A stretch of DNA of 64,000 bases from Candidatus Nanoarchaeia archaeon (lineage in GTDB: Archaea > Nanobdellota > Nanobdellia > Woesearchaeales > WJIZ01): contig JANQND010000002.1 in the NCBI GenBank assembly GCA_028279765.1, forward strand, positions 1 through 64,000. The letters are read 5' to 3'. Under the pieces are notes generated by a model that searched no databases, was not told the origin of the DNA, and saw only the letters and a list, made by a program, of their open reading frames with translations. A program made the position numbers and the translations under genes. Shown piece by piece: positions 1 to 64,000 of this stretch (positions within the stretch are counted from its first letter, which is position 1; the number at the start of each line of letters is the position of its first letter).

Positions 1-1
1 C

Positions 2-622
2 AGGCCATTCTCCTACAAAAACGCGATCTTTATTCTACTGCGTGAACATCAGGAGAAATATCAGATTGATACACATCTCAAAAAGCTCTTCGGGGACGCC
101 ATTAAGATCGTTTGGGCAGAAGAGATGACAGAAGGGTCTCCACAGTCAGTGCTGCTTGCAAAAGACCTGATAAATACTGAGGAGGAGCTCCTGATTGATT
201 TAGGGGACCAGTATCTTGACCTTGCAGGACTCATGGAGCATATCAGCGAAAAGAAAAACTCGTGTGATGGTATTATCCCCTCCTTTGAGTCAAAGTATTG
301 GAATAGAGGGTACATGACCTACGATGAGAAAGGGCATGTTAAGCATGTCTCGGAAAAAGACAAGGAACCTATTTCAAGTCACTCTACTGCCTGCATCTCT
401 TACTTCAGAAAAGGATCGGATTTTGTGAAATATACTGAGCAGATGATTCGCGGGAAGAAAACCGCAGCGAATGGTGCCTATCTCATCAGTCTCGCCTACA
501 ACGAAATGATTGCCGATAAGAAAAAGATCATCAGTTTTCCTGTAGAGTTCATTGCCCCGCTGGGTAGTGTGCAGGGAGTACGGTGTTTCGACCAAATTGA
601 CAGGCCATTGAAATGGAAATAA
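2..622 (+). CDS. Sugar nucleotidyltransferase, C-terminal part (5' truncated by window edge)
   Basis: Frame stays open from base 2; C-terminal half resembles the complete nucleotidyltransferase at 1953-2687 (YFRKGSDFVKYTEQMIRG vs YYFKSGKELIKHADEMIRK; YNEMIADKKKIISFPV vs YNEFIENRKKILNYPV). Confidence 0.75.
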   Translation, partial: RPFSYKNAIFILLREHQEKYQIDTHLKKLFGDAIKIVWAEEMTEGSPQSVLLAKDLINTEEELLIDLGDQYLDLAGLMEHISEKKNSCDGIIPSFESKYWNRGYMTYDEKGHVKHVSEKDKEPISSHSTACISYFRKGSDFVKYTEQMIRGKKTAANGAYLISLAYNEMIADKKKIISFPVEFIAPLGSVQGVRCFDQIDRPLKWK

Positions 623-1371
623 TAAGCCATAGGGGGATCGGCTTTGGGCATGCGGAAAATAGCATTCCTGCATTAACGCAGGCACTGGATTTGGGTTTCT
701 CTATTGAAATTGACATCAGGATGAGCAAAGACGGAGTGCCTTTTGTAGTGCATGATGCAAATCTTGATCGATTATTTTCAAAAGGAGGTAAGGTTAGAGA
801 CTATCCTGCAAAGGACTTAGCATCAGTCCACTATAAAGAGAACTCATCATTTTCGATAGTGCAGTTTGAGGAAATAGTACAATACTTCAAAAAGATAAAA
901 AACAGAGATCCTCATAACAGCAGTAAGATTTTCGTGCATGTTCAGGATATAAACGAAGAGAATGTTCTTGAGAGTATCGCACAGATTATTTCTGATTTAG
1001 AAAAAGAAGATTTCTTTAGGATATTTGCAGTCGATGAAATGAGTATTCCAAGTATCAGGATGATACGGAAAATAGACCCTCAATTAAAAGTAGGGCTTTA
1101 TCTCCCGCAGAGTTCAGAGCGTTTCTCAGAAGAATTCTTCAAAGAAAACGATTTTGATTTTGTTTGGGCAGATGAGCAAAGGGGCTGGTTTTCAAAAGAG
1201 ATGGTGCAGCTGGCACACACATCCAGCAAAGAAATTTACGCAATATCTCCTGAAATCTTAAATGAAAAAGATGAGCAAAGATGGAAAGAATTGATTGAGT
1301 TCGGGTTTGATGGAATTTGCACAGACCTTCCAAAAGAGTTAAAAAGTATCATAGAGAACATGCATTCATAA
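613..1371 (+). CDS. Glycerophosphodiester phosphodiesterase (GDPD) family protein
   Basis: N-terminal ISHRGIGFGHAENSIPALTQALDLGFSIEIDIRMSKDGVPFVVHDANLDR is the GDPD signature; start overlaps the preceding stop. Confidence 0.88.
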   Translation: MEIISHRGIGFGHAENSIPALTQALDLGFSIEIDIRMSKDGVPFVVHDANLDRLFSKGGKVRDYPAKDLASVHYKENSSFSIVQFEEIVQYFKKIKNRDPHNSSKIFVHVQDINEENVLESIAQIISDLEKEDFFRIFAVDEMSIPSIRMIRKIDPQLKVGLYLPQSSERFSEEFFKENDFDFVWADEQRGWFSKEMVQLAHTSSKEIYAISPEILNEKDEQRWKELIEFGFDGICTDLPKELKSIIENMHS

Positions 1372-1398
1372 ATTAAGGGAAAAACTGGAGAATTATCA

Positions 1399-1923
1399 AT
1401 GAAACTTAATCTGGGGTGTGGGTTTGCTATCAAAAAAGGATATACTAATGTAGATTACATCAAGAATAAAGGGGTTGATATAGTACACGATCTCAATTCT
1501 TTTCCTTATCCGTTCAAAGACAATAGTGCTGATGAGATCTATATGTCGGATGTTTTGGAGCACCTAGAGGATCACCTCGCTGTCTTAAAAGAGTGCAGGA
1601 GAATAATAAAACCTTCAGGGGTTATTCGATTGCAGCTGCCGCACTTCTCTTACTATCGCGCATTCCAGCCGCTGCACAAGACCTTTTGGCATTTGGGTTA
1701 TTTTGATCGCTTTGTTCATGCTACAAAGCAGGGGAGTGCAGAGCAGTTCAATTGGTTTAGCATAAAAAGAAGAAAAATTCATTTCCTTAAAGGGTTGCTA
1801 TTCTGGAACTACCTCATAGACTTTCTTGTCAACATAAGCTCCAAAACCCAGGAAATATACGAGGCAAGCTTTGCCTTTATCTTTCCGGCGGAAAATTTTG
1901 AAATTGAATTAAAGAAGAAGTAA
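1399..1923 (+). CDS. Class I SAM-dependent methyltransferase
   Basis: MKLNLGCGFAIKKGYTNVD motif I, then EIYMSDVLEHL and LKECRRIIKPSGVIRLQLPHF. Confidence 0.85.
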   Translation: MKLNLGCGFAIKKGYTNVDYIKNKGVDIVHDLNSFPYPFKDNSADEIYMSDVLEHLEDHLAVLKECRRIIKPSGVIRLQLPHFSYYRAFQPLHKTFWHLGYFDRFVHATKQGSAEQFNWFSIKRRKIHFLKGLLFWNYLIDFLVNISSKTQEIYEASFAFIFPAENFEIELKKK

Positions 1924-1952
1924 GAGCAGTAGAAGCAAGCATTTCTAGCCGA

Positions 1953-2687
1953 TTAGTTCAGTGAAGGAAGCTTATCTTTATTTTCTTCAAATTCCTCAGG
2001 AGTTCCCAAAGACCACATCTCAGCTACGGGGTAGTTAAGGATCTTTTTTCTGTTCTCTATAAATTCATTATAGACAGGACAAACATAGAACTCATTATTC
2101 GTTCTGATATTCTTTCGGATCATCTCATCGGCATGCTTGATTAGTTCTTTTCCGGATTTAAAGTAATAAATACCTACAGCACCGTGGTTGCTGATGACCT
2201 GTTTTTCAGCAGTTTGGATGATAACTTTATCCTTAACCTTGGCATAGCTAAAGCCGGCATTATCCGTATCTATAGTAACGATTCCTCCGTCTGCATCGTG
2301 CCTTCTCACATAATCAAGGAAATGCTGAGGGATCCAGTCTATTACCTGATCGCAGTCTTTGATTATCATTTCATCATCGCTGTCAAAATATCCTTTTGCC
2401 TCAAGAACAGTACAGATAGCACCCTGTGTTATAGCATCAAGCACAAAGATTTGAGCATCGGGGATGATTTTTTTCAGAACTTTGTCAAGGTTGTGTTCCT
2501 CGACATGATCTTTTCGTACAATAAAGATAAAATTAGCCTCGGGAAATTTCATGCAATCAAGAACATATTCAATAATATATTTATCCCCTATCTTGATAAG
2601 CGGTTTAGGTTCAGTATACCCTTCATTAATAAAGCGCTGTCCTCTTCCTGCCATAGGCATTACAAGGTTGACCTTCTTAGCGCTCAT
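1953..2687 (-). CDS. Sugar nucleotidyltransferase (NTP_transferase family)
   Basis: VNLVMPMAGRGQRFINEGYTEPKPLIKIGDKYIIEYVLD signature; start at MSAKK overlaps the upstream stop as ATGA (2684-2687). Confidence 0.85.
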   Translation of the reverse strand: MSAKKVNLVMPMAGRGQRFINEGYTEPKPLIKIGDKYIIEYVLDCMKFPEANFIFIVRKDHVEEHNLDKVLKKIIPDAQIFVLDAITQGAICTVLEAKGYFDSDDEMIIKDCDQVIDWIPQHFLDYVRRHDADGGIVTIDTDNAGFSYAKVKDKVIIQTAEKQVISNHGAVGIYYFKSGKELIKHADEMIRKNIRTNNEFYVCPVYNEFIENRKKILNYPVAEMWSLGTPEEFEENKDKLPSLN

Positions 2688-3934
2688 TCTACATACCCCC
2701 ATTTTTCGATAGCTGCTTTCAGTTCGGGTTTGGATTTCATGTACTGGTGGATATCTTCTCCTAATTGGCAGCATTCGAAAGCCTGCCTCATAGCCTTTGC
2801 GCCTGCCTCAGTGCCTTTCGGATGACCCTGAATTGCGCCCCCTACGTTCATCATAAGATCCGTTCCAAAGTTTTTCACTGTAGTATTGACCAATCCAGGG
2901 TGGCTTCCACAGGAAAGCGAAGGTACAGTCGGGTTAAATGTCCCCTTATTTCGTAGGATATTCATGACTTCTGTTAGGTCCTGCTTGGAATCAGAAAGAT
3001 AGCCTCCCCACATTCCTGCATGGATAAAATCAGAGCCAACTACTCGTGCGATTTGGCAGACAATAGGCCAATTAATATGATAGCGATGATACGCTTCTGT
3101 TATGACTTTGTCTCCGCTCTTCTGAAAAAATATCCCGGTGTTTTTCATGTCCAGGTCGCGAAGTGCTCGATATGACGGAAGTCCTGCCCAGATATTCAGG
3201 TGAACCGATCGAATACCCATATCTGCTGCGAACTGTGCTCGTTCAAGAAAATAAGGATAGTCACTATTGATGCAGGGTGTAAAGAATATCTCTCTACCTT
3301 CGTCATCACAAAAGTCATTGACCATATTAGAAACAACTTCAACCCTCTCTTTAAAAGGGCAGAATTTAGGGCTTCCCAGAATTTCATCTTCTTTGATAAA
3401 GTCAACTCCTCCGCGAAGCAGCTCCATGACTAGTTCTTTGAGCTGTGGAACAGTAATGCCTGTCTTTGGCTTTACAATACCTCCCAAGAGAGGCCTATCA
3501 ATTGCCTTTGCGCGTTTCTTGATATTATCCATTCCAAATTTCGGGCCTTTGTAGGCTTTAAGATATGCTGGCGGAAGCTTCAGATCAACTAACTTGCAGG
3601 CATCAATAATATCAATATCCATCTGACCACCCATCAATGCACAAATAAGCTGGGTTACACCGTCCTCGTCATCAAAATTAACAATGGGGTACGCTATCTT
3701 CACCAGACCATGGTGACGGGACTTCAGGTCGTTGCTGGTTCCGATGATCTTTGCAAGATTATCCCGAAGAAGTTGAGGTGTCTCCCGCTGTGTTCGTACA
3801 TCGGGATTGCCGATCGACTGGCCAATCGCAATTGCTTTTGCTGCTTTAAGAAAATCCTTGCTCTCGACGTGGTAAGTCGCAAAAATGTGTGTCTCTTCAT
3901 CGACACTAGGCTGGAAGAGGTATTCATCTATCAT
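2684..3934 (-). CDS. RuBisCO large-subunit-like protein (probable RuBisCO-like protein)
   Basis: GGIVKPKTGIT, GGVDFIKEDEILGSPKFCPFKERV, DFIHAGMWGG, GGAIQGHPKGTEAGAKAMRQAFE align to RuBisCO; loop-6 Lys (K334 spinach) is Tyr. Confidence 0.92.
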   Translation of the reverse strand: MIDEYLFQPSVDEETHIFATYHVESKDFLKAAKAIAIGQSIGNPDVRTQRETPQLLRDNLAKIIGTSNDLKSRHHGLVKIAYPIVNFDDEDGVTQLICALMGGQMDIDIIDACKLVDLKLPPAYLKAYKGPKFGMDNIKKRAKAIDRPLLGGIVKPKTGITVPQLKELVMELLRGGVDFIKEDEILGSPKFCPFKERVEVVSNMVNDFCDDEGREIFFTPCINSDYPYFLERAQFAADMGIRSVHLNIWAGLPSYRALRDLDMKNTGIFFQKSGDKVITEAYHRYHINWPIVCQIARVVGSDFIHAGMWGGYLSDSKQDLTEVMNILRNKGTFNPTVPSLSCGSHPGLVNTTVKNFGTDLMMNVGGAIQGHPKGTEAGAKAMRQAFECCQLGEDIHQYMKSKPELKAAIEKWGYVE

Positions 3935-4074
3935 CCGCTGACTGATATAGTGCGGGTTTTTATAATTTATTATTCCTCACAATAGATTTTGCAGTATAGC
4001 AGTATGTAATGAGGAAAAGAGAGGATTTATACCTACCGAAAAGGTTTAATACGAGTAAATAATATCCTCTGAGA

Positions 4075-5022
4075 ATGACGCAGAGTGTTCTGGTGACTGG
4101 TGGGGCAGGATTTGTTGGAAGCCATTTATGTGAAAAGCTTTTGGAAAACGGAAAACGAGTCATCTGTCTTGATTATTTTCAAAAAGAAGAAAATGAAAAG
4201 AATATTTCTTCTTTTAAAAATCACCCTAATGTTGTCATAGCAAGGATGAATATCCTGGATGAGTCTACGAGAGATCTGATAAAGAAAGAAGGGGTAACAA
4301 AGATCATTCATCTTGCTGCTGCTGCTGGAGTGAGAGCGTCCATTGAGGATCCGGAGTCATATGTTCGAAATAACGTCGATGGAACTGTTCACCTTCTAAA
4401 AATCGCGGTTGATGCAGGAATAAAAAAGTTCGTTCTCGCATCATCTTCTTCTGTATATGGAGTAACAGAGGAAGGAAGTTTCAGAGAAGATCAGGCAGGA
4501 ATACCTATCAGCCCGTATGCAGCATCAAAGAGATGCAGTGAAATTTTCTGTGAGAATTTTAGCGTGACCTATGGGCTCTCCTGTATTTGCCTTCGATTCT
4601 TTACGGTTTATGGCCCCAGGGGAAGGGAAGACATGGCGCCATTGAAATTTACTCGGCTAATTGATGCAAAAGAAGAGATTCCCCTCTATGGTGACGGGTC
4701 AGCAATGCGAGATTTTACGTATATAACAGATATTGTAGAAGGAATCATAAAAGCGCTTGAGATAGATAGGCCGTTTGAGATAGTTAATCTGGGATACGGC
4801 AACCCCAGGTCTGTCAATGAGTTAATCTCATGTATCAGCAAATCTTTAGGAAAAGAAGCAAACATCAGATACGAAGAAAAACAGAAAGGGGATGTGCCGA
4901 GAACCCTTGCTGATATCACAAAAGCAAAATCATTGCTCGGGTATAAGCCCACTATTTCTCTGGAAGAAGGAGTAGAAAAAATGGTTCAGTGGTTTAAAGA
5001 GACAATAGAAGATGAAAAATAA
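4075..5022 (+). CDS. NAD-dependent sugar epimerase/dehydratase (SDR)
   Basis: VLVTGGAGFVGSHLCEKL, SSSSVYG, YAASK, LRFFTVYGPRGREDM. Confidence 0.88.
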   Translation: MTQSVLVTGGAGFVGSHLCEKLLENGKRVICLDYFQKEENEKNISSFKNHPNVVIARMNILDESTRDLIKKEGVTKIIHLAAAAGVRASIEDPESYVRNNVDGTVHLLKIAVDAGIKKFVLASSSSVYGVTEEGSFREDQAGIPISPYAASKRCSEIFCENFSVTYGLSCICLRFFTVYGPRGREDMAPLKFTRLIDAKEEIPLYGDGSAMRDFTYITDIVEGIIKALEIDRPFEIVNLGYGNPRSVNELISCISKSLGKEANIRYEEKQKGDVPRTLADITKAKSLLGYKPTISLEEGVEKMVQWFKETIEDEK

Positions 5023-5872
5023 ACAAGTATCTATTCTGGTTCCGGTATTCAATGAAGAGAAGAGTGTATCAGCTACTATTAAAGCAATTAAAGAATCGCT
5101 GTCAGGGAAAGTAGACTATGAGATCATTGCAGTCAATGATGGGTCTTCAGATCGTACAAAAGAAGTGCTTGCATCCATCAAAGGAATTACAGTAATCAAT
5201 AAGCCCTATAATATGGGCTATAGTTCAGCTCTAAAGACAGGGCTCAAGCAAAGCAAATATGATCTGATTGCTATCACTGATGCTGATGGGACCTATCCTA
5301 TCAAGGATTTACCAAGACTGCTCAAGCATGCAGACATCTATGATATGGTTGTAGGTTCACGGACCGGAAGCAAGGTTCAGGATTCTTTTTTGCGTGGCAT
5401 AGCCAAAGGGATTATAAAAAGTCTTGCACGGTTCCTTACTGGAATGAAGATCCCCGATATTAACTCCGGGTTTAGAGTCTTCAAAAAGGAGCAGGCAATG
5501 GAATTCTATCATCTCTACCCAAGCAGATTTTCCTTCACCATTACCATCACGCTCTCCTACCTTATCCATGATTACAGTGTCAAGTTTCTTCCAATTAATT
5601 ATGCTAAGAGGAAGGGAAAATCCACTATCCATCCTGTAAAGGATTTCCTGGGTTTTTCCATGATCATTATCAGGATAGCAACGCTTTTCAACCCTATCAA
5701 GGTGTTCACTACACTAAGTGCTATTGTTGCATTGTTTGGCGTGCTTGTACTGGTCTATACATCTCTAATCGTTGGGAAAGTAATGGACGCAACAGTCACT
5801 ATTCTTTTTGTCTCAGCTCTGCAGATATTCTTATTTGGGCTGCTTGCGTATCTGGTAACGAAGCAAAGGTGA
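5012..5872 (+). CDS. Family 2 glycosyltransferase (DPM1/GtrB-like) with C-terminal TM helices
   Basis: VSILVPVFNEEKSVSATIKAI, VNDGSSDRTKEVL, ITDADGTYPIKDLPRLL; hydrophobic C-terminus. Confidence 0.9.
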   Translation: MKNKQVSILVPVFNEEKSVSATIKAIKESLSGKVDYEIIAVNDGSSDRTKEVLASIKGITVINKPYNMGYSSALKTGLKQSKYDLIAITDADGTYPIKDLPRLLKHADIYDMVVGSRTGSKVQDSFLRGIAKGIIKSLARFLTGMKIPDINSGFRVFKKEQAMEFYHLYPSRFSFTITITLSYLIHDYSVKFLPINYAKRKGKSTIHPVKDFLGFSMIIIRIATLFNPIKVFTTLSAIVALFGVLVLVYTSLIVGKVMDATVTILFVSALQIFLFGLLAYLVTKQR

Positions 5873-6654
5873 TCGTCATTAAACTCAAAGGATCACTAAA
5901 AAGAGCAAAAAAAGAGTATGACTATGTCGCCAGGAAAGATTGGTCTTTCGAAGAGTGCGGAAAATTCTGGGATACCGTGCATGACTATGACGAGATTGAT
6001 GATGAGACCTACGCATACAAGAGAAGGTTCTACGACACTATTAAAATATCAGGTATAAAGAAGAACAGCGCAGTTCTGGATATTGATTGCCGAACAGGAA
6101 ATGGAACTGTCTTCTTTCGCAAATATATAAAAAAAGCGGTGTGCATCTCTCCTTCTCAAAACTTTCTCAAAATCTGCAGGCAGAGGGTGAAAAAGTATGG
6201 AGTGTCTGCAGAAACAAAGCTGCTAAGAAAGCTTCCCCTTGAAGAAAAAAGCAAGTCCTTCGATCAGGTGCTATTCTTTGAAACTCTAGAGCATATTGCG
6301 CCAGGTCAGAGGATTGCGTTCGTAAAAGAGCTCCAGCGTGTACTGAAACCAAAAGGAGAGCTCATCCTTACCTGTCCAAATATTCTCTGGGAGCCGGTTC
6401 ACTGGTTTGCAGCAATATTCGAAATCCATCATAGTGAAGGGCCTCATCGGTTTGTGCCGTACAAAAAAATCAAAAATTTGCTTAGGCAGGCAGGATTTCA
6501 CATAAAAAAAGAAACAACAACAGTTTTTATTCCCGCAGGTCCCAGGTGGTTGACGAGATTCGGTGAAATACTGGAAGCCACATTCGGAGAGTATGTTATG
6601 CGCATAGTTGGTTTGCGGCATATTTTTATTTGTGAAAAGAAAGATACAGAATAA
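5869..6654 (+). CDS. Class I SAM-dependent methyltransferase
   Basis: GTG start overlapping preceding stop (GTGA); AVLDIDCRTGNGTVFFRKYIK, FFETLEHIAPGQRIAFVKELQRVLKPKGELILTCPN. Confidence 0.82.
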   Translation: MIVIKLKGSLKRAKKEYDYVARKDWSFEECGKFWDTVHDYDEIDDETYAYKRRFYDTIKISGIKKNSAVLDIDCRTGNGTVFFRKYIKKAVCISPSQNFLKICRQRVKKYGVSAETKLLRKLPLEEKSKSFDQVLFFETLEHIAPGQRIAFVKELQRVLKPKGELILTCPNILWEPVHWFAAIFEIHHSEGPHRFVPYKKIKNLLRQAGFHIKKETTTVFIPAGPRWLTRFGEILEATFGEYVMRIVGLRHIFICEKKDTE

Positions 6655-6679
6655 TGCAGCAGGATAGGCCAAGGAGATA

Positions 6680-7567
6680 ATGAAAAAAGTTCTTTTAACC
6701 GGAGGAACAGGGTATGTCGGGCCCTATGTACTCAAGGAATTGTTAAAGAAAAAGTACAAAGTCACTTGTCTGGTTAATGATAATTCTTCGCTTCCATCCA
6801 AGGTAGAAATAGTCAGAGGAGACATCCTTGATAAAAAGGCAGTAAGCAGGGCCGTAAAAGGCCAGGATGCTATCATACATCTTGCTGCAGCAGTAAGGAT
6901 CAAGGATCCAAAAATAAACTACGACATCAATGTTGTCGGTACTAAAAATGTAGTGGAAGCATGCAAAAAATACGGGGTAAAAAGAATCATCTATACCAGC
7001 ACGGTAAGCGCGCTGAGAAAGAAAGTAGGGCCCTATGGAAAAACCAAGAAAAAAGCAGGGGAGTATCTCAAGAAAAGCAGCATGAATTACACGATTTTTT
7101 ATCCTCCCCTGATCTATGGGAAAGAAGGGCAGGGCACAAAAAATATTCTCACGTATATACAGGCATTTCCTCTCATTATTCCTCTCATTGGAAGCGGAAA
7201 GTACACAAGGCAGCCGGTTTGGGTCGAGGATGTTGCCTCTGTGGTAGTGGGTTCGCTGGGGAATAAGAAAACCTATCGAAAAGATTATCCCCTGGCAGGA
7301 AAAAATATCATAACGTTTAGGGACCTTACCAAACATATCGCAAAAGAGCTGGGTGTCCGAAAAATATTTTTGCCTATTCCTTTATTTGTTTGCACTATGG
7401 CTGCATGGGTCTTTGAGCATACCATGAGCAAGCCGCTATTTACCAGGGAGCATATTAGAAGCCTCTCGGAGGACACAAGATTCGACATAGGCGAGCTCAT
7501 CCAGGATACTGGATTTTCCCCCATTGAGCTCGCAGATGGTCTGAGAAAAGTAGTGAAAAAACTATAG
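6680..7567 (+). CDS. NAD-dependent epimerase/dehydratase (SDR)
   Basis: VLLTGGTGYVGPYVLKELLKKKYKVTCLV, AVVRGDILDK-like region, YGKTKKKAGEYL. Confidence 0.85.
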   Translation: MKKVLLTGGTGYVGPYVLKELLKKKYKVTCLVNDNSSLPSKVEIVRGDILDKKAVSRAVKGQDAIIHLAAAVRIKDPKINYDINVVGTKNVVEACKKYGVKRIIYTSTVSALRKKVGPYGKTKKKAGEYLKKSSMNYTIFYPPLIYGKEGQGTKNILTYIQAFPLIIPLIGSGKYTRQPVWVEDVASVVVGSLGNKKTYRKDYPLAGKNIITFRDLTKHIAKELGVRKIFLPIPLFVCTMAAWVFEHTMSKPLFTREHIRSLSEDTRFDIGELIQDTGFSPIELADGLRKVVKKL

Positions 7568-7581
7568 GAACAGTACAGCAA

Positions 7582-8526
7582 ATGAAGATAAGTCATCACC
7601 TCACCCTGCTTGTAGGAATTATCCTTTTCACAGTTATTCTGCTCTATATTGATCTTGGAGAAACATTGAAAGTTTTAGGGGGGATCTCTCCTCTTATGCT
7701 GGTCCTGCTGATCTTGCTGCGAATTGGCTATGTAATCATGAAGTCCTTTGCCTGGAGATGTTTTCTTAAGGCAAAGAAAATTTCTTTCTCCCTAAAAGAG
7801 TCAGTGAGAGCGTATTCTGCAGGCCTCCTTCTTGGGATGGTAACTCCGGGAAGAATAGGGGATGTTATTCGGGTAGGATATCTCAAAGAGAAAAGTGTTC
7901 CTATAAAAAAATCTCTTGGGACTGTTATTATTGATCGGGTTTTTGACCTCTCCTTATTGTTTTCTTTAGGCTATATCTCTATGATGACCTTGCCTGATAT
8001 CTTCGGTCAGGACGTCACTCGTATAGGCATTATAGCAGGGATAGTAGCTGCCATAGGGGCCATAGTTCTTCTATCAAAAAAGCACATCGAGAAAATTATT
8101 ATAGTGATAATAAGAAAGGCAACACCTAAGCGATTAAATATCAGGGCAGAGAAGGAATTCAAAGAGCTCTTTAGGGAATGCACTTCGTTCGAGGGAAAGT
8201 GGATTAGTATTGGGTTAGGTGCTTCCCTTCTGTCATGGCTCATCTATTATGTGCAGATGTATATAGGGGCGCTTGCGCTTGGTATCTCGGTTTCGTTTGT
8301 GTACATCATCGTAGTTATCTCCGTTGCAGGCCTTGTCAATCTGATTCCGCTTTCCGTTTCCGGGATTGGAACCCGCGACATTGCTTTTATTATCCTTTTT
8401 GGCTTAATTGGAGTGAGTAAAGAGGTTGCAGTATCGTACTCCCTGCTGTATTTATTCCTGATAGTAGTGGGTGCAGGCGTAGGCTTTTTCTACTGGATGA
8501 AACACCCCATAAAGATAAGTTACTGA
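7582..8526 (+). CDS. Lysylphosphatidylglycerol synthase TM-region/UPF0104 family membrane protein
   Basis: Multi-TM; GLLLGMVTPGRIGDVIRVGYLKE and LIPLSVSGIGTRDIAFIILF are family hallmarks. Confidence 0.85.
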   Translation: MKISHHLTLLVGIILFTVILLYIDLGETLKVLGGISPLMLVLLILLRIGYVIMKSFAWRCFLKAKKISFSLKESVRAYSAGLLLGMVTPGRIGDVIRVGYLKEKSVPIKKSLGTVIIDRVFDLSLLFSLGYISMMTLPDIFGQDVTRIGIIAGIVAAIGAIVLLSKKHIEKIIIVIIRKATPKRLNIRAEKEFKELFRECTSFEGKWISIGLGASLLSWLIYYVQMYIGALALGISVSFVYIIVVISVAGLVNLIPLSVSGIGTRDIAFIILFGLIGVSKEVAVSYSLLYLFLIVVGAGVGFFYWMKHPIKISY

Positions 8527-8613
8527 AAATAATCCTATAGGCCTAATTTTGAGAATGGCGGGTATCAAAAAATATTTAAACGAAGGATAGTCTAGCAGGA
8601 GAGAGGTACACAC

Positions 8614-9492
8614 ATGATAAAAGAAGTTCCCCTTGTAGATACAGGAAAGAAAAGAAATGAGAAATATCAATGGTATAAGTATGTCTCTAAGAATCTGTAC
8701 AAACGTCACAAATTCAAGATGCACAGTCTGTTGAATCACGGGACCACTGATTTCTTCAATGCAGTTGAAATTGAAACAACCACGTTTTGTAACAGAAGAT
8801 GTCCTTACTGTCCGAACGCGCTTTTTGACAGGGGATTAAAAGAAAACGAAAAAAGGATGCCCGAAGAACTCTTCCAATCCATCATCAATCAGCTATCTGA
8901 TCTCCGATATATAGGCAGAGTTTCACTCCATTTCTATGGAGAGCCCACCTCTGATGAACGATTGCCTGATTTTGTTGCATATGCAAGGAAGAAATTGCCT
9001 AAGTCTGAAATACTTATCGCAAGTAATGGGGATTACCTAAGCCCTGAATATTTTGAGAAGCTGCGCAAAGCAGGGATCAGCAGGATTAATCTTACTACCC
9101 ACTGGCCCAATAAAACGATGACGCCAAAAATAAAAGCGCTTCGCACATATTTGAGGGAGAATCCGCAATCGGAGGTACAGGTCATATACAACGAGCTGAC
9201 TCCTGAGGATGATCTTGAAAACAGGGGAGGAATCTTTAAAACAAAAAAGTTCGTTCCCCGTAAATCGTGCCATGCTCCGGCAGAGACCATGAACATTGAT
9301 TATCAGGGAAACTGGGTGCTTTGCTGTAATGACTACCACAGTAGCATAAAATGGGGAAATCTGGAAAAAGAAAAAATCATGGATATATGGACCAAGCCTC
9401 GATTCGCACGTCTTCGCAAGCGGGAAAAGGAAGGTAAGTTTGATCTCAAGATTTGCCAGGGCTGTACCAATAAGGTTCAACTGGATCTCTAG
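8614..9492 (+). CDS. Radical SAM protein with SPASM-like C-terminal domain
   Basis: EIETTTFCNRRCPYCPNALF (CxxxCxxC); C-terminal CHAPAETMNIDYQGNWVLCCNDYH and ICQGCTN cysteines. Confidence 0.9.
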   Translation: MIKEVPLVDTGKKRNEKYQWYKYVSKNLYKRHKFKMHSLLNHGTTDFFNAVEIETTTFCNRRCPYCPNALFDRGLKENEKRMPEELFQSIINQLSDLRYIGRVSLHFYGEPTSDERLPDFVAYARKKLPKSEILIASNGDYLSPEYFEKLRKAGISRINLTTHWPNKTMTPKIKALRTYLRENPQSEVQVIYNELTPEDDLENRGGIFKTKKFVPRKSCHAPAETMNIDYQGNWVLCCNDYHSSIKWGNLEKEKIMDIWTKPRFARLRKREKEGKFDLKICQGCTNKVQLDL

Positions 9493-9505
9493 TTGCTCTG
9501 TTCTT

Positions 9506-10963
9506 TTATTTTTTTCTAATATTAAAAAGCACTTTGACGAGTGCAAGTTCTTCTTTAACATAGCCCCTGGTAAATATGAACCCCACGGCAAAGAGAAAGC
9601 CTCCGAGCACAATGAAAAAAATCTTTGAGACTGCATGGGTTGGCTGAGCAAAAAGTAAAGGGATTCCCATGATCGCTGAGCTCAAAATGATTCTTTCCAG
9701 TTTAAGGAATTTCCAGTCTATTTTTGTTTTCGCTCTGTTATGAAGAGCAAAAAGAACAACCATGCAGAGGTATGTTACCGATGTTGCGATCCCTGCACCG
9801 ATTGAGGCAAGTGATGGAATAAGCAGTACGTTAAGCAGAAGGTTTATGGCAATTCCTATGCAGAAAATTTTTGCAACTGATTTTGTTTTGTTCTGTATCA
9901 TGAGAGGAAAGGTGTAAAAGAGAATAATTCCCTCGCAGACAGGAAACAAAATAAGAAAAGGGATAAGAGAAACAGTAGAGGCATATTCTAAACCAGAAAT
10001 CATGGTAATGATTTCCTCGCTAAGGATTGCAAACCCGGTAAGTGCAGGAATGATGATAAGCAAGGTATACTTAAGGACTGCATTCATCAGAAGTCTTGAT
10101 TGAGCAGAATTGCCCGTGTTATGTGCTGCAATAATTTTCGGGTAAATCGCTATGCTCACAGCGCTTGTACTAAGAACCAACAGGGTATTAAGCAGCGTGT
10201 ATAAATAAGAGTAATCAGCAACCTCGATCGCTGAATGAAAAAAGCCAAGGAGATAGCGGTCGCTCGAGCTGATTATCCACTGTGACAAGGACATGAGAAT
10301 CAAAGGAATACTAAAGTAGAGTCCCTTTTTTACGTAACTCCAGTCAAGTATCCTGAAATTAAGGACATGGCGTAGGCTGAGAAGAATTGCTCCGAGCACA
10401 ATAAAAGTAACAACAAGCCGGGTAAGAAAGATCGTGTCCACTGATGTTTGCCCCATTTGGAGGAGAAAAAAAAGAGGTACTGCCCAAAAAACCCTGGAGA
10501 AGAACTCGAGAACCATTTTTTTTGTTGCCTTCCCTCTTGCATACCAGTAATTTGAAATGATAGAAGAAGATGCAATGAGTCCTGCAATGCCGATGCTCAT
10601 CACAGTTGTTGGGAAAAGGGCAGAATAATTGAACAGAGAGGTAAAGAGGTAACCTAACAGGGAGAGAATAACCGCCGAAACTCCACAGAGCAGCAAGACA
10701 AAATTGAGTAAGCTACTAAACCTCCTTTTCATCTCGCTCTCCTTTCTTCCTGCCAGGTCACGAACCACAAATTCATTGAGGCCAAGCATCAGGATACCTG
10801 AAATCAGTAAAATACTGACACTAAAAATAGAATAAATGCCAAAGGCGTACTTACTTAGCAACCGTGTCAGAGCAATAAATAGACCAAAAGTTACCAGGAA
10901 GTCAGCCAGCTTAATAGCAAATACGCCTACGATTTCCTTTGAAATTTTCCGATAGGTATCCAT
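9506..10963 (-). CDS. Polysaccharide flippase (Wzx/MATE-like)
   Basis: About 12-14 predicted TM helices; SKYAFGIYSIFSVSILLISGILMLGLNEFVVRDLA, typical polysaccharide exporter layout. Confidence 0.82.
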   Translation of the reverse strand: MDTYRKISKEIVGVFAIKLADFLVTFGLFIALTRLLSKYAFGIYSIFSVSILLISGILMLGLNEFVVRDLAGRKESEMKRRFSSLLNFVLLLCGVSAVILSLLGYLFTSLFNYSALFPTTVMSIGIAGLIASSSIISNYWYARGKATKKMVLEFFSRVFWAVPLFFLLQMGQTSVDTIFLTRLVVTFIVLGAILLSLRHVLNFRILDWSYVKKGLYFSIPLILMSLSQWIISSSDRYLLGFFHSAIEVADYSYLYTLLNTLLVLSTSAVSIAIYPKIIAAHNTGNSAQSRLLMNAVLKYTLLIIIPALTGFAILSEEIITMISGLEYASTVSLIPFLILFPVCEGIILFYTFPLMIQNKTKSVAKIFCIGIAINLLLNVLLIPSLASIGAGIATSVTYLCMVVLFALHNRAKTKIDWKFLKLERIILSSAIMGIPLLFAQPTHAVSKIFFIVLGGFLFAVGFIFTRGYVKEELALVKVLFNIRKK

Positions 10964-11126
10964 CTTCTTTCTTTTAATAAGGTTTAATGAGTGTAAATCA
11001 GGTCGGGAGATGTTTAAAAAGGTAATTAAAAATAACTTAAAAAGTAAGTGTGGACAAGAATAGTGTCCGAGGATATATCATACCGTTCCTGCACAAGCTT
11101 TAAATAATGATTTCAGAACACATCAG

Positions 11127-12686
11127 GTGATGAAAAAAGGATATGTTCAGAAAGTTCTTAGTGGAGACTATAACCGGGGGATTATTCTAGTCTTTGTCAT
11201 TGGGCTTCTTTTGCGGGTTTCCCTTGCACTCATTCATCAGCCCGCAGGTGACTCCTGCTGGCACATTGAGGTGACCAGGTTTTTCGGAACGCAGGGGTAT
11301 TTGCCGACGTTTGAGCCTATTGGAAGAGAGTTATTCACCAGGCCGCCATTATTCCATATCCTAGGAGGAATTCTCTATTTCCTTTTCTCTATCATAAGTG
11401 AGCAGGTAGGTCGGGCATCCGTGTTGCTGATAAATCCCCTGCTTAGTTCTCTGAGCATTCCGCTGGTGTATATTGTTGGGAAAAAGCTGTTTGATAAAAA
11501 AATAGGAGTCTATAGTGCGCTGATATACAGTGTGGTGCCGCTCAATATCTATTTTGGATATCTCTCTTTTATTGATGAGACTGTTGCGTTTTTCTCATTG
11601 TTAAGTATCGCACTCATGCTTCATGATCGGTTTTTGCTCTCTTCTATCTCTGCTGGCCTTGCTATGCTTAGCAAAATTAACGGTGCGTTTGTCTTGATCC
11701 CTCTCGTAGTTATTCTCTTGATTGCAAAGAAAAAAAGCATCAGGAGAAAAGCCGGTTCAATCGCTAAGCTTGGTTTGGTCGCTTTCATCATCAATTTGCC
11801 CTGGTATATCAGAAATTATCTTGAGGTTGGCAATCCGGTGTGGCCATTCATGAATTTCATATTCAATTCGCCCTATGTATCCAGTGATGGTGGAACACAG
11901 ATCGCATTTTCAAACCTCTCGCAGTCACTTACTGCATTCAAGACACTCTATCTTACCTATTTTGGCGTCCCCAATGGCGATCTTGGGCTCTTATCCTTTG
12001 TCAGTATACCTGCAGTTAATCTCCTTATTGCGCTGTGGTTAATCATGACTATTATCTTTTGCATACCTATGGTTATAGGATTAACAAAGGTAAGAAAAAA
12101 GGAAACGGTACTCATACTTGGAAGCTGGCTTCTGGCCTTTCTCAGCCTCATTCTTGTGAAGATGGTCACCTATAATCCTTTTGCTCACAGCAGGCACATT
12201 CTTCCTGCAACACCCGTGCTTGCGTTAATAGGTGCTGTTGGCCTCTGTCATGCAATGAATAAGAGCGAAAAAGCAAAAAGAGTAATTCTTCTTATTTTTG
12301 TTTGTATCTCAATAGTATTCATAGGAGGAGAGTTCACAAAGGCACATTTGAGTAGTTCTCTTTGGAGCGAGTATGATGAAGATTTTATGTGGATCAAGAA
12401 TACTATTCCTGATGATTCCCTGATATTTGCACCGGGCCAGTGTTTTTCCTACAATTTTGAGAAGCAAACAACACAGCTATTGTATGATGTTGAAGAGTGG
12501 GATCAGCTGGCGCAGGGAAAGGCAAGTGAGAAAGGTATCGATTATATCTGGATAAACCAGAACTTTCCCTTGGATTCCATGAGTAGGCTGCCTGACAAAA
12601 CCGCGCAGGGTATAAAAAATCATCCTTCGTACAGTCTTATCTATCAGAACAATCAAACGGAAACACAGATATACAAAGTAAACTGA
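11127..12686 (+). CDS. Membrane glycosyltransferase (GT39/ArnT-PMT-like)
   Basis: GDSCWHIEVTRFFGTQGYLPTF...FTRPPLFHILGG plus many TM helices. Confidence 0.75.
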   Translation: MMKKGYVQKVLSGDYNRGIILVFVIGLLLRVSLALIHQPAGDSCWHIEVTRFFGTQGYLPTFEPIGRELFTRPPLFHILGGILYFLFSIISEQVGRASVLLINPLLSSLSIPLVYIVGKKLFDKKIGVYSALIYSVVPLNIYFGYLSFIDETVAFFSLLSIALMLHDRFLLSSISAGLAMLSKINGAFVLIPLVVILLIAKKKSIRRKAGSIAKLGLVAFIINLPWYIRNYLEVGNPVWPFMNFIFNSPYVSSDGGTQIAFSNLSQSLTAFKTLYLTYFGVPNGDLGLLSFVSIPAVNLLIALWLIMTIIFCIPMVIGLTKVRKKETVLILGSWLLAFLSLILVKMVTYNPFAHSRHILPATPVLALIGAVGLCHAMNKSEKAKRVILLIFVCISIVFIGGEFTKAHLSSSLWSEYDEDFMWIKNTIPDDSLIFAPGQCFSYNFEKQTTQLLYDVEEWDQLAQGKASEKGIDYIWINQNFPLDSMSRLPDKTAQGIKNHPSYSLIYQNNQTETQIYKVN

Positions 12687-12695
12687 TGCACGAAT

Positions 12696-14048
12696 ATGTC
12701 AAAAGAAGATTACTGGGAATTATTAAGAAAAGAAGTAATAGATGAAGGGCTATGTACTCAGTGCGGAACCTGCGTGGGGCTGTCAAAAGGAAAGCTAAGA
12801 TTCGAAGAAAAAAAAGGAATCCCGCTCCCCACTCTTGTTGAAGAAAAGAATAGCAGTGATATTGAAAAATCATGTTATAGTGGGTGCCCTGCAAGGTACT
12901 GCAGCTATCCAAAGTTGAATAGGTTTGTATTCAAAAAAGAGCCCAAGAACTGGATTCCGGGAATAACAAAGGCAAGCCACATTGGGTACGCAACGGACGA
13001 AAAGATCAGAAGAAATGGTGCATCAGGAGGGGTCATAACAGCAATGCTCGTCCACCTTTTGCAGACAAAGAAAATAACAGGAGTCATCTGTCTGAAAATG
13101 GGTGCCAAGGTCCCCTACAAAGCAGAGCCGGTAGTTGCGAAAACCGAAGAAGAAATTCTGGCATGCAGTCAGAGCATTTATAGTGTCACGCCCGTCAATA
13201 CTATCCTCGAAAAGAGTGCGAAAGAAAAAGGTCCTTTAGCCTATGTTGGACTGCCCGACCAAGTCGCATCCATCAGAAAGCTGCAGCAGCAGGGGCATCC
13301 ATCAGCTGCAAACATCAAATATGTATTCGGCCCCTATACAGGAACGCAGATGTACTTTGAGGCCATTCAGAGTTTTCTGCGATCACACAGCGTAAAATCC
13401 GAAAAAGAAATCGTCTCCCTGCAATATAGAGCAGGAGAATGGCCAGGGTATCTGCAGATTAAATTAAAAGACGGTCGCGTTCTCAAAGCAGAAAAATTCT
13501 ACTATAATTATCTTATTCCTTTTTTTATTACCTCAAGCAGCCTTCAGGTTGCAGACTTCACAAACGAATTAACTGATATTTCGGTTGGCGATGCATGGTC
13601 ACCTAAGTATGAATCCATAAAAAAAGGATTCTCCGTAGTTTTGGCAAGATCAGAGCAAGGGATTGAGCTGCTCAGGGAGATGGAGGGGAAAAAATCTCTC
13701 TCCCTAGAGAAAATATCACTCAAAGACGCTCTTGATATGCACGGGCATATGATTGATTTCAAAAAAAGAGGATCCTTCATCAGAAACAGCTGGAAAAAGT
13801 CATCTCCTGATTATGGGTATCAACCACAGAATATCGCAAGGTCAAGGATAGCCGTGGAGTTTGTCCTCGCAGCAGTTTTCTTTACCGGAAAATTAAGGAT
13901 CGCACGATGGGTAGTCGAGCATCTTCCCTTAAAGATAGTTGGTCCCTGCTTCAATACGCTAAGGCTACGATGGAAAAATGCTTCAAAATCTACAAAAAGG
14001 AAAGGATTATGGGAAACGAAGTTCATAATCACAGAAAAAAAAGAATAG
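12696..14048 (+). CDS. FrhB-like coenzyme F420 hydrogenase/dehydrogenase beta-subunit family protein
   Basis: CTQCGTCVG N-terminal motif, GASGGVITAMLVHLLQTKKITGVICLK, LTDISVGDAWSPKYE, AKYCxPxx-like architecture. Confidence 0.85.
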   Translation: MSKEDYWELLRKEVIDEGLCTQCGTCVGLSKGKLRFEEKKGIPLPTLVEEKNSSDIEKSCYSGCPARYCSYPKLNRFVFKKEPKNWIPGITKASHIGYATDEKIRRNGASGGVITAMLVHLLQTKKITGVICLKMGAKVPYKAEPVVAKTEEEILACSQSIYSVTPVNTILEKSAKEKGPLAYVGLPDQVASIRKLQQQGHPSAANIKYVFGPYTGTQMYFEAIQSFLRSHSVKSEKEIVSLQYRAGEWPGYLQIKLKDGRVLKAEKFYYNYLIPFFITSSSLQVADFTNELTDISVGDAWSPKYESIKKGFSVVLARSEQGIELLREMEGKKSLSLEKISLKDALDMHGHMIDFKKRGSFIRNSWKKSSPDYGYQPQNIARSRIAVEFVLAAVFFTGKLRIARWVVEHLPLKIVGPCFNTLRLRWKNASKSTKRKGLWETKFIITEKKE

Positions 14049-14065
14049 CACAGGAATGAGAAAGG

Positions 14066-15688
14066 ATGAAAGAAAGAAAAGGCAAAGAGAGTGCTGTCTA
14101 TCTTCAATGGCCGTTTATTATTTTATACGTCATCGCTGCAATTCTCCTATTTACCAAGCTGGATGACAGAAACATCGGTGTGGATGAGACCTGGACAGTA
14201 ATTTTCGCAGAAAACATCCTCGTCAACGGGTATCCCCTGATAACAAATTCCTATGGATTTTTCCAGCAGGGATTTGTCCCCTGGTTCGACTCCTGGCTCT
14301 CCTATTACTTAGTTGCCGCGTTCTATGCAATGTTCGGTATTAGTCCACTCGTGAGCAGGCTTCCTTTTGTTTTAGCAAGCCTTGGTACGCTTGTTTTCTT
14401 TTCTTATTTTGTATACTGGCTAACAAGGAATAAGCGCCTTGCCTTTCTTAGCAGTTTTCTGTTAAGTACCTCCTATCTTTTCTATTTGCACGGAAGGCAA
14501 AGCAGGTATTTCTCTCTGGTGATGTTCCTGGTGTTGGTGTTAGTATACATCTATCTTCAGTTGCTCCGGGAGAGCAGGAAGCGATATTCTGTAGGGTTCA
14601 TAATCATAAACACTATCTTTTTCTATATCCATTTTCAGATATGGGCAGCAGTAGTGCTGGGGATTGCATTGCATTTTCTCTTCTTCAGCTTTAGTAAAAA
14701 AAACTTTAAAAAACTCGCCATGCTGAGTGCGGCAGTTATTCCTTTTTTCATCCCTTTCTTTTATTATTGGGCAATAATTGGAAATTCACTAGGCGCAGCA
14801 TCAGGTGCAGCGTCAGTCGCGGGATTTTTTCTTCGGTTGGTGTACGGGTCGTACTATTTTTTTATCCTTCTCTTTCCCCTTGTGTTTCTGCTGTTCTGGT
14901 TTCATAAGCGAATCAGATCAGAAGTGTTTCTCAACAGGCAGTATTATGTATTATATTCGATTATTGCCAGCAGTATCATTTTGCCGTCATTTTTGGGGTT
15001 AAATCCGCTCCCGGAGCCAAGAAAAACCGTAAGCATAGTTCTCCCTCTGGTATGCCTTCTGATAGCGCATATCCTTCTAGTGCTCTCTGAGAAGAAAAAG
15101 CTACTAAGTTATGGTTTGCTTATCTTGTTGATATTCAGCAATCTCGTGTACGTGCTTCCTCTCTATCCTCTAAAGTTAATGGATCTTGAAACAAGAGTGA
15201 ACTATGATATGCCCTACTACTCCGGGTTTATCGATAGGACCCTTCAGCCTAGATCCAGCTTGCTGCAATTCCTCTCTGAAATATCAGTAGATTACGAATC
15301 TATTCATGATTCCATATTTCCTGTTTTACAAGAGCAGGGGTTAGATAGCCTGCCCATCACAATTTACACAGACCTTGATAGAAGTCAAATCAGCTACCAG
15401 GCAGGGATACGGGAACTCCCCTTGCGTTTCAAGCTTATAGAGCCTGATAATCCGGTATTGAATGCGAGTGCATACCTCCTCAATTACGAGCCTGCAAAAA
15501 GGTTCTATCCTGATGCTCTCCCCGATTATTCACAGGTAATTATTCATGATTATCAGGAAACAGTATGGCAGGACTCGACTAATCCTGTTTATAGGAGATA
15601 CAAAAAAGATGAGCAAAGGACAATGCTTTTATTATTCAATAGCTCGGCTGTTGACAAGAAAGAAATCACCGGTTATGTTCAGGAATAG
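14066..15688 (+). CDS. Membrane glycosyltransferase (GT39-like)
   Basis: NIGVDETWTVIFAENILVNGYPLITN...WLSYYLVAAFYAMFGISPLVSRLPFVLAS plus many TM helices. Confidence 0.75.
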   Translation: MKERKGKESAVYLQWPFIILYVIAAILLFTKLDDRNIGVDETWTVIFAENILVNGYPLITNSYGFFQQGFVPWFDSWLSYYLVAAFYAMFGISPLVSRLPFVLASLGTLVFFSYFVYWLTRNKRLAFLSSFLLSTSYLFYLHGRQSRYFSLVMFLVLVLVYIYLQLLRESRKRYSVGFIIINTIFFYIHFQIWAAVVLGIALHFLFFSFSKKNFKKLAMLSAAVIPFFIPFFYYWAIIGNSLGAASGAASVAGFFLRLVYGSYYFFILLFPLVFLLFWFHKRIRSEVFLNRQYYVLYSIIASSIILPSFLGLNPLPEPRKTVSIVLPLVCLLIAHILLVLSEKKKLLSYGLLILLIFSNLVYVLPLYPLKLMDLETRVNYDMPYYSGFIDRTLQPRSSLLQFLSEISVDYESIHDSIFPVLQEQGLDSLPITIYTDLDRSQISYQAGIRELPLRFKLIEPDNPVLNASAYLLNYEPAKRFYPDALPDYSQVIIHDYQETVWQDSTNPVYRRYKKDEQRTMLLLFNSSAVDKKEITGYVQE

Positions 15689-15721
15689 TTAACATGCTAA
15701 AAAGAGATAAGGATTAGTAAA

Positions 15722-16780
15722 ATGAAGATCGGTCTGGTAAGCAAGTTTCTGCCGCAGCAGGATGGCATAGCAATCTATGCAGAAAGCCTCTGTGAAGAAT
15801 ACAAAAAAAGTAAAGAAGTCAGGATAATAAAAGTTGGTAGTCAGGGGTCTAAAGCAGATTACCTTATTGATTTTTCCTCGTTCTCACTCTATTCAGCTAT
15901 CAAAAAGATTGTAGAGAAGGAAAGCCTTGATGCTGTTCACTTTCAGTATATTGCACCCTGGTATGGCAGGATAAGTTGTAATTTATCAGTAGTTTTAGCA
16001 TTGAGGAAAATCGAAAAAGAGCTTAATATTCCCACTATCGTTACTCTGCATGAGGTTCAGTACAAGCCTGATTCAGCAGGGATAAAATCAAAAGTTCTTA
16101 GCTGGATTGAAGGAAAAGTTGTGCGGTATGCCTCAGCCATTATCGTGCATACTCCCAAGCAGGCTGAGTTCATAAACAGAAAATACCGTACAGGTAAAGC
16201 CCGGTGTATATATATGGGAATCGCTAAAAAAGGAGTCGCTAAAAAAGGAAAGCATGTTCTTTTTTTTGGGATGATCAGCCAGGGAAAAGGAGCGAAGGAC
16301 CTTATTTCTGCAGGTAACTATCTCCCAGAGTATAAGATAACTATCAGAGGAAATCCTGTCACCAGGCGGGATGAGCAGGAGATGAAAGAAGCAGGCAGAA
16401 GATTCAACATCAAGCTGGGTTGGGCAAGCGAAAAAGAAAAAGAAGCATTGTACAAAAGTGCGAACATAGTAGTGTTGCCGTATCGCTGGGGGCCTTACCA
16501 AAGCGCGGTGCTGCATGATGCACTCTCCTACGGTATTCCTACGGTAGTAACAAAGGTGGGTGCGGTCTGGGAAATAGTAAGCAGGTTCAAGACAGGGGAA
16601 ATAGTACCTGCCCGAAACCCAAAAATGCTCGCTGAAGGCATTAAAAAGGTATTCGCTCAGTACAAAACGTACACGAGAGGTATCAAAAAGTACCAGGCTG
16701 CCGCTGAATGGAAGCAAAGCGCGAAAAAACACTACAAAGTATATAGAGAAGCTGGAAAAGCAATAAAAAAAAGAAGGTAG
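15722..16780 (+). CDS. Family 4 glycosyltransferase
   Basis: KFLPQQDGIAIYAESL, HFQYIAPWYG, IVVLPYRWGPYQSAVLHDALSYGIPTVVTKVGAVWEIV. Confidence 0.87.
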   Translation: MKIGLVSKFLPQQDGIAIYAESLCEEYKKSKEVRIIKVGSQGSKADYLIDFSSFSLYSAIKKIVEKESLDAVHFQYIAPWYGRISCNLSVVLALRKIEKELNIPTIVTLHEVQYKPDSAGIKSKVLSWIEGKVVRYASAIIVHTPKQAEFINRKYRTGKARCIYMGIAKKGVAKKGKHVLFFGMISQGKGAKDLISAGNYLPEYKITIRGNPVTRRDEQEMKEAGRRFNIKLGWASEKEKEALYKSANIVVLPYRWGPYQSAVLHDALSYGIPTVVTKVGAVWEIVSRFKTGEIVPARNPKMLAEGIKKVFAQYKTYTRGIKKYQAAAEWKQSAKKHYKVYREAGKAIKKRR

Positions 16781-16819
16781 AGCAATAGTAAAAGAAAATA
16801 CCAGAAGAAGCTGCTGCTC

Positions 16820-18118
16820 TTATGAGAAAAACTCTTCGAATCTCTTTACAACAAACTCTCTCATTTCCTGTGTTAGGCCTGGGTACACCCCAATGAAAAA
16901 AGTATTGTTCATGATAATGTCTGTGTTTTTTAGGGTTCCATATACTCTGTGTTTTATAGTAGCATAGCCCGGTTGCTTTAAGATATTTCCCGCAAAGACT
17001 TTCCTTGTTTCTATGCCAACCTCTTCCAGAAAATCAACGAGTGCAGCGCAGTCTACACCTTCCCGTACCGTGATAGGAAAACCGAACCACGATGGCTCTG
17101 CTTTATCTTCCCATTTAGGAAGAATAAGCTTGTCTTCGAATTTCTGCAAGTGCTCATAATAATACTTGAAATTTGCTCTTCTTGCAGCAACAAAATCCGG
17201 AACCTTTTCCATTTGCGCAAGCCCGATAGCTGCCTGAAGGTCTGTTGCCTTCAGGTTGTAGCCGATATTTGAATACACATACTTATGGTCATAGCCATGT
17301 GGGAGGCTCCCGTATTGAGCGCTAAATCGCTTTCCACAGGTATCATTCATTCCTGGCTCGCAATAGCAATCCCTTCCCCAATCCCGAATAGATCTTGCAG
17401 TTTTGAGCATTCTGGAGTCATTGATTATAACTCCTCCTCCCTCCCCCATGGTCATCTGGTGTGCAGGGTAAAAACTCAGCGATGCCATTTTTCCAAATGT
17501 TCCGACTTTTTTGCCATCGTACGTCGCGCCGAGCGCATCACAGCAGTCTTCAATGAGGAATAGATTATGCTTTTGAGAAATCTCAACAAGCTTGTCTAAA
17601 TGTGCAGGGTTTCCCAAGGTGTGTGGTATGAAGAGCGCCCTTGTTTTTGGTCCGATGGCTTTTTCGACCAGGTCAATAGAAATATTATACGTTCCAATAT
17701 CGCAATCAACAAATACAGGCACCAGTTGATTTTGTATAATGGGAGCAAGCGTAGTTGGAAAAGTAACTGCAGGGGTTATTACCTCATCACCTGGCTTGAG
17801 ATGATTCTGGACCTGTGGAGAGCACAACGTGGACATCATCACAAGATTCGCAGACGATCCTGAGTTAACAAGAAGAAACCACTTGGCAGCAAAGTATTGC
17901 CTTACTTTTTGCTCGAACTGAGCAGATTCCGGACCTGAGGTAAGCCAGAAGTCCAGAGAAGAGCTCACTAAATTCTGCAGTTCTTTCTCGTCATATACCC
18001 TTCCGGCATAATTAATCTTTGTTTTTCGCGGTATGAATTTTTTTGTACTATGAAAATTGATATAATATTCCTTCACTAGTGAAAGGATTTTTTCTTTGAG
18101 GTCTTTTTTCTCTGTCAT
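16820..18118 (-). CDS. rfbH: CDP-6-deoxy-D-xylo-4-hexulose-3-dehydrase (E1, RfbH-type; DegT/DnrJ/EryC1 fold)
   Basis: SFYPAHQMTMGEGGGVI carries His at the PLP-Lys position; EDCCDALGATYDGK and RDCYCEPGMNDTCGKRF give the Cys set of the E1 [2Fe-2S] site. Confidence 0.9.
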   Translation of the reverse strand: MTEKKDLKEKILSLVKEYYINFHSTKKFIPRKTKINYAGRVYDEKELQNLVSSSLDFWLTSGPESAQFEQKVRQYFAAKWFLLVNSGSSANLVMMSTLCSPQVQNHLKPGDEVITPAVTFPTTLAPIIQNQLVPVFVDCDIGTYNISIDLVEKAIGPKTRALFIPHTLGNPAHLDKLVEISQKHNLFLIEDCCDALGATYDGKKVGTFGKMASLSFYPAHQMTMGEGGGVIINDSRMLKTARSIRDWGRDCYCEPGMNDTCGKRFSAQYGSLPHGYDHKYVYSNIGYNLKATDLQAAIGLAQMEKVPDFVAARRANFKYYYEHLQKFEDKLILPKWEDKAEPSWFGFPITVREGVDCAALVDFLEEVGIETRKVFAGNILKQPGYATIKHRVYGTLKNTDIIMNNTFFIGVYPGLTQEMREFVVKRFEEFFS

Positions 18119-18132
18119 TCTAGTTTCCTTGT

Positions 18133-19482
18133 TTAATGGATTTGATAGCCAATCCCAAAATAAGAGCCAGGTGTAAATTCCTTAGGGTCAAGCATCCTTC
18201 TTCCGTCAATGATAAAGGGGAAGTTCATGTTCTCATCCAGGTCCTTCTGCCTTATGTTCTGATATTCAGGCCAGCTCGTGATAAGCAATACAGCATCTGC
18301 ATTCTTTATGGCGCTTTGCCAGGTTGGAGCATGTTGTATGTTCGTGCCAGTCTCATCATTGAATTCTTCCTTAACAACAGGGTCATGAACTATAATCTCC
18401 GCTCCTGTTTTCAGTAATTTTTCTATGATAGGGATAGCTGGTGACTCCCTGACATCGTTTGTTCCCGGCTTGAAGGCAAGCCCGAGTACAACTATTCTTT
18501 TTCCCTTTATATCAGGGTATTTAGAGAGTAGTAAATCAATAACCTGCAGCGGCTGGGTCTCGTTAGTAGTTATCACTGCGTTGAGTATTCGGGGGTCTAC
18601 ACTCTGATCCTTAGCAAATGAAATGAGCGCCTTTACATCCTTTGGAAAGCAGCTCCCACCAAATCCGCACCCTGCCTCAAGATAACTTGTTATTCCGGGG
18701 AAAACTCGTTTTCCGTCAACAATAGGAGAAAGCCTGTTATCAAGGTGAACTCCTCTCATTACTTCTTTGATATCCATATCTCCAATTGATGATGCGATAG
18801 CAGCACACTCATTTGAGAATGAAATCATACTGGCAAGAAGGGAGTTTGCCACATACTTGATCATTTCTGCAGTACGCATCGTTGTCAGCATAATTTCAGT
18901 ATCGAATCCTGCATACATCTCTGTAAGCACTGACCCGCTCTTTTTGTCAATACAGCCAATCACAATTCTGTCAGGATTTCTGAAATCGTAAACTGCGCTG
19001 CCCTCCCTTAAAAACTCGGGGTTCATGCCAACCCCAAAGTCCCTGCCTGCTTTTTTTCCGGAATATTTCTCTAAGAGAGGGATGACTACCTTCTCGGTAG
19101 TAGTCGGAACGACAGTACTCTTGACAACAACAACACTATAGCCTGTTTTTTCTTTGAGTAGTTCGCCGATTTCCTTCGCAGCAGATTTTATGTACGTCAA
19201 ATCAATACTGTTTTCAGAATAGGGTGTTCCAACGGCGATAATAATAACCTCTGCCTTCTCAACGGCATCTTTGAGGTGTACTGACGAAGATAAGCTTTTT
19301 TCTTGCCTTACTTTTGTTAAGATCTCGGGTAGTCCTTCCTCATGAATCGTTGCCTCACTTTTGTTAATTTTCTCAACGATTGCAGCATTTTTATCAATGC
19401 AGGTAACAGTATGCCCTTTCTCTGCAAGGCAGGCACCCGTTACTAAGCCTACGAATCCCGTTCCAATAACTCCAATTCTCAT
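18133..19482 (-). CDS. UDP-glucose/GDP-mannose dehydrogenase family (UDP-glucose 6-dehydrogenase-like)
   Basis: MRIGVIGTGFVGLVTGACLAEKG, GMNPEFLREGSAVYDF, YLEAGCGFGGSCFPKDVKAL; start overlaps upstream stop as ATGA. Confidence 0.9.
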   Translation of the reverse strand: MRIGVIGTGFVGLVTGACLAEKGHTVTCIDKNAAIVEKINKSEATIHEEGLPEILTKVRQEKSLSSSVHLKDAVEKAEVIIIAVGTPYSENSIDLTYIKSAAKEIGELLKEKTGYSVVVVKSTVVPTTTEKVVIPLLEKYSGKKAGRDFGVGMNPEFLREGSAVYDFRNPDRIVIGCIDKKSGSVLTEMYAGFDTEIMLTTMRTAEMIKYVANSLLASMISFSNECAAIASSIGDMDIKEVMRGVHLDNRLSPIVDGKRVFPGITSYLEAGCGFGGSCFPKDVKALISFAKDQSVDPRILNAVITTNETQPLQVIDLLLSKYPDIKGKRIVVLGLAFKPGTNDVRESPAIPIIEKLLKTGAEIIVHDPVVKEEFNDETGTNIQHAPTWQSAIKNADAVLLITSWPEYQNIRQKDLDENMNFPFIIDGRRMLDPKEFTPGSYFGIGYQIH

Positions 19483-20576
19483 TTTTGATTTTCCTTGTAC
19501 CACTGCAACGTCCTTATTATGCCCTCCTCCAGCGTTACCTGAGGTTTATAGTTCAGAAGGGTTTTGGCTTTTTCTATTGAAGGGCATCTTCGGATAGGAT
19601 TGTCTGTCAAATAGTCCTTATCATTGCTCTTTTTTCTTTGCACGGAAACATCAATAGCGAATAACTCTTTTCCCTTATCCCTAATCAGTTGAGCAAGCTC
19701 AAGCATCGATACTTCCGGCTTTTCAATTCCTATGTTAAATGCTTCTCCGTCATGATCAGATAACAGGGCTGAAAAATATCCTCCTATAGCATCACTGATA
19801 TAACAAAAAGTTCGCTTAGGGCTTCCGTCAGAAAGTAATACAATATCGTTCTCTTCTAGCACGTTTTTACAGAAATCCGGAATCACCCTTTTGTCATCTA
19901 TGGATAAACCCGGGCCATAGTTATTGAATGGCCTGACAATCTTAATGGGAACATGGTATACTTTATGGAAATTAACGCTAAGCGTCTCGCCATACCTCTT
20001 TGACTCGTCGTAACAGGCCCTCGGCCCGGTGGAAGACACTAATCCCCTAAAGTCTTCTGTTGTAGGAATTTCTTCAGCAGGAGGGTCTCCGTAGATCTCA
20101 CTGGAAGAGAAAAAAAGGATACTACTTACTCCTTTGCCTCCCTTAATTTGATTCTTGCAAAACTCTAAAATGTTTCTCAGGCCATTAACGTTCGCGTCCA
20201 TAGTTTCTATGGGGTATTGGCGGTAATACAAAGGTGATGCTATAGAAGCAGCATGAATAATATAATCAACATCATGATGCCCGTTGTAATCGAAAGTGAC
20301 GCTATCTGTTTTAATGGCGGTAAAGTGATCTTTCTTTTCAAGTGTAATGAGCCATTCAGGCTTTCCCCTTATGAAATTATCAATACAGACGACTTTGCAG
20401 GGAGTGCTGAATATTGTTTCATTGGCATACAGAAGAGTTTGTATAAGATAATATCCTAAAAAACCACCGCCTCCGGTAATGATAATCTTCTTGCCTTCCA
20501 GCTGCTTAATTTTATCTTTTAGTCCGCAGGTAATCTCTTTTAGATCATTTTCTACAATACTACTCTGCTGCCACAT
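19479..20576 (-). CDS. SDR, UDP-glucuronate decarboxylase-like
   Basis: IIITGGGGFLGYYLIQTL, HAASIASPLYYRQYPIETMDANVNGLRNILEF, GPRACYDESKRYGETL. Confidence 0.85.
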   Translation of the reverse strand: MWQQSSIVENDLKEITCGLKDKIKQLEGKKIIITGGGGFLGYYLIQTLLYANETIFSTPCKVVCIDNFIRGKPEWLITLEKKDHFTAIKTDSVTFDYNGHHDVDYIIHAASIASPLYYRQYPIETMDANVNGLRNILEFCKNQIKGGKGVSSILFFSSSEIYGDPPAEEIPTTEDFRGLVSSTGPRACYDESKRYGETLSVNFHKVYHVPIKIVRPFNNYGPGLSIDDKRVIPDFCKNVLEENDIVLLSDGSPKRTFCYISDAIGGYFSALLSDHDGEAFNIGIEKPEVSMLELAQLIRDKGKELFAIDVSVQRKKSNDKDYLTDNPIRRCPSIEKAKTLLNYKPQVTLEEGIIRTLQWYKENQK

Positions 20577-20614
20577 CGTATTTCAATCCCCACCCAGAAT
20601 CTTTAGCACTTGTG

Positions 20615-21544
20615 TTATGAAGTGTTCTTCAGATGATATTTAAATGTTTCTTCAAGTCCATCAGAAAAATTAACCAGAGCCTCCCAGTCCAATATTTTTT
20701 TTGCTTTGTGACCATCGCAACAGAGATAAAAAATTTCATTTTCCGGGTAGGGCTTAGTAAAGGATGCCAGTCCTTTAGCGTCCATTATTTCCTCGAGATA
20801 TTCAACCATATTTCGAACAGAATGGGTTTTGGTTGAGCCGATATTAATGTGCTGGAAAGGGTCTTTTGCTTTGGGAATAGCCTTTACTGCACACAAGTAT
20901 GCTCGTGCAATATCCCCTACATAGGTCCAGTTCCATTGCTGAAGGCCAGGACTCAAATCTATTTTTTCTTTCTTCATGAATGTATCAATGAGCATATTCA
21001 CGAGTTTAGTATTGTCTTTTGGGCCATAAACCGGCGAAAGCCGAAGATTGATGATTTTAATACCATAAGAATGTGCATACTGCTCTGAGACTATTGAGCC
21101 TGCTGTTTTTGTAGCAGCGTATAAGTTATAGGGACTCAGTTCGAAAGCCTCATTAATTGGTTGCTTATGAGGTGCGTATTCAAAGCAGGTTCCGGTGGTA
21201 ATCAAATAAGGAACGTTGTTAATTCTTATTTCCTCCAATAACCTGGATGTAAGCCCTACGTTCGATTGGATCAGTTCTTCTGCTTGCTCTCGTGAACTAT
21301 GGTGCTTCGTGTATGCTGCAGCAATATGTACTACTGCATCAACCTTATTGTCACTGAATGCTTTACTGATATTCTCTTTATCAAGATCAACAATTTTTAC
21401 TTTTTCAAGGGTATCCTGAATCCTCCACAGATTTGAATCTTCTCGTATCGTAATGATCACTGAGTATCCTTCATCCAGTAATTCTCTGAGAACATAGCTA
21501 CCTATGAATCCTGTTGCACCAGTAAGAAGTACGGTTTGGATCAT
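20615..21544 (-). CDS. SDR, nucleotide-sugar epimerase/reductase (RfbJ/CDP-abequose synthase-like)
   Basis: MIQTVLLTGATGFIGSYVLRELL, TTGTCFEYAPHKQPINE, YAATKTAGS; next to rfbF; internal start chosen 2 nt after the rfbF stop. Confidence 0.72.
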   Translation of the reverse strand: MIQTVLLTGATGFIGSYVLRELLDEGYSVIITIREDSNLWRIQDTLEKVKIVDLDKENISKAFSDNKVDAVVHIAAAYTKHHSSREQAEELIQSNVGLTSRLLEEIRINNVPYLITTGTCFEYAPHKQPINEAFELSPYNLYAATKTAGSIVSEQYAHSYGIKIINLRLSPVYGPKDNTKLVNMLIDTFMKKEKIDLSPGLQQWNWTYVGDIARAYLCAVKAIPKAKDPFQHINIGSTKTHSVRNMVEYLEEIMDAKGLASFTKPYPENEIFYLCCDGHKAKKILDWEALVNFSDGLEETFKYHLKNTS

Positions 21545-21545
21545 T

Positions 21546-22307
21546 TCACCAGATTTTCCAGGGTGGATTATTTTCCCACATCTTTGATAAGTCTGAATAA
21601 TCTTTGTAGGTATCCATGGGGTGCCAGAATCCCCTATGCTCATAGAGTGCTGCCTGCCTGCGCTTGGAAAGTGCTGGCAAAACATCTGATTCAAACATGC
21701 AGTCGGTCTCTATACAGTCAAAGAACTCTTTTTTGCAAACCATGAAACCGGCATTCACAAGGTCCTTCATCCTTGGTTTTTCATCAAAATCGAGGATTTC
21801 TCCTTTTTCCATCTTTATTAAGCCGTATTTACTGAAAGGATGCACTCCGCTAATAGTCACGACTTTATTCATTTTTCTATGAAAGTCGACAAGCTTGTTT
21901 ATGTCAATATCAGCAACGCCATCCCCATAGGTCAGCATAAATTCATCATCATCAATATATTTTTGTATCTTTTTAACTCTTCCACCGGTAAGCGTCTCTA
22001 AGCCCGTTTCTGCAAAAGTAATGTTCCAGTTTTCTTTATGGTGTCCCGTATGCTTTGTTATTTTTGAGGTCTGCAAATCGAGAGAAAAATCGTAGGCGTT
22101 CCAATCATATTCCATGAAGAATTCTTTTATCATTTTGCCTTTATATCCAAGGCAAAGAATAAAATCATTAAAGCCGTATTGTGAGTATATCTTCATGATG
22201 TGCCAAAGGATTGGCTTCCCTCCAATCTCGACCAGGGGCTTTGGTTTGTACTCCGTTTCCTCCCTTAGCCTGGTCCCCTTTCCTCCGCACAGGATAACTA
22301 CCTTCAT
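21546..22307 (-). CDS. rfbF: Glucose-1-phosphate cytidylyltransferase
   Basis: MKVVILCGGKGTRLREETEYKPKPLVEIGGKPILWHIMKIYSQYGFNDFILCLGYKG; LTGGRVKKIQKYI; GFWHPMDTYKD. Confidence 0.93.
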   Translation of the reverse strand: MKVVILCGGKGTRLREETEYKPKPLVEIGGKPILWHIMKIYSQYGFNDFILCLGYKGKMIKEFFMEYDWNAYDFSLDLQTSKITKHTGHHKENWNITFAETGLETLTGGRVKKIQKYIDDDEFMLTYGDGVADIDINKLVDFHRKMNKVVTISGVHPFSKYGLIKMEKGEILDFDEKPRMKDLVNAGFMVCKKEFFDCIETDCMFESDVLPALSKRRQAALYEHRGFWHPMDTYKDYSDLSKMWENNPPWKIW

Positions 22308-22425
22308 CTATCCTTGCTAACTGTTTTCTTTTTTTAAGTGTTATGATTTGTATTCAGAGGGACAGAGAGGATTTGATAGAAGGATAAGCCTTTTAAATAT
22401 TCGTCAATTTTCTTGCGCTACATCT

Positions 22426-23160
22426 ATGAAATATAAACTCTCTTTATCCATTCCGCATTATAATGAAGAAACAAATGTAGGAGTTACCATTCCCCGGATA
22501 TTCCGGGTTTTTTCTAAAGCCAAGATTCCTCTTGAGATTGTCGCGGTAAACAATGGCTCAAAGGACAATACTCTCCAGGCTCTCAAAAATCTGCAGAAGA
22601 AGTACAAGAACCTAAAAATTGTTTCTATTAGGGAAAACCAGGGTTTTGGCGGGGGAATTCTTGCAGGTCTCAAGAGATGCTCTGCAGAATATGTGGGGTT
22701 TACCTGCGCTGACGAGCAAATCGCTGCAGAAGACATACTCAAATTATATCAGACTCTTGTTAGCAGGAAGTTAGACATCGCAAAAACGAACAGGATCGTT
22801 CGCAATGATGGTTCTATGAGATTTTTGTACTCCAGATTATTCAATACGATGTGCTCGCTTCTTTTTGGGGTGTATGTAAGGGATATTAATGGGTATCCCG
22901 TTCTGATGAAAAAATCTCTCTTCGAATCCATGAAGTTATACAAAAAAGATTGGATGATAAATATGGAAATGCTTGTTAAATCGCGCAGGCTTGGAGCATC
23001 GCACGGAGAAATAGACGTCATCTTTCACAAGCGCAAGCTTGGAACATCACACATCAAGGTTGCTACTCTTTTTGGATTTTTTTATGAGGTCCTGAAGCTA
23101 TTCGTAGAGTGCCATTTCTTAAATAAATGCAGGGTAGTGCGGAAAAAAGAAGTGTTGTGA
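22426..23160 (+). CDS. Family 2 glycosyltransferase
   Basis: KLSLSIPHYNEETNVGVTI, VAVNNGSKDNTLQAL, GFTCADEQIAAEDI; start placed at MKYKLS. Confidence 0.85.
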   Translation: MKYKLSLSIPHYNEETNVGVTIPRIFRVFSKAKIPLEIVAVNNGSKDNTLQALKNLQKKYKNLKIVSIRENQGFGGGILAGLKRCSAEYVGFTCADEQIAAEDILKLYQTLVSRKLDIAKTNRIVRNDGSMRFLYSRLFNTMCSLLFGVYVRDINGYPVLMKKSLFESMKLYKKDWMINMEMLVKSRRLGASHGEIDVIFHKRKLGTSHIKVATLFGFFYEVLKLFVECHFLNKCRVVRKKEVL

Positions 23161-23247
23161 ATAGTGGCTATTTGTCTGGTGTTTTAGTTCTGCTTTCTAT
23201 CTAATAAATAGGCTTTGGCTAAGAATAGGAGCAATGAATAAAATAGT

Positions 23248-25083
23248 CTACGCAACACGGAGAAGGACGAGCGTCTGGGTACTGTGAACCATAGAAAAGA
23301 GTCTCGAATCAAGCAGGCCCTGGACTTTCTCATTGACCATTTCCAGTCCGAATTTGCGCACTGCTCTCTGGTCTATAAGGACATATTGGTATTCTTTTTG
23401 GTTCAGCCATTGATGAAGGTCAGTAGGGGATTGGTTTATTGAAGTTTTGCGATATTCCAGAGAGTCTTTACACCACTCACAGCTGTACATGTCAAAACCA
23501 AGAACATATCCATTTTGGTAAAAAGTGAATATGGGAGTGTTCATAGGAAGATTCTGCGACAACCAGGCGTAATCCTGAAGCTCATTATATGTATTCCATC
23601 CCAGTCCGGCAGGCCAGACCGCTGTATTAACTGAATATTTTTGATGCGCAGAAGTAAGAATCACCCCTGCAATAACAATAGCTACTACTGCTAACTTATA
23701 TCGCTTAAAAATCGAGAGAAGAGACTCAAATCCGATACCTGCAAGGATTGAGCCAAAAAGAGCGAAAAGCATCCAAAACCGAAAACCAAAGAAGCCAACC
23801 GGGAGGTTAAAGGTTACACTATTAAATCCAAGGAAAGTAAGTATTGCGCAAATAATAGCGATAAACATCCATGAATGTTCCTTCAATTTCCCTCTATGCT
23901 GCATAAGAAAGATACCAAGAATGCCAATGATAATTAAGAAGCTGACAAAGGCACCAATCCCAATAGGGTTATTAATCATATTGGTGTGCTGAGCAAAAAA
24001 GATTTCCTGAAAGGAATATGCCCGGGTAGCGGTTCCGCTGTTCTGAGGAAAGGCAGCTTGGATAAAGGAGAGAAAGGATTGGCCACCTTGACCGCTGTCC
24101 AGGCCGGATCCTGTGCTGCCTCCCACTTGTGCGCGGATCATGCCCTCATAATGATTAAACCACCAAATAAGGGAGAGGACGTATCCTCCTATAACTCCCA
24201 GGATAATATTCCACTTAATTTTTCTTGAAGTTAAACAATAGACTAATACAAAAGCAAGATACAATACAAGGAATTTTAATGGTTGGGTAGGTTGAACCAG
24301 CCAGGTGCTTGCAACAGTGAGAACACTAGCTACAATCCATTTTTTTTCATCTAAGCTGCGTACAAGGCAATAGAGCGCGACAATGAAGAGGGTGACAACA
24401 AGGGAGTGTGCCCATATAAAATGGCTTAGATATGAAGGAATTGAGAAGAGTACAAATGTTGAGAACAGGGCTAATGTTTTTTTATTGGTAAATCGAGTAA
24501 CGAAGAAATAGAAAAAGAGTATACTTAGCGCGATTATCAAATTGTTAAAAAAAGACATGGTCCATTTTATAGATGGAGAAGTCTGGTGGAGTATTCCCAT
24601 TATAATGCCGTATGCAGGAGGGTAAGGGTTCATATATTGAACAGTATCTGCAGGAGGTATTGCTTTCTCAACGCTAACATATTTGATTCCTATCGCGTGA
24701 TTCCAGGGGTCATCATCCTCTAGCCAGGGATAACTAAAGGATCCTTTGTTATAGACTCCAAGAGTACAGAGAGCAAGAAGAAGTACGATAAGAGCAAATA
24801 AGTTGGATTTAGTTAATTTGGGAGTTGAAAAAGAGAGTACGAATTTTCCTTTGATTAACGAGTATACAGGAATAGCGAGAGAGAGAGCAAGAAATAGTCT
24901 CCAATCCAGGGGAATTCCTATAAGGCCGAAAAGAACACCAATAAATGAAAATGCTGCAAGCCCAAGGCCCAATCTGAGGGAGTGCCTCTCAAAGGAATGG
25001 TACTTGCCCTTTAGAAAAAAGTCCATACTAAAGCCAAGGCCGTAAGTGTAAATGAAGAAGAGACAAATTGTTGCAATACTCAT
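23248..25083 (-). CDS. Large multi-pass membrane protein, probable membrane glycosyltransferase
   Basis: ~12 hydrophobic segments, loop motif WLEDDDPWNHAIGIKY, soluble C-terminal tail. Confidence 0.6.
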   Translation of the reverse strand: MSIATICLFFIYTYGLGFSMDFFLKGKYHSFERHSLRLGLGLAAFSFIGVLFGLIGIPLDWRLFLALSLAIPVYSLIKGKFVLSFSTPKLTKSNLFALIVLLLALCTLGVYNKGSFSYPWLEDDDPWNHAIGIKYVSVEKAIPPADTVQYMNPYPPAYGIIMGILHQTSPSIKWTMSFFNNLIIALSILFFYFFVTRFTNKKTLALFSTFVLFSIPSYLSHFIWAHSLVVTLFIVALYCLVRSLDEKKWIVASVLTVASTWLVQPTQPLKFLVLYLAFVLVYCLTSRKIKWNIILGVIGGYVLSLIWWFNHYEGMIRAQVGGSTGSGLDSGQGGQSFLSFIQAAFPQNSGTATRAYSFQEIFFAQHTNMINNPIGIGAFVSFLIIIGILGIFLMQHRGKLKEHSWMFIAIICAILTFLGFNSVTFNLPVGFFGFRFWMLFALFGSILAGIGFESLLSIFKRYKLAVVAIVIAGVILTSAHQKYSVNTAVWPAGLGWNTYNELQDYAWLSQNLPMNTPIFTFYQNGYVLGFDMYSCEWCKDSLEYRKTSINQSPTDLHQWLNQKEYQYVLIDQRAVRKFGLEMVNEKVQGLLDSRLFSMVHSTQTLVLLRVA

Positions 25084-25270
25084 GAAATTTCCCCAAGTGA
25101 CTTAATTAAAAACTGTTTAAATAGTTTTTCTTTTAGATTAGATCTGCCTGAATAGTACCAGTCGCCTACACGAAGATAATAGAAGGAAGGTCCGTCCCAT
25201 GCTCACACAGACCCTGCTACGATGCCTGAAGTAGAAACCTATTTAAACGATTCTTGCACTATGACAGCGT

Positions 25271-26170
25271 ATGAAAGTGCTAATTAGTATTCCTGCATAT
25301 AATGAGGAAAAAACTATTGGGAAGGTATTAAGCAGTATCCATACTGTTATGAAAAAGGTAAATCTCTCTTATGAGATTGTTGTAGTAAATGATGGCTCTA
25401 CGGATAAAACTGCTAAGGTTGCAAAGGAGCATAGAGCAAAAGTATATTCCCATGTCACCAATAGGGGCCTAGCTAGTACGTTTAGAACTGAGATGAAAAT
25501 TGCGCTTGAAAAAAATCCTGAAATCATTGTGCATACCGACGCAGATGGACAATATAGAGCAGAAGAAATCCCAAAACTGATCAAGCCGATCATCGATAAG
25601 AAAGCAGACTTAGTATTGGGGTCTCGATTCAGAGGAAAAATTGAATCTATGCCGCTCATAAAAAGATGGGGAAATAAAGCATTTTCCAATGTAGTATCCC
25701 ACATAAGCCGACAAAAAATTAGTGATGCACAAACTGGTTTTCGCGCATTTATTCTTCCTGTAGCCAGGGAGATTAAGACTATTTCGAATTTCACCTACAC
25801 TCAGGAACAAATCATAAAAGCTGCTCAATCACAATTCAGGATTATAGAGGTTCCTATTGCGTTTGATCGCAGAGGCGGAAACACAAAAAGCAGACTCATG
25901 AAGGGGCCATTTGAATTCGCTGTGAAAGCAGGGGTAAATCTTCTCAGAATTTATCGCGATTATGATCCAATAAAATTTTTTGGAATCTTCGGCTCGTTTT
26001 TTTTAGGGGTAGGGGTTGCACTAGGGATCTGGATATCCATTTCAGTTCTCTTAACGGGAACTGCGGGAGGGATACCTAGAGTGATTCTCTCGGTGCTGTT
26101 CTTGATCACCGGCATACAGATAATAATATTTGGTTTTCTGGCAGACATGGTAAAAGAGAGGACGCAATGA
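25271..26170 (+). CDS. Family 2 glycosyltransferase (DPM1/GtrB-like)
   Basis: VLISIPAYNEEKTIGKVLSSI, VNDGSTDKTAKVA, IVHTDADGQYRAEEIPKLI, LGSRF; two C-terminal TM helices. Confidence 0.92.
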   Translation: MKVLISIPAYNEEKTIGKVLSSIHTVMKKVNLSYEIVVVNDGSTDKTAKVAKEHRAKVYSHVTNRGLASTFRTEMKIALEKNPEIIVHTDADGQYRAEEIPKLIKPIIDKKADLVLGSRFRGKIESMPLIKRWGNKAFSNVVSHISRQKISDAQTGFRAFILPVAREIKTISNFTYTQEQIIKAAQSQFRIIEVPIAFDRRGGNTKSRLMKGPFEFAVKAGVNLLRIYRDYDPIKFFGIFGSFFLGVGVALGIWISISVLLTGTAGGIPRVILSVLFLITGIQIIIFGFLADMVKERTQ

Positions 26171-26706
26171 AAAGAAGTCCGGTAAAAAGTGTATTCAGGA
26201 TCCTCTCTCATGTGGTTTTCGGTACACGAAGATACACTGATAAATGTCTTCGGGACCTTGCCGCAAGAACAAAAGGAAAAACTATCCTTGAGCTGGGCAG
26301 CGGGAAAAAAGAAGGAGGAAAACAATATTATTCCGGGAAAAGATTCTTTGATTCTTCAAATACGTTTATCCAAACGGACATCAATCCTTCTTACGGGCAT
26401 AAAGTTGTTGATGCCACTAAAATGAAGTATAAAGAGGAATTCGACATCATTCTCTGCATGAATGTGCTTGAGCATGTCTTCGACTTTCAAGTTGCTGTGA
26501 ATAACATGTATAAAGCGATAAAAAAAGGAGGGAAAGTTGCAATTTTCGTTCCTGCAATGTATCCCTTGCATGATGAGCCGCATGATTACTGGAGGTTTAC
26601 CGAGCACTCTCTTCGAAGAGTTCTTTCAGCATTTCGCAAAGTAAGAGTTCAAAACTCAGGGATACGCCCTCTTCCTTTTGCATACTATGTTGAAGCAGTC
26701 AAGTAA
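26167..26706 (+). CDS. Class I SAM-dependent methyltransferase
   Basis: TILELGSGKKEGG, DIILCMNVLEHVFDFQVAVNNMYKAIKKGGKVAIFVP; 4-nt overlap with preceding gene. Confidence 0.85.
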   Translation: MKRSPVKSVFRILSHVVFGTRRYTDKCLRDLAARTKGKTILELGSGKKEGGKQYYSGKRFFDSSNTFIQTDINPSYGHKVVDATKMKYKEEFDIILCMNVLEHVFDFQVAVNNMYKAIKKGGKVAIFVPAMYPLHDEPHDYWRFTEHSLRRVLSAFRKVRVQNSGIRPLPFAYYVEAVK

Positions 26707-27625
26707 ATATCTTTCTCCCTCTAAATAATTTCTTCATAGAGACTGGTCCTAAGATAAGCAAGTAAATCATTTCGATGGCTCTATCGACAACAGAGACCAG
26801 CAATCCTGATGAAAAGCTGTTTTTTAGTAAAGTAGAGAAATATGCAACGCTTGCTTCTTTAATGCCAAGTGAAGCTGGGGTGATCGTAATTAGCGAAGAG
26901 AGTGCAGATATCAATGCCAGAAGCAAGGCAACTGCAAACGAAGGTGCAATTCCAAAGATCAGGAGGATGAAATAGAAACGAAGGCCGATGGCTAAACACA
27001 ATAGGACATCCAGTAAAAGCAATAAAACAAGTATCAGTTTATGGCGACGGATTTCATCCCAGCCTGTAAGCATTTTATTAAGTGATTTCATGAGCCAATG
27101 GGATCGTGAAGATTTTGGCGCACGGATAATGATGCATGCTGAAGTTCCGAGTAAAATAGAAATAAAAAAAGTTAGCAGTACTATTGAAGCTGTCTGCTGT
27201 GTTAAATAGAGAAAGAGGAGCAAACCTAACCCTATGAGAGAAGTAGCAAGGAACAAGACAATATAGAGCGCGCTTAATGTTGACAAAAAAAGAGAATAGG
27301 AAAAAGTGTAGTGCTTTTTGAGATAATATGCCCTCAGGGCTGCTCCTCCTCTAAAAGGAGTAAGGTAGTTGCCAAAGGTAGTGAGATTTGCAAGCGTAAA
27401 ACTTTCGCCAAAGGGGAGTCGTATGTTAAATGGCACAAGGAGAAGTTTTATCTTCAGGGCATTAATCATGCTCGTTAAAAAAACAAAGAGGAATACTGCT
27501 GCAAGTAAAAATGGATGATGAAAAATCTTCTGGAATTCAACAAGGTCATTTTTTACTGTAATGGTAAGTAAGAATAGGAAAAGAAGAATTGAAATAGAAA
27601 TCCAGGTCTTTTTTGATTTCATCAT
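26699..27625 (-). CDS. Lysylphosphatidylglycerol synthase TM-region/UPF0104 family membrane protein
   Basis: TNLTTFGNYLTPFRGGAALRAYYLKKHY and LITITPASLGIKEASVAYFS motifs, multi-TM. Confidence 0.83.
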   Translation of the reverse strand: MMKSKKTWISISILLFLFLLTITVKNDLVEFQKIFHHPFLLAAVFLFVFLTSMINALKIKLLLVPFNIRLPFGESFTLANLTTFGNYLTPFRGGAALRAYYLKKHYTFSYSLFLSTLSALYIVLFLATSLIGLGLLLFLYLTQQTASIVLLTFFISILLGTSACIIIRAPKSSRSHWLMKSLNKMLTGWDEIRRHKLILVLLLLLDVLLCLAIGLRFYFILLIFGIAPSFAVALLLALISALSSLITITPASLGIKEASVAYFSTLLKNSFSSGLLVSVVDRAIEMIYLLILGPVSMKKLFRGRKIFT

Positions 27626-28830
27626 GTGGCGTTTTGGTACTCTCTACAATACTGGGCAGCAATATGGTCCCAGACAAAGTGTTTTTTTGCATGAGCATAC
27701 GCATTCCTGGCAAGGTTCTCTCTTTTCTTTCTGTCTGTTAATAGAGCCAGCATATGCTCTGCAAGGCCCTTAGCATCTTTTTCTCTTGAAAGCAAACCCA
27801 CTTGAGGGGAAGAAATAACATCGGGGATTCCACCTGAACGTGTTCCGATTACAGGTGTTTTCGATGCCATTGCCTCCACAAAAACAACACCCTGGGTCTC
27901 GCGATCGCCGCTGCTATCAATAATGCTAGGCAGGACAAAAAGATCAGCTGCATCATAATACGCAGGGAGCTGGGAGTGGTCTATTTCCTCTGCGAAAACA
28001 ACTCGGTCAGTGATCTGAAGGCTGATTGCCTGCTTCTTAAGATCTTCAAGGAGAGGTCCTCCTCCTACGATAACGAGCCTTGATTTGGTAAAAGAGTGAA
28101 GAGTTCTCGCGTAAGCATCGAGAAGGTAGCGATGCCCTTTCTTCTCTACGAGGCGGCCTACACTTAGTATCAGAAGCTCACCATTGGGGCAAAGCTTCTT
28201 CTTAATTTTTTTCGAGCCTGTAATGGTTGGATGGAACACACTCATATCTACGCCAAGAGGCATGGTTTTGATCTTTTGAGAAAAGCCATATCCTCTGGCA
28301 ATGTTACGAAGGCCGTTCGTAAGAGCAAAGTTCCCCTTGCTTTTCTTCATGATGATATTAAGCAGGGGAACCAGGTGATATTTTCTTGAAAGAAACACTT
28401 CTCCTCCATAAATCGTTATCAGATAGGGCCTGGGCAAAAGGTACGCGGTAAAGCCCTGAGGAAAGGCCCAATGCGCATGAACAACGTCTGGCTTGAATTT
28501 TTTTATAGCCTTCCTGGCAGCTAAGTATTGAGAAAGCATGAAGGGAACGATTTGAAGTTTTGCAAGAAAGCTGTGTTTAAGGTTTGCAGGTATTCCCGGA
28601 CCGTACGCAAGTCTCTGCCATGCTGGCGGTATAAAGTATTGGAAACGGGTGACCTTGATTTCTTCAAACAGCTCACTTTTTTTTACACCTTGGTCATGTG
28701 GTGCAATAACCATAACCTCGCAGTTATGCTTTAGGAGGCTTTTTGCCAGGCTATAAGTAAACGGAGGCTGCGCATCTCCTTTGAACCGGGGAAACTTAGA
28801 GGTGAGAATTAAAACCTTCAGTTTTTTCAT
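27622..28830 (-). CDS. Family 4 glycosyltransferase
   Basis: VLILTSKFPRFKGDAQPPFTYSLAKSL, LSVGRLVEKKGHRYLLDAY, FVEAMASKTPVIGTRSGGIPDVI. Confidence 0.93.
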   Translation of the reverse strand: MKKLKVLILTSKFPRFKGDAQPPFTYSLAKSLLKHNCEVMVIAPHDQGVKKSELFEEIKVTRFQYFIPPAWQRLAYGPGIPANLKHSFLAKLQIVPFMLSQYLAARKAIKKFKPDVVHAHWAFPQGFTAYLLPRPYLITIYGGEVFLSRKYHLVPLLNIIMKKSKGNFALTNGLRNIARGYGFSQKIKTMPLGVDMSVFHPTITGSKKIKKKLCPNGELLILSVGRLVEKKGHRYLLDAYARTLHSFTKSRLVIVGGGPLLEDLKKQAISLQITDRVVFAEEIDHSQLPAYYDAADLFVLPSIIDSSGDRETQGVVFVEAMASKTPVIGTRSGGIPDVISSPQVGLLSREKDAKGLAEHMLALLTDRKKRENLARNAYAHAKKHFVWDHIAAQYCREYQNAT

Positions 28831-28853
28831 GCAGAATCTAACGGAATACTTGT

Positions 28854-29789
28854 TTATAAAACTTCTTTAAAATAGTCGATGGTGTCTTTCAGTCCCTGTT
28901 CAAGCTCAATGTTAGGCCGCCAGTTAAGCTTTTCATTTGCCAAACGAATATCAGGCTTCCGCATGATAGGATCATCCTTAGGCAGTTCTCTAAATCCAAT
29001 CTTTATTGAAGATCCAGTAAGTTCAATAACTTTCTCTGCAAGTTCAAGAACAGTAAATTCATGCGGGTTTCCCAAATTGATAGGTCCGGTAATTCCCTCC
29101 TTGTTCATCATGGAAACTATGCCTTCAACAAGGTCAGAAACATAACAGAAGCTTCGCGTTTGCCTCCCATCTCCATATGCTGTAATATCTTCACCCTTGA
29201 GTGCCTGGACAATAAAATTAGAAACCACGCGTCCGTCATTCGATGCCATCCGTGGCCCATAAGTGTTAAAAATTCGTATGACACGAATATCAACATCATG
29301 CTGCCGGTGATAGTCAAACATCAGTGTCTCTGCACATCGCTTTCCCTCATCGTAACATGCACGAATGCCAATAGGGTTTACGTTTCCCCGATATGATTCT
29401 GTCTGCGGGTGCTCCAGTGGATCACCATATACTTCGGAAGTGGATGCCTGAAGAATTCGTGCGTTATGCTTGAGGGCCATGCCAAGCATATTCGTTGTCC
29501 CCAAAACATTTGCCTTAATGGTTCGAATAGCATTATATTGATAGTGGACCGGAGATGCCGGGCAGGCAAGATTATAGATCTGGTCGATCTTTTCATTGTC
29601 AATAAAGAGCGGATTGATAATGTCATGCTCGATTAATCTGAAATTCGGGTTCTTCATCAGGTGTTCAATATTCTTTTTTGTTCCCGTAAAGAAATTATCA
29701 ACACAAATTACTCTGTTTTTCTCAATTAATGCATCACAAAGATGGCTTCCTAGAAAGCCTGCTCCTCCTGTTACAACGATGGTTTTCAT
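28854..29789 (-). CDS. UDP-glucuronate decarboxylase-like SDR
   Basis: [74 protein letters not shown]. Confidence 0.92.
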
Positions 29790-30526
29790 GGGGTAAATTC
29801 TTTTCTTGCCTTTTCTAATTGCTCAAGTGATCCGATATCAAACCAGTTTTTATCGCTGACATAACAATACACCTCTTCCTTATTGTAGAGCCATTCCAGG
29901 AAATTTCCGGCTTTATCAGCATCATGGTTTTTGGTAAATACAATCAGTTCCTGGATTGTTTTTTGAGGATACACATAGATCCCCGTTGAAGAGAGAGTAG
30001 ATCTCGGCTGGTCTGGTTTTTCCTCAAAGTCGCTAATCTTGCTCTCCTCATCAATCGAAACAATGCCATATAACTTTGCAAGCTCAATATCCTTGACATC
30101 ATAGAGCGCAACCACTGACCTTCCTTTTTGCCTGAACAAATCAACCATGGGTTCAAGAGAAAATTCAAACAGGTTATCCCCTGCAATAACCATGACATCA
30201 TCCTCTATCTGCATATTCTCAACGACGAATCGAATGTCACCAAGAGACCCCAATCGATCGTCATTAGACATGGTTTTATCATTAACAATGGTTACTGGTT
30301 TACTGCACTCAAACCCCGCGTTCCAGTCCAGGAAATGGGTAAAGAATTTATTATTGGTCACCACGTAAATAGTGTCAACCTCATCAGCAGCCTCAATTTT
30401 CTTTATAATGTGCTCAATGATGGGCTTGTCCTTCACGTCCAGCAATGGCTTAGGTTTATCCTTTGTAAGGGGATAGAGTCGGGTTGCATAGCCTGCGGCT
30501 AGGATTATTGCTTTAATGGTACTCAC
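29786..30526 (-). CDS. Sugar-1-phosphate nucleotidyltransferase
   Basis: [51 protein letters not shown]. Confidence 0.9.
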
Positions 30527-30607
30527 CTCTGTTTGTTCATAAAGTAAAGGTCACGGCAGCAAAATAAAGTGCAGGAAGATAGGCAAATAAAGAGCAAGAA
30601 AAGCTAG

Positions 30608-31912
30608 TTATACTCCTCTTCCTACTCCCTTGTATGCAAAGCCTGCTTGCTTCATTTCTTCAGGATCGTAAACATTTCTCCCATCCATGATGTTGGGGTG
30701 TGCCATCAACGATTTCATCTTTTCCTTATCGAGGTTTCTGAATTCGTTCCACTCCGTTACAATAACCAAAAGATCAGCATCTGCAAGGGCATCATAGGGA
30801 GTTTTTGCAAAGGAAACATCATTTATTATTCGCTTAGCTGTCTCTTCTGCTTCCGGGTCAAAAGCGACAATGTGAGCTCCTTCTTTTTGTAGCTGATCAA
30901 TCACCACCAGGGAAGGCGCCTCGCGCATATCATCGGTTTTGGGCTTAAAGGATAGTCCCCAGACAGCAACTTTTTTGTCCTTGAGATCCGGCACTAATTC
31001 TTTAATTTTGGGAAGCAGTGATCGTTTCTGGTCGTGGTTGACCGTCTCCACAGCCTCCAGGATCAATCCGTTTACCCCGTTTGCTTTCATAGTTTCGCGA
31101 AAAGCATTTACATCTTTAGGAAAGCAGCTTCCGCCATATCCGGCGCCTGCCTGAAGGAATCGGGGGCCAATGCGATTGTCAAGGCCCATTCCCTTTGCAA
31201 CCATTTTCACGTCAGCACCCACCTTTTCACAGAGCTGGGCTACCTCATTCATAAAGGAAATTCTGGTTGCAAGCATAGCATTGCTTGCATACTTGATCAT
31301 TTCTGCGCTTTTCACATCAGTAAACAGGATAGGTTTGTCAACGCGTGCTATTCCTTTGTAGATCTCTTCAAGCACTTTTTTTGCTTTTTCAGAGGCTGTT
31401 CCTACGACAATGCGGTCAGGGTTGGTGAAGTCACCGATAGCCTCTCCCTCTCTCAGGAACTCAGGGTTAGATACCACATCAAAATCAATCTCTTCTTTCT
31501 GATTTTCTTTAATGACCTGTGCAACCATATCCGCTGTTCCGACAGGGACAGTACTCTTATCAATAATGACCTTATAATCGTTCATATGCTCTCCAATGGA
31601 TTTTGCAACTGCCCTCACAAAAGAGAGGTCTGCTTCATGATTTTTGCCGGGAGGGGTGCCAACCGCAATGAAGATCGCCTTAGATTTCTGGATCGCATCC
31701 TTGATATCGGTAGTAAATACTATTCTTCCCTCTGCACGGTTCCGTTTAAGCATATCTTCAAGCCCGGGCTCATAAATAGGGACTCCTCCAGAATTGAGAA
31801 GGCTGATCTTTTTCTCGTCTACATCAACGCAAATAACTTCGTTTCCTAGGTCTGAAAGGCATGTTCCGGCAACAAGGCCAACATATCCTGATCCAATAAC
31901 TGCAATGTTCAT
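30608..31912 (-). CDS. UDP-glucose 6-dehydrogenase
   Basis: MNIAVIGSGYVGLVAGTCLSDLGNEVICVDVDE, SNPEFLREGEAIGDF, FLQAGAGYGGSCFPKDVNAF. Confidence 0.94.
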   Translation of the reverse strand: MNIAVIGSGYVGLVAGTCLSDLGNEVICVDVDEKKISLLNSGGVPIYEPGLEDMLKRNRAEGRIVFTTDIKDAIQKSKAIFIAVGTPPGKNHEADLSFVRAVAKSIGEHMNDYKVIIDKSTVPVGTADMVAQVIKENQKEEIDFDVVSNPEFLREGEAIGDFTNPDRIVVGTASEKAKKVLEEIYKGIARVDKPILFTDVKSAEMIKYASNAMLATRISFMNEVAQLCEKVGADVKMVAKGMGLDNRIGPRFLQAGAGYGGSCFPKDVNAFRETMKANGVNGLILEAVETVNHDQKRSLLPKIKELVPDLKDKKVAVWGLSFKPKTDDMREAPSLVVIDQLQKEGAHIVAFDPEAEETAKRIINDVSFAKTPYDALADADLLVIVTEWNEFRNLDKEKMKSLMAHPNIMDGRNVYDPEEMKQAGFAYKGVGRGV

Positions 31913-31953
31913 TCATAAAACCTCCATCATTGTTTTTGGAGCACTGCTTTAAA

Positions 31954-31978
31954 TATCTTACCCTTATCCTACTTTATC
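31954..31978. promoter_or_regulatory. Three TATC direct repeats phased at 10-11 bp between divergent genes (candidate operator)
   Basis: TATC at 31954-31957, 31965-31968, 31975-31978 in aaatatcttacccttatcctactttatccgata. Confidence 0.4.
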
Positions 31979-31980
31979 CG

Positions 31981-31993
31981 ATATATTTAAATA
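31981..31993 (+). promoter_or_regulatory. TATA box (BRE/TATA) for the RHH-nucleotidyltransferase gene
   Basis: atatatttaaata ~25-30 nt upstream of GTG 32016. Confidence 0.6.
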
Positions 31994-32015
31994 CCTACAG
32001 GAGAATAAAAGGGAA

Positions 32016-32813
32016 GTGAAGAAGAAAATATCCATCACTGTTGAGAATTCTCTCATAAAAGAAATTGATACTATCATTGACCATATCTATATCCGAAACA
32101 GATCGCAGGCAATAGAGCACCTCATCAGTACAGCGCTCGGAGAAAACCGTACCGCTGTAATCATGGCAGGAGGAGATGAGGAAAAAATCAGGATCGGAAA
32201 AGAATTCCGTCCCACTATTCTGATTAAGAAGAAAAGCGTGATTGAGCGCGCAGTGGAAAAATTGCGCGGGTCCGGTTTTAAAAATATCTATATTATTGCG
32301 CGCCAGGCTGTGCTCACAAAAATATTTGACATCCTTAGGGACGGGACAATCTATAGCGTAAAGATCAACTATATCGAGGAAAAAAAATCCAATGGGTCAG
32401 CAGACTCCCTGCGGCTCCTCAAGGGGAAGATTGACTCGGATTTTTTGGTCGTCTATGGAGATATTCTGTTCAGCAAAATCAATCTTGACGAGTTATGGAA
32501 CGACCATCTCAGGCATAATGCAGCAGCAACCATCATGATGACGACCTCTCCTCGGCCGTCCGAGAAAGGGACCTTAAAAGTCGAGGGAAATAAAGTGCTC
32601 ACCTTTACCCAAAAGCCAAAAGAGTCAGATATTTATCTGGTGTTTTCGCCTATTTTTGTGGCCAGCAAAGAAATACTGGAATATAGCGGGTCAAGCTTTG
32701 AAAAAGATGTGTTTCCTCAAATGGCATCAAGGAGCCTGCTCAATGGCCATTTTAGCTCGGAAAAAGAGACTCATATACACACACTCAATGATGCAAAAAA
32801 GATGGAGAAGTGA
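32016..32813 (+). CDS. Ribbon-helix-helix DNA-binding domain fused to nucleotidyltransferase-like domain
   Basis: N-term KKKISITVENSLIKEIDTIIDHIYIRNRSQAIEHLISTAL is RHH-like; AVIMAGGDEEKIRIGKEFRPTILI...VVYGDILFSKINLDEL...FTQKPKESD...FEKDVFPQMA follows the NTP_transferase layout; GTG start. Confidence 0.85.
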   Translation: MKKKISITVENSLIKEIDTIIDHIYIRNRSQAIEHLISTALGENRTAVIMAGGDEEKIRIGKEFRPTILIKKKSVIERAVEKLRGSGFKNIYIIARQAVLTKIFDILRDGTIYSVKINYIEEKKSNGSADSLRLLKGKIDSDFLVVYGDILFSKINLDELWNDHLRHNAAATIMMTTSPRPSEKGTLKVEGNKVLTFTQKPKESDIYLVFSPIFVASKEILEYSGSSFEKDVFPQMASRSLLNGHFSSEKETHIHTLNDAKKMEK

Positions 32814-32819
32814 AAAAAA
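32813..32819 (-). terminator. Oligo-T terminator of the 5S rRNA
   Basis: T7 on the minus strand directly after the 5S 3' end; shares one base with the stop codon of the convergent ORF. Confidence 0.6.
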
Positions 32820-32934
32820 GGTGGACAGCTTTCTTGGTTTCCCGTACGGAAATACAGTACTGCCAAAAACGGAGACGTTCTTAACTTCCGTGTTCGAAAT
32901 GAGAACGGGTGAGCCACGTCCCTATGGCCGTCCA
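32820..32934 (-). rRNA. rrf: 5S ribosomal RNA
   Basis: Minus strand TGGACGGCCATAGGGACGTGGCTCACCCGTTCTCATTTCGAACACGGAAGTTAAGAACGTC...GCTGTCCACC: conserved GAACACGGAAGTTAAG and CCATAG, helix I TGGACGGC/GCTGTCCA closes. Confidence 0.93.
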
Positions 32935-32955
32935 GAAGAAAGGAATAAAAAATCA

Positions 32956-32963
32956 TTTATAAA
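32956..32963. promoter_or_regulatory. Palindromic TATA box between 5S rRNA (-) and membrane protein gene (+)
   Basis: tttataaa ~22-29 nt upstream of the inferred 5S 5' end and ~36 nt upstream of ATG 32999. Confidence 0.6.
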
Positions 32964-32998
32964 TGTGTCGGTAAAAGAAAGAGAAAAATGGTATCATC

Positions 32999-33931
32999 AT
33001 GAGAATTCGAAAACTTGCTATTAGTGCAGTCAGGTCCCTGCTCAGCATCATTCTCTTTAGCCTGATCCTCACAGCAACGACAGACATCAGCCAGCAGGAT
33101 GCGATTGGAAGCCTCTTTGGCCAGATCTACGACTTTGCGGATGGGAAGAGTAAGCAGGAAATGCTCGCTTCTTTTGGTGTTATTTGCGAAAATGTACTAG
33201 ATGATAAGACAGAGCAGATAGTGCAGTTCAAAGAACTCTGCCAGGATGATGATGCCCGCGCAAAAGTGCTGGAAAATTGCGATAAATACAATACGATGCT
33301 GCAGACAGGGCAAATTGAGCCTGATCTCAATTTAGAAGAAATCTGCAGGCCGGATTTTTTTCGCACCCTGGAGGAGAACTGCAAAATCCTGGAGCAGGAG
33401 CCTGACCTGGAAATGAAAGGGATAGGAAACTCCTGCGAGCAGCACAAAAATAAGATTATCTCAGATAAAGAATTCTTCCAGCAAATCATTAACAATTTAC
33501 CTGATCTTCCGCAGTTAAAAGTTCATCCTTCTTCCTCTGCACTCCTTTTCCTCTCTATTATCGCAGTGGTTCTCATTCTGATCCTGCTGGTACTGCATCA
33601 GGCAGATGCAAACGGGTTCTTCTTCACTATAGGGAGGATTTTGTTCAATCTGGGAATATTGTTCGCTATCACTTTTATCTTCCTGTATGCCTACACGCAG
33701 ACAGCATCGATCGATACGTCACCTATTCTCAATGCCATGCTCAATCCCGATGCGGGTAATGCCATAGAGCAGGCAGTTCCCTCAGTAGTTGCGGTAGTAC
33801 CATTCATCATGTGGGAATTTTTCAGTACGATCCATTTCATTGTCGCTGGATTGCTGATTATTATTGGACTGGCCATTAAGATCATCTTCGGGCATCGAAT
33901 AAAGAAAGAAAAGGAAATGAGGAGAGAATAA
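32999..33931 (+). CDS. Uncharacterised membrane protein with Cys-containing N-terminal domain
   Basis: N-terminal hydrophobic segment, ~150-aa region with six Cys, then about four TM segments. Confidence 0.7.
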   Translation: MRIRKLAISAVRSLLSIILFSLILTATTDISQQDAIGSLFGQIYDFADGKSKQEMLASFGVICENVLDDKTEQIVQFKELCQDDDARAKVLENCDKYNTMLQTGQIEPDLNLEEICRPDFFRTLEENCKILEQEPDLEMKGIGNSCEQHKNKIISDKEFFQQIINNLPDLPQLKVHPSSSALLFLSIIAVVLILILLVLHQADANGFFFTIGRILFNLGILFAITFIFLYAYTQTASIDTSPILNAMLNPDAGNAIEQAVPSVVAVVPFIMWEFFSTIHFIVAGLLIIIGLAIKIIFGHRIKKEKEMRRE

Positions 33932-33940
33932 TTCGCTTAA

Positions 33941-35206
33941 TTATCGAAGATGTGCAACAGTATAATTCCCTCCGTGTTCAGGATGCATTTCTTTACTATC
34001 TTCAAAAGTAATAGGAGTATGATAGTCTTTACCACCAATATTTACGACGGTTTTATTTCTTAACAGAGATTTGCTGATTCGGTAAGCTGGGCTGGTTACA
34101 GACCTTGGAGCTCCAAAAAAATAGGGCATCTCAAGAGTATCACCTCCCTCAACTACAAAAACAGTGAGGCCTTCGAAAATTTCCTCTACTTCAGGTTTAG
34201 AAAGAACCTCTCCCTTGCCTTCCAAAGTAGCTAACTGTTGCCCTTTTGCCTCGCTAATAAGTGATTTTTCTTTTAGACGATCAAGCAGTTTTTGTGCATA
34301 GTCTAAACCAGTTCCATTATCTTTTGGTCTCAAGGGACCAACATTAGTAATGAATATTGCGTCTGGTCCATATCCTACTAGGAGCATGCGGTAGATAAAA
34401 TCTAAAGAGGCAAAGGTGACTGCTTGGGCAAGACCCTTCTTTCTATAACCGTCTTTAGTGAGCCACCCTCCTAATTCTACAATAGTAGTCGCGTTTTTCA
34501 TAAGTTGAGCGCCACTAATCACTTCATACCCTCCCAAAGGAGTGAGGCGATATTTTGGTTTAGTGAAATTACTTCCATGCCAAGTCTTGGCATAGGCCCT
34601 ACTAACAATTTGTCCAGTGCCTTTCTCCTCTGCAACAAAACCAACAATGCCCTTGACACCTGCCTGAAAAGTATAACCATGTTTCGTAAGTTTTTTCAGG
34701 GTTGGCACATCCAGTTGCTCGGTAAGTGCAGGGTCTGAAAAAGAGGCAACTTGCTTAAAGTCTTCTGAAGTCATTGCCCTGATAAGAAAGTTTCCATGCT
34801 CAAACACAGGTAATTCAATTTGCTTTCGTTTAGCATTGATAACCAAAGATACTTTTCGTTTTAGTAAAACCTTTTCTTCTTCAATAATCGAGATTGTTTG
34901 CTGCAACTCTGTATGAACTTCAGAGACCCATTCTTTCGAGCATTTTCCCCGGCCGAGGTGAGAAATAAGGTTATGAAGTAGTTTGATCTCTTTTTTAAAA
35001 CGAGTAGGGTCAGTATTATACTGGGCATGGATCTTTTTGAGTACATGTTCAATTTTTTTAACTTCTTTTCTCAGGTTACTAATTTTTCGCTGAACTTTTG
35101 CATCCCATAAATAACCCAAGTCACGTTTTACATACCCAAGGATTTGCTCCCAGAGTTCATGCATTTGTTGCTCGTCCTTTTCCAGCTCTCTTGTTTTAGA
35201 AGCCAT
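33941..35206 (-). CDS. Protein with charged helical N-terminus and GNAT-like C-terminal region
   Basis: Helical charged first ~130 aa; FLIRAMTSEDFKQVASF and TIVELGGWLTKDGYRKKGLAQAVTFASLDF resemble GNAT motifs. Confidence 0.6.
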   Translation of the reverse strand: MASKTRELEKDEQQMHELWEQILGYVKRDLGYLWDAKVQRKISNLRKEVKKIEHVLKKIHAQYNTDPTRFKKEIKLLHNLISHLGRGKCSKEWVSEVHTELQQTISIIEEEKVLLKRKVSLVINAKRKQIELPVFEHGNFLIRAMTSEDFKQVASFSDPALTEQLDVPTLKKLTKHGYTFQAGVKGIVGFVAEEKGTGQIVSRAYAKTWHGSNFTKPKYRLTPLGGYEVISGAQLMKNATTIVELGGWLTKDGYRKKGLAQAVTFASLDFIYRMLLVGYGPDAIFITNVGPLRPKDNGTGLDYAQKLLDRLKEKSLISEAKGQQLATLEGKGEVLSKPEVEEIFEGLTVFVVEGGDTLEMPYFFGAPRSVTSPAYRISKSLLRNKTVVNIGGKDYHTPITFEDSKEMHPEHGGNYTVAHLR

Positions 35207-35320
35207 ATAAATAAATCCTCTCCCGAGTCTTTAAATATTTTTTTGGAACAAGGATCAAATAAGAGGGGCCAGTAAATATGCCATGAATATTTATTTAAAC
35301 ATTCCAGCATTTATACCTCC

Positions 35321-36841
35321 ATGGTCAATACCAGCACCGCTCTTAAATTCTACAAGAACCAGGAGATTCAGGAGGCTATGGCAGCAGCTGCGAAACACCG
35401 CGAGATTGCCATCAAATTCTCAGATAAAGGCTTTGGAAAGCGGCCGGATGCCATCTCCTACCCCGCAGAGATTATCTCCTTAGCAAAAGAAGGTGCAACC
35501 AGTTTCCACTCCTCCGAGGAGCTTTGGCAAAATCCTCTAAACATCAAAACCGGAATGAGTCAAAAAGAAGTAGAAAAACTACGCATCGGCTGGGATTTAA
35601 TCATTGATATTGATGCACCGGTATGGGACATCTCAAGAGCTATCGCCTGGCTTATCATCAAGGCATTCAATGATTTCGGGATATCCTCCACGTCTGTAAA
35701 ATTCTCCGGCAACAAGGGGTTTCACATAGGTATTCCTTTCGAGGCATTTCCCACTGAGTATAAAGGGCAAAAAACCGCCCAGTTGTTCCCCCAGGCTCCA
35801 AGAAGCATTGCAAAATACCTGATTGAATACATTGCCGAGCAGTATATTGAAGTGCAGGATAACGAAATACTCATAGGGAAAGGATGCGAGAAGCATTTCA
35901 AGGTCTCCTTCGAGAAATTAACAGAAATAACCGGAAAAAACAGAGAAGAGCTCACCAAACGAATGTATAGTGAGTGGGGGAAAGGAGAAGTTGAAGTCAA
36001 AGAGAAAAAAATCAAAGAAAGCATTATTTGTCCATATTGTGAGAAGATCAATCAGTACGAAGAAGGGGTTGATATGATCTCCTGCAGCAGCTGTAAAAAG
36101 CATATCAGGGTGGAGCGATCTAATGTAACTCAAGCCAGCTCTAACGTGCAGGAAGAAGCAAAAGTTCAGTTCAATGCGCTGGCAATCCTTGAAGTAGATA
36201 CCATCCTTATTTCTTCACGCCATCTCTTCAGGATGCCGTACTCATTGCACGAGAAGTCCGGCTTAGTGTCACTGCCGTTTAATCCTGAAAAGATTCTCGA
36301 TTTCAAGAGAAAATTCGCTCATCCAGAAATTGTAAAGGCATCGAGGCACGTATTTTTAGATAGGACAAAAGCAAAGGGAGAAGCTACAGATCTTCTCGAG
36401 AAAGCAATGAGAGCAAGCGAGCAAACCGAGCGTAAAAGGGATCAGGGAAAACAAACCTTTGAAGAGATAGCAGATGCTATTCCTGAAACGCTCTTCCCAC
36501 CATCTATTAAAAGAATACTCGAAGGGCTGGAAGATGGACGAAAGCGTGCCTTGTTCATATTGATCAATTTCCTCCAATACGTGGGCTGGAGTTATGATAA
36601 AATTGAACAGCGATTAAAAGAATGGAACCAAAAGAATGCTGAACCACTCAGAGAGACCGTATTAGTGGGTCAGTTGAGATACAGAAAGCAAAATAAGGAA
36701 AAAATCCTGCCGCCTAATTTTGATAATGACTACTATCAGAGTATTGGCATCACTCCAACAGATGAAGAAAAGCGCTATAAGAACCCGGTAAAGTATTCTG
36801 TTATGATGGCAAAGAGAAAAGGAGGAAAGAAAGAAGCCTAA
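35321..36841 (+). CDS. DNA primase catalytic subunit (PriS-like) with zinc ribbon and PriL-CTD-like C-terminus
   Basis: REIAIKFSDKGFGKRPDAISY, GWDLIIDIDAPVWD, VKFSGNKGFHIGIPFEAFP; CPYC...CSSC; C-term FPPSIKRILEGLEDGRKRALFILINFLQYVGWS...LPPNFDN...KNPVKYS. Confidence 0.82.
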   Translation: MVNTSTALKFYKNQEIQEAMAAAAKHREIAIKFSDKGFGKRPDAISYPAEIISLAKEGATSFHSSEELWQNPLNIKTGMSQKEVEKLRIGWDLIIDIDAPVWDISRAIAWLIIKAFNDFGISSTSVKFSGNKGFHIGIPFEAFPTEYKGQKTAQLFPQAPRSIAKYLIEYIAEQYIEVQDNEILIGKGCEKHFKVSFEKLTEITGKNREELTKRMYSEWGKGEVEVKEKKIKESIICPYCEKINQYEEGVDMISCSSCKKHIRVERSNVTQASSNVQEEAKVQFNALAILEVDTILISSRHLFRMPYSLHEKSGLVSLPFNPEKILDFKRKFAHPEIVKASRHVFLDRTKAKGEATDLLEKAMRASEQTERKRDQGKQTFEEIADAIPETLFPPSIKRILEGLEDGRKRALFILINFLQYVGWSYDKIEQRLKEWNQKNAEPLRETVLVGQLRYRKQNKEKILPPNFDNDYYQSIGITPTDEEKRYKNPVKYSVMMAKRKGGKKEA

Positions 36842-36891
36842 ACCGCCAAATCCTCCCTTTTCACACTCCAGAACACTAAATATGTAGAAAG

Positions 36892-36906
36892 CTTTATAAA
36901 TGGCCC
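36892..36906 (+). promoter_or_regulatory. TATA element of the L3 operon
   Basis: ctttataaatggccc; identical 15-mer upstream of L34e. Confidence 0.65.
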
Positions 36907-37065
36907 TAAGTTCTTAAAATCTCCAAAAAGAGACAAAGATATCTAATACCATAGACATCTTGTAAACCAACGAGCCTGAAAAGAAAAACCTTTCCAGTAC
37001 AGTTGACCTAATGTATAACTGTTTCTCAAGAGTGTTTTTCAGCAAAAGGCGTTTCGACATCAAAA

Positions 37066-38037
37066 ATGAAGAAAAGAAATCCGAGACATGGGAGTATGCA
37101 ATTTTGGCCTAGAGTACGCGCTAAAAGAGCTCATGCTCGGGTCAGAACATGGCCTCAGGTAGGCCAGGGCATAAGCGGGTTTGCAGGATATAAAGTGGGT
37201 ATGACTCATCTCAAAATCACTGATAATCGGTCCACCTCAAAGACCAAGGGCGAAGACATTTTTTGTCCGGCAACTATTATTGAATGCCCGCCGCTCAAGG
37301 TCGCAGCGATCCGATTCTACAAAAACTCCACTTATGGTTCCCAGCCTCTTTCTCAAATTCTTCATTCAAAGCTCGACAAAGAACTTGCTCATAACATCTC
37401 GCTTCCGAAAAAAGAAGCAAAAAAGATTGAAGACATCAAAGAATATGATGACATTACTCTCTTAGTATATACACAGCCAAAAAAGACGGGCATCGGAAAA
37501 AAGAAGCCTGAGCTCTTTGAGATCGGTATTGCAGGAAAACTTGATGAAAAACTCTCCTATGCACAGGAAAAACTGGGCAAAGAGATCGGTATCGAGGAAG
37601 TCTTCAAGGAAGGCGAGCAAATAGATATTCACGCAGTAACAACCGGTAAGGGTTTCCAGGGTCCTGTCAAACGATTCGGTATTTCGCTTACCTCTCATAA
37701 AGCAGAAAAAGCACGAAGAAATCCTGGATCACTGGGCGGCTGGAAATCCCAGGGGCATGTGATGTATCGGATTGCTCACGCAGGGCAGACCGGGTATCAC
37801 CAGAGAACAGAATATAATAAGCATCTTCTCAAAATCGGAACCGATAGCAAGGAAGTAGAGCAAAAAGGCGGCTTCCTGCACTATGGCATAATCAAAAATT
37901 CCTATATTGTAGTAAGAGGCTCTGTAGCAGGACCAAAAAAGCGATTAATCAAATTTAGTCATGCAGTACGTCCTAAAAAATCTATTCCAAAAGAAGCGCC
38001 GGCTATTACATACATTAGCCAGAATTCAAAACAATGA
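37066..38037 (+). CDS. rpl3: 50S ribosomal protein L3
   Basis: RHGSMQFWPRVRAKRAHARVRTW, GFAGYKVGMTHL, GFQGPVKRFG, HVMYRIAHAGQTGYHQRTEYNK. Confidence 0.97.
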   Translation: MKKRNPRHGSMQFWPRVRAKRAHARVRTWPQVGQGISGFAGYKVGMTHLKITDNRSTSKTKGEDIFCPATIIECPPLKVAAIRFYKNSTYGSQPLSQILHSKLDKELAHNISLPKKEAKKIEDIKEYDDITLLVYTQPKKTGIGKKKPELFEIGIAGKLDEKLSYAQEKLGKEIGIEEVFKEGEQIDIHAVTTGKGFQGPVKRFGISLTSHKAEKARRNPGSLGGWKSQGHVMYRIAHAGQTGYHQRTEYNKHLLKIGTDSKEVEQKGGFLHYGIIKNSYIVVRGSVAGPKKRLIKFSHAVRPKKSIPKEAPAITYISQNSKQ

Positions 38038-38840
38038 AACTCGATATTATCGCACAAAACAAGGAGAAAAAAAGCTCTGTAGAGCTGCCAAAGCAGTTTA
38101 CGGAGTCTGTCCGCTCAGATATCATTAAACGGGCAGTTCACGCTGAACAGAGTGCAAACAGGCAGCCGTATGGTGCATCGCCTGACGCAGGAATGCGGCA
38201 CTCCACCTATGTATCAAAAAGACGACATGATTATAAGTCCACATATGGCATTGGCCAGTCCAGAACCCCGCGAAAGGTTGTTTCCCGAAGCGGGTCCCGG
38301 ATGAACTGGGTAGGTGCGTTTGCTCCGCAAACCGTTGGCGGAAGACGTGCGCATCCTCCGAAAGCAGACAAGATATGGGAGAAAAAAATCAATAAGAAAG
38401 AGCATGCTCTTGCACTTCGCTCTGCTATGTCGGCGACCCTGGTAAAAGATCTGGCAGTCAAAAGAGGCCACAAAGTGCCTGAAGAATATCCTTTTATTGT
38501 CGATCAAAGCATCGAATCATTCAATAAAACCAAGGACGTAAATCAGTTCCTGCAGAGTGTTGGTCTTGATAAGGAATTAGAAAGAACCGACTCAAAAAAA
38601 GTAAGGGCAGGGAAAGGAAAAATGCGGGGAAGAAAGTACAAGACCAAAAAAGGCCCCTTAATTGTTACTGCAGAAGACTGTGCACTGACCAAAGCAGCAG
38701 GCAACATCCTTGGTGTAGATATTGTTAAGGTTGCTGATCTCAATGTAGAATTGCTGGCACCTGGCTGCGAGCCTGGCAGATGTACGCTTTGGACTGATAA
38801 GGCAATTGAGAAAATCCAAAAGGAGAATCTGTACCAATGA
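38034..38840 (+). CDS. rpl4: 50S ribosomal protein L4
   Basis: RQPYGASPDAGMRHSTYVSKRRHDY, GGRRAHPPKADKIWEKKINKKE; operon order. Confidence 0.96.
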   Translation: MKLDIIAQNKEKKSSVELPKQFTESVRSDIIKRAVHAEQSANRQPYGASPDAGMRHSTYVSKRRHDYKSTYGIGQSRTPRKVVSRSGSRMNWVGAFAPQTVGGRRAHPPKADKIWEKKINKKEHALALRSAMSATLVKDLAVKRGHKVPEEYPFIVDQSIESFNKTKDVNQFLQSVGLDKELERTDSKKVRAGKGKMRGRKYKTKKGPLIVTAEDCALTKAAGNILGVDIVKVADLNVELLAPGCEPGRCTLWTDKAIEKIQKENLYQ

Positions 38841-39088
38841 GCACGATCAAAAATCCGCTGTCCACAGAAAAATCCATTCGGTTGATGGAATCTGAAAACA
38901 AGCTCATCTTTGCAGTCGATAAGCGGGCAAAAAAAGAAGAGATCAAAAAAGATATCGAAGAGCTGTTCAAGGCAAGAGTGGTTCATGTTAATACCTTCAT
39001 TACGAATAAAGGCCAGAAAAGAGCATATGTCAAATTCAGCGATGAGACGCCTGCAATTGATATTGCTACACAATTAGGATTAATGTAA
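38837..39088 (+). CDS. rpl23: 50S ribosomal protein L23
   Basis: KNPLSTEKSIRLMESENKLIFAVDKRAKKEEIKKDIEELF; operon order. Confidence 0.96.
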   Translation: MSTIKNPLSTEKSIRLMESENKLIFAVDKRAKKEEIKKDIEELFKARVVHVNTFITNKGQKRAYVKFSDETPAIDIATQLGLM

Positions 39089-39109
39089 GAGAAAGGAAGC
39101 GAAACTAAA

Positions 39110-39823
39110 ATGGGAAAAAACCTGACACAGCAGAAGAGAGGAAAAGGATCGCCTACGTATAGGGCTCCTAGCTTCAGGTATGCAGGAAAGATCCAGCACC
39201 CAAAGGTCATGCAGGAAGGGGTTCAGGGAGAAATCGAGGAAATCCTTCATTCATCAGGTCATAGTGCGCCTTTGATGATCATCAGGTATCCTGAGGAGCT
39301 TACCTTGACTCTTGCACCGGAAGGAGTACGGGTTGGCGATAAAGTGAGCCTGGGCGCAACCGCTGAGCTTGCTCCGGGAAGTACCATGAAACTTGCAGAT
39401 ATTCCCGAAGGAACTTCCATTCATAATATTGAAGTAGTGCCAGGCGATGGTGGAAAAATGGTTCGATCATCCGGCGCATCAGCAAGAGTAATTTCCAAGA
39501 CCAAGGATAAAGTTATCCTTAAACTTCCGTCACGAAAGCAAAAAGAGTTTCATTCAGCCTGCCGTGCAACTGTTGGAGTGGTAGCAGGGTCGGGACGAAC
39601 GGAAAAACCAATCTTAAAAGCAGGAGTTAAATATTTCAAAATGAAGGCAAAGAACAAGCTTTGGCCTTCTGTCTCCGGAACATCCATGAACGCAGTAGAC
39701 CATCCCTTCGGAAGTAAAGGGTCCTCTACAAAAGGGCGACCTACCCAGTCTGCGCGAAACGATCCTCCGGGAAGAAAAGTGGGTAAAATTGCTCCACGAA
39801 GAACAGGAAGAAAGAACAGGTAA
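39110..39823 (+). CDS. rpl2: 50S ribosomal protein L2
   Basis: QKRGKGSPTYRAPSFRYAGKIQHP, MNAVDHPFGSKGSSTKGRPT. Confidence 0.97.
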   Translation: MGKNLTQQKRGKGSPTYRAPSFRYAGKIQHPKVMQEGVQGEIEEILHSSGHSAPLMIIRYPEELTLTLAPEGVRVGDKVSLGATAELAPGSTMKLADIPEGTSIHNIEVVPGDGGKMVRSSGASARVISKTKDKVILKLPSRKQKEFHSACRATVGVVAGSGRTEKPILKAGVKYFKMKAKNKLWPSVSGTSMNAVDHPFGSKGSSTKGRPTQSARNDPPGRKVGKIAPRRTGRKNR

Positions 39824-39831
39824 TCATCACA

Positions 39832-40215
39832 ATGGCAAAAAAAGAATTCAGTTATCGGGGAAAATCACTTGCAGACTTACAATCATTAAGTATTAATGAG
39901 CTTGCAGAGCTTCTGCCTGCACGAGCACGAAGATCGCTGAAAAGGGGAATGACTGACCAGCACAAGAAAGTTCTTGATAAAATGAAGAAAGGAGACGATA
40001 ATCTCAAGACGCACTGCAGAGATATGGTTATCCTGCCTGAGATGGTTGGTCAGGCTGTTAAGGTATACAGTGGAAAAGAATTCAAATCAATCACTATCGA
40101 GCCGGAAATGATCGGGCATTATCTTGGAGAATTCTCTCCGAGCAGAAAAACCGTTGCACACTCTTCACCGGGTGTTGGCGCAACAAAATCATCATCAAAT
40201 GTTTCAGTGAAATAA
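39832..40215 (+). CDS. rps19: 30S ribosomal protein S19
   Basis: KTHCRDMVILPEMVGQAVKVYSGKEFKSITIEPEMIGHYLGEFSPSRK. Confidence 0.97.
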   Translation: MAKKEFSYRGKSLADLQSLSINELAELLPARARRSLKRGMTDQHKKVLDKMKKGDDNLKTHCRDMVILPEMVGQAVKVYSGKEFKSITIEPEMIGHYLGEFSPSRKTVAHSSPGVGATKSSSNVSVK

Positions 40216-40217
40216 GC

Positions 40218-40988
40218 ATGACATACAAATATTCAAGCCAGACATATAATAAGGAACATATGGCAAAAGGGATTGGCGTAGATTTAGCTATCTCTACCAA
40301 GTCTTCCATCGAGATATGCAATAGGCTTCGAAAGAAAAGTGTTGCCCGTGCAAAAGTCATCCTGCAGGATGCCATGGACAAGAAAGTGCCAATCGAATTT
40401 ACTCGGTTCACTAATGGCGCAGGCCATAAAAGAGGCATTGGTGCGGGAAGATTCCCTGTCAATGCCGCGCGTGAAATCCTTGCATTGCTAAAAAACGTGG
40501 AAGCAAACGCACAGTTCAAAGGACTCAATACCTCTAATTTAATCATTGAGCATATCTCTGCTCAGAATGCCGGAAACCAATGGAGATATGGTCGTCATCG
40601 AAGACGAAAGATGAAGAAAACCCATATTGAAGTGGTAGTGAAAGAGGGCAAGAAAGAAGAGAAGAAAACAGCTGCAAAACCTGCTACTGAAAAGAAAGGA
40701 GAAGGAAAAAAGGTTGAGACAAAAAAGCCTGAAGTGAAATCTGCATCGCCAAAGGCTGTTGAGAAGAAGGCAGAGCCTGTTAAAGCTGCTCCGAAAGCAG
40801 AGGAAAAGAAAGCTGCAGAAAAACCAAAGGAAGACAAGCCAAAGCCTGAGGTAAAAAAAGAAGCTCCTGCTAAAAAACCAGTAGAAGAAAAACCTGCAGC
40901 GCCAAGCACTGAGAAGAAAGAAGCTGCACCAAAGAAAGAAACTCCTGCTCCTAAACAAACCAAAGAGGAATCAACCAAAAATGATTGA
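40218..40988 (+). CDS. rpl22: 50S ribosomal protein L22 with long Lys/Ala/Pro/Glu-rich C-terminal tail
   Basis: AKGIGVDLAISTKSSIEICNRLRKK...GPGRFPVNAA-like core, NQWRYGRHRRRKMKKTHIEVVV; ~100-aa low-complexity tail. Confidence 0.95.
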   Translation: MTYKYSSQTYNKEHMAKGIGVDLAISTKSSIEICNRLRKKSVARAKVILQDAMDKKVPIEFTRFTNGAGHKRGIGAGRFPVNAAREILALLKNVEANAQFKGLNTSNLIIEHISAQNAGNQWRYGRHRRRKMKKTHIEVVVKEGKKEEKKTAAKPATEKKGEGKKVETKKPEVKSASPKAVEKKAEPVKAAPKAEEKKAAEKPKEDKPKPEVKKEAPAKKPVEEKPAAPSTEKKEAAPKKETPAPKQTKEESTKND

Positions 40989-41754
40989 AAGAAAATTCAT
41001 CGCATCAAACATCAAGGAATTCATGGTTCAGGAATTTATCGCAAATAGTGTGAAGGGTGCTGAATATAGTCATATTAAGCTGCAGCGAACCCCTCTTGGC
41101 GAGAAAATCGTTATCTATTCCGCAAGGCCGGGTCTTATCGTTGGGCGAAAGGGCCAGAATATCAAGCAGTTAACGAAAGTACTCAAGAAAAAATACGGAC
41201 TGGAAAATCCTCAGGTTGAAATCAGCGAGGTAGATCATCCTTATTTTGACACGGAAATCATGTCTGAAAAGATTGTTAATTATCTTGAAAAATACGGAAC
41301 CTCCAAGTTCAAAGGAATTGGTCATAAGATCATGACCGAAGTGATGAACGCAGGCGCTATGGGGATTGAAATCCTGATCTCAGGAAAAATTCCAAGCTCC
41401 CGTGCAAAACGATGGAGGTTTTACCAGGGGTATCTGAAAAAATGTGGTGATATTGCGCTGGTTGGTGTGAATAGTTCCATTACAACAGCAAAGCTCAAGA
41501 CCGGAACCATCGGTATTCAGGTAAAGATCATGCCTCCTGACACTGTCCTTCCTGACAGAATCGAGCTTATCGAGGAAAAACAGGAAGTAATTGAAGAAGT
41601 AAAGGAAGGATCCCAAGAAAACGATCAGAAAAAATCAGAGTCCTCGGACAAAGAAGAGAAAAAGGAATCCAAAGAAAAAGCTGATGCAAAGCCTAAGAAA
41701 AAAAAGGCAGTAAAGAAGAAAAAAGCAGCAGCTGATACCAAAAAGAAAGAATAA
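40981..41754 (+). CDS. rps3: 30S ribosomal protein S3 with charged C-terminal tail
   Basis: FIASNIKEFMVQEFIANSVKGAEYSHIKLQRTPLGEKIVIYSARPGLIVGRKGQNIKQL. Confidence 0.97.
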   Translation: MIERKFIASNIKEFMVQEFIANSVKGAEYSHIKLQRTPLGEKIVIYSARPGLIVGRKGQNIKQLTKVLKKKYGLENPQVEISEVDHPYFDTEIMSEKIVNYLEKYGTSKFKGIGHKIMTEVMNAGAMGIEILISGKIPSSRAKRWRFYQGYLKKCGDIALVGVNSSITTAKLKTGTIGIQVKIMPPDTVLPDRIELIEEKQEVIEEVKEGSQENDQKKSESSDKEEKKESKEKADAKPKKKKAVKKKKAAADTKKKE

Positions 41755-41780
41755 GGTCCCTTCATTCATAATCGAAAACA

Positions 41781-41999
41781 ATGGTTAAACGAAAAGATAT
41801 TCGGAGCATGCAGCCAAATGAGCGGCAAAAGCAGCTTGCAGACTTGCAGATGGAGCTTATGAAAGCAAATGCGCAGGTTTCATCAGGCAGCGCTCCAAAG
41901 AATCCCGGTCAGATTCGTGAAATCAAGAAAAGCATTGCGCGAATATTGACTATTGAAAAAGAACTAAAGAACCAGGAGGTAGGCAAAAAGGATGAGTGA
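41781..41999 (+). CDS. rpl29: 50S ribosomal protein L29
   Basis: MQPNERQKQLADLQMELMKANAQVSSGSAPKNPGQIREIKKSIARILTI. Confidence 0.94.
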   Translation: MVKRKDIRSMQPNERQKQLADLQMELMKANAQVSSGSAPKNPGQIREIKKSIARILTIEKELKNQEVGKKDE

Positions 42000-42303
42000 A
42001 ATCTGCTCTACATGTGGATTGCCAAAAGAGCTTTGCGTATGTGAAAGCATCGCAAAAGAATCCCAGGAAATCGTTCTTTCCCTGGAGAAGAAAAAATTTG
42101 GCAAGACATACACTGTAGTAGTTGGTATTGACGAAAAAGAGATTGATCTTGGTGATCTGACCAAGAAGCTCAAGTCAAAACTGGCATGCGGAGGAACTGC
42201 AAAAAAAGGTAAAATTGAACTGCAGGGAAACCACATCCAAAAGACCAAGGAAATGCTCCTTGATTTGGGTTTTTCACCTGATACCATTATTACAAAACAA
42301 TGA
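41992..42303 (+). CDS. Translation initiation factor aIF1 (SUI1)
   Basis: ICSTCGLPKELCVCESIAKESQEIVLSLEKKKFGKTYTVVVGID...LKSKLACGGTAKKGKIELQGNH. Confidence 0.96.
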   Translation: MSEICSTCGLPKELCVCESIAKESQEIVLSLEKKKFGKTYTVVVGIDEKEIDLGDLTKKLKSKLACGGTAKKGKIELQGNHIQKTKEMLLDLGFSPDTIITKQ

Positions 42304-42530
42304 GAAAAGAGCTATGCAGGCAAGAGCTGATAGGGAAAGCTGTGGAAGTGAGCGGTTTTTCCGGCAAAATAATAGATGAAACAAAACACATGATCACCAT
42401 CCAATGCTCCGACAGGAAAACACGCAAGTTCATAAAAAAAAATCATACATTCAAGATAAACGGTGAAGAAATACAAGGAACAAAGATCAATGCACGCCCT
42501 GAAGAGCGCGTAAAGAAAAAACTTCGGTGA
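42300..42530 (+). CDS. rnp1: Ribonuclease P protein component 1 (Rpp29/Pop4)
   Basis: ELIGKAVEVSGFSGKIIDETKHMITIQCSDRKTRKFIKKNHTFKI; position between aIF1 and S17. Confidence 0.9.
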   Translation: MRKELCRQELIGKAVEVSGFSGKIIDETKHMITIQCSDRKTRKFIKKNHTFKINGEEIQGTKINARPEERVKKKLR

Positions 42531-42534
42531 AACA

Positions 42535-43011
42535 ATGAAAATAAAAAATATCGGATTCAACATTCCCGCTCCAAAAACCAAGTCAAAGCAGGAGGAAAAG
42601 AAATCTCCATTCACAGGAGATATCAAAGTACGCGGCAGAGTCTTTACCGGGACCGTCATTTCCGCAAAGATGACCCGAACCGCAACCGTGGAATGGGATC
42701 GAAGAGTAAAGCTTCCAAAGTATGAGCGATACATGAAAAAGCGAACCCGGGTCAAAGCACACAATCCTGATATCATCAAAGCAGAAGAAGGCGATATCGT
42801 TAAGATCATGGAGTGTAGGCCACTCAGTAAAACCAAGAATTTCGTTATTGTTGAGAATCTTGGAAAAGAAAAAGGCTATGCGCAGAAAAAGGAAGCCCTT
42901 GAAGAGTCCAAGAAAGCTGCCGTAAAGCATGAAGAAGTAGCTGAGGAGTCGAAAAATATCTCAGAAGAAGCTCCTGCTCAGGAAGAAACAGCAGAGAAAA
43001 AAGAAGAGTAG
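42535..43011 (+). CDS. rps17: 30S ribosomal protein S17 with acidic/Lys-rich tail
   Basis: SPFTGDIKVRGRVFTGTVISAKMTRTATVEWDRRVKLPKYERYMKKRTRVKAHNP. Confidence 0.96.
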   Translation: MKIKNIGFNIPAPKTKSKQEEKKSPFTGDIKVRGRVFTGTVISAKMTRTATVEWDRRVKLPKYERYMKKRTRVKAHNPDIIKAEEGDIVKIMECRPLSKTKNFVIVENLGKEKGYAQKKEALEESKKAAVKHEEVAEESKNISEEAPAQEETAEKKEE

Positions 43012-43026
43012 AACAAATAAACCAAA

Positions 43027-43428
43027 ATGGAATCCATTAAAGCTCAAGTCATCAAAGGCCTTAATTTCGGCGCACATATTCCTACCTGTGATAATTCAGG
43101 CGCTAAGGTAATCAAGATCTTTGGCTGCAAGACCAGTAAAACCGTAAAGGGAAGAATGGGAAAAGCAGGCGTAGGAGATCTTGTTGTTGCCTCTGTAGTG
43201 AAGGGGAAGCCTGAGATGAGAAAGCAAACCGTCCTTGCTATTATTGTTCGGCAAAAAAAAGAATACCGAAGAGCTGACGGCATGAGAATCAAGTTTGAGG
43301 ACAATGCAGCAGTTATAGTCAAGGATGAAAAAGGAAACCCGAAAGGTACCATCCTCAAAGGGGCCATCGCAAAAGAGGCTGCGCAGAGATGGGGAAATAT
43401 TTCAAAAATTGCAAGGATAATCGTCTAA
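43027..43428 (+). CDS. rpl14: 50S ribosomal protein L14
   Basis: KGLNFGAHIPTCDNSGAKVIKIFG, VKGKPEMRKQTVLAIIVRQKKEYRRADGMRIKFEDNAAVIV. Confidence 0.97.
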   Translation: MESIKAQVIKGLNFGAHIPTCDNSGAKVIKIFGCKTSKTVKGRMGKAGVGDLVVASVVKGKPEMRKQTVLAIIVRQKKEYRRADGMRIKFEDNAAVIVKDEKGNPKGTILKGAIAKEAAQRWGNISKIARIIV

Positions 43429-43429
43429 A

Positions 43430-43855
43430 ATGAAATCATGGTCTTCAGAGTGGAAATCAAGTAAAACTGCAGGAAAGCAGAGAAAATACAGAGCAAATGC
43501 TCCGCTGCACATCAAGAGAAAGTTCTCAGGCGTGCATCTCTCAAAAGAGCTACGGGAGAAGCACCAGAAGCGAAACATGGTCATTGTCAAAGGGGACAAA
43601 GCCAAGGTGCTTCGCGGACAGTATAAAGGGCAAACCGCCAAGGTTGAAGAAGTCGACTCCAAAAGAAGCAGGGTTCGCCTTGCTGGTATCGAAGTGAGCA
43701 AGAAAGACGGAAACAAAGTTCCGGTATACTTTCAGCCGTCAAACCTGATGATTACCGATCTCAACATGGATGACAAGAAAAGAGCAAGCATAACACAGAG
43801 AAAAAAGCCTGCAGAGGCTACTAAACCCAAAAAGTCCCAAAAAGCAACAGAGTGA
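43430..43855 (+). CDS. rpl24: 50S ribosomal protein L24
   Basis: SKTAGKQRKYRANAPLHIKRKFSGVHLSKELREKHQKRNMVIVKGDKAKVLRGQYKGQTAKV. Confidence 0.96.
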   Translation: MKSWSSEWKSSKTAGKQRKYRANAPLHIKRKFSGVHLSKELREKHQKRNMVIVKGDKAKVLRGQYKGQTAKVEEVDSKRSRVRLAGIEVSKKDGNKVPVYFQPSNLMITDLNMDDKKRASITQRKKPAEATKPKKSQKATE

Positions 43856-43859
43856 TACT

Positions 43860-44546
43860 ATGGTAAAAAATCATTTGAAAACAATCGCTGCACCAAAAAG
43901 CTGGCCAGTGAAAAGAAAAGAGAGAACATTCATCCTGCGCCCTGATGCTGGCCCGCATGATCTGAAGAACAGTATTTCACTCAATTTCCTGCTCATTGAT
44001 TTGCTTGGTCTTTGCAAGACCAAAAGAGAATCTACCTACCTGCTTCGGTATAAAGAAATCCTGGTAGACGGGAAACGAAGAACAAACATCGCATTCCCGG
44101 TTGGCCTGATGGATGTCGTAACCATCAAGGACATGAAGAAGCACTATCGTATTATGCTTAATTCCAAGGGAAAGATTGAAGCGCGTGAGATTGCAGACAA
44201 AGAATCTGCAATCAAGCTGCACAAAATCACCGGAAAATCTCTGGTAAAGAAAAAAAATCAGCTTAATCTCTTCGATGGCAAGAACATGCTTATCGACAAG
44301 GGAGACTACAAGGTTGGAGACAGCATCCTTGTTGAGTTTGCAGGCGATAAGATCAAAGAGCACTTTGAGCTCAAAAAAGGAAATACCATCCTGCTGACCG
44401 GAGGGAGGCATACGGGAAGCATGGGGAAGATTGAAGAGATCATCGGAACCAAAATTATCTATAAAGTGGGCAAGGATGACGTATACGAGACGCTCAAAAA
44501 ATATGCATTTGTCGTAGGAGCAGACAAACCGGTAGTAGAATTATAA
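43860..44546 (+). CDS. rps4e: 30S ribosomal protein S4e
   Basis: NHLKTIAAPKSWPVKRKERTFILRPDAGPHDL, TGGRHTGSMGKIEEI. Confidence 0.96.
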   Translation: MVKNHLKTIAAPKSWPVKRKERTFILRPDAGPHDLKNSISLNFLLIDLLGLCKTKRESTYLLRYKEILVDGKRRTNIAFPVGLMDVVTIKDMKKHYRIMLNSKGKIEAREIADKESAIKLHKITGKSLVKKKNQLNLFDGKNMLIDKGDYKVGDSILVEFAGDKIKEHFELKKGNTILLTGGRHTGSMGKIEEIIGTKIIYKVGKDDVYETLKKYAFVVGADKPVVEL

Positions 44547-44553
44547 TAATAAA

Positions 44554-45063
44554 ATGAATCCCATGAAAACAATTCGAATAGAGAAGGTTACCCTAAACAT
44601 AGGTGCGGGAAAAGACCAGAATAAACTTGAGAAAGGAAGAATCCTTCTCAAGCATATTACCGGAATTGAGCCGGTAAAAACCGTCACCAAGAAAAGGATC
44701 CCTACCTGGGGACTGCGGCCTGGCCTTGCTATCGGATGCAAAATTACGCTCAGAAAAAGTGATGCAAAGCAGCTTCTGGTAAAACTGCTCGAAGCAAAGG
44801 ATAAGCAGCTTGCAGAATCTCAGTTTGATAATTCAGGAAATATCTCTTTTGGAATCTCCGAATACATCGATATTCCTGGTGTAAAATACGATCCTAAAGT
44901 CGGAATCATTGGTCTTCAGGTTTGTGTAACTCTGGAAAGGCCAGGGTTCAGAGTAAAAAAACGATCACTTGGCAAAGCAAAAATACCAAAAGATCACAGC
45001 ATTGGAAAAGAAGAGGCAATGGACTTCATGAAGCAGGAGTTCGCGGTCAGCATAGGTGAATAA
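44554..45063 (+). CDS. rpl5: 50S ribosomal protein L5
   Basis: [61 protein letters not shown]. Confidence 0.97.
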
Positions 45064-45065
45064 TC

Positions 45066-45296
45066 ATGACGTACAGTGAACATAAAAAAGTTTTCAAGCA
45101 GTTGAAAGCAAAACCGGTCAAGCTCAAAAAATATATCAAGCACAACTCTCCAAAGGAGCGATCCTGCGGGCGGTCCACAAAGAAATGCCAGCGATGCGGC
45201 AGAATCAGGGGACATATTGACAAATATGGTCTTAATCTGTGCAGGCAGTGCTTCAGAGAGATCGCAACAAAGATCGGGTTCAAAAAATATTCATAG
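45066..45296 (+). CDS. rps14: 30S ribosomal protein S14 (zinc type)
   Basis: [35 protein letters not shown]. Confidence 0.96.
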
Positions 45297-45306
45297 GTAA
45301 ACAAAA

Positions 45307-45699
45307 ATGGCATTAAATGACACAGTAGCAAACGCATTATCCAAAATGAATCAGTATGAGGAATTAGGCAGGTCTGAGTGTACGATTTCGCCTTCCTCAA
45401 GGCTTATTACCGACATCCTGGGTATCCTCAAGAAATTCAAATACATCAAAGGATACAATAAAGTAAAGGATGGTCAGAAAGAGAGCATTGTTGTTCAACT
45501 GACTGGTGCGATCAATGAGTGCGGGGTTATCAAGCCGCGCTTCTCTATTAAAAAGGAGGAGTTCACTCGTTTCGAAAAACGATTCCTTCCTTCCCGGGAC
45601 ATGGGTATTATCATTATTTCCACTGTTGAAGGCCTGACGGATCACCACAAGGCGAAAGAAAAGAAAATAGGAGGAAAGCTCATAGCATTCTGCTATTAA
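45307..45699 (+). CDS. rps8: 30S ribosomal protein S8
   Basis: NDTVANALSKMNQYEELGRSECTISPSSRLITDILGILKKF...RFLPSRDMGIIIISTVEGLTDHHKAKEKKIGGKLIAFCY. Confidence 0.97.
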   Translation: MALNDTVANALSKMNQYEELGRSECTISPSSRLITDILGILKKFKYIKGYNKVKDGQKESIVVQLTGAINECGVIKPRFSIKKEEFTRFEKRFLPSRDMGIIIISTVEGLTDHHKAKEKKIGGKLIAFCY

Positions 45700-45710
45700 T
45701 TACTGATCAA

Positions 45711-46262
45711 ATGGCTAAGAAAAAGGAAATCAAGCTTGAAATGGACGTTCCGGAGGGTATAGAAGCTCGACAGGATGGAAAAGAGCTAGTCATTAAAGGA
45801 AAGAAAGGAGAAGTGAAAAGAGCCTTCAACAATCCTAAAGTAGACATCAAAGTAGAGGGCGGCAAAATTATCATTGCGCCCAGCAAGCAATCAAAGCGTG
45901 AGAAAACTATTACCTTCACCTACAAAGCTCATATCGGGAATATGTTCAAAGGAGCAGAAGAAGGGCATTCCTATGTCCTCAAAGTATGCTCAAGCCACTT
46001 TCCGATGAATGTGGCGGTCAATAAGGATTCATTGGTTGTCAAAAATTTCCTTGGTGAGAAATACCCAAGAACCCTCAAAATAAAAGAAGGCGTTCAGGTA
46101 AAGGTTGACGGTGATCTCATCACTATCGAGAGTACCAGTAAGGAATTAGCAGGAACCACAGCATCCGCAGTCGAAGAATTGATGAAGCGTGCTGACTTTG
46201 ATCCAAGAATTTTCCAGGATGGCATTTACATAATCAATAAAGACGGTAAAGAGTTAAAATGA
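45711..46262 (+). CDS. rpl6: 50S ribosomal protein L6
   Basis: MDVPEGIEARQDGKELVIKGKKGEVKRAF, YKAHIGNMFKGAEEGHSYVLKVCSSHFPMNVAV. Confidence 0.96.
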   Translation: MAKKKEIKLEMDVPEGIEARQDGKELVIKGKKGEVKRAFNNPKVDIKVEGGKIIIAPSKQSKREKTITFTYKAHIGNMFKGAEEGHSYVLKVCSSHFPMNVAVNKDSLVVKNFLGEKYPRTLKIKEGVQVKVDGDLITIESTSKELAGTTASAVEELMKRADFDPRIFQDGIYIINKDGKELK

Positions 46263-46846
46263 AAGAACTACTAGACAAGAGAGCACAAACCAAGAGGAGA
46301 AAGCCGCATTTTCAGATGCAGGACTCTCATAAGCTCTCCCGGTTAACACAAAAATGGAGAAAGCCGCGCGGTATCGACTCCAAGATGCGTTTAGGGTTGA
46401 AAGGCTATGCACGGTCTGTTGAAGTAGGCTTCAAATCACCTAAGGATGTGCGCGGTTTGGATAAAAGTGGGTTACTTCCGGTTATGGTCTCTTCGGTAAA
46501 AGAGCTCGAGAGCGTTAATAAGGAAAAAGAAGGAGCGATTATAAGTTCCGCAGTTGGTCAGAAAAAGAAAAAAGATTTGGTTGCAAAAGCAACTGAGATG
46601 GGAATTACTCTACTTAATATCAAGGATCCAAAAGCATTCGCTGCATCAGTTGAGAAGAACATGAAAGAGCGGGCGGATCGAAAGAAAAAACGCATCGCAA
46701 AGGCTACAGAGAAAAAGGCAAAAGAAGAGAAGAAAAAACCTGCAGAAAAGAAAAAAGAAGATCTCTCTGATAAAGTCCTGAGCGAAGATGAAAAAGCCAA
46801 GGCTGAGAAGAAAGAAAAAGATAAGATACTCACGACAAAGGAATAA
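46259..46846 (+). CDS. rpl32e: 50S ribosomal protein L32e with Lys/Glu-rich tail
   Basis: RRKPHFQMQDSHKLSRLTQKWRKPRGIDSKMRLGLKGYARSVEVGFKSPKDVRGL. Confidence 0.95.
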   Translation: MKELLDKRAQTKRRKPHFQMQDSHKLSRLTQKWRKPRGIDSKMRLGLKGYARSVEVGFKSPKDVRGLDKSGLLPVMVSSVKELESVNKEKEGAIISSAVGQKKKKDLVAKATEMGITLLNIKDPKAFAASVEKNMKERADRKKKRIAKATEKKAKEEKKKPAEKKKEDLSDKVLSEDEKAKAEKKEKDKILTTKE

Positions 46847-46850
46847 GAAA

Positions 46851-47300
46851 ATGAATGTCAAAGCCCAAAAGAAAGTTGCAGCAAAATTGCTCAAATGCTC
46901 GACCAAGAAGGTTAAACTAGATTCCACCCGGTTAGAAGAGATCAAAGAGTCTATTACCAAGCGCGATATTAAAGGCCTGATCAAGGATAAGGCAATCTCA
47001 AAGGATGCTGGCCAGGAAACATCCCGGGCAAGGGCACGCAAGATCCAGGAGCAGAAAAGTAAGGGAAGACGAAAAGGTGCTGGGTCCAAGAAAGGAAAAA
47101 TCAATGCAACCGTCTCCAAAAAAGAGCGATGGATGAGTAAGATCAGAGCGCAAAGAAAGCTCATCAAAGAGCTGCGTGATGAGAGCAAGGTTTCAAAAGA
47201 AACCTATAATGAGCTCTACAAGAAATCCAAGGGCGGATTTTTCAGAAGCAGAAGGCACATCATGATTTACATTGAAGATCACGATCTTATACAAAAATGA
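46851..47300 (+). CDS. rpl19e: 50S ribosomal protein L19e
   Basis: MNVKAQKKVAAKLLKCSTKKVKLD...SRARARKIQEQKSKGRRKGAGSKKGK; internal start chosen. Confidence 0.95.
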   Translation: MNVKAQKKVAAKLLKCSTKKVKLDSTRLEEIKESITKRDIKGLIKDKAISKDAGQETSRARARKIQEQKSKGRRKGAGSKKGKINATVSKKERWMSKIRAQRKLIKELRDESKVSKETYNELYKKSKGGFFRSRRHIMIYIEDHDLIQK

Positions 47301-47878
47301 AAACAAGCAAAACGCGAACCGTACGGTTCAGAAGAAAGAGAAGCGGCAAGACTGACTACAAAAAGCGATTAAAGCTGGTTATGTCCGGAAAGCCCCGGTT
47401 AGTAGTACGAAAATCCATTAGTGCAATAACCGTACAGCTGGTTACCTATCAGGAAAAAGGCGATAAGATCCTGGCAACGATCAAAAGTAGCAGCCTCAAA
47501 TCATTCGGCTGGAATTACAATTATTCCAATACGCCAAGCGCATACCTAGCGGGTGTATTAATTGCACAAAAGGCTAAGGAATTGAACATCTCAGAGGCAA
47601 TTTTGGATATTGGCCTCAACAAGTCTGTTCCGGGATCAAAGCTTTTTGCGGTATTGAAAGGTGCGATAGACAATGGCCTGCAGGTTCCTCACGGTGACTC
47701 TGTTCTTCCATCCGATGATCGGGTAAAAGGAGCGCATATTCAGCAATACGCTGAGCAATTAAAAGCAGATGAGCAAAAGTATAATAAGGAATTTAGCGGA
47801 TACACTAAGAACAATTGCGATCCAACGCAGATTACCAAACAGGTAGAAGAAGTCAAAAATAAGATCATGGGTGCATAA
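47297..47878 (+). CDS. rpl18: 50S ribosomal protein L18
   Basis: VRFRRKRSGKTDYKKRLKLVMSGKPRLVVRKS, WNYNYSNTPSAYLAGVLIAQKA. Confidence 0.96.
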   Translation: MKTSKTRTVRFRRKRSGKTDYKKRLKLVMSGKPRLVVRKSISAITVQLVTYQEKGDKILATIKSSSLKSFGWNYNYSNTPSAYLAGVLIAQKAKELNISEAILDIGLNKSVPGSKLFAVLKGAIDNGLQVPHGDSVLPSDDRVKGAHIQQYAEQLKADEQKYNKEFSGYTKNNCDPTQITKQVEEVKNKIMGA

Positions 47879-47879
47879 A

Positions 47880-48656
47880 GTGGCTGAAGAAAGAAAATCA
47901 AGATCACAAGACCAAAGAAACCAGGAAGCTTTCGATCCTGAAGCTTGGCAACCAAAGACAGAGCTAGGCAAAAGGGTAAAGGAAGGGAAAATCAAGGATA
48001 TTGATGAAATCCTCGATCAGGGCGAGAAAATCCTCGAGCCGCAGATCGTTGATATGCTGCTTCCGGGAATGGAATCAGAGTTGCTCTTAGTAGGGCAGTC
48101 CAAAGGTAAGTTCGGCGGCGGCCAGCGGCGTGTATTCAAGCAGACCCAGAAAAAAACCGCTGAAGGAAACCGGCCTAAATTTTCCACTGTTGTGGTTATT
48201 GGAAATAAAAACGGATATGTAGGGATCGGGTATGGAAAATCCAAAGAGACCGTTCCTGCGCGTGAAAAAGCGATCCGTGATGCAAAATTAAACATCATTA
48301 AGATCAGAAGAGGATCCGGATCCTGGGAAGACAGCTCAGATGAGCCGCACAGTATTCCTTTTGCCGTTGAAGGCAAATCCGGATCAGTAAAGGTAAAATT
48401 ACTTCCTGCTCCGCGCGGAACCGGTTTGTGCGCACACAAGGAAGTGCAGAAAATCCTGCGATTAGCTGGAGTAGAAAATGTCTGGTCCAGGACACTGGGC
48501 AAAAAGAACACTACCATGAATCTCATCAAAGCATGCGATCAGGCGCTCAAAAATGTCATGGCCATGAAATATAGTGATGATATGAATGTTGTTGAAGGCG
48601 CGTATAAGAAAAAAATTCAGGAAGAATTCGAAGAAGTAGCAGAGGAAGAACAGTAA
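47880..48656 (+). CDS. rps5: 30S ribosomal protein S5 (GTG start; alternative GTG at 47871)
   Basis: FKQTQKKTAEGNRPKFSTVVVIGNKNGYVGIGYGKSKETVPAREKAIRDAKLNIIKIRRGSGSWE. Confidence 0.95.
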   Translation: MAEERKSRSQDQRNQEAFDPEAWQPKTELGKRVKEGKIKDIDEILDQGEKILEPQIVDMLLPGMESELLLVGQSKGKFGGGQRRVFKQTQKKTAEGNRPKFSTVVVIGNKNGYVGIGYGKSKETVPAREKAIRDAKLNIIKIRRGSGSWEDSSDEPHSIPFAVEGKSGSVKVKLLPAPRGTGLCAHKEVQKILRLAGVENVWSRTLGKKNTTMNLIKACDQALKNVMAMKYSDDMNVVEGAYKKKIQEEFEEVAEEEQ

Positions 48657-48657
48657 G

Positions 48658-49089
48658 ATGTCAAAAATCGCAATCGTTCGAGTACGGGGAATCATAAATA
48701 CACGAAAAGAAATAGAATCCACCATGAAGATGCTTCATCTGCATAATAAAAACTATGCAGTAGTGGTCGAGGATACTCCCCAGAACAAAGGCATGATCTC
48801 AAAAGTAAAGGATTTTGTAACCTTCGGCCCGCTTGACGAGGAAACCTTCAAAGAGATGGTTTCAAAGCGCGGTGAAGAATACACCGGTAGGTTAACGGAC
48901 AGCAAGGGCAAGATTGAGTACAAGACAAAATATGTTGAAGTAGACGGAAAGAAGTATAAGAAGTTCTTCCGTCTGTCTCCTCCGAAAAAAGGCTATGGTG
49001 CGAAAGGCATCAAGCAGTCCTTTGTAAAGGGCGGTGCCTTGGGCAATCGCGGAGAGAAAATGAGTGATCTTATCAAGAGGATGATCTAA
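48658..49089 (+). CDS. rpl30: 50S ribosomal protein L30
   Basis: IAIVRVRGIINTRKEIESTMKMLHLHNKNYAVVVEDTPQNKGMISKVKDFVTFG. Confidence 0.95.
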   Translation: MSKIAIVRVRGIINTRKEIESTMKMLHLHNKNYAVVVEDTPQNKGMISKVKDFVTFGPLDEETFKEMVSKRGEEYTGRLTDSKGKIEYKTKYVEVDGKKYKKFFRLSPPKKGYGAKGIKQSFVKGGALGNRGEKMSDLIKRMI

Positions 49090-49090
49090 A

Positions 49091-49540
49091 ATGGTCGTTA
49101 ATCAGCGTAAAAAAAATACCAGGCAGCGTGCCAAGACTACCCACGGATGGGGTTCCATGAAGAAACACCGCGGTAAGGGTAACAAGGGCGGTGCAGGTAT
49201 GGCAGGAACAGGAAAGCGCGGCGATGCCAAAAAGCCCTCGATCTGGAAACGAAAATACTTCGGAAAATTCGGCTTCAAGAAGAAAGGCCAAGCCGCTGAT
49301 GTTAATGCACTCACCCTCTATCAGTTAAATGAAAAGATCGAACAGCTGGTTGCACAGGACAAAGTAACCAAAAAAGAAGATACATTTATAATTGACCTCA
49401 ATTCCTTTGGATATAACAAGCTTCTAGGCTCTGGCGTGATGAGCAAAAAAGTCAACGTGACCGTTGATTCTGCCTCAGAGAGTGCCAAAAGTAAGATTAA
49501 TAAAGCCGGCGGAGAAGTAATCACCAAGAAAGAGGAATAA
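49091..49540 (+). CDS. rpl15: 50S ribosomal protein L15
   Basis: TRQRAKTTHGWGSMKKHRGKGNKGGAGMAGTGKRGDAKKP. Confidence 0.96.
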   Translation: MVVNQRKKNTRQRAKTTHGWGSMKKHRGKGNKGGAGMAGTGKRGDAKKPSIWKRKYFGKFGFKKKGQAADVNALTLYQLNEKIEQLVAQDKVTKKEDTFIIDLNSFGYNKLLGSGVMSKKVNVTVDSASESAKSKINKAGGEVITKKEE

Positions 49541-49544
49541 CGGT

Positions 49545-50963
49545 ATGTCTTTGTTCAAAAACATCATCTATAACCTTCCTGAGGTTGGTGGTCCCACCCA
49601 AAAAAAGCTCTCCTTTAAGGAAAAGCTCAAGTGGACCATGCTGATTCTCGTTATTTATTTCGTATTAGGGCTATTTCCTTTGTTTGGATTGGGACAGAAT
49701 TCCCTGCAGAATTTTGAATTTCTCTCTATTATCTTAGGCGCACAGTTCGGATCCATTATTAGTTTAGGTATTGGTCCTATTGTTACCTCTTCTATCGTTT
49801 TACAGCTATTGAACGGATCCGGCATTGTGAAGTTTGATCTGTCTTCACATGAAGGAAAAAAGACCTTTCAGGGCGTGCAGAAATTGTTATCACTCTTCTT
49901 CATTGTCTTTGAAGGCGCTATCTACGTCTTCATGGGCGGACTTGCTCCTTCTGCAAATTATGCAGGAACGCCGTTATTTCTTCAGCTGCAGTTAGTATTG
50001 ATCTTCCAGTTAATACTTGGAGGTATCATGATCCTCTTCATGGACGAGGTAGTCTCTAAATGGGGCTTTGGCTCCGGAATCAGCCTCTTTATTGCAGCAG
50101 GAGTATCACAATCTATCTTTATTCAGGCTTTTAACTGGCTTCCCGGCCCAACAGGTCTTGAAGGGGTGACGTACTCTGCTGGTGCGATTCCTTCATTATT
50201 CCAGGCATTAAGTCAGGGCGATCCAACTACTGCTGGAATCAATTTAGCTGCTTTGCTTTCTACTGTCTTAGTGTTTGTGGTTGTTGTGTATGTGCAGGCA
50301 ATGAAGGTAGAAATTCCTTTATCTTTCGGCAGGGTTCGAGGTCACGGTATTCGCTGGCCTTTGTCATTCATCTATACGTCCAATATCCCGGTTATTTTGG
50401 TTGCTGCCCTCTTAGCTAATTTACAGCTTTGGGGTACCTTACTGCAAAACTGGATCGGTCCTAATATATTCGGTCGCTTTTCCGAGACCACCGGCCAGGC
50501 TGTAGGTGGTTTTGTGTACTGGGTACAGGCACCGAATATTGTGCGAACAATCATTGAGCAAAAAACATTATTCTTTGGATCTGATCTGTATATCCAGTGT
50601 ATCGTGTATGCCCTCTTTATGATTGCGGGGTCTGTTGTTTTCTCCGTCTTTTGGGTGCAGACCGCAGGCATGGATGCGCGCAGCCAGGCAAAGCAAATGA
50701 TGTCTTCAGGACTGCAGATTCCTGGTTTTAGAAAAGACCAGAGAGTATTAGAGAGTTTGCTTAATAGGTATATTTGGCCCTTAACCGTGATGGGCGGTGC
50801 AAGCGTTGGTTTAATGGCAGCGTTAGCGGATTTAACCGGTGCTCTGTCCCGTGGTACTGGAATATTGTTAGCAGTGATGATTATTTATAAGTTATATGAA
50901 GATATTGCAAAACAGCACGCAATGGACATGAACCCAATGATGAGAAAATTCATGGGCAAGTAA
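49545..50963 (+). CDS. secY: Preprotein translocase subunit SecY
   Basis: QFGSIISLGIGPIVTSSIVLQLL, multi-TM, YKLYEDIAKQHAMDMNPMMRKFMG; follows L15. Confidence 0.97.
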   Translation: MSLFKNIIYNLPEVGGPTQKKLSFKEKLKWTMLILVIYFVLGLFPLFGLGQNSLQNFEFLSIILGAQFGSIISLGIGPIVTSSIVLQLLNGSGIVKFDLSSHEGKKTFQGVQKLLSLFFIVFEGAIYVFMGGLAPSANYAGTPLFLQLQLVLIFQLILGGIMILFMDEVVSKWGFGSGISLFIAAGVSQSIFIQAFNWLPGPTGLEGVTYSAGAIPSLFQALSQGDPTTAGINLAALLSTVLVFVVVVYVQAMKVEIPLSFGRVRGHGIRWPLSFIYTSNIPVILVAALLANLQLWGTLLQNWIGPNIFGRFSETTGQAVGGFVYWVQAPNIVRTIIEQKTLFFGSDLYIQCIVYALFMIAGSVVFSVFWVQTAGMDARSQAKQMMSSGLQIPGFRKDQRVLESLLNRYIWPLTVMGGASVGLMAALADLTGALSRGTGILLAVMIIYKLYEDIAKQHAMDMNPMMRKFMGK

Positions 50964-50980
50964 GTAAAAAGAGGTAAACA

Positions 50981-51736
50981 ATGGCATTCGAAGATCTTCT
51001 GGACCCTATATTAAATCCCTTATTATCACTTGATCCTTTATATTCTGTTATTGTAATGTCTTTCATTATTTCGCTTCTTATTACGGTTATTTACAAATTG
51101 ACAACTAATCAGGATTTAATGAAGCGCCTGAAAACCGAAATGAAAGAGCTGCAAAAAGAGATGAAAGAACTGCGTGAGCATCCTGAAAAAATGATGCAGG
51201 TGCAGAAAAAAGCCATGGAAACCAACATGAAGTACATGATGCAGTCTTTCAAATCAACACTGTATACTTTGCTTCCGATTATATTACTGTTTTCCTGGAT
51301 GAATGCGCACTATGCCTTTATGCCAATTGCTCCTCAGGAACCGTTTCAGATGGAATTATCCTTTGCGCGCGGAACCACTGGGAATGTTACAGCTATTGTT
51401 CCTTTGGGAATTACTGTTGTTGGTGACGCTGTTATTCCTGTGGTGAATGATAAAGCAATCTTTACGTTTAAAGGGGTTGCCGGATCTTACTTAGAAGGGA
51501 ATTCCATTAAGTTCGAGCATCGCGGCAAACCCGCCTTCAAAGAGGTTATTATTAACACCGGTTACGAATATACTGAAAAGGACAAACCGATTAAGAATAG
51601 CGAATTAAAAACGATTTCCATTGATTATAAGAAGCGAATTGTTCTTCCGGTAATTAACTGGGGTTGGTTAGGATCGTATATTATTTTTTCTATTGTATTT
51701 AGTATGTCGCTTAGGAAGATTATGAAGGTTTATTAG
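50981..51736 (+). CDS. DUF106/EMC3-TMCO1 (Get1-like, YidC superfamily) membrane protein
   Basis: NQDLMKRLKTEMKELQKEMKELREHPEKMMQVQKKAMETNMKYMMQSFKSTLYTLLPIILLFSWM; after secY. Confidence 0.9.
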   Translation: MAFEDLLDPILNPLLSLDPLYSVIVMSFIISLLITVIYKLTTNQDLMKRLKTEMKELQKEMKELREHPEKMMQVQKKAMETNMKYMMQSFKSTLYTLLPIILLFSWMNAHYAFMPIAPQEPFQMELSFARGTTGNVTAIVPLGITVVGDAVIPVVNDKAIFTFKGVAGSYLEGNSIKFEHRGKPAFKEVIINTGYEYTEKDKPIKNSELKTISIDYKKRIVLPVINWGWLGSYIIFSIVFSMSLRKIMKVY

Positions 51737-51816
51737 GGATTGATTTCTGTGTGTTGTTGATCTATTAAGCGAGTGTTTAGTTCGTCTAATAGTGTGTTTC
51801 AATTGAGAAAAAGCTA

Positions 51817-52011
51817 CTAGATGAGGTCCTTTAATCTCCTAAATACTTCAAATAAGAATACAATTAATAGTACAAATAAGGCGAAGATAAACAAATTTGG
51901 ATTAATAAAAGCATTCTGACCTAATTCGTCCGCAAGAAAGTTAACTAGGTAAACTAAAAAAATTATTACAACAACACCGCTTACAATTTCTGATAATTTT
52001 TCTTTTGCCAT
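51817..52011 (-). CDS. Small two-TM hypothetical protein
   Basis: 64-aa ORF with two hydrophobic segments; adjacent to 52013-52234. Confidence 0.5.
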   Translation of the reverse strand: MAKEKLSEIVSGVVVIIFLVYLVNFLADELGQNAFINPNLFIFALFVLLIVFLFEVFRRLKDLI

Positions 52012-52012
52012 T

Positions 52013-52234
52013 TTATTTACCCATTCTTCCTAAAGTATGTCCGATTGTATATGTAGCTATTGATGAAAAAATTAAGATATAATATTCTGGAATATCTTGT
52101 TTTAGAGTAATTGCCTTATAAATTAAGAATCCTGCTATGCACATAGATACTAACACTATTATTGTACTAACAATTAAAAGGCCAATTTCCTTTTGATGAT
52201 TGTATCTTTCTTTATCTGACATCAATTCAAGCAT
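52013..52234 (-). CDS. Small two-TM hypothetical protein
   Basis: 73-aa ORF, two hydrophobic segments, TIGHTLGRMGK end; close to the next ORF. Confidence 0.55.
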   Translation of the reverse strand: MLELMSDKERYNHQKEIGLLIVSTIIVLVSMCIAGFLIYKAITLKQDIPEYYILIFSSIATYTIGHTLGRMGK

Positions 52235-52413
52235 ATGTTACCCATTTATTTATACTTTTCTATGATTTGTGGGGATACTCAAATATTGCTCCTATAATCG
52301 AACGGCAAAGTCCTCATTATTGCTCATTGCTAATATTTTGGGCTTCACAAAACCAGAAAAAGTGGAGAAGTATTATGCTTTATGAGTTGTTTTGGTCATC
52401 AACTATAAACTAT

Positions 52414-53172
52414 TTAATTGTCAAGAACATAACTTCCATGCTTTGTTTGAATAATCAACCTTTTGCCTTCCTCACTTGCTTTATCCCAGCATCCTGAGAC
52501 AAGTTTTTTTCCCAATAATATTTGGTCTTCTGGAGCAAGATCTAGATTGAGGTTTAGTCGAGATATTTCCTGATAACGAACGCCATCTTCATGACACTCT
52601 TTTCCCATAAATAGATAGATGAGTGGACTCAAATCCCCTAAGTTAACTTTGCGACTGCCTAGTAAACTATGTTTGTGAGAGAGTAGTTTTTCAAGCTGTC
52701 CATACACAAACTGCCAGATATCGTGAGCCTTGTTACTTAATTCTTTTATAGGACTACTCAGTTGTTTTAAAGCTCTGTAGCTTTCTCCATCATGCTCAAA
52801 TATTGGGTCGATTTGAGTTAGCAATGATTCTTTCCCCATAATCAGTTTATTAGCATGTAGTATAAGATAGCACATCGAAGAGCCAGCAACAGAGGGTACA
52901 AAACAACTATAGTATGCCAATTTGTTTCGAAGTAAGTATGACATGAGCAATGCTGTCCTGAAATCTCCGCCTGACCCGCTCAAAATAACATTGCAATTGT
53001 TTAGTTTTTGAAATTTGGTTTCCTGTTGAATAGCACACATTAGGAAGTTTTCATCACCCTCCATTATCCCCTCTTCATATTCTGGATTATAAATAATTGC
53101 TATTGTCCTTCTGCCAGTCAGCTCTTCTAATTTCCTACAGAGCATCATATTTTGATCTTCCATATTCAGCAT
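52414..53172 (-). CDS. SppA/ClpP-like (SDH-type serine protease-like) protein
   Basis: CNVILSGSGGDFRTALLMSYLLRNKLAYYSCFVPSVAGSSMCYLILHANKLIMGKESLLTQIDPIF resembles crotonase/ClpP-fold SDH proteinases. Confidence 0.65.
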   Translation of the reverse strand: MLNMEDQNMMLCRKLEELTGRRTIAIIYNPEYEEGIMEGDENFLMCAIQQETKFQKLNNCNVILSGSGGDFRTALLMSYLLRNKLAYYSCFVPSVAGSSMCYLILHANKLIMGKESLLTQIDPIFEHDGESYRALKQLSSPIKELSNKAHDIWQFVYGQLEKLLSHKHSLLGSRKVNLGDLSPLIYLFMGKECHEDGVRYQEISRLNLNLDLAPEDQILLGKKLVSGCWDKASEEGKRLIIQTKHGSYVLDN

Positions 53173-53340
53173 AATCTATTGGAATATTTTAGTTTTACTA
53201 CACAAAATTTAAATATGACAAAAAACTACAGCTTAAATGAGGGGAAAAGGTGAATAAAAGGGTCAAAAAAACTGTTTTTTGGCTAAAAATTAACACATCC
53301 ATAGAAATATTTATATACATAAATAACGGGGGGTTAGAAT

Positions 53341-53559
53341 ATGGTGAACAAAAAGAGAGTACAGGTAGAGCTATCTAAAGACGCTGTTAAGGAGCTCGAG
53401 GGATTACGAGATTCACTAAATCTTGGATCGGTTGCTGATGTAATTCGAAGTAGCCTTAAGATGAGGAAATATTTGGATCTTGAACAAAAAGCTGGAAATG
53501 AAGTGATTCTCCGCAATAAGAAGACAAAGAGAGAAAAAGAAGTAGTCTTTGGCATTTAA
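53341..53559 (+). CDS. Small ribbon-helix-helix (CopG/Arc-like) protein
   Basis: KKRVQVELSKDAVKELEGLRDSLNLGSVADVIRSSLKMRKYL; TATA-like atttatata upstream. Confidence 0.7.
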   Translation: MVNKKRVQVELSKDAVKELEGLRDSLNLGSVADVIRSSLKMRKYLDLEQKAGNEVILRNKKTKREKEVVFGI

Positions 53560-53599
53560 TTTAAAGTTTTTAAAGAGGTGATATAAAGAGGATAGAAGT

Positions 53600-53857
53600 A
53601 TGACTAAAGACTTTAAAGAAGAATTAGATGAGTTTTCATCTAAGTTTACCGGCAATAACATAAAGATTTATAATAAGCCCAAAGAACAAAGATTAACTCT
53701 TTATCATATGGTTGTCCATGGGCTTGCATACATGCTCACTGCCTCTTACATAATATTTATCCTTTTCGATCGAAATATTCCAGAGTCTTTTTCCACTATA
53801 ATTTCGATCGTCATAGGTTTCTATTTTGCCAAGGCCTTGTTTAATAAAATGGAATAA
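53600..53857 (+). CDS. Small membrane protein
   Basis: 85 aa, two TM segments; follows RHH gene on same strand. Confidence 0.5.
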   Translation: MTKDFKEELDEFSSKFTGNNIKIYNKPKEQRLTLYHMVVHGLAYMLTASYIIFILFDRNIPESFSTIISIVIGFYFAKALFNKME

Positions 53858-53922
53858 CTAGGTGCTTGCCAATGTCCTGCATCTACAAAAAACCAAATTT
53901 TCCCCCTTTCACAAGTAGCAAC

Positions 53923-53937
53923 CTTTATAAATGGCCC
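53923..53937 (+). promoter_or_regulatory. TATA element of the L34e-L14e operon
   Basis: ctttataaatggccc, ~24-30 nt before ATG 53954 (leaderless). Confidence 0.7.
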
Positions 53938-53953
53938 AACAATCCTCTAGTGA

Positions 53954-54226
53954 ATGGTTAGAAGAGCATTACGATCACGATCACTAAGGAAAGTAAAGGT
54001 AAGAACACCTGGATCTAAGGTAGTTACACACTTCAAAAAGCGAAAACCACAGCTTGCTAGATGTGGCAGTTGCGGTTCAACCCTAAAGGGAGTTCCAAGA
54101 GCAACCCCTACGAAGATGAAAAACATGCCGAAATCCCAGAAAAGACCTGAAAGACCATATGGAGGCATACTATGCTCCAAATGTTCACGCTTAGTATTCA
54201 AAGATAAAGCACAATCTCTTGAGTAG
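53954..54226 (+). CDS. rpl34e: 50S ribosomal protein L34e
   Basis: RSRSLRKVKVRTPGSKVVTHFKKRKPQLARCGSCGSTLKGVPR...RPERPYGGILCSKCSR. Confidence 0.96.
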   Translation: MVRRALRSRSLRKVKVRTPGSKVVTHFKKRKPQLARCGSCGSTLKGVPRATPTKMKNMPKSQKRPERPYGGILCSKCSRLVFKDKAQSLE

Positions 54227-54265
54227 ATGGCGACACTACTACAGTGAGTATAGGAGGAAGTAAAA

Positions 54266-54715
54266 ATGTTTGAAATAGGAAGAATTTGTATTAAGCTTGC
54301 CGGAAGAGATGGCGGGCGTGAAGCAGTAATTGTTGACGTTCTTGACAAGAATTTTGTAACTATTGATGGAAACGTACGCAGAAGAAAATGCAATATATCG
54401 CATCTAGAGCCTACTAAAAAGACCATTGATATCAAAAAAGGCGCATCCCATGAAGAAGTAAAAGCAGAATTCGAAAAGCTCGATTTTAAAGTATGGGAAA
54501 CCAAGCCAAAGCAGGCAAAAGAAAAGCCAAAACCAGTTCGAAATAAGAAAAAATTGCAGCGAAAAGAAGAAGAAGCAAAGAAACCTGCAACCAAGAAAAA
54601 AGCTGCAAAGGTAGTAAAAGAAGCTGAAGTGGTAGAAGAAAAAAAGACTACGGTAAAAAAGAAAGCTCCAGCTAAAAAAGCTGCCCCGAAAAAGCCTGCT
54701 GAAAAGAAAGAGTAA
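54266..54715 (+). CDS. rpl14e: 50S ribosomal protein L14e with long Lys/Ala-rich tail
   Basis: FEIGRICIKLAGRDGGREAVIVDVLDKNFVTIDGNVRRRKCNISHLEPT. Confidence 0.94.
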   Translation: MFEIGRICIKLAGRDGGREAVIVDVLDKNFVTIDGNVRRRKCNISHLEPTKKTIDIKKGASHEEVKAEFEKLDFKVWETKPKQAKEKPKPVRNKKKLQRKEEEAKKPATKKKAAKVVKEAEVVEEKKTTVKKKAPAKKAAPKKPAEKKE

Positions 54716-54748
54716 AGCTTTTTATTCTACAGAGTAATCCCACCTAGT

Positions 54749-55492
54749 ATGGACGCTGCACCATTAGTAGAAATAATCAAAGATTATCAGTACGGTCCTA
54801 TACATACTGTGCAAAATGGAATGCAGATTTTTCAGAATCCAGATACGAAGCAAGTTCTCTTTTCTCCTCTTTATCATCATCTCAGAGATCTAACCAGTGG
54901 CTCTGATACTGAACTGATGAATAGGGCCAGTCGAGATATCAAAAATGCGTACCCTCATCTCCAAATAATAAAAGTGATAGGGCAGCACCCGGATTTCTTC
55001 AATAAGCCGGGGGAAGAACACTGCTATCTTCTAGTAAATGAAAACGATCTCATGTCTGGAAAATCCCAGGTAGAGGATCGAAAGACCATCAATCAGATAA
55101 GAGATCAAGATCCACTCCTTGTAGATCCTAGTTTTAAAAGAGTAGAATCTATTTCTGGAACGGGATACCGAATCGATTCACTTGTTAGCCAAGAACAACT
55201 TATCGGATATTCCAATGAAAAGGTTGTAGAGAACAATCATGGGGTTCCACTAGGAATGACTTCTGAAGGAAATCTCGTGTATATCATGGTGAACTTTGAC
55301 TCAGAAGTTCCCCTGAATATTGGGTTTCAGCAAGCAGGTAAGAAAATTGAGCAATACGAACTAGATACAGATTACAGTCAAATCCTTGAGGATGATGCAC
55401 AAATACTCGAACTCATAGACATTCTCAAACAAAAAGAAATCAAAAAAGCAAAAAAACCTTTCAAAGTAAAACATCAGGTTTTCATAAGATAA
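54749..55492 (+). CDS. Hypothetical protein
   Basis: 247-aa ORF without recognised motif, codon usage like neighbours. Confidence 0.6.
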   Translation: MDAAPLVEIIKDYQYGPIHTVQNGMQIFQNPDTKQVLFSPLYHHLRDLTSGSDTELMNRASRDIKNAYPHLQIIKVIGQHPDFFNKPGEEHCYLLVNENDLMSGKSQVEDRKTINQIRDQDPLLVDPSFKRVESISGTGYRIDSLVSQEQLIGYSNEKVVENNHGVPLGMTSEGNLVYIMVNFDSEVPLNIGFQQAGKKIEQYELDTDYSQILEDDAQILELIDILKQKEIKKAKKPFKVKHQVFIR

Positions 55493-55498
55493 AAAAAT

Positions 55499-56083
55499 TT
55501 AGCTAGAAACAAACGTAAAGCTAATTCTCACGTCCTTATTCACACCGGTATGCTTCATACCGAAAGGAGTGGTATCCAGTAAGAAATCAGCAGTTACAGA
55601 GTTAGCAGTAACCTCAACAGGGAACGAAACCTCATTCGTTACACCATGGAAAGTCAAATCACCACTCATCACGCCATCAGCTAAGGATGAAGAAGCAAAC
55701 CGAATCTCAGGGAAGTTCTCCACATCAAAGAAATCATCGTTCTTTAGATGCTTATCAAGACCGCCAATCCCGGTATTCACAGATGCTGCCTGAATAACAC
55801 CAGAAGCACCTACAACAACACCATCAGAATAAATAAGCGTTCCAGAAATCTCATCAAAGGTTCCGGTATGTGATTTGCCAGGGCCAAATCCTTCAAACTC
55901 AAAGGAGCTTGCAGAAACATCAATAGGCTTGCTATCACCTGAATCAGAATTATCAACTTCAGCAACAATATTACCTGAAGAGTCAGCAGCAGAAGGTTCA
56001 ATTTGTGCAACCGTCACATCTGATGGAGGCTGAGCACAGCCAATCAGAAAAACAACAAAGAGCGATAATAAGGCATATCTCAT
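55499..56083 (-). CDS. YceI-family lipoprotein
   Basis: Lipobox FLIGCAQPP; VSASSFEFEGFGPGKSHTGTFDEISGTL, DFFDVENFPEIRFASSS, GDLTFHGVTNEVSFPVEV. Confidence 0.88.
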   Translation of the reverse strand: MRYALLSLFVVFLIGCAQPPSDVTVAQIEPSAADSSGNIVAEVDNSDSGDSKPIDVSASSFEFEGFGPGKSHTGTFDEISGTLIYSDGVVVGASGVIQAASVNTGIGGLDKHLKNDDFFDVENFPEIRFASSSLADGVMSGDLTFHGVTNEVSFPVEVTANSVTADFLLDTTPFGMKHTGVNKDVRISFTFVSS

Positions 56084-56205
56084 GAGAAGAGTTGAAAAAA
56101 TACTACCTTATAAAGATTATGGTTAATAGTTAAAAAAAACTTTTGACCCGGCATGAGGGTTGGGGGAGTGTGTTGATCTGCCGGGCCAATAAAAAAATCA
56201 AATAC

Positions 56206-56376
56206 TTAACTTGCTTTCTGCAAGGAAGCTATTTTTTCATCAACGCCTTTACTCTCGTTGTCCAGCCATTCTTTATACTCGTTGAGTTTGGCTATTTTCT
56301 CTTCCTTAGTCAAAAAGTGTCTTCCGCTGTAGCTGCCGTCTGAGCAGCAGCCTCCCATACTTGTTTCGCATTTCAT
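56206..56376 (-). CDS. Short Cys-rich ORF (56 aa), MKCETSMGGCCSDGSYSGRHFLTKEEKIAKLNEYKEWLDNESKGVDEKIASLQKAS
   Basis: Not in the supplied ORF track; ATG preceded by GGAGG, divergent from PadR gene, intact frame with TAA stop. Confidence 0.75.
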   Translation of the reverse strand: MKCETSMGGCCSDGSYSGRHFLTKEEKIAKLNEYKEWLDNESKGVDEKIASLQKAS

Positions 56377-56413
56377 GTTCTGTACCTCCGAATTCCCTTT
56401 ATTGGGTTTCCAA

Positions 56414-56429
56414 TATCGGATATACGATA
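56414..56429. promoter_or_regulatory. Inverted repeat TATCG-GATATA-CGATA
   Basis: Read directly in intergenic region between divergent genes. Confidence 0.55.
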
Positions 56430-56442
56430 CTTATATTTAAAC

Positions 56443-56460
56443 TTATCGGTTTTCCGATAA
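56443..56460. promoter_or_regulatory. Inverted repeat TTATCGG-TTTT-CCGATAA
   Basis: Perfect 7-bp arms upstream of PadR-like gene. Confidence 0.6.
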
Positions 56461-56500
56461 AAGAAGAAGTTTTATATAGGTGAGCACTATTACAGTCTCT

Positions 56501-56806
56501 ATGACAACCTGCGAGATGAAGGGATTTCTCTCTTTCCTCATTATGTGGTTCGTAAAAAAGAAACCCATGAGCGGAACCGAGATTGCCCTGGAGATAGAAA
56601 AGCGAAAAGGAACCAAGCCTAGTCCCGGCACTATTTATCCTGCACTCAAAGATCTCAAAGATAAAGAACTATTATCCATAGACAAAGAAAAAAGATATTC
56701 CTTAACCAAAAAAGGAGAAAAAGAATTAGAAACTCATCTCAATATGTTCTTTAAGACCTTCTGTGATGTGGATGAGATGAAGAGTTGCTGCGGCGGGCAT
56801 AAATAG
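56501..56806 (+). CDS. PadR-family transcriptional regulator
   Basis: KGFLSFLIMWFVKKKPMSGTEIALEIEKRKGTKPSPGTIYPALKDLKDKELLS...RYSLTKKGEKEL; C-terminal SCCGGHK; ORF track start is GTG 56480. Confidence 0.9.
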   Translation: MTTCEMKGFLSFLIMWFVKKKPMSGTEIALEIEKRKGTKPSPGTIYPALKDLKDKELLSIDKEKRYSLTKKGEKELETHLNMFFKTFCDVDEMKSCCGGHK

Positions 56807-58450
56807 TCAAATCACATCAAACAATTCACTCAAATTCAGCTCAAACCCTGAAACAGGAACATCCAGTTCCCAATTAGACAATACCTGAGGAGAAATCTCT
56901 CCAATATAGGCAACTTTCTTACCCTTAACAACAACCCTACCTATTCTGCCAGCAATAAACGAGGGATGCTCAGCAGCAATAATCGAATACTCAACACCAA
57001 TCATTCGAAATAAATAATCCAGAATCTGCTTGCTTCGGGTATAATCTGCCTGCTCTGAGCAAAGCAAACAAGCCAAACGCTCCTGCTCAACCACGCCCGT
57101 ATCAGACTGGCCTTTCTTGAAAATACTGCCCAGAGAATAAATATGCTGCGGATACTCGTGATGTTTATTCGAGCGCAATACCTCTAAAAGTAAAGGAATA
57201 TTCCAGGCAGATAAAACACTAAACTCCTTATTCAAAGCATTAGACAATGAGATTAAAGGAACCGAACAATTCATCAACGTAGTCTGATAATCTTTATTGG
57301 TAATATGATAGGTCTTGCACTCCAATAATCCAACCCCAGCTAATATGTCAGAAACCTTGCGGCAAAAAATCGTAAACGGTTTCTCTGCTCCAATAGTTGA
57401 AACCTTAGGAATAACCTCAGGAATATTCTCATACCCATAGGCAATCGCAATATCCTCTGCTAAATCAATAGGATGCAGTACATCTGCGCGGTAAGAAGGA
57501 ACCAAGGCTTTTCCTTTGGAATATCCATGCCCCATCTTACCTAATAACTCCTTCACCTGAGCCTCAGAAAGCTCAATACCAAGGCGCTTACTAAGGTAAC
57601 CCAAATCAAAAGCAAGAGGTGTAGCAGAAAGATCAGGAGAAACCATTTTCTTACCGTACATTTCAATCTCCATGGAATAAATTTCTCCTCCCATATCAGC
57701 AAGCGCAGTCACAATCATGTTCAGGCACGTAGACAAAACCGAATAATCAAATCCAGAGCATTCAATAAACACATCCCTTGTATCCAATCCGATCTTTCCC
57801 ACTTCATGCGAATTAATAATAGGAGGCATAGACAAAATCTGATCGTTAGCATCAACAAAGAGAGGAAACTTGGGTTTCCCCTCCAGCAAATGCCCATAAT
57901 CCTTGCCAGTAGGATGCGAAGACAATACCTGTAGCCCGCTCATCTCCTTCGAAGACTCCAGCGGCCTGAAACGAATATCCTTTGGTGCCAAAGCCTTGAA
58001 GCGAATAGGCGTCTGGATCTTTTCGAAAGGATACACCCCAATTGCAACCTTTTTTCGATTACGGCCATACGTAATATGCAGTTTTTCCTGAATCTGAATG
58101 ATCTCTTTTATTTTCTCATCATCAAAACGAAGACCTTTTACTAAAGCACAAGCAGTATACGGACGAACAGCCTTAACCGAGCTCTCCACAATAACCTTAT
58201 GGTTTGACTTCTTCACTGCATATTCTCGCAAGCCTGTTTTCACACCAATAAAGCTTGAAAATGCACGCGCAAATCCCTGCTCAGAGAGCATATCGGGCCT
58301 GTTAGGAAAAATCTCTACTTTAATCTCCGATTTCGTCAGCTCATCAAGGTCAGTACCCAGATAACTAATACGGTCCCGAAGCTGTGCATCAGGAATGCTC
58401 TTCCCAACCAGCTTTTCAAATTCCGCTCTGTTAAGGGTTACAGTAGGCAT
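56807..58450 (-). CDS. pheT: Phenylalanine--tRNA ligase beta subunit
   Basis: MPTVTLNRAEFEKLVGK, KVEIFPNRPDMLSEQGFARAFSSFIG, YRADVLHPIDLAEDIAIAYGYENI. Confidence 0.96.
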   Translation of the reverse strand: MPTVTLNRAEFEKLVGKSIPDAQLRDRISYLGTDLDELTKSEIKVEIFPNRPDMLSEQGFARAFSSFIGVKTGLREYAVKKSNHKVIVESSVKAVRPYTACALVKGLRFDDEKIKEIIQIQEKLHITYGRNRKKVAIGVYPFEKIQTPIRFKALAPKDIRFRPLESSKEMSGLQVLSSHPTGKDYGHLLEGKPKFPLFVDANDQILSMPPIINSHEVGKIGLDTRDVFIECSGFDYSVLSTCLNMIVTALADMGGEIYSMEIEMYGKKMVSPDLSATPLAFDLGYLSKRLGIELSEAQVKELLGKMGHGYSKGKALVPSYRADVLHPIDLAEDIAIAYGYENIPEVIPKVSTIGAEKPFTIFCRKVSDILAGVGLLECKTYHITNKDYQTTLMNCSVPLISLSNALNKEFSVLSAWNIPLLLEVLRSNKHHEYPQHIYSLGSIFKKGQSDTGVVEQERLACLLCSEQADYTRSKQILDYLFRMIGVEYSIIAAEHPSFIAGRIGRVVVKGKKVAYIGEISPQVLSNWELDVPVSGFELNLSELFDVI

Positions 58451-58451
58451 T

Positions 58452-59984
58452 CTATTTCATCCACGCTTTCATTTCACGTAATTGCTTCAAATCATTTTTA
58501 TACAATTCACGAATATCAGAAATATTCCAATACTCTGAGATAATTCTTCCAAGCCCAAGGCCCCAGGCAAGCACCGGAACTTCTTTTCCCATCAACGGTT
58601 TCGTGACCTCTGCCCGAAAAACACCACATCCGCCAAGCTCAATCCATTTTTTCGTTACCGGATGCAGAACCTCTATCTCTGCCGAAGGCTCGGTATAGCC
58701 AAAATGCCCCGGGCGAATCCGCACATCAGGATACCCCATCTTCGTAAAAAACTCCCGTAAGTATCCCTTCAGGTGAGTAAAATTCGCATCAGGATCAACC
58801 ACGATTCCTTCTACCTGATAAAACTCAAATAAATGCTTGGGGTCAAGCGATTCATTACGAAAAACCTTCCCCACAGAAAAAAATTTCGAAGGGATCTGCG
58901 AATCCCTCAATCGGGCAATAGTCTGTGCAGAAAGTACTGTCGTATGCGTTCGCAGCAAGTTCTCTTTGGCAACATCAGGTGACCACTTCCCGCCCCAGCC
59001 GGAGCTTCCGGTATCCCCTCCATTCTCATGCACATCTTTGATTTTTTTAGCAATAGGGGGCAAAGTACCTGATGCAGGATCCTTAATATAAAACGTATCC
59101 TGTTCCTCACGAGCAGGATGATCCTGCGGAACAAACAGGCTGTCCAGATCCCAAAAACTCGTCTGAACCATGTTTCCGCTCATTTCCTCAAATCCCATCT
59201 CCAGCCAGATTTTTCGGATATAATCCACTGCCTGGCTCACGAAATGCCGCTTGCCACCTGAAATCGCAGGAACATTGATAGAAACATCATACTCTCTGAA
59301 TGTCTTTCCTTTCCACTTGCCGGTCTTCAGCATAGAGGAAGTTAATTTATCTTCAACTTTGCCGGAAACTTTTACCGTCTTCAGTTTTTTTCCAAGGTCA
59401 GTGAGTGTAATAATTTTCTGTGAGCTAACATTCAGCGCAACAATGCCCTTTCTTTTCTTCAACTCAGAAAAAGCAAACTTTTCTTCCTCAGCAAGCGAAG
59501 AAGGGTCAAGGGGAAATTTTTTCTTCAGAAACTTCTCCTCCAGCGTCTCCTTTGAAACCAAACCCTTACCAGCATCAGTAAGAGAAATCATCATTTCTTT
59601 TTCTTTAGAAATATCAATCGCAGCCTTTCGTTTAAGCAGCCCAATGCAGATATTCACTTCCGCAGAATCCAGCCCTGCTTTCTTGCTAATCTGAGAGATT
59701 CCTAAAGGAGTAGAACTCAGTGCAGACAAAAACCTACGCTCAGGAAGACCCTTTTTCTGATAATCAGTACCATTCTTCCCTAATTCAATTAATTCTTTTT
59801 TCTCATCAGTAATGGATAATGCTTTCCTATTCGAAAGCCACTGCAAAGCCCGCATAGCCTCCACAATACTCAATTTGGATTTCTGCGCAAGCTCAGCAAG
59901 GGACATTCCTGTAGCTAAATACGGCACTACCTTGCGCTCAAGAGGATGTAGATTTTTTGCAATATTCTGAATATCCGAACTCAT
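58452..59984 (-). CDS. pheS: Phenylalanine--tRNA ligase alpha subunit (alternative GTG start at 60005)
   Basis: Winged-helix N-terminus; FEEMSGNMVQTSFWDLDSLFVPQDHPAREEQDTFY, GLGLGRIISEYWNISDIREL; TATA-like cttttaaag ~27-34 nt upstream of ATG 59984. Confidence 0.94.
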   Translation of the reverse strand: MSSDIQNIAKNLHPLERKVVPYLATGMSLAELAQKSKLSIVEAMRALQWLSNRKALSITDEKKELIELGKNGTDYQKKGLPERRFLSALSSTPLGISQISKKAGLDSAEVNICIGLLKRKAAIDISKEKEMMISLTDAGKGLVSKETLEEKFLKKKFPLDPSSLAEEEKFAFSELKKRKGIVALNVSSQKIITLTDLGKKLKTVKVSGKVEDKLTSSMLKTGKWKGKTFREYDVSINVPAISGGKRHFVSQAVDYIRKIWLEMGFEEMSGNMVQTSFWDLDSLFVPQDHPAREEQDTFYIKDPASGTLPPIAKKIKDVHENGGDTGSSGWGGKWSPDVAKENLLRTHTTVLSAQTIARLRDSQIPSKFFSVGKVFRNESLDPKHLFEFYQVEGIVVDPDANFTHLKGYLREFFTKMGYPDVRIRPGHFGYTEPSAEIEVLHPVTKKWIELGGCGVFRAEVTKPLMGKEVPVLAWGLGLGRIISEYWNISDIRELYKNDLKQLREMKAWMK

Positions 59985-60042
59985 CTGTACGTACTGATAT
60001 TTCACTTCACTTTAAAAGATTAACTTTCAAATCAGTTAGTTA

Positions 60043-60132
60043 GGCAACAACAATGGCGTAGGCGAGCTTAGTCTCTAAGCTCGAAATTTTGCCTGCGGCA
60101 AAATTGGCCTACCTGCCATTATTGTTGTTGCC
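60043..60132. repeat. Nested T-shaped palindromic element (outer stem enclosing two hairpins)
   Basis: GGCAACAACAATGGC/GCCATT(att)GTTGTTGCC, GTAGGC/GCCTAC, inner GAGCTTA-gtctc-TAAGCTC and AATTTTGCC-tgc-GGCAAAATT. Confidence 0.85.
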
Positions 60133-60198
60133 GTACGAAAACATAACAACTCTCCACATATCTATATTATTGTTGCCAAAAAAATAATAAACAATCTT

Positions 60199-61071
60199 TT
60201 ATGTACTATCCAATTGGTCAATAAACAACTCACCCTTCTTCCTTTTCTTCTTTGCAAGGGTTTCAATAATATAGTCACTATATTCCTGCGCCTCATCCTT
60301 AAATTCGCCTAAATAATTAGCACCTACCATAAAATAATCAATAAACCCGTCAACATCCTTCTTCTTAATGACAGAATACAACTCCTTGCAGGTGTCCATA
60401 TACGTCTTAATCGCCTTTTCACTATACGGGTTATGCGTTCCGATATGCGCATACAGGTGCGGCTCCTGATTCAAAATTCGGCCAACCATATCCATACGCA
60501 GCTTATAGATAGGAGAGCCGAAGTCCTCGCTCTCCATCACATCAATATCCAGCTCCTTCAATACGTGGCTCATAGTAATCGAGCTAAAATGAGTAACTGC
60601 CTGTACTACCGACATCATCTTATCATGCTTTTGTGCAGAAGTAACCTTGATTTTCGCTCCTTCTTTCAAGAAAAGAGAAGTAAGCCACCCCTGCCATTTA
60701 TTGCCGCGACCGGGACAAATCACCATGGTTTGGTTTCGCATGCTCGATACACTCGGGCCAAACACCGGATGAAGCCCGAGCACCTCAGAAGGGGAATGTT
60801 CAAGCATCAACTCAATAGGCTCTTCCTTAATAGAAGTCAAGTCTGTCAATAACGCATCAGATCGAACATGAGGAGCTATACGCTTGATCACAGACTCCAA
60901 AGCATCCATGGGAACAGAAATAATCACCACATCTCCCTTTGCTGCAGCCTCTTCCATAGAAACAGCAGTTTTTCGGCCGCTCAGAATAACCGTGCAGCCG
61001 TGTCGCTCAAAAAAATGCTTAAACCATTGACCCATTGCACCGGTCCCGCCAATAATGCTTATCGTAGTCAT
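60199..61071 (-). CDS. tyrA: Prephenate dehydrogenase
   Basis: ISIIGGTGAMGQWFKHFFERHGCTVILSGRK, GLHPVFGPSVSSMRNQTMVICPGR; in aro operon. Confidence 0.88.
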   Translation of the reverse strand: MTTISIIGGTGAMGQWFKHFFERHGCTVILSGRKTAVSMEEAAAKGDVVIISVPMDALESVIKRIAPHVRSDALLTDLTSIKEEPIELMLEHSPSEVLGLHPVFGPSVSSMRNQTMVICPGRGNKWQGWLTSLFLKEGAKIKVTSAQKHDKMMSVVQAVTHFSSITMSHVLKELDIDVMESEDFGSPIYKLRMDMVGRILNQEPHLYAHIGTHNPYSEKAIKTYMDTCKELYSVIKKKDVDGFIDYFMVGANYLGEFKDEAQEYSDYIIETLAKKKRKKGELFIDQLDST

Positions 61072-62339
61072 TCTTCAATCCGAAAGGAACACCCCAATGC
61101 ATTCATTTTGGAAACAAACAAAGGAAATGTAACATCAAGAGCATCAGCATTTTTAATACTAGTGATTCCGCTTGCGCCAAGCCCTGCACAGCCCAGTGCC
61201 ATAATTGCCCGATGGTCCAGATGGCCATCAACGGAAGTACCAACCAAAGAAGATTTCCGAACAACTAGCCCATCTTCTCTCTCTTCAATCTGAGCACCAA
61301 GTTTTCGAAGCTCAGAGCACATAACCGAAATCCGGTCCGTCTCCTTAATGCGCGCCTGCGCAACATTTATCAATCGGGTCTCGCCGGAAGCAAAGCATCC
61401 CAAAACCGCCATCACCGGCAGCAGATCAGGCGTATCATTCAGATCCATCTCAACGCCTTTAAGCGAAGAAGGCGTAACAGCAAGTGAACCATCAACCCAC
61501 CGTATATCAGCTCCCATTTGCTGCAAAAAAGAAATTATTCGCTTATCACCCTGCGAATCATCAGGATCAAGACCTGAAAAAGTAAGTGATGAGCCCGTAA
61601 CCAAAGCAGCACACAGAGGAAACGCAGCAGAAGACCAGTCTGCAGGGATTGTTTTCGAAAACCCGGGATACGATTGCCCTCCGCTCACAGAAAACGTCGT
61701 TAAATGTTTGTGAGAGTAAGCAATATTCAACTCATCCAACCATCCTAACGTCATCTCCACATACGGCTTCTCATGCAAATCAGTAACCGTAATCACTGTA
61801 TCATCTGAAAGTAACGGAGCAACCATCAGCAAACTCGTCAGATACTGTGACGTCTTTCCTGAAACCGTAACCTCTTCACCTCTTAAAGGACCCCCTACTT
61901 TCAGAGGAGCGCAGCCATTCCCCTTAACGCTCTTAGCAGCTCCTCCTAACGACTCCAACGCATCAAGCAAAGGCTGCATAGGACGGGATCGAAGAGACTC
62001 ATCTCCATCTAATCTTGTAGTCCCAGGACCCAACGCAGCAATGGAGCTAAATATGCGAAGCGATGTTCCGGAATTGCCAAGGTCAATGGAATCAACTGAA
62101 TTAATGTCCTTTCCAACACCAGTACATTCCCATTTATTTCCTCTCTTACTTACCTTCAACCCTAAAGCCTGAGCAGCAAACAAAGCAGACAAAGTATCTG
62201 CAGACTCCAAGGGGTTATGAATAACAGACTTCTCAGAACTCAGCAAAGCAAATGCAAGTGCTCGGATAGTGTGCGATTTAGACGAAGGTATAGCAATAGA
62301 TCCACTAAGACCAGAGGTCTTCTCCACAGCAAGTTTCAT
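61068..62339 (-). CDS. aroA: 3-phosphoshikimate 1-carboxyvinyltransferase (EPSP synthase)
   Basis: SGSIAIPSSKSHTIRALAFALLSS, DLGNSGTSLRIFSSIAAL, RLDGDESLRSRPMQPLLDAL, RIKETDRI. Confidence 0.96.
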   Translation of the reverse strand: MKLAVEKTSGLSGSIAIPSSKSHTIRALAFALLSSEKSVIHNPLESADTLSALFAAQALGLKVSKRGNKWECTGVGKDINSVDSIDLGNSGTSLRIFSSIAALGPGTTRLDGDESLRSRPMQPLLDALESLGGAAKSVKGNGCAPLKVGGPLRGEEVTVSGKTSQYLTSLLMVAPLLSDDTVITVTDLHEKPYVEMTLGWLDELNIAYSHKHLTTFSVSGGQSYPGFSKTIPADWSSAAFPLCAALVTGSSLTFSGLDPDDSQGDKRIISFLQQMGADIRWVDGSLAVTPSSLKGVEMDLNDTPDLLPVMAVLGCFASGETRLINVAQARIKETDRISVMCSELRKLGAQIEEREDGLVVRKSSLVGTSVDGHLDHRAIMALGCAGLGASGITSIKNADALDVTFPLFVSKMNALGCSFRIEE

Positions 62340-63400
62340 GATATCAGCTTTTGTGCAAAAAGGGCATCAACAAGAGTAATCGCGGTCATGCTCTCTATCA
62401 CCGGAACCATGCGCGGACATAAACAGGGGTCATGTCGCCCCTGCACGGAAATATTTTTCCGCTTGCCGTTCACGTCAATCGTTGATTGCTCTTTGCCAAT
62501 AGAAGAAGGGGGTTTAATTGCAGCACGAAACACAATCTGCTCCCCGTTAGAAATGCCGCCGGAAATACCGCCGGCATTATTTGTCTTCAAATGCACCTTT
62601 CCTTTTTCACCGATATCAAACTCATCATTATTCTCTGAGCCTTTAAGTACCGCTGACCCAAAGCCCATGCCAAACTCAATACTTTTGACCGCACCAATAG
62701 AAACAATAGCGTGCGATAGCTTTGCATCAAGCTTTTCAAAAACAGGATCGCCTAAACCTATCGGGCAACTATTCACCACGCACTCCACAATGCCCCCCAA
62801 AGAATCACCTTCTTCCTTTGCTTTCTCAATCTCAGAGAGCATCAGTTTAGCAGCATTCTTATCCGGACATCGAACAGGATTTTTCTCAATCACCTTATAA
62901 TCAATCGTCTCTGCTTTGACCTCGTGCACCTGTAAAGTATACGCGATTACACGAATATCATGCAGTGATAAAATTTTCTTTGCAATTGCGCCCGCAGCGA
63001 CACGAGCCAAAGTCTCGCGACCTGACTGACGACCGCCTCCGCGATAATCCCTGTGGCCATATTTTTTTTGAAAAGTATAGTCCGCATGACCAGGCCGATA
63101 CAAATCCTTGATATGCTTATATGCAAAAGGGTCTGCATCCTTATTATACACAACCAAACAAATAGGAGAGCCGATTGTTTTGTCCTCAAAAATTCCGCAA
63201 AGAATCTCTACCTTATCTTTTTCGGAGCGGGAAGTCGTTGCTTTGCTCTGTCCTGGTCTCCTGCGATCTAATTCCTTTTGAATCTCCTGCTTCTTCAAAG
63301 AAATCCCAGCAGGAACACCGTCAATCACTACTCCAACAGCTGGGCCATGCGATTCGCCAAACGTAGTAACCCGAAAAAATCGTCCGAATGTATTACTCAT
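62336..63400 (-). CDS. aroC: Chorismate synthase
   Basis: GRFFRVTTFGESHGPAVGVVIDGVPAG, RPGQSKATTSR, RPGHADYTFQKKYGHRDYRGGGRQSGRETLARVAAGAIAKK. Confidence 0.97.
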   Translation of the reverse strand: MSNTFGRFFRVTTFGESHGPAVGVVIDGVPAGISLKKQEIQKELDRRRPGQSKATTSRSEKDKVEILCGIFEDKTIGSPICLVVYNKDADPFAYKHIKDLYRPGHADYTFQKKYGHRDYRGGGRQSGRETLARVAAGAIAKKILSLHDIRVIAYTLQVHEVKAETIDYKVIEKNPVRCPDKNAAKLMLSEIEKAKEEGDSLGGIVECVVNSCPIGLGDPVFEKLDAKLSHAIVSIGAVKSIEFGMGFGSAVLKGSENNDEFDIGEKGKVHLKTNNAGGISGGISNGEQIVFRAAIKPPSSIGKEQSTIDVNGKRKNISVQGRHDPCLCPRMVPVIESMTAITLVDALFAQKLIS

Positions 63401-63417
63401 ATCCTCATCGCCTCAAC

Positions 63418-63930
63418 CTAAAAATGAGCAGCAATCTCATCTGCAATCTGCTGTGCTGACCTCCCATGTGCAACAACAGTAACGTCTGCTGCCTGCTCAT
63501 ACAGAGGCGATCGCTCCTTAAAAAGCTTTTCAAAGCGATCAGGTGCGTCTGCACCTGAAAACAGGGACGTCTTTAACTGGGTAATGCGATCAAATAAGAC
63601 CGATTTTTCTTCCTTAATATATACGACAGTACCTAAAGAACGAATGAGTTCACGGCTCTTCAAAAGAGAAAGGGAACCCCCTCCTACTGCAATAACACAA
63701 TTGTCCCTTTCCTTCATCGACTCCAAGGCAGTAAACTCAAGCTCCCGAAAATAGTTCTCTCCATGCCTGGAATAAATCTCCTGAAAAGGAATTTTCCTGC
63801 CATGCTCTCTCTGATACAATTGTTCAATGACCATGTCCAAATCAATGAATTCCATCTTCTGCAGGCGAGCAAGAAGGGAACCTACCGTCGATTTTCCCAC
63901 AGCCTTAAATCCGATCAAAACAATATTCAT
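63418..63930 (-). CDS. aroK: Shikimate kinase, bacterial (P-loop AroK) type
   Basis: MNIVLIGFKAVGKSTVGSLLARLQKMEFIDLDMVIE, VIAVGGGSLSLL, RSPLYEQAADVTV. Confidence 0.9.
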   Translation of the reverse strand: MNIVLIGFKAVGKSTVGSLLARLQKMEFIDLDMVIEQLYQREHGRKIPFQEIYSRHGENYFRELEFTALESMKERDNCVIAVGGGSLSLLKSRELIRSLGTVVYIKEEKSVLFDRITQLKTSLFSGADAPDRFEKLFKERSPLYEQAADVTVVAHGRSAQQIADEIAAHF

Positions 63931-64000
63931 TATTCCACCATATACTGCAGGACGCAGTCTTCCATAAACAGAGGGTCTGCTTTTTTCCCGGTCCACAGCG
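63930..64000 (-). CDS. C-terminal end of an upstream CDS, possibly shikimate dehydrogenase (truncated by window)
   Basis: Minus-strand frame ...LWTGKKADPLFMEDCVLQYMVE* ending in TAATG overlap with aroK start; LWTGK resembles AroE C-termini. Confidence 0.5.
   Translation of the reverse strand, partial: LWTGKKADPLFMEDCVLQYMVE

What the first reader, a model, noticed from the sequence alone, without database searches (positions are those of the whole stretch)
2684..3934. RuBisCO-like protein with key RuBisCO residues replaced, inside a glycan cluster
Seen: RuBisCO fold motifs are clear (GGIVKPKTG, GGVDFIKEDE, FIHAG, GGAIQGHPKG). In a by-eye gapless alignment to spinach/Thermococcus RuBisCO, the carbamylation Lys and metal ligands (K201, D203, E204), K175 and H327 are kept, but loop-6 K334 is Tyr (HAGMWGGYL vs HAGTVVGKL), N123 is Gly (MGGQ vs VGNV), and the H294/R295/H298 segment is lost (FFQKSGDKVITEAY replaces the HxHRAMHA region). 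Established: form IV RuBisCO-like proteins lose such residues and do enolase/isomerase-type chemistry, not carboxylation. Inference: a metal-dependent sugar-phosphate enolase/isomerase in envelope glycan metabolism, possibly an undescribed RLP clade.
Basis: partly seen in the sequence, partly recalled or inferred. Interest (0 to 1): 0.8.

Follow-up and report, generated by a model that had tools for sequence, protein, structure and literature searches.

The report
RuBisCO-like enzyme in phage glycan operons
This archaeal gene belongs to a distinct branch of the RuBisCO superfamily that has almost certainly lost CO2 fixation, travels in a small sugar-activation gene set, and is carried by hundreds of uncultured virus contigs, where such genes risk being read as carbon-fixing RuBisCO.

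Summary
Confirmed: window 2684-3934, minus strand, encodes an intact 416-aa RuBisCO-fold protein (model pLDDT 94; nearest solved fold is form III RuBisCO, TM 0.90, 26-28% identity). It keeps K175, K177, K201, D203, E204, H327 and S379, but N123 is Gly, H294 is Gln, R295 is Lys, H298 is Asp and K334 is Tyr. The His-Arg segment is replaced in register, not lost, and the replacements are almost invariant in relatives from archaea, several bacterial phyla and viruses. They form one clade (100/99), far below every curated RuBisCO or RLP family cut-off.

Most important: 97 of 101 loci carry a sugar-1-phosphate nucleotidyltransferase within 3.5 kb; most also carry a cupin (70) and a GDPD-like phosphodiesterase (77). 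In the window the RLP and nucleotidyltransferase genes overlap by ATGA. An IMG/VR scan found 343 relatives, many of the larger contigs bearing T4-type capsid genes; scans for forms I and III, OiaX and MtnW found none. Cellular copies are rare.

Likely role (inferred): a carbamate/Mg-dependent proton-transfer enzyme on a small phosphorylated ketose, feeding the nucleotidyltransferase for surface-glycan decoration. The reaction is unproven. The clade may be, or contain, the sequence-only "IV-GOS" group, which I could not compare.

The parts
2684..3934 (-). RuBisCO-like protein (RLP), 416 aa
   Evidence: ORF and translation; Pfam; AlphaFold2 pLDDT 94.2; PDB fold match TM 0.90 to form III RuBisCO
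1953..2687 (-). Nucleotidyltransferase NT1 (244 aa), partner gene; its ATG overlaps the RLP stop (ATGA)
   Evidence: Pfam NTP_transferase 3e-5; PHROG 3980, no known function, 1.3e-63; GxGxR...PKPL motif and conserved acidic metal-ligand Asp; fold nearest 4evw, then UDP/dTDP-sugar pyrophosphorylases; overlap
613..1371 (+). GDPD-family phosphodiesterase, homologue of the mini-GDPD of the module
   Evidence: Pfam GDPD 1.2e-21; matched by the mini-GDPD profile (27 bits); shared HR(G), ExD, HD residues
2..622 (+). NT2, paralogue of NT1, cut by the contig end; its SAR11 homologues lack the GxGxR...PKP signature
   Evidence: Clusters with the NT family; reading frame and SAR11 NT2 sequences
3110..3124 (-). 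Q-K-S-G-D (residues 271-275), replacing H294-R-A-M/G-H298
2999..3001 (-). Tyr312 codon at the K334 position of loop 6
3383..3394 (-). K181-E-D-E184 (K201/D203/E204: carbamate lysine and metal ligands, kept)
3611..3634 (-). MGGQMDID (residues 101-108); N123 position is Gly103

Best explanation
A member of a distinct, non-carboxylating RuBisCO-like clade that supplies a building block to a sugar nucleotidyltransferase encoded next to it. Shown by sequence: RuBisCO fold; intact carbamate lysine and two acidic Mg ligands; K175 and K177 kept; a family-specific set of barrel-mouth residues; loss of K334 and N123, which CO2 chemistry needs; near-obligate gene linkage to a nucleotidyltransferase, usually with a cupin and a GDPD. 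Inferred: the enzyme binds a small phosphorylated ketose, with its phosphate at the site that holds C5-phosphate of RuBP (R295 to Lys, H327 and S379 kept; the opposite half from MtnW, which lost R295 and H327). The carbamylated Lys181 with Mg2+ removes a proton and makes an enediolate, which is reprotonated elsewhere (isomerase or tautomerase) rather than carboxylated, with Tyr312, Gln271 and Asp275 as new catalytic or binding groups. The cupin may epimerise. The product (as a phosphate) is activated by the nucleotidyltransferase to NDP-X for decorating the archaeal or bacterial envelope, or the phage or its host. The GDPD would act on a phosphodiester intermediate or donor.
For: Active-site table against forms I, III, OiaX and MtnW, conservation over 100 sequences. 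Invariant residues lie at the C-terminal ends of the barrel strands of a pLDDT-94 model. Gene linkage: NT in 97, GDPD in 77 and cupin in 70 of 101 loci; order NT-CUP-RLP-GDPD in 46 loci and the reverse GDPD-RLP-CUP-NT in Azospirillum and Elusimicrobia; gene overlaps. NT distances track RLP distances (Mantel rho 0.60, p 0.001, n 41), cupin 0.37 (p 0.002). NT has the sugar-nucleotidyltransferase fold; GDPD active-site residues kept. Glycan-gene surroundings in the window. NT fused to HAD phosphatase in several viruses.
Against: No substrate, product or activity is known; a decarboxylase or oxygenase role cannot be excluded (OiaX also has Gly at N123). GDPD and cupin are missing from some loci (Legionella has only RLP and NT), and GDPD does not co-diverge with the RLP (rho 0.01). 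The nucleotide used by NT is undetermined. No reductase or kinase is consistently linked, so the route from central metabolism is open.
Confidence: 0.55

Rival explanations
1. A decarboxylase or oxygenase/C-C cleaving RLP, as in OiaX (3-oxo-isoapionate-4-phosphate decarboxylase) or the hamamelose-pathway RLP, making a shorter phosphorylated sugar for NT.
For: OiaX also has Gly at N123 and keeps K175 and the metal ligands. C-C bond chemistry is the ancestral repertoire of the fold; an oxygenase RLP is cited in PMC10173188.
Against: OiaX keeps K334, H294 and R295, all replaced here. No four-carbon acid sugar kinase or uronate-type catabolic genes are consistently linked, unlike the OiaX-type loci.
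Confidence: 0.22
2. A functional RuBisCO (viral or archaeal CO2 fixation), divergent but carboxylating.
For: Carbamate and Mg ligands, K175 and K177 kept. Viral rbcL genes have been reported as carbon-fixing, with activity claimed for one (PMC12615777).
Against: K334 is Tyr in every family sequence and N123 is Gly; H294, R295 and H298 are replaced. Scores are less than half the form III cut-off (231 vs 497 bits). The gene sits in glycan loci, not with Calvin-cycle or nucleoside-pathway genes.
Confidence: 0.04
3. The clade is the already named IV-GOS group, so the gene is only a new archaeal member of a described (but functionally unknown) clade. This is about naming and does not exclude the functional explanations.
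For: SAR11 members dominate the cellular hits, the GOS survey reported novel RuBisCO groups with altered N123 among other sites (PMC1821046), and IV-GOS is defined from ocean sequences.
Against: Not testable here: IV-GOS sequences and the defining paper are not held. The GOS paper also lists K177 and H327 as poorly conserved, which are kept here. Even if true, the operon, the viral distribution and the role are not described in any paper found.
Confidence: 0.5
4. A non-catalytic RuBisCO-fold scaffold or regulator of the nucleotidyltransferase.
For: Tight genetic coupling and co-divergence with NT.
Against: Complete conservation of the metal and carbamate site and of a barrel-mouth residue set speaks for catalysis.
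Confidence: 0.05

Closest known systems
Form III RuBisCO (Pyrococcus/Thermococcus; PDB 2cwx, 2d69, 3a12)
   Same: Best fold match (TM 0.90, 26-28% identity); same metal and carbamate site, K175, K177, H327, S379, glycine phosphate site
   Different: N123, H294, R295, H298, K334, T65, E60 replaced; separate clade; 231 bits against a cut-off of 497
MtnW, 2,3-diketo-5-methylthiopentyl-1-phosphate enolase (IV-YkrW)
   Same: Nearest clade in the tree (95/85); RLP-type loss of carboxylation residues; Gly at E60
   Different: MtnW has Lys at 123 and lost R295 and H327; this family has Gly123, Gln294, Lys295, His327, Tyr334; 170 bits against cut-off 514; glycan instead of methionine-salvage context
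OiaX, 3-oxo-isoapionate-4-phosphate decarboxylase, and related RLPs
   Same: Gly at N123 (OiaX); metal and carbamate site kept
   Different: OiaX keeps K334, H294 and R295, loses K177 and H327; 141 bits against cut-off 700; catabolic context with a four-carbon acid sugar kinase
IV-GOS RuBisCO-like proteins
   Same: Ocean-derived, function unknown; SAR11 members here make overlap likely (inference)
   Different: Could not be compared; no operon, structure or viral link found in the held papers
Viral 'rbcL' auxiliary metabolic genes (PMC12615777, PMC12607003, PMC8506154)
   Same: RuBisCO-superfamily genes on viral contigs; the landfill one clustered with 'RbcL-like' proteins
   Different: Those papers label them as carboxylase/carbon fixation; the 80 IMG/VR members read here lack K334 and N123. 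Whether the published genes belong to this clade is untested

Membership tests
RuBisCO superfamily | N-terminal domain plus TIM-barrel RuBisCO large-chain fold | tested here: met
   Pfam both domains; model TM 0.90 to 3a12/2d69
RuBisCO superfamily | Carbamate lysine and Mg ligands (K201, D203, E204) and K175 | tested here: met
   Kept in all family rows
Form I/II/III RuBisCO (carboxylase) | Loop-6 K334, N123, H294, R295, H298, T65, E60 | tested here: not met
   All replaced
Form III RuBisCO | Phylogenetic placement with form III; TIGR03326 cut-off 497 bits | tested here: not met
   Separate clade, AU p 0.042 for joining with form III alone; 231 bits
Form IV / RuBisCO-like protein (broad sense) | RuBisCO homologue with substituted catalytic residues | tested here: met
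Form IV / RuBisCO-like protein (broad sense) | No RuBP carboxylase/oxygenase activity | not testable with these tools
   needs purified protein
MtnW (IV-YkrW) | TIGR03332 cut-off 514 bits; Lys at 123; methionine-salvage context | tested here: not met
   170 bits; Gly at 123; glycan context
OiaX | NF042437 cut-off 700 bits; K334/H294/R295 kept | tested here: not met
   141 bits; Tyr/Gln/Lys
IV-GOS | Clusters with the GOS reference sequences of Tabita 2007 | not testable with these tools
   paper and sequences not held; name known from PMC10173188
IV-Photo / IV-NonPhoto / IV-AMC | Phylogenetic placement | tested here: inconclusive
   IV-Photo and IV-AMC references not in the tree; the proteobacterial type-IV references in the tree lie outside the family clade; IV-Photo structures 1tel/1ykw score lower (about 135 bits) than form III
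Sugar-1-phosphate nucleotidyltransferase (partner NT1) | GxGxR...PKP signature and conserved acidic metal ligand, fold | tested here: met
   nucleotide and sugar unknown

The most novel reading that the evidence does not exclude
The RLP/nucleotidyltransferase/cupin/GDPD set is an undescribed, mobile pathway to an unknown nucleotide-activated sugar, spread largely by T4-type and giant phages and sporadically acquired by cells (SAR11, Legionella, DPANN archaea). It is also the dominant RuBisCO-superfamily gene of viruses, so viral 'rbcL' carbon-fixation genes reported from metagenomes may often be this non-carboxylating enzyme.
Probability: 0.5. Interest if true: 0.85.

Novelty: new variant of a known kind. 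Interest (0 to 1): 0.72.

Why it matters
Only a few RuBisCO-like proteins have known reactions, all known to me in catabolism or salvage. A clade tied to nucleotide-sugar making would open a biosynthetic role for the fold and give a testable substrate space: the product must be accepted by the neighbouring nucleotidyltransferase. It also bears on a live claim: recent papers treat viral rbcL as carbon-fixing (PMC12615777, PMC12607003). In IMG/VR the scans here found 343 relatives of this type (the 80 read all lack the carboxylation residues) and none of forms I or III, OiaX or MtnW, so viral RuBisCO annotations need an active-site check before they enter carbon budgets.

Tried and rejected
LicD link (CDP-X phosphotransfer): LicD lies next to RLP-NT in Legionella, but only 4 of 50 genomes or records have LicD (three Legionella, one virus), so it is not general. 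Form III membership: rejected. Viral fold library: no RuBisCO fold in BFVD (best TM 0.40). INPHARED phages: no match in 50,697 records, so the viral members come from uncultured contigs. Plasmids: all matches under 60% identity; the 30 rows shown are at most 29% identical and, where named, of OiaX, MtnW or other RLP types. PHROGs: no family matches the RLP. GDPD co-divergence test: no signal. Papers tying an RLP to nucleotidyltransferases or glycan loci: none found. First ORF-based gene calls in GC-rich loci (L016, L014) missed partner genes; redone by six-frame profile search.

Full report
The observation. The ORF at 2684-3934 is on the minus strand and encodes 416 aa. Both Pfam RuBisCO domains match (1.3e-45 and 7.8e-9). 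All NCBIfam RuBisCO/RLP models that hit are far below their cut-offs: form III 231 of 497 bits, MtnW 170 of 514, OiaX 141 of 700. It is the only RuBisCO homologue found in its genome assembly (1.5 Mb, 90% complete). The window is chromosomal: ribosomal proteins, SecY, PheRS and shikimate genes (recognised by eye from the translations) lie from about 37 kb on, and a 5S rRNA gene at 32.8 kb. The first 31 kb are an envelope-glycan island.

Active site. K175, K177, K201, D203, E204, H327, S379, G381, G403 and G404 are kept. N123 is Gly103 and K334 is Tyr312. The H294-R295-H298 segment is not lost but replaced in register by Gln271-Lys272-Ser-Gly-Asp275. T65 is Asn43, E60 is Gly38 and G380 is Cys342. 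In 100 family sequences these positions are 95-100% conserved, so the change is a maintained new site and not decay. Gln at 294 and Tyr at 334 occurred in no other group compared. The AlphaFold2 model (39-sequence alignment, pLDDT 94.2) matches form III RuBisCO best (TM 0.90, 26-28% identity); the invariant residues fall at the C-terminal ends of the barrel strands, where TIM-barrel active sites lie.

The clade. A protein scan of GTDB genomes gave 20 loci: Pacearchaeota (71% identity), Woesearchaeota, Verrucomicrobiia, many SAR11, Crocinitomicaceae, Elusimicrobia, Azospirillum, three Legionella, and a contig in a Sphingobacteriales bin that, from its neighbouring genes, looks like phage (L021). 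A 42-row tree holds the family together at 100/99, next to MtnW (95/85), with form III, form I and the OiaX-type clades apart; forcing it with form III alone is weakly rejected (AU p 0.042). I had no IV-GOS, IV-AMC or IV-Photo references. IV-GOS is a named, sequence-only ocean clade and may be this clade or part of it; the 2007 GOS survey reported 65 RuBisCO homologues outside known groups.

Rarity in cells. Using the family profiles, members score about 355-670 bits and all other RuBisCO forms 255 or less. Family members occur in 2 of 279 genomes of the window's phylum, 2 of 147 SAR11, 1 of 299 in the phylum of Azospirillum, 4 of 22 Legionella and 1 of 248 in the phylum of the Crocinitomicaceae genome; in each search the centre genome is itself counted. 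The distribution is patchy, as expected of horizontal transfer.

Viruses. The same profile found 343 relatives in IMG/VR; the best 80 were fetched, at 42-47% identity, and essentially all carry the family signature. They fall into 25 groups at 80% identity. Of 49 viral records searched, 14 have the T4 capsid gene Gp23 on the same contig and 16 a terminase above cut-off, including contigs of 170-520 kb, so many are genuine large phages. Scans of the same collection with form I, form III, OiaX-type and MtnW queries found no relatives; these scans start from short peptide patterns, so rare divergent cases could be missed. No cultured phage genome, PHROG or BFVD structure shows this protein.

The module. 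Six-frame profile searches in 101 loci put a nucleotidyltransferase within 3.5 kb on the same strand in 97, a mini-GDPD in 77 and a small cupin in 70. The commonest order is NT-cupin-RLP-GDPD (46 loci, many of them related viruses); Azospirillum and Elusimicrobia have the reverse order GDPD-RLP-cupin-NT, so the set stays together through rearrangement. In the window the RLP stop and NT start overlap as ATGA. A full-size GDPD and a second, diverged NT copy lie on the other strand at 613-1371 and 2-622; the same parts occur in SAR11 (GDPD-NT2-RLP-NT1) and Verrucomicrobiia. NT divergence tracks RLP divergence (Mantel rho 0.60, p 0.001, 41 loci non-redundant at 85%), the cupin less so (0.37, p 0.002), GDPD not at all; shared ancestry of whole operons contributes to this. 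NT has the sugar-1-phosphate nucleotidyltransferase fold, nearest to 4evw and then UDP- and dTDP-sugar pyrophosphorylases. The GDPD keeps the HR(G), ExD and HD residues. NT is fused to a HAD phosphatase in some viruses.

How it probably works (inference). Kept carbamate lysine and Mg ligands point to enolate chemistry on a ketose phosphate. The kept P2-side residues (H327, S379, R295 to Lys) suggest a phosphate at the RuBP C5 end; this is the reverse of MtnW. Loss of K334 and N123 argues against carboxylation. The product would be activated by NT. Substrate, nucleotide and the roles of cupin and GDPD are unknown. A decarboxylase or oxygenase variant is the main chemical rival.

Literature. Viral rbcL genes are reported as carbon-fixing in contaminated soils, with activity claimed for one gene (PMC12615777), in the Great Salt Lake (PMC8506154) and in landfills, where the gene clustered with RbcL-like proteins (PMC12607003). 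I could not place those sequences. The finding here gives a simple check: residues 123, 294, 295 and 334.

Noticed in passing
window 2-622; L004, L006-L009 (NT2): A second nucleotidyltransferase copy beside the module; the SAR11 copies have lost the GxGxR...PKP signature, suggesting a changed or partner role.
   Followed up: partly
L078, L079, L085, L087, L092, L094, L095: In one viral group the RLP is followed by an APH/fructosamine-kinase-like protein and a 3-dehydroquinate-synthase-like sugar-phosphate cyclase.
   Followed up: partly
L159-L162 (Legionella): All four Legionella RLP matches contain one stop codon inside the profile match (TAA or TAG); the ORF ends before the C-terminal residues shared by the other members.
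   Followed up: no
L018-L020: A LicD-family phosphotransferase lies divergently next to RLP-NT in Legionella.
   Followed up: yes
L015, L008: By eye, a CotH-like protein lies near the RLP in a Woesearchaeota and a SAR11 contig (one sequence cluster), with a DUF4956-like gene beside it in L015.
   Followed up: no
L016 6771-9568: The Azospirillum operon is followed by CysD- and CysNC-like genes (sulphate activation), hinting at sulphated glycans.
   Followed up: no
L004-L007 and L010: Two different versions of the module sit beside the same SAR11 neighbour genes (clusters C5, C7, C8), as if at one variable island.
   Followed up: partly
loci L104-L121: About a third of the sampled genomes of the window's phylum carry a RuBisCO homologue, nearly all of other (form III-like) types; the window genome has only the RLP.
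   Followed up: no
window 8614-9492: Radical SAM/SPASM protein inside the glycan island.
   Followed up: no

Follow-up and report, generated by a model that had tools for sequence, protein, structure and literature searches.

The window (the whole stretch of DNA analyzed, 64,000 nucleotides in length) comes from a 1.5-Mb MAG, whose relatives belong to the Woesearchaeota/Woesearchaeales. An open reading frame on the plus strand, at 32016-32813, runs for 265 codons from a GTG start, intact and without a frameshift, and encodes a protein in which a ribbon-helix-helix (RHH) segment is followed by a degenerate sugar nucleotidyltransferase (NTase) fold. This gene is divergent from that of a UDP-glucose 6-dehydrogenase (UGD), and the features of the locus are as follows:

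27622-28830, minus strand: GT4-type glycosyltransferase, the probable distal gene of the operon
28854-29789, minus strand: NAD-dependent NDP-sugar epimerase/dehydratase of the UGD operon, UDP-xylose-synthase-like (putative activity)
29786-30526, minus strand: sugar-1-phosphate nucleotidyltransferase of the UGD operon, with an intact catalytic signature
30608-31912, minus strand: UGD, proposed to head the target operon (TIGR03026, 482 bits, above the cut-off)
31948-31983, plus strand: conserved 36-base intergenic element TTTAAATATCTTACCCTTATCCTACTTTATCCGATA (candidate operator and the flanking UGD TATA)
31948-31955, minus strand: TATA-box-like sequence of the putative UGD promoter, TATTTAAA on the minus strand
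31954-31964, plus strand: candidate operator repeat 1, TATCTTACCCT, which begins the 21-base match at 31954-31974
31965-31975, plus strand: candidate operator repeat 2, TATCCTACTTT, with the remainder of that 21-base match
31976-31983, plus strand: partial third repeat ATCCGATA, found by sequence comparison to be ATCCTACC-like in several relatives
31986-31993, plus strand: TATA-box-like TTTAAATA of the RHH-NTase gene, some 23-30 bases ahead of its GTG
32016-32150, plus strand: RHH domain, residues 1-45, predicted to bind DNA (profile and Pfam matches, AF2 helices at residues 11-22 and 29-40, invariant K4-S6-T8)
32151-32810, plus strand: degenerate sugar-NTase-fold domain, residues 46-265, the proposed nucleotide-sugar sensor (PF00483, fold match, catalytic residues lost clade-wide)

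The transcript of the RHH-NTase gene would presumably be leaderless. A 5S rRNA gene (32820-32935, minus strand; Rfam RF00001, 64.9 bits) is convergent with it, and lies 6 bases past its stop codon.

The larger part of the fusion protein is readily recognized, with a match to PF00483 (NTP_transferase) at residues 47-231 (E 3.5e-19), which scores 69.8 bits against a cut-off of 21.2. The AF2 model, which was built from 29 relatives, has a mean pLDDT of 86, high in the NTase part and low in residues 1-40, as expected of an RHH strand that needs its dimer. This model matches the sugar-1-phosphate nucleotidylyltransferases, including GMPP beta and RmlA, over about 220 residues, and the GMPPA/GMPPB complex 7d72 is also among the matches of the profile and fold searches, so that both the family profile and the fold (Z 24-27) place the protein in PF00483.

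The RHH segment is matched more weakly. Its N-terminal ribbon reads KKKISIT, and an extended segment followed by helices at residues 11-22 and 29-42 is predicted when the N-terminus is folded alone by AF2. As a single sequence, it matches NikR models weakly (E 0.002, residues 4-45), and the protein of the window alone falls below the Pfam cut-off for RHH. An alignment profile of the family matches NikR 2bj1 at 5e-4 (residues 4-41), and the profile search also recovers the solved antitoxin Rv0298 at 0.037, at the N-terminus. Pfam RHH_1 is matched by nine of 29 members, at best with 2.2e-5, and its gathering score is passed in two paralogues, while K4, S6 and T8 of the ribbon are invariant in all 44 sequences of the fusion protein and its orthologues (group A) that have residues there. 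A fold search with a model of the 45-residue segment returned no significant match, only one insignificant antitoxin chain, for a monomer whose ribbon needs a dimer. Taken over the family as a whole, the sequences assign the N-terminus to the RHH superfamily (MetJ/Arc/CopG). The earlier note on this DNA had described the fusion of an RHH segment with an NTP_transferase-like domain, and the HMM searches of both halves bear this out, that of the RHH by way of the family profile. The note had also allowed that the fusion might be a frameshift or an assembly artefact, which is excluded by the full-length orthologues, present in 26 of 99 related Woesearchaeales genomes of many genera (48-77% identity), as well as in named public MAGs. 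In one further genome (G061), one contig bears a UGD-like gene with the operator site and, at one end, a 49-codon piece of a group-A gene (C19:21828-21971, 69% identity).

All of the orthologues from the related genomes carry a degraded catalytic signature, and the pattern of the losses is consistent over the 45 group-A sequences in which conservation was counted. Random residues occupy position 57 (the Arg of GGxGTR), and most sequences have Arg for the Lys of KP at position 65. At position 253, His takes the place of the second metal Asp in 40 of the 45, and the Asn-Gly of the sugar loop is replaced by Phe-Ser-Pro or Phe-Ser-Ser in nearly all of them. Other parts of the active site are retained, including D149, the first metal Asp of the GD motif (43 of 45), K200 of EKP (all 44 sequences that have a residue at this position), and the GTADSL-loop glycine (45 of 45), and the pocket-lining G127, D149, K200, P201, and F210 rank among the most conserved positions of the group. 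The earlier note had reported the loss of the usual Arg and Lys from the signature; both are indeed gone, throughout the clade, but it is mainly Arg that stands in for the Lys, and the losses extend to one more catalytic residue, an Asp. As the same residues are lost clade-wide and others are near-invariant, a sporadic pseudogene is ruled out. The combination of the catalytic GGxGTRLxPxT..KP loop and two metal Asp is thus absent from group A, and the sequence places the fusion protein in the NTase fold family, but apparently not among the active NTases. Based on RmlA, the retained residues are presumably those of the sugar-phosphate side, and the lost ones those which handle the leaving pyrophosphate, which makes the binding of a product without catalysis plausible by analogy, although the retention of D149 and K200 may leave room for residual catalysis.

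The neighborhood of the gene is also conserved. Among the 38 loci with enough flanking sequence, UGD is directly divergent from the fusion gene in 29, and is followed by an intact NTase and an SDR in about 20. With its full catalytic signature, the operon NTase in the window (29786-30526) makes the fusion protein unnecessary for that activity. At four loci (L058, L059, L084, and L094), the directly divergent gene is not UGD, but encodes a protein of 302-363 aa, some of which appear Nudix-like by eye; the 36-base site lies between this gene and that of the regulator in L058, L059, and L094, with a weaker variant in L084. At 16 of 39 loci, a conserved gene on the opposite strand (cluster 4), RqcH/NFACT-like by eye, is found near or downstream of the group-A regulator, as in L076, where it spans +982..2094 relative to the regulator start.

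The intergenic region shared by UGD and the fusion gene contains a near-invariant site, TATCTTACCNTTATCCTACTTTAT, which consists of tandem copies one helical turn apart, placed between back-to-back TATA boxes. Its core is the direct repeat TATCTTACCYT-TATCCTACTTT, with a partial third copy, and an inverted TATA-like pair (31948-31956 and 31983-31991) flanks the repeats, which means that the site abuts both of the BRE positions. The dimers of RHH proteins often occupy sites one helical turn apart. The 36-base element TTTAAATATCTTACCNTTATCCTACTTTATSCGATA is matched at no fewer than 24 of its 36 positions in 38 of the 45 group-A upstream regions, many of them at 30-36, while the DNA that flanks it looks unalignable by eye. 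The other seven regions score 19 of 36 or less, two of which were mis-scored, given that their site runs up to the start codon. De novo motif discovery in the group-A upstream regions gave an LLR of 538, against 79-99 in first-order shuffles, a difference which overstates the independence of the sequences, as the genomes share ancestry. Per sequence, the LLR was 12, versus 2.6 for a control set of regions upstream of unrelated genes from these loci; the regions upstream of the operon NTase and SDR are conserved coding sequence, and therefore unusable as controls.

The site appears to be dedicated to this locus. The 21-base pattern has a single zero-mismatch occurrence in the 1.5-Mb genome, at 31954-31974, and with up to three mismatches allowed, the looser matches stay at the level that the reversed pattern gives as a control, with no second close site above it. 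On this count, the genome is judged to have no broad regulon. Across the related genomes, a site with at most one mismatch is found in 22 of the 26 that have the gene and in three of the 73 that lack it (Fisher p 5e-15, a value inflated, like that of the shuffles, by shared ancestry). One of these three genomes has a truncated gene, and the sites of the other two lie no more than 150 bases from the end of a contig. In two genomes (G023 and G060; loci L134 and L135), the regulator and UGD are on separate contigs, and a zero-mismatch site directly precedes UGD, which is hard to explain by synteny. Elsewhere, a one-mismatch operator-like site in G068 (C11:52561-52581) lies away from both UGD and the regulator gene, and no target gene was identified for it. 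The locus thus combines a conserved divergent target gene with a site in the shared promoter, as in a local one-component regulator. That the RHH protein controls the adjacent UDP-sugar operon had been proposed in the earlier note, and the proposal gains from the UGD pairing, from the near-invariant site with its single close genomic match, and from the occurrence of this site at unlinked UGD genes, so that, as judged from comparative sequence data, the regulatory link between the fusion gene and the UGD operon is well supported.

Group A is one of several related groups. A sample of 279 genomes from across the phylum has homologues with E of 1e-20 or better, nearly all of which cover the RHH end, in 109, other orders of the class among them. 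Trees group A and one long-branch paralogue together in a supported clade, adjacent to group D, and groups C and D each form a single clade. Group B combines the RHH with a fully intact NTase signature (GGKGTRLRPIT..IPKAL), and mostly precedes a phosphohexomutase gene; its motif is a tandem ATCATAC (LLR 149 versus 61-67), and examples such as L034, L037, and L028 are candidate active enzyme-regulators. Group C, which is also present in the genome of the window, is divergent from a heptose operon in which gmhA, heptose-7-phosphate kinase, and ADP-heptose 6-epimerase all pass the NCBIfam cut-offs, and its motif is a palindromic AGTATGA-N5-TMATACT (LLR 222 versus 63-69), with a single zero-mismatch site in the genome, at C28:61387-61405. 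The second RHH-NTase of this genome (G000:C28:60567-61298; L031:5568-6299, minus strand) is divergent from the heptose operon. Group D is divergent from dTDP-sugar isomerase genes (dTDP-rhamnose-like), at one locus with an RmlB that passes the cut-off. The ribbon residues vary by group in step with the motifs, being K-S-T in A, R-T-T in B, K-A-S in C, and R-S-S in D. These patterns tip the balance, by a small degree, toward a family of RHH-NTase regulators in the Nanobdellota/DPANN, one per nucleotide-sugar pathway (UDP-glucuronate/xylose, heptose, dTDP-rhamnose-like, and hexose-1-phosphate) and each with its own operators, in which group B would be an active enzyme-regulator, and groups A, C, and D pseudo-enzyme sensors, leaving the path from enzyme to sensor readable.

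For the protein of the window, it is likely that the fusion acts as a one-component regulator dedicated to the UGD operon and to its own gene, with the pseudo-enzyme domain as the sensor of a nucleotide sugar. The targets would be the divergent UGD-NTase-SDR operon, of the UDP-glucuronate/UDP-xylose type, and the fusion gene itself. The RHH dimer would recognize ATCYTAC half-sites, which recur every 10-11 bp across 31954-31983, with two or three dimers side by side between the back-to-back TATA boxes, covering the positions at which TFB would recognize both BREs. The NTase fold, lacking the Arg/Lys loop and the second metal Asp, and retaining D149, K200, and the GTADSL loop, would bind one of the nucleotide sugars or sugar phosphates of the pathway and thereby alter the binding of the DNA, as a feedback or feed-forward sensor. 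The DNA binding, the oligomer, the sign of the regulation, and the ligand are all predictions of this scheme, and the role of ligand sensor is proposed as one that fits the active-site residues kept and lost, and the adjacent pathway.

As the BRE would be covered at both promoters, repression of both genes is the likelier sign, and the fusion probably acts as a repressor. The same regulator may instead activate UGD, a sub-case compatible with the other parts of the scheme, given that the site is upstream of both TATA boxes, and that archaeal activators also bind upstream of TATA boxes. This option is possible, but rather doubtful, as the repeats reach up to or into both BRE positions and one TATA box, an arrangement which would fit occlusion better.

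The NTase domain of such a regulator might also be simply a scaffold for dimerization or tetramerization, with no ligand, since RHH arrays need multimers, and NTase folds oligomerize, as established for RmlA and GMPP. A scaffold would not require the strong conservation seen in the residues that line the pocket, however, and this reading is unlikely. It is quite unlikely that the protein is a trigger enzyme, that is, that its NTase domain still makes a nucleotide sugar, with the RHH coupling the state of the enzyme to transcription, as in PutA. The active-site elements retained in group A would suit such an enzyme, and group B, with its intact signature, implies that this state exists in the family, but nearly every group-A member has other residues in place of the catalytic Arg and Lys and the second metal Asp, and an intact NTase is already encoded in the operon, adjoining UGD. 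That the intergenic element serves the core promoter or a general factor, with the fusion acting elsewhere or not on DNA, is very improbable. Its TATA boxes and its location at the BRE positions would suit such a role, but a site of this kind should recur at many promoters, yet this one occurs once in the genome, tracks the presence of the fusion gene, and is replaced by different motifs, at positions of their own, in the paralogue groups.

Sensing by a pseudo-enzyme thus remains the preferred reading, and its interest lies partly in the biology of the host lineage. These archaea are tiny and for the most part dependent on hosts, which they meet by way of surface glycans supplied by sugar nucleotides, and, to our knowledge, very little is established of gene regulation in the DPANN, with few regulators described in the lineage. 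If correct, this reading would provide a regulator, a candidate operator, a target operon, and a short list of ligands for the lineage. The NTase fold would then also join those enzyme folds that have been recruited for transcriptional sensing, and an intact enzyme version is available in related genomes for comparison.

No description of an RHH-nucleotidyltransferase fusion was found in the open-access literature; the closest known systems share some of its parts. NikR, the closest match to the RHH sequence, is similarly composed of an N-terminal RHH and a C-terminal ligand-sensing domain, although the latter is ACT-like and binds nickel, in contrast with the NTase fold of the fusion. In the ROK-family repressors (NagC, Mlc, and XylR), an enzyme fold of sugar metabolism has become the sensor of a one-component regulator, but a sugar-kinase fold is combined with a winged HTH, rather than an NTase fold with an RHH. 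GMPPA is reported to be a non-catalytic paralogue of GDP-mannose pyrophosphorylase, which binds the nucleotide sugar GDP-mannose and regulates the pathway (PMC11228364); it shares with the fusion a catalytically dead NTase fold of the same fold family, but is an allosteric subunit of a eukaryotic enzyme, without a DNA-binding domain. PutA, the trifunctional proline utilization A protein, likewise joins an N-terminal RHH to a metabolic enzyme, and is reported to be the autogenous repressor of its own regulon (PMC5293562). Its enzyme is an unrelated bacterial flavoenzyme which is still catalytic, whereas the fusion lacks the catalytic residues, and, as the C-terminus of the fusion is an NTase fold, and not the proline dehydrogenase-homologous domain of the PutA-type class, the likeness is one of working only. 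Enzyme-derived one-component regulators are already known, and what appears to be new here is the sensor fold, the combination of domains, and a family of multiple paralogues with candidate operators.
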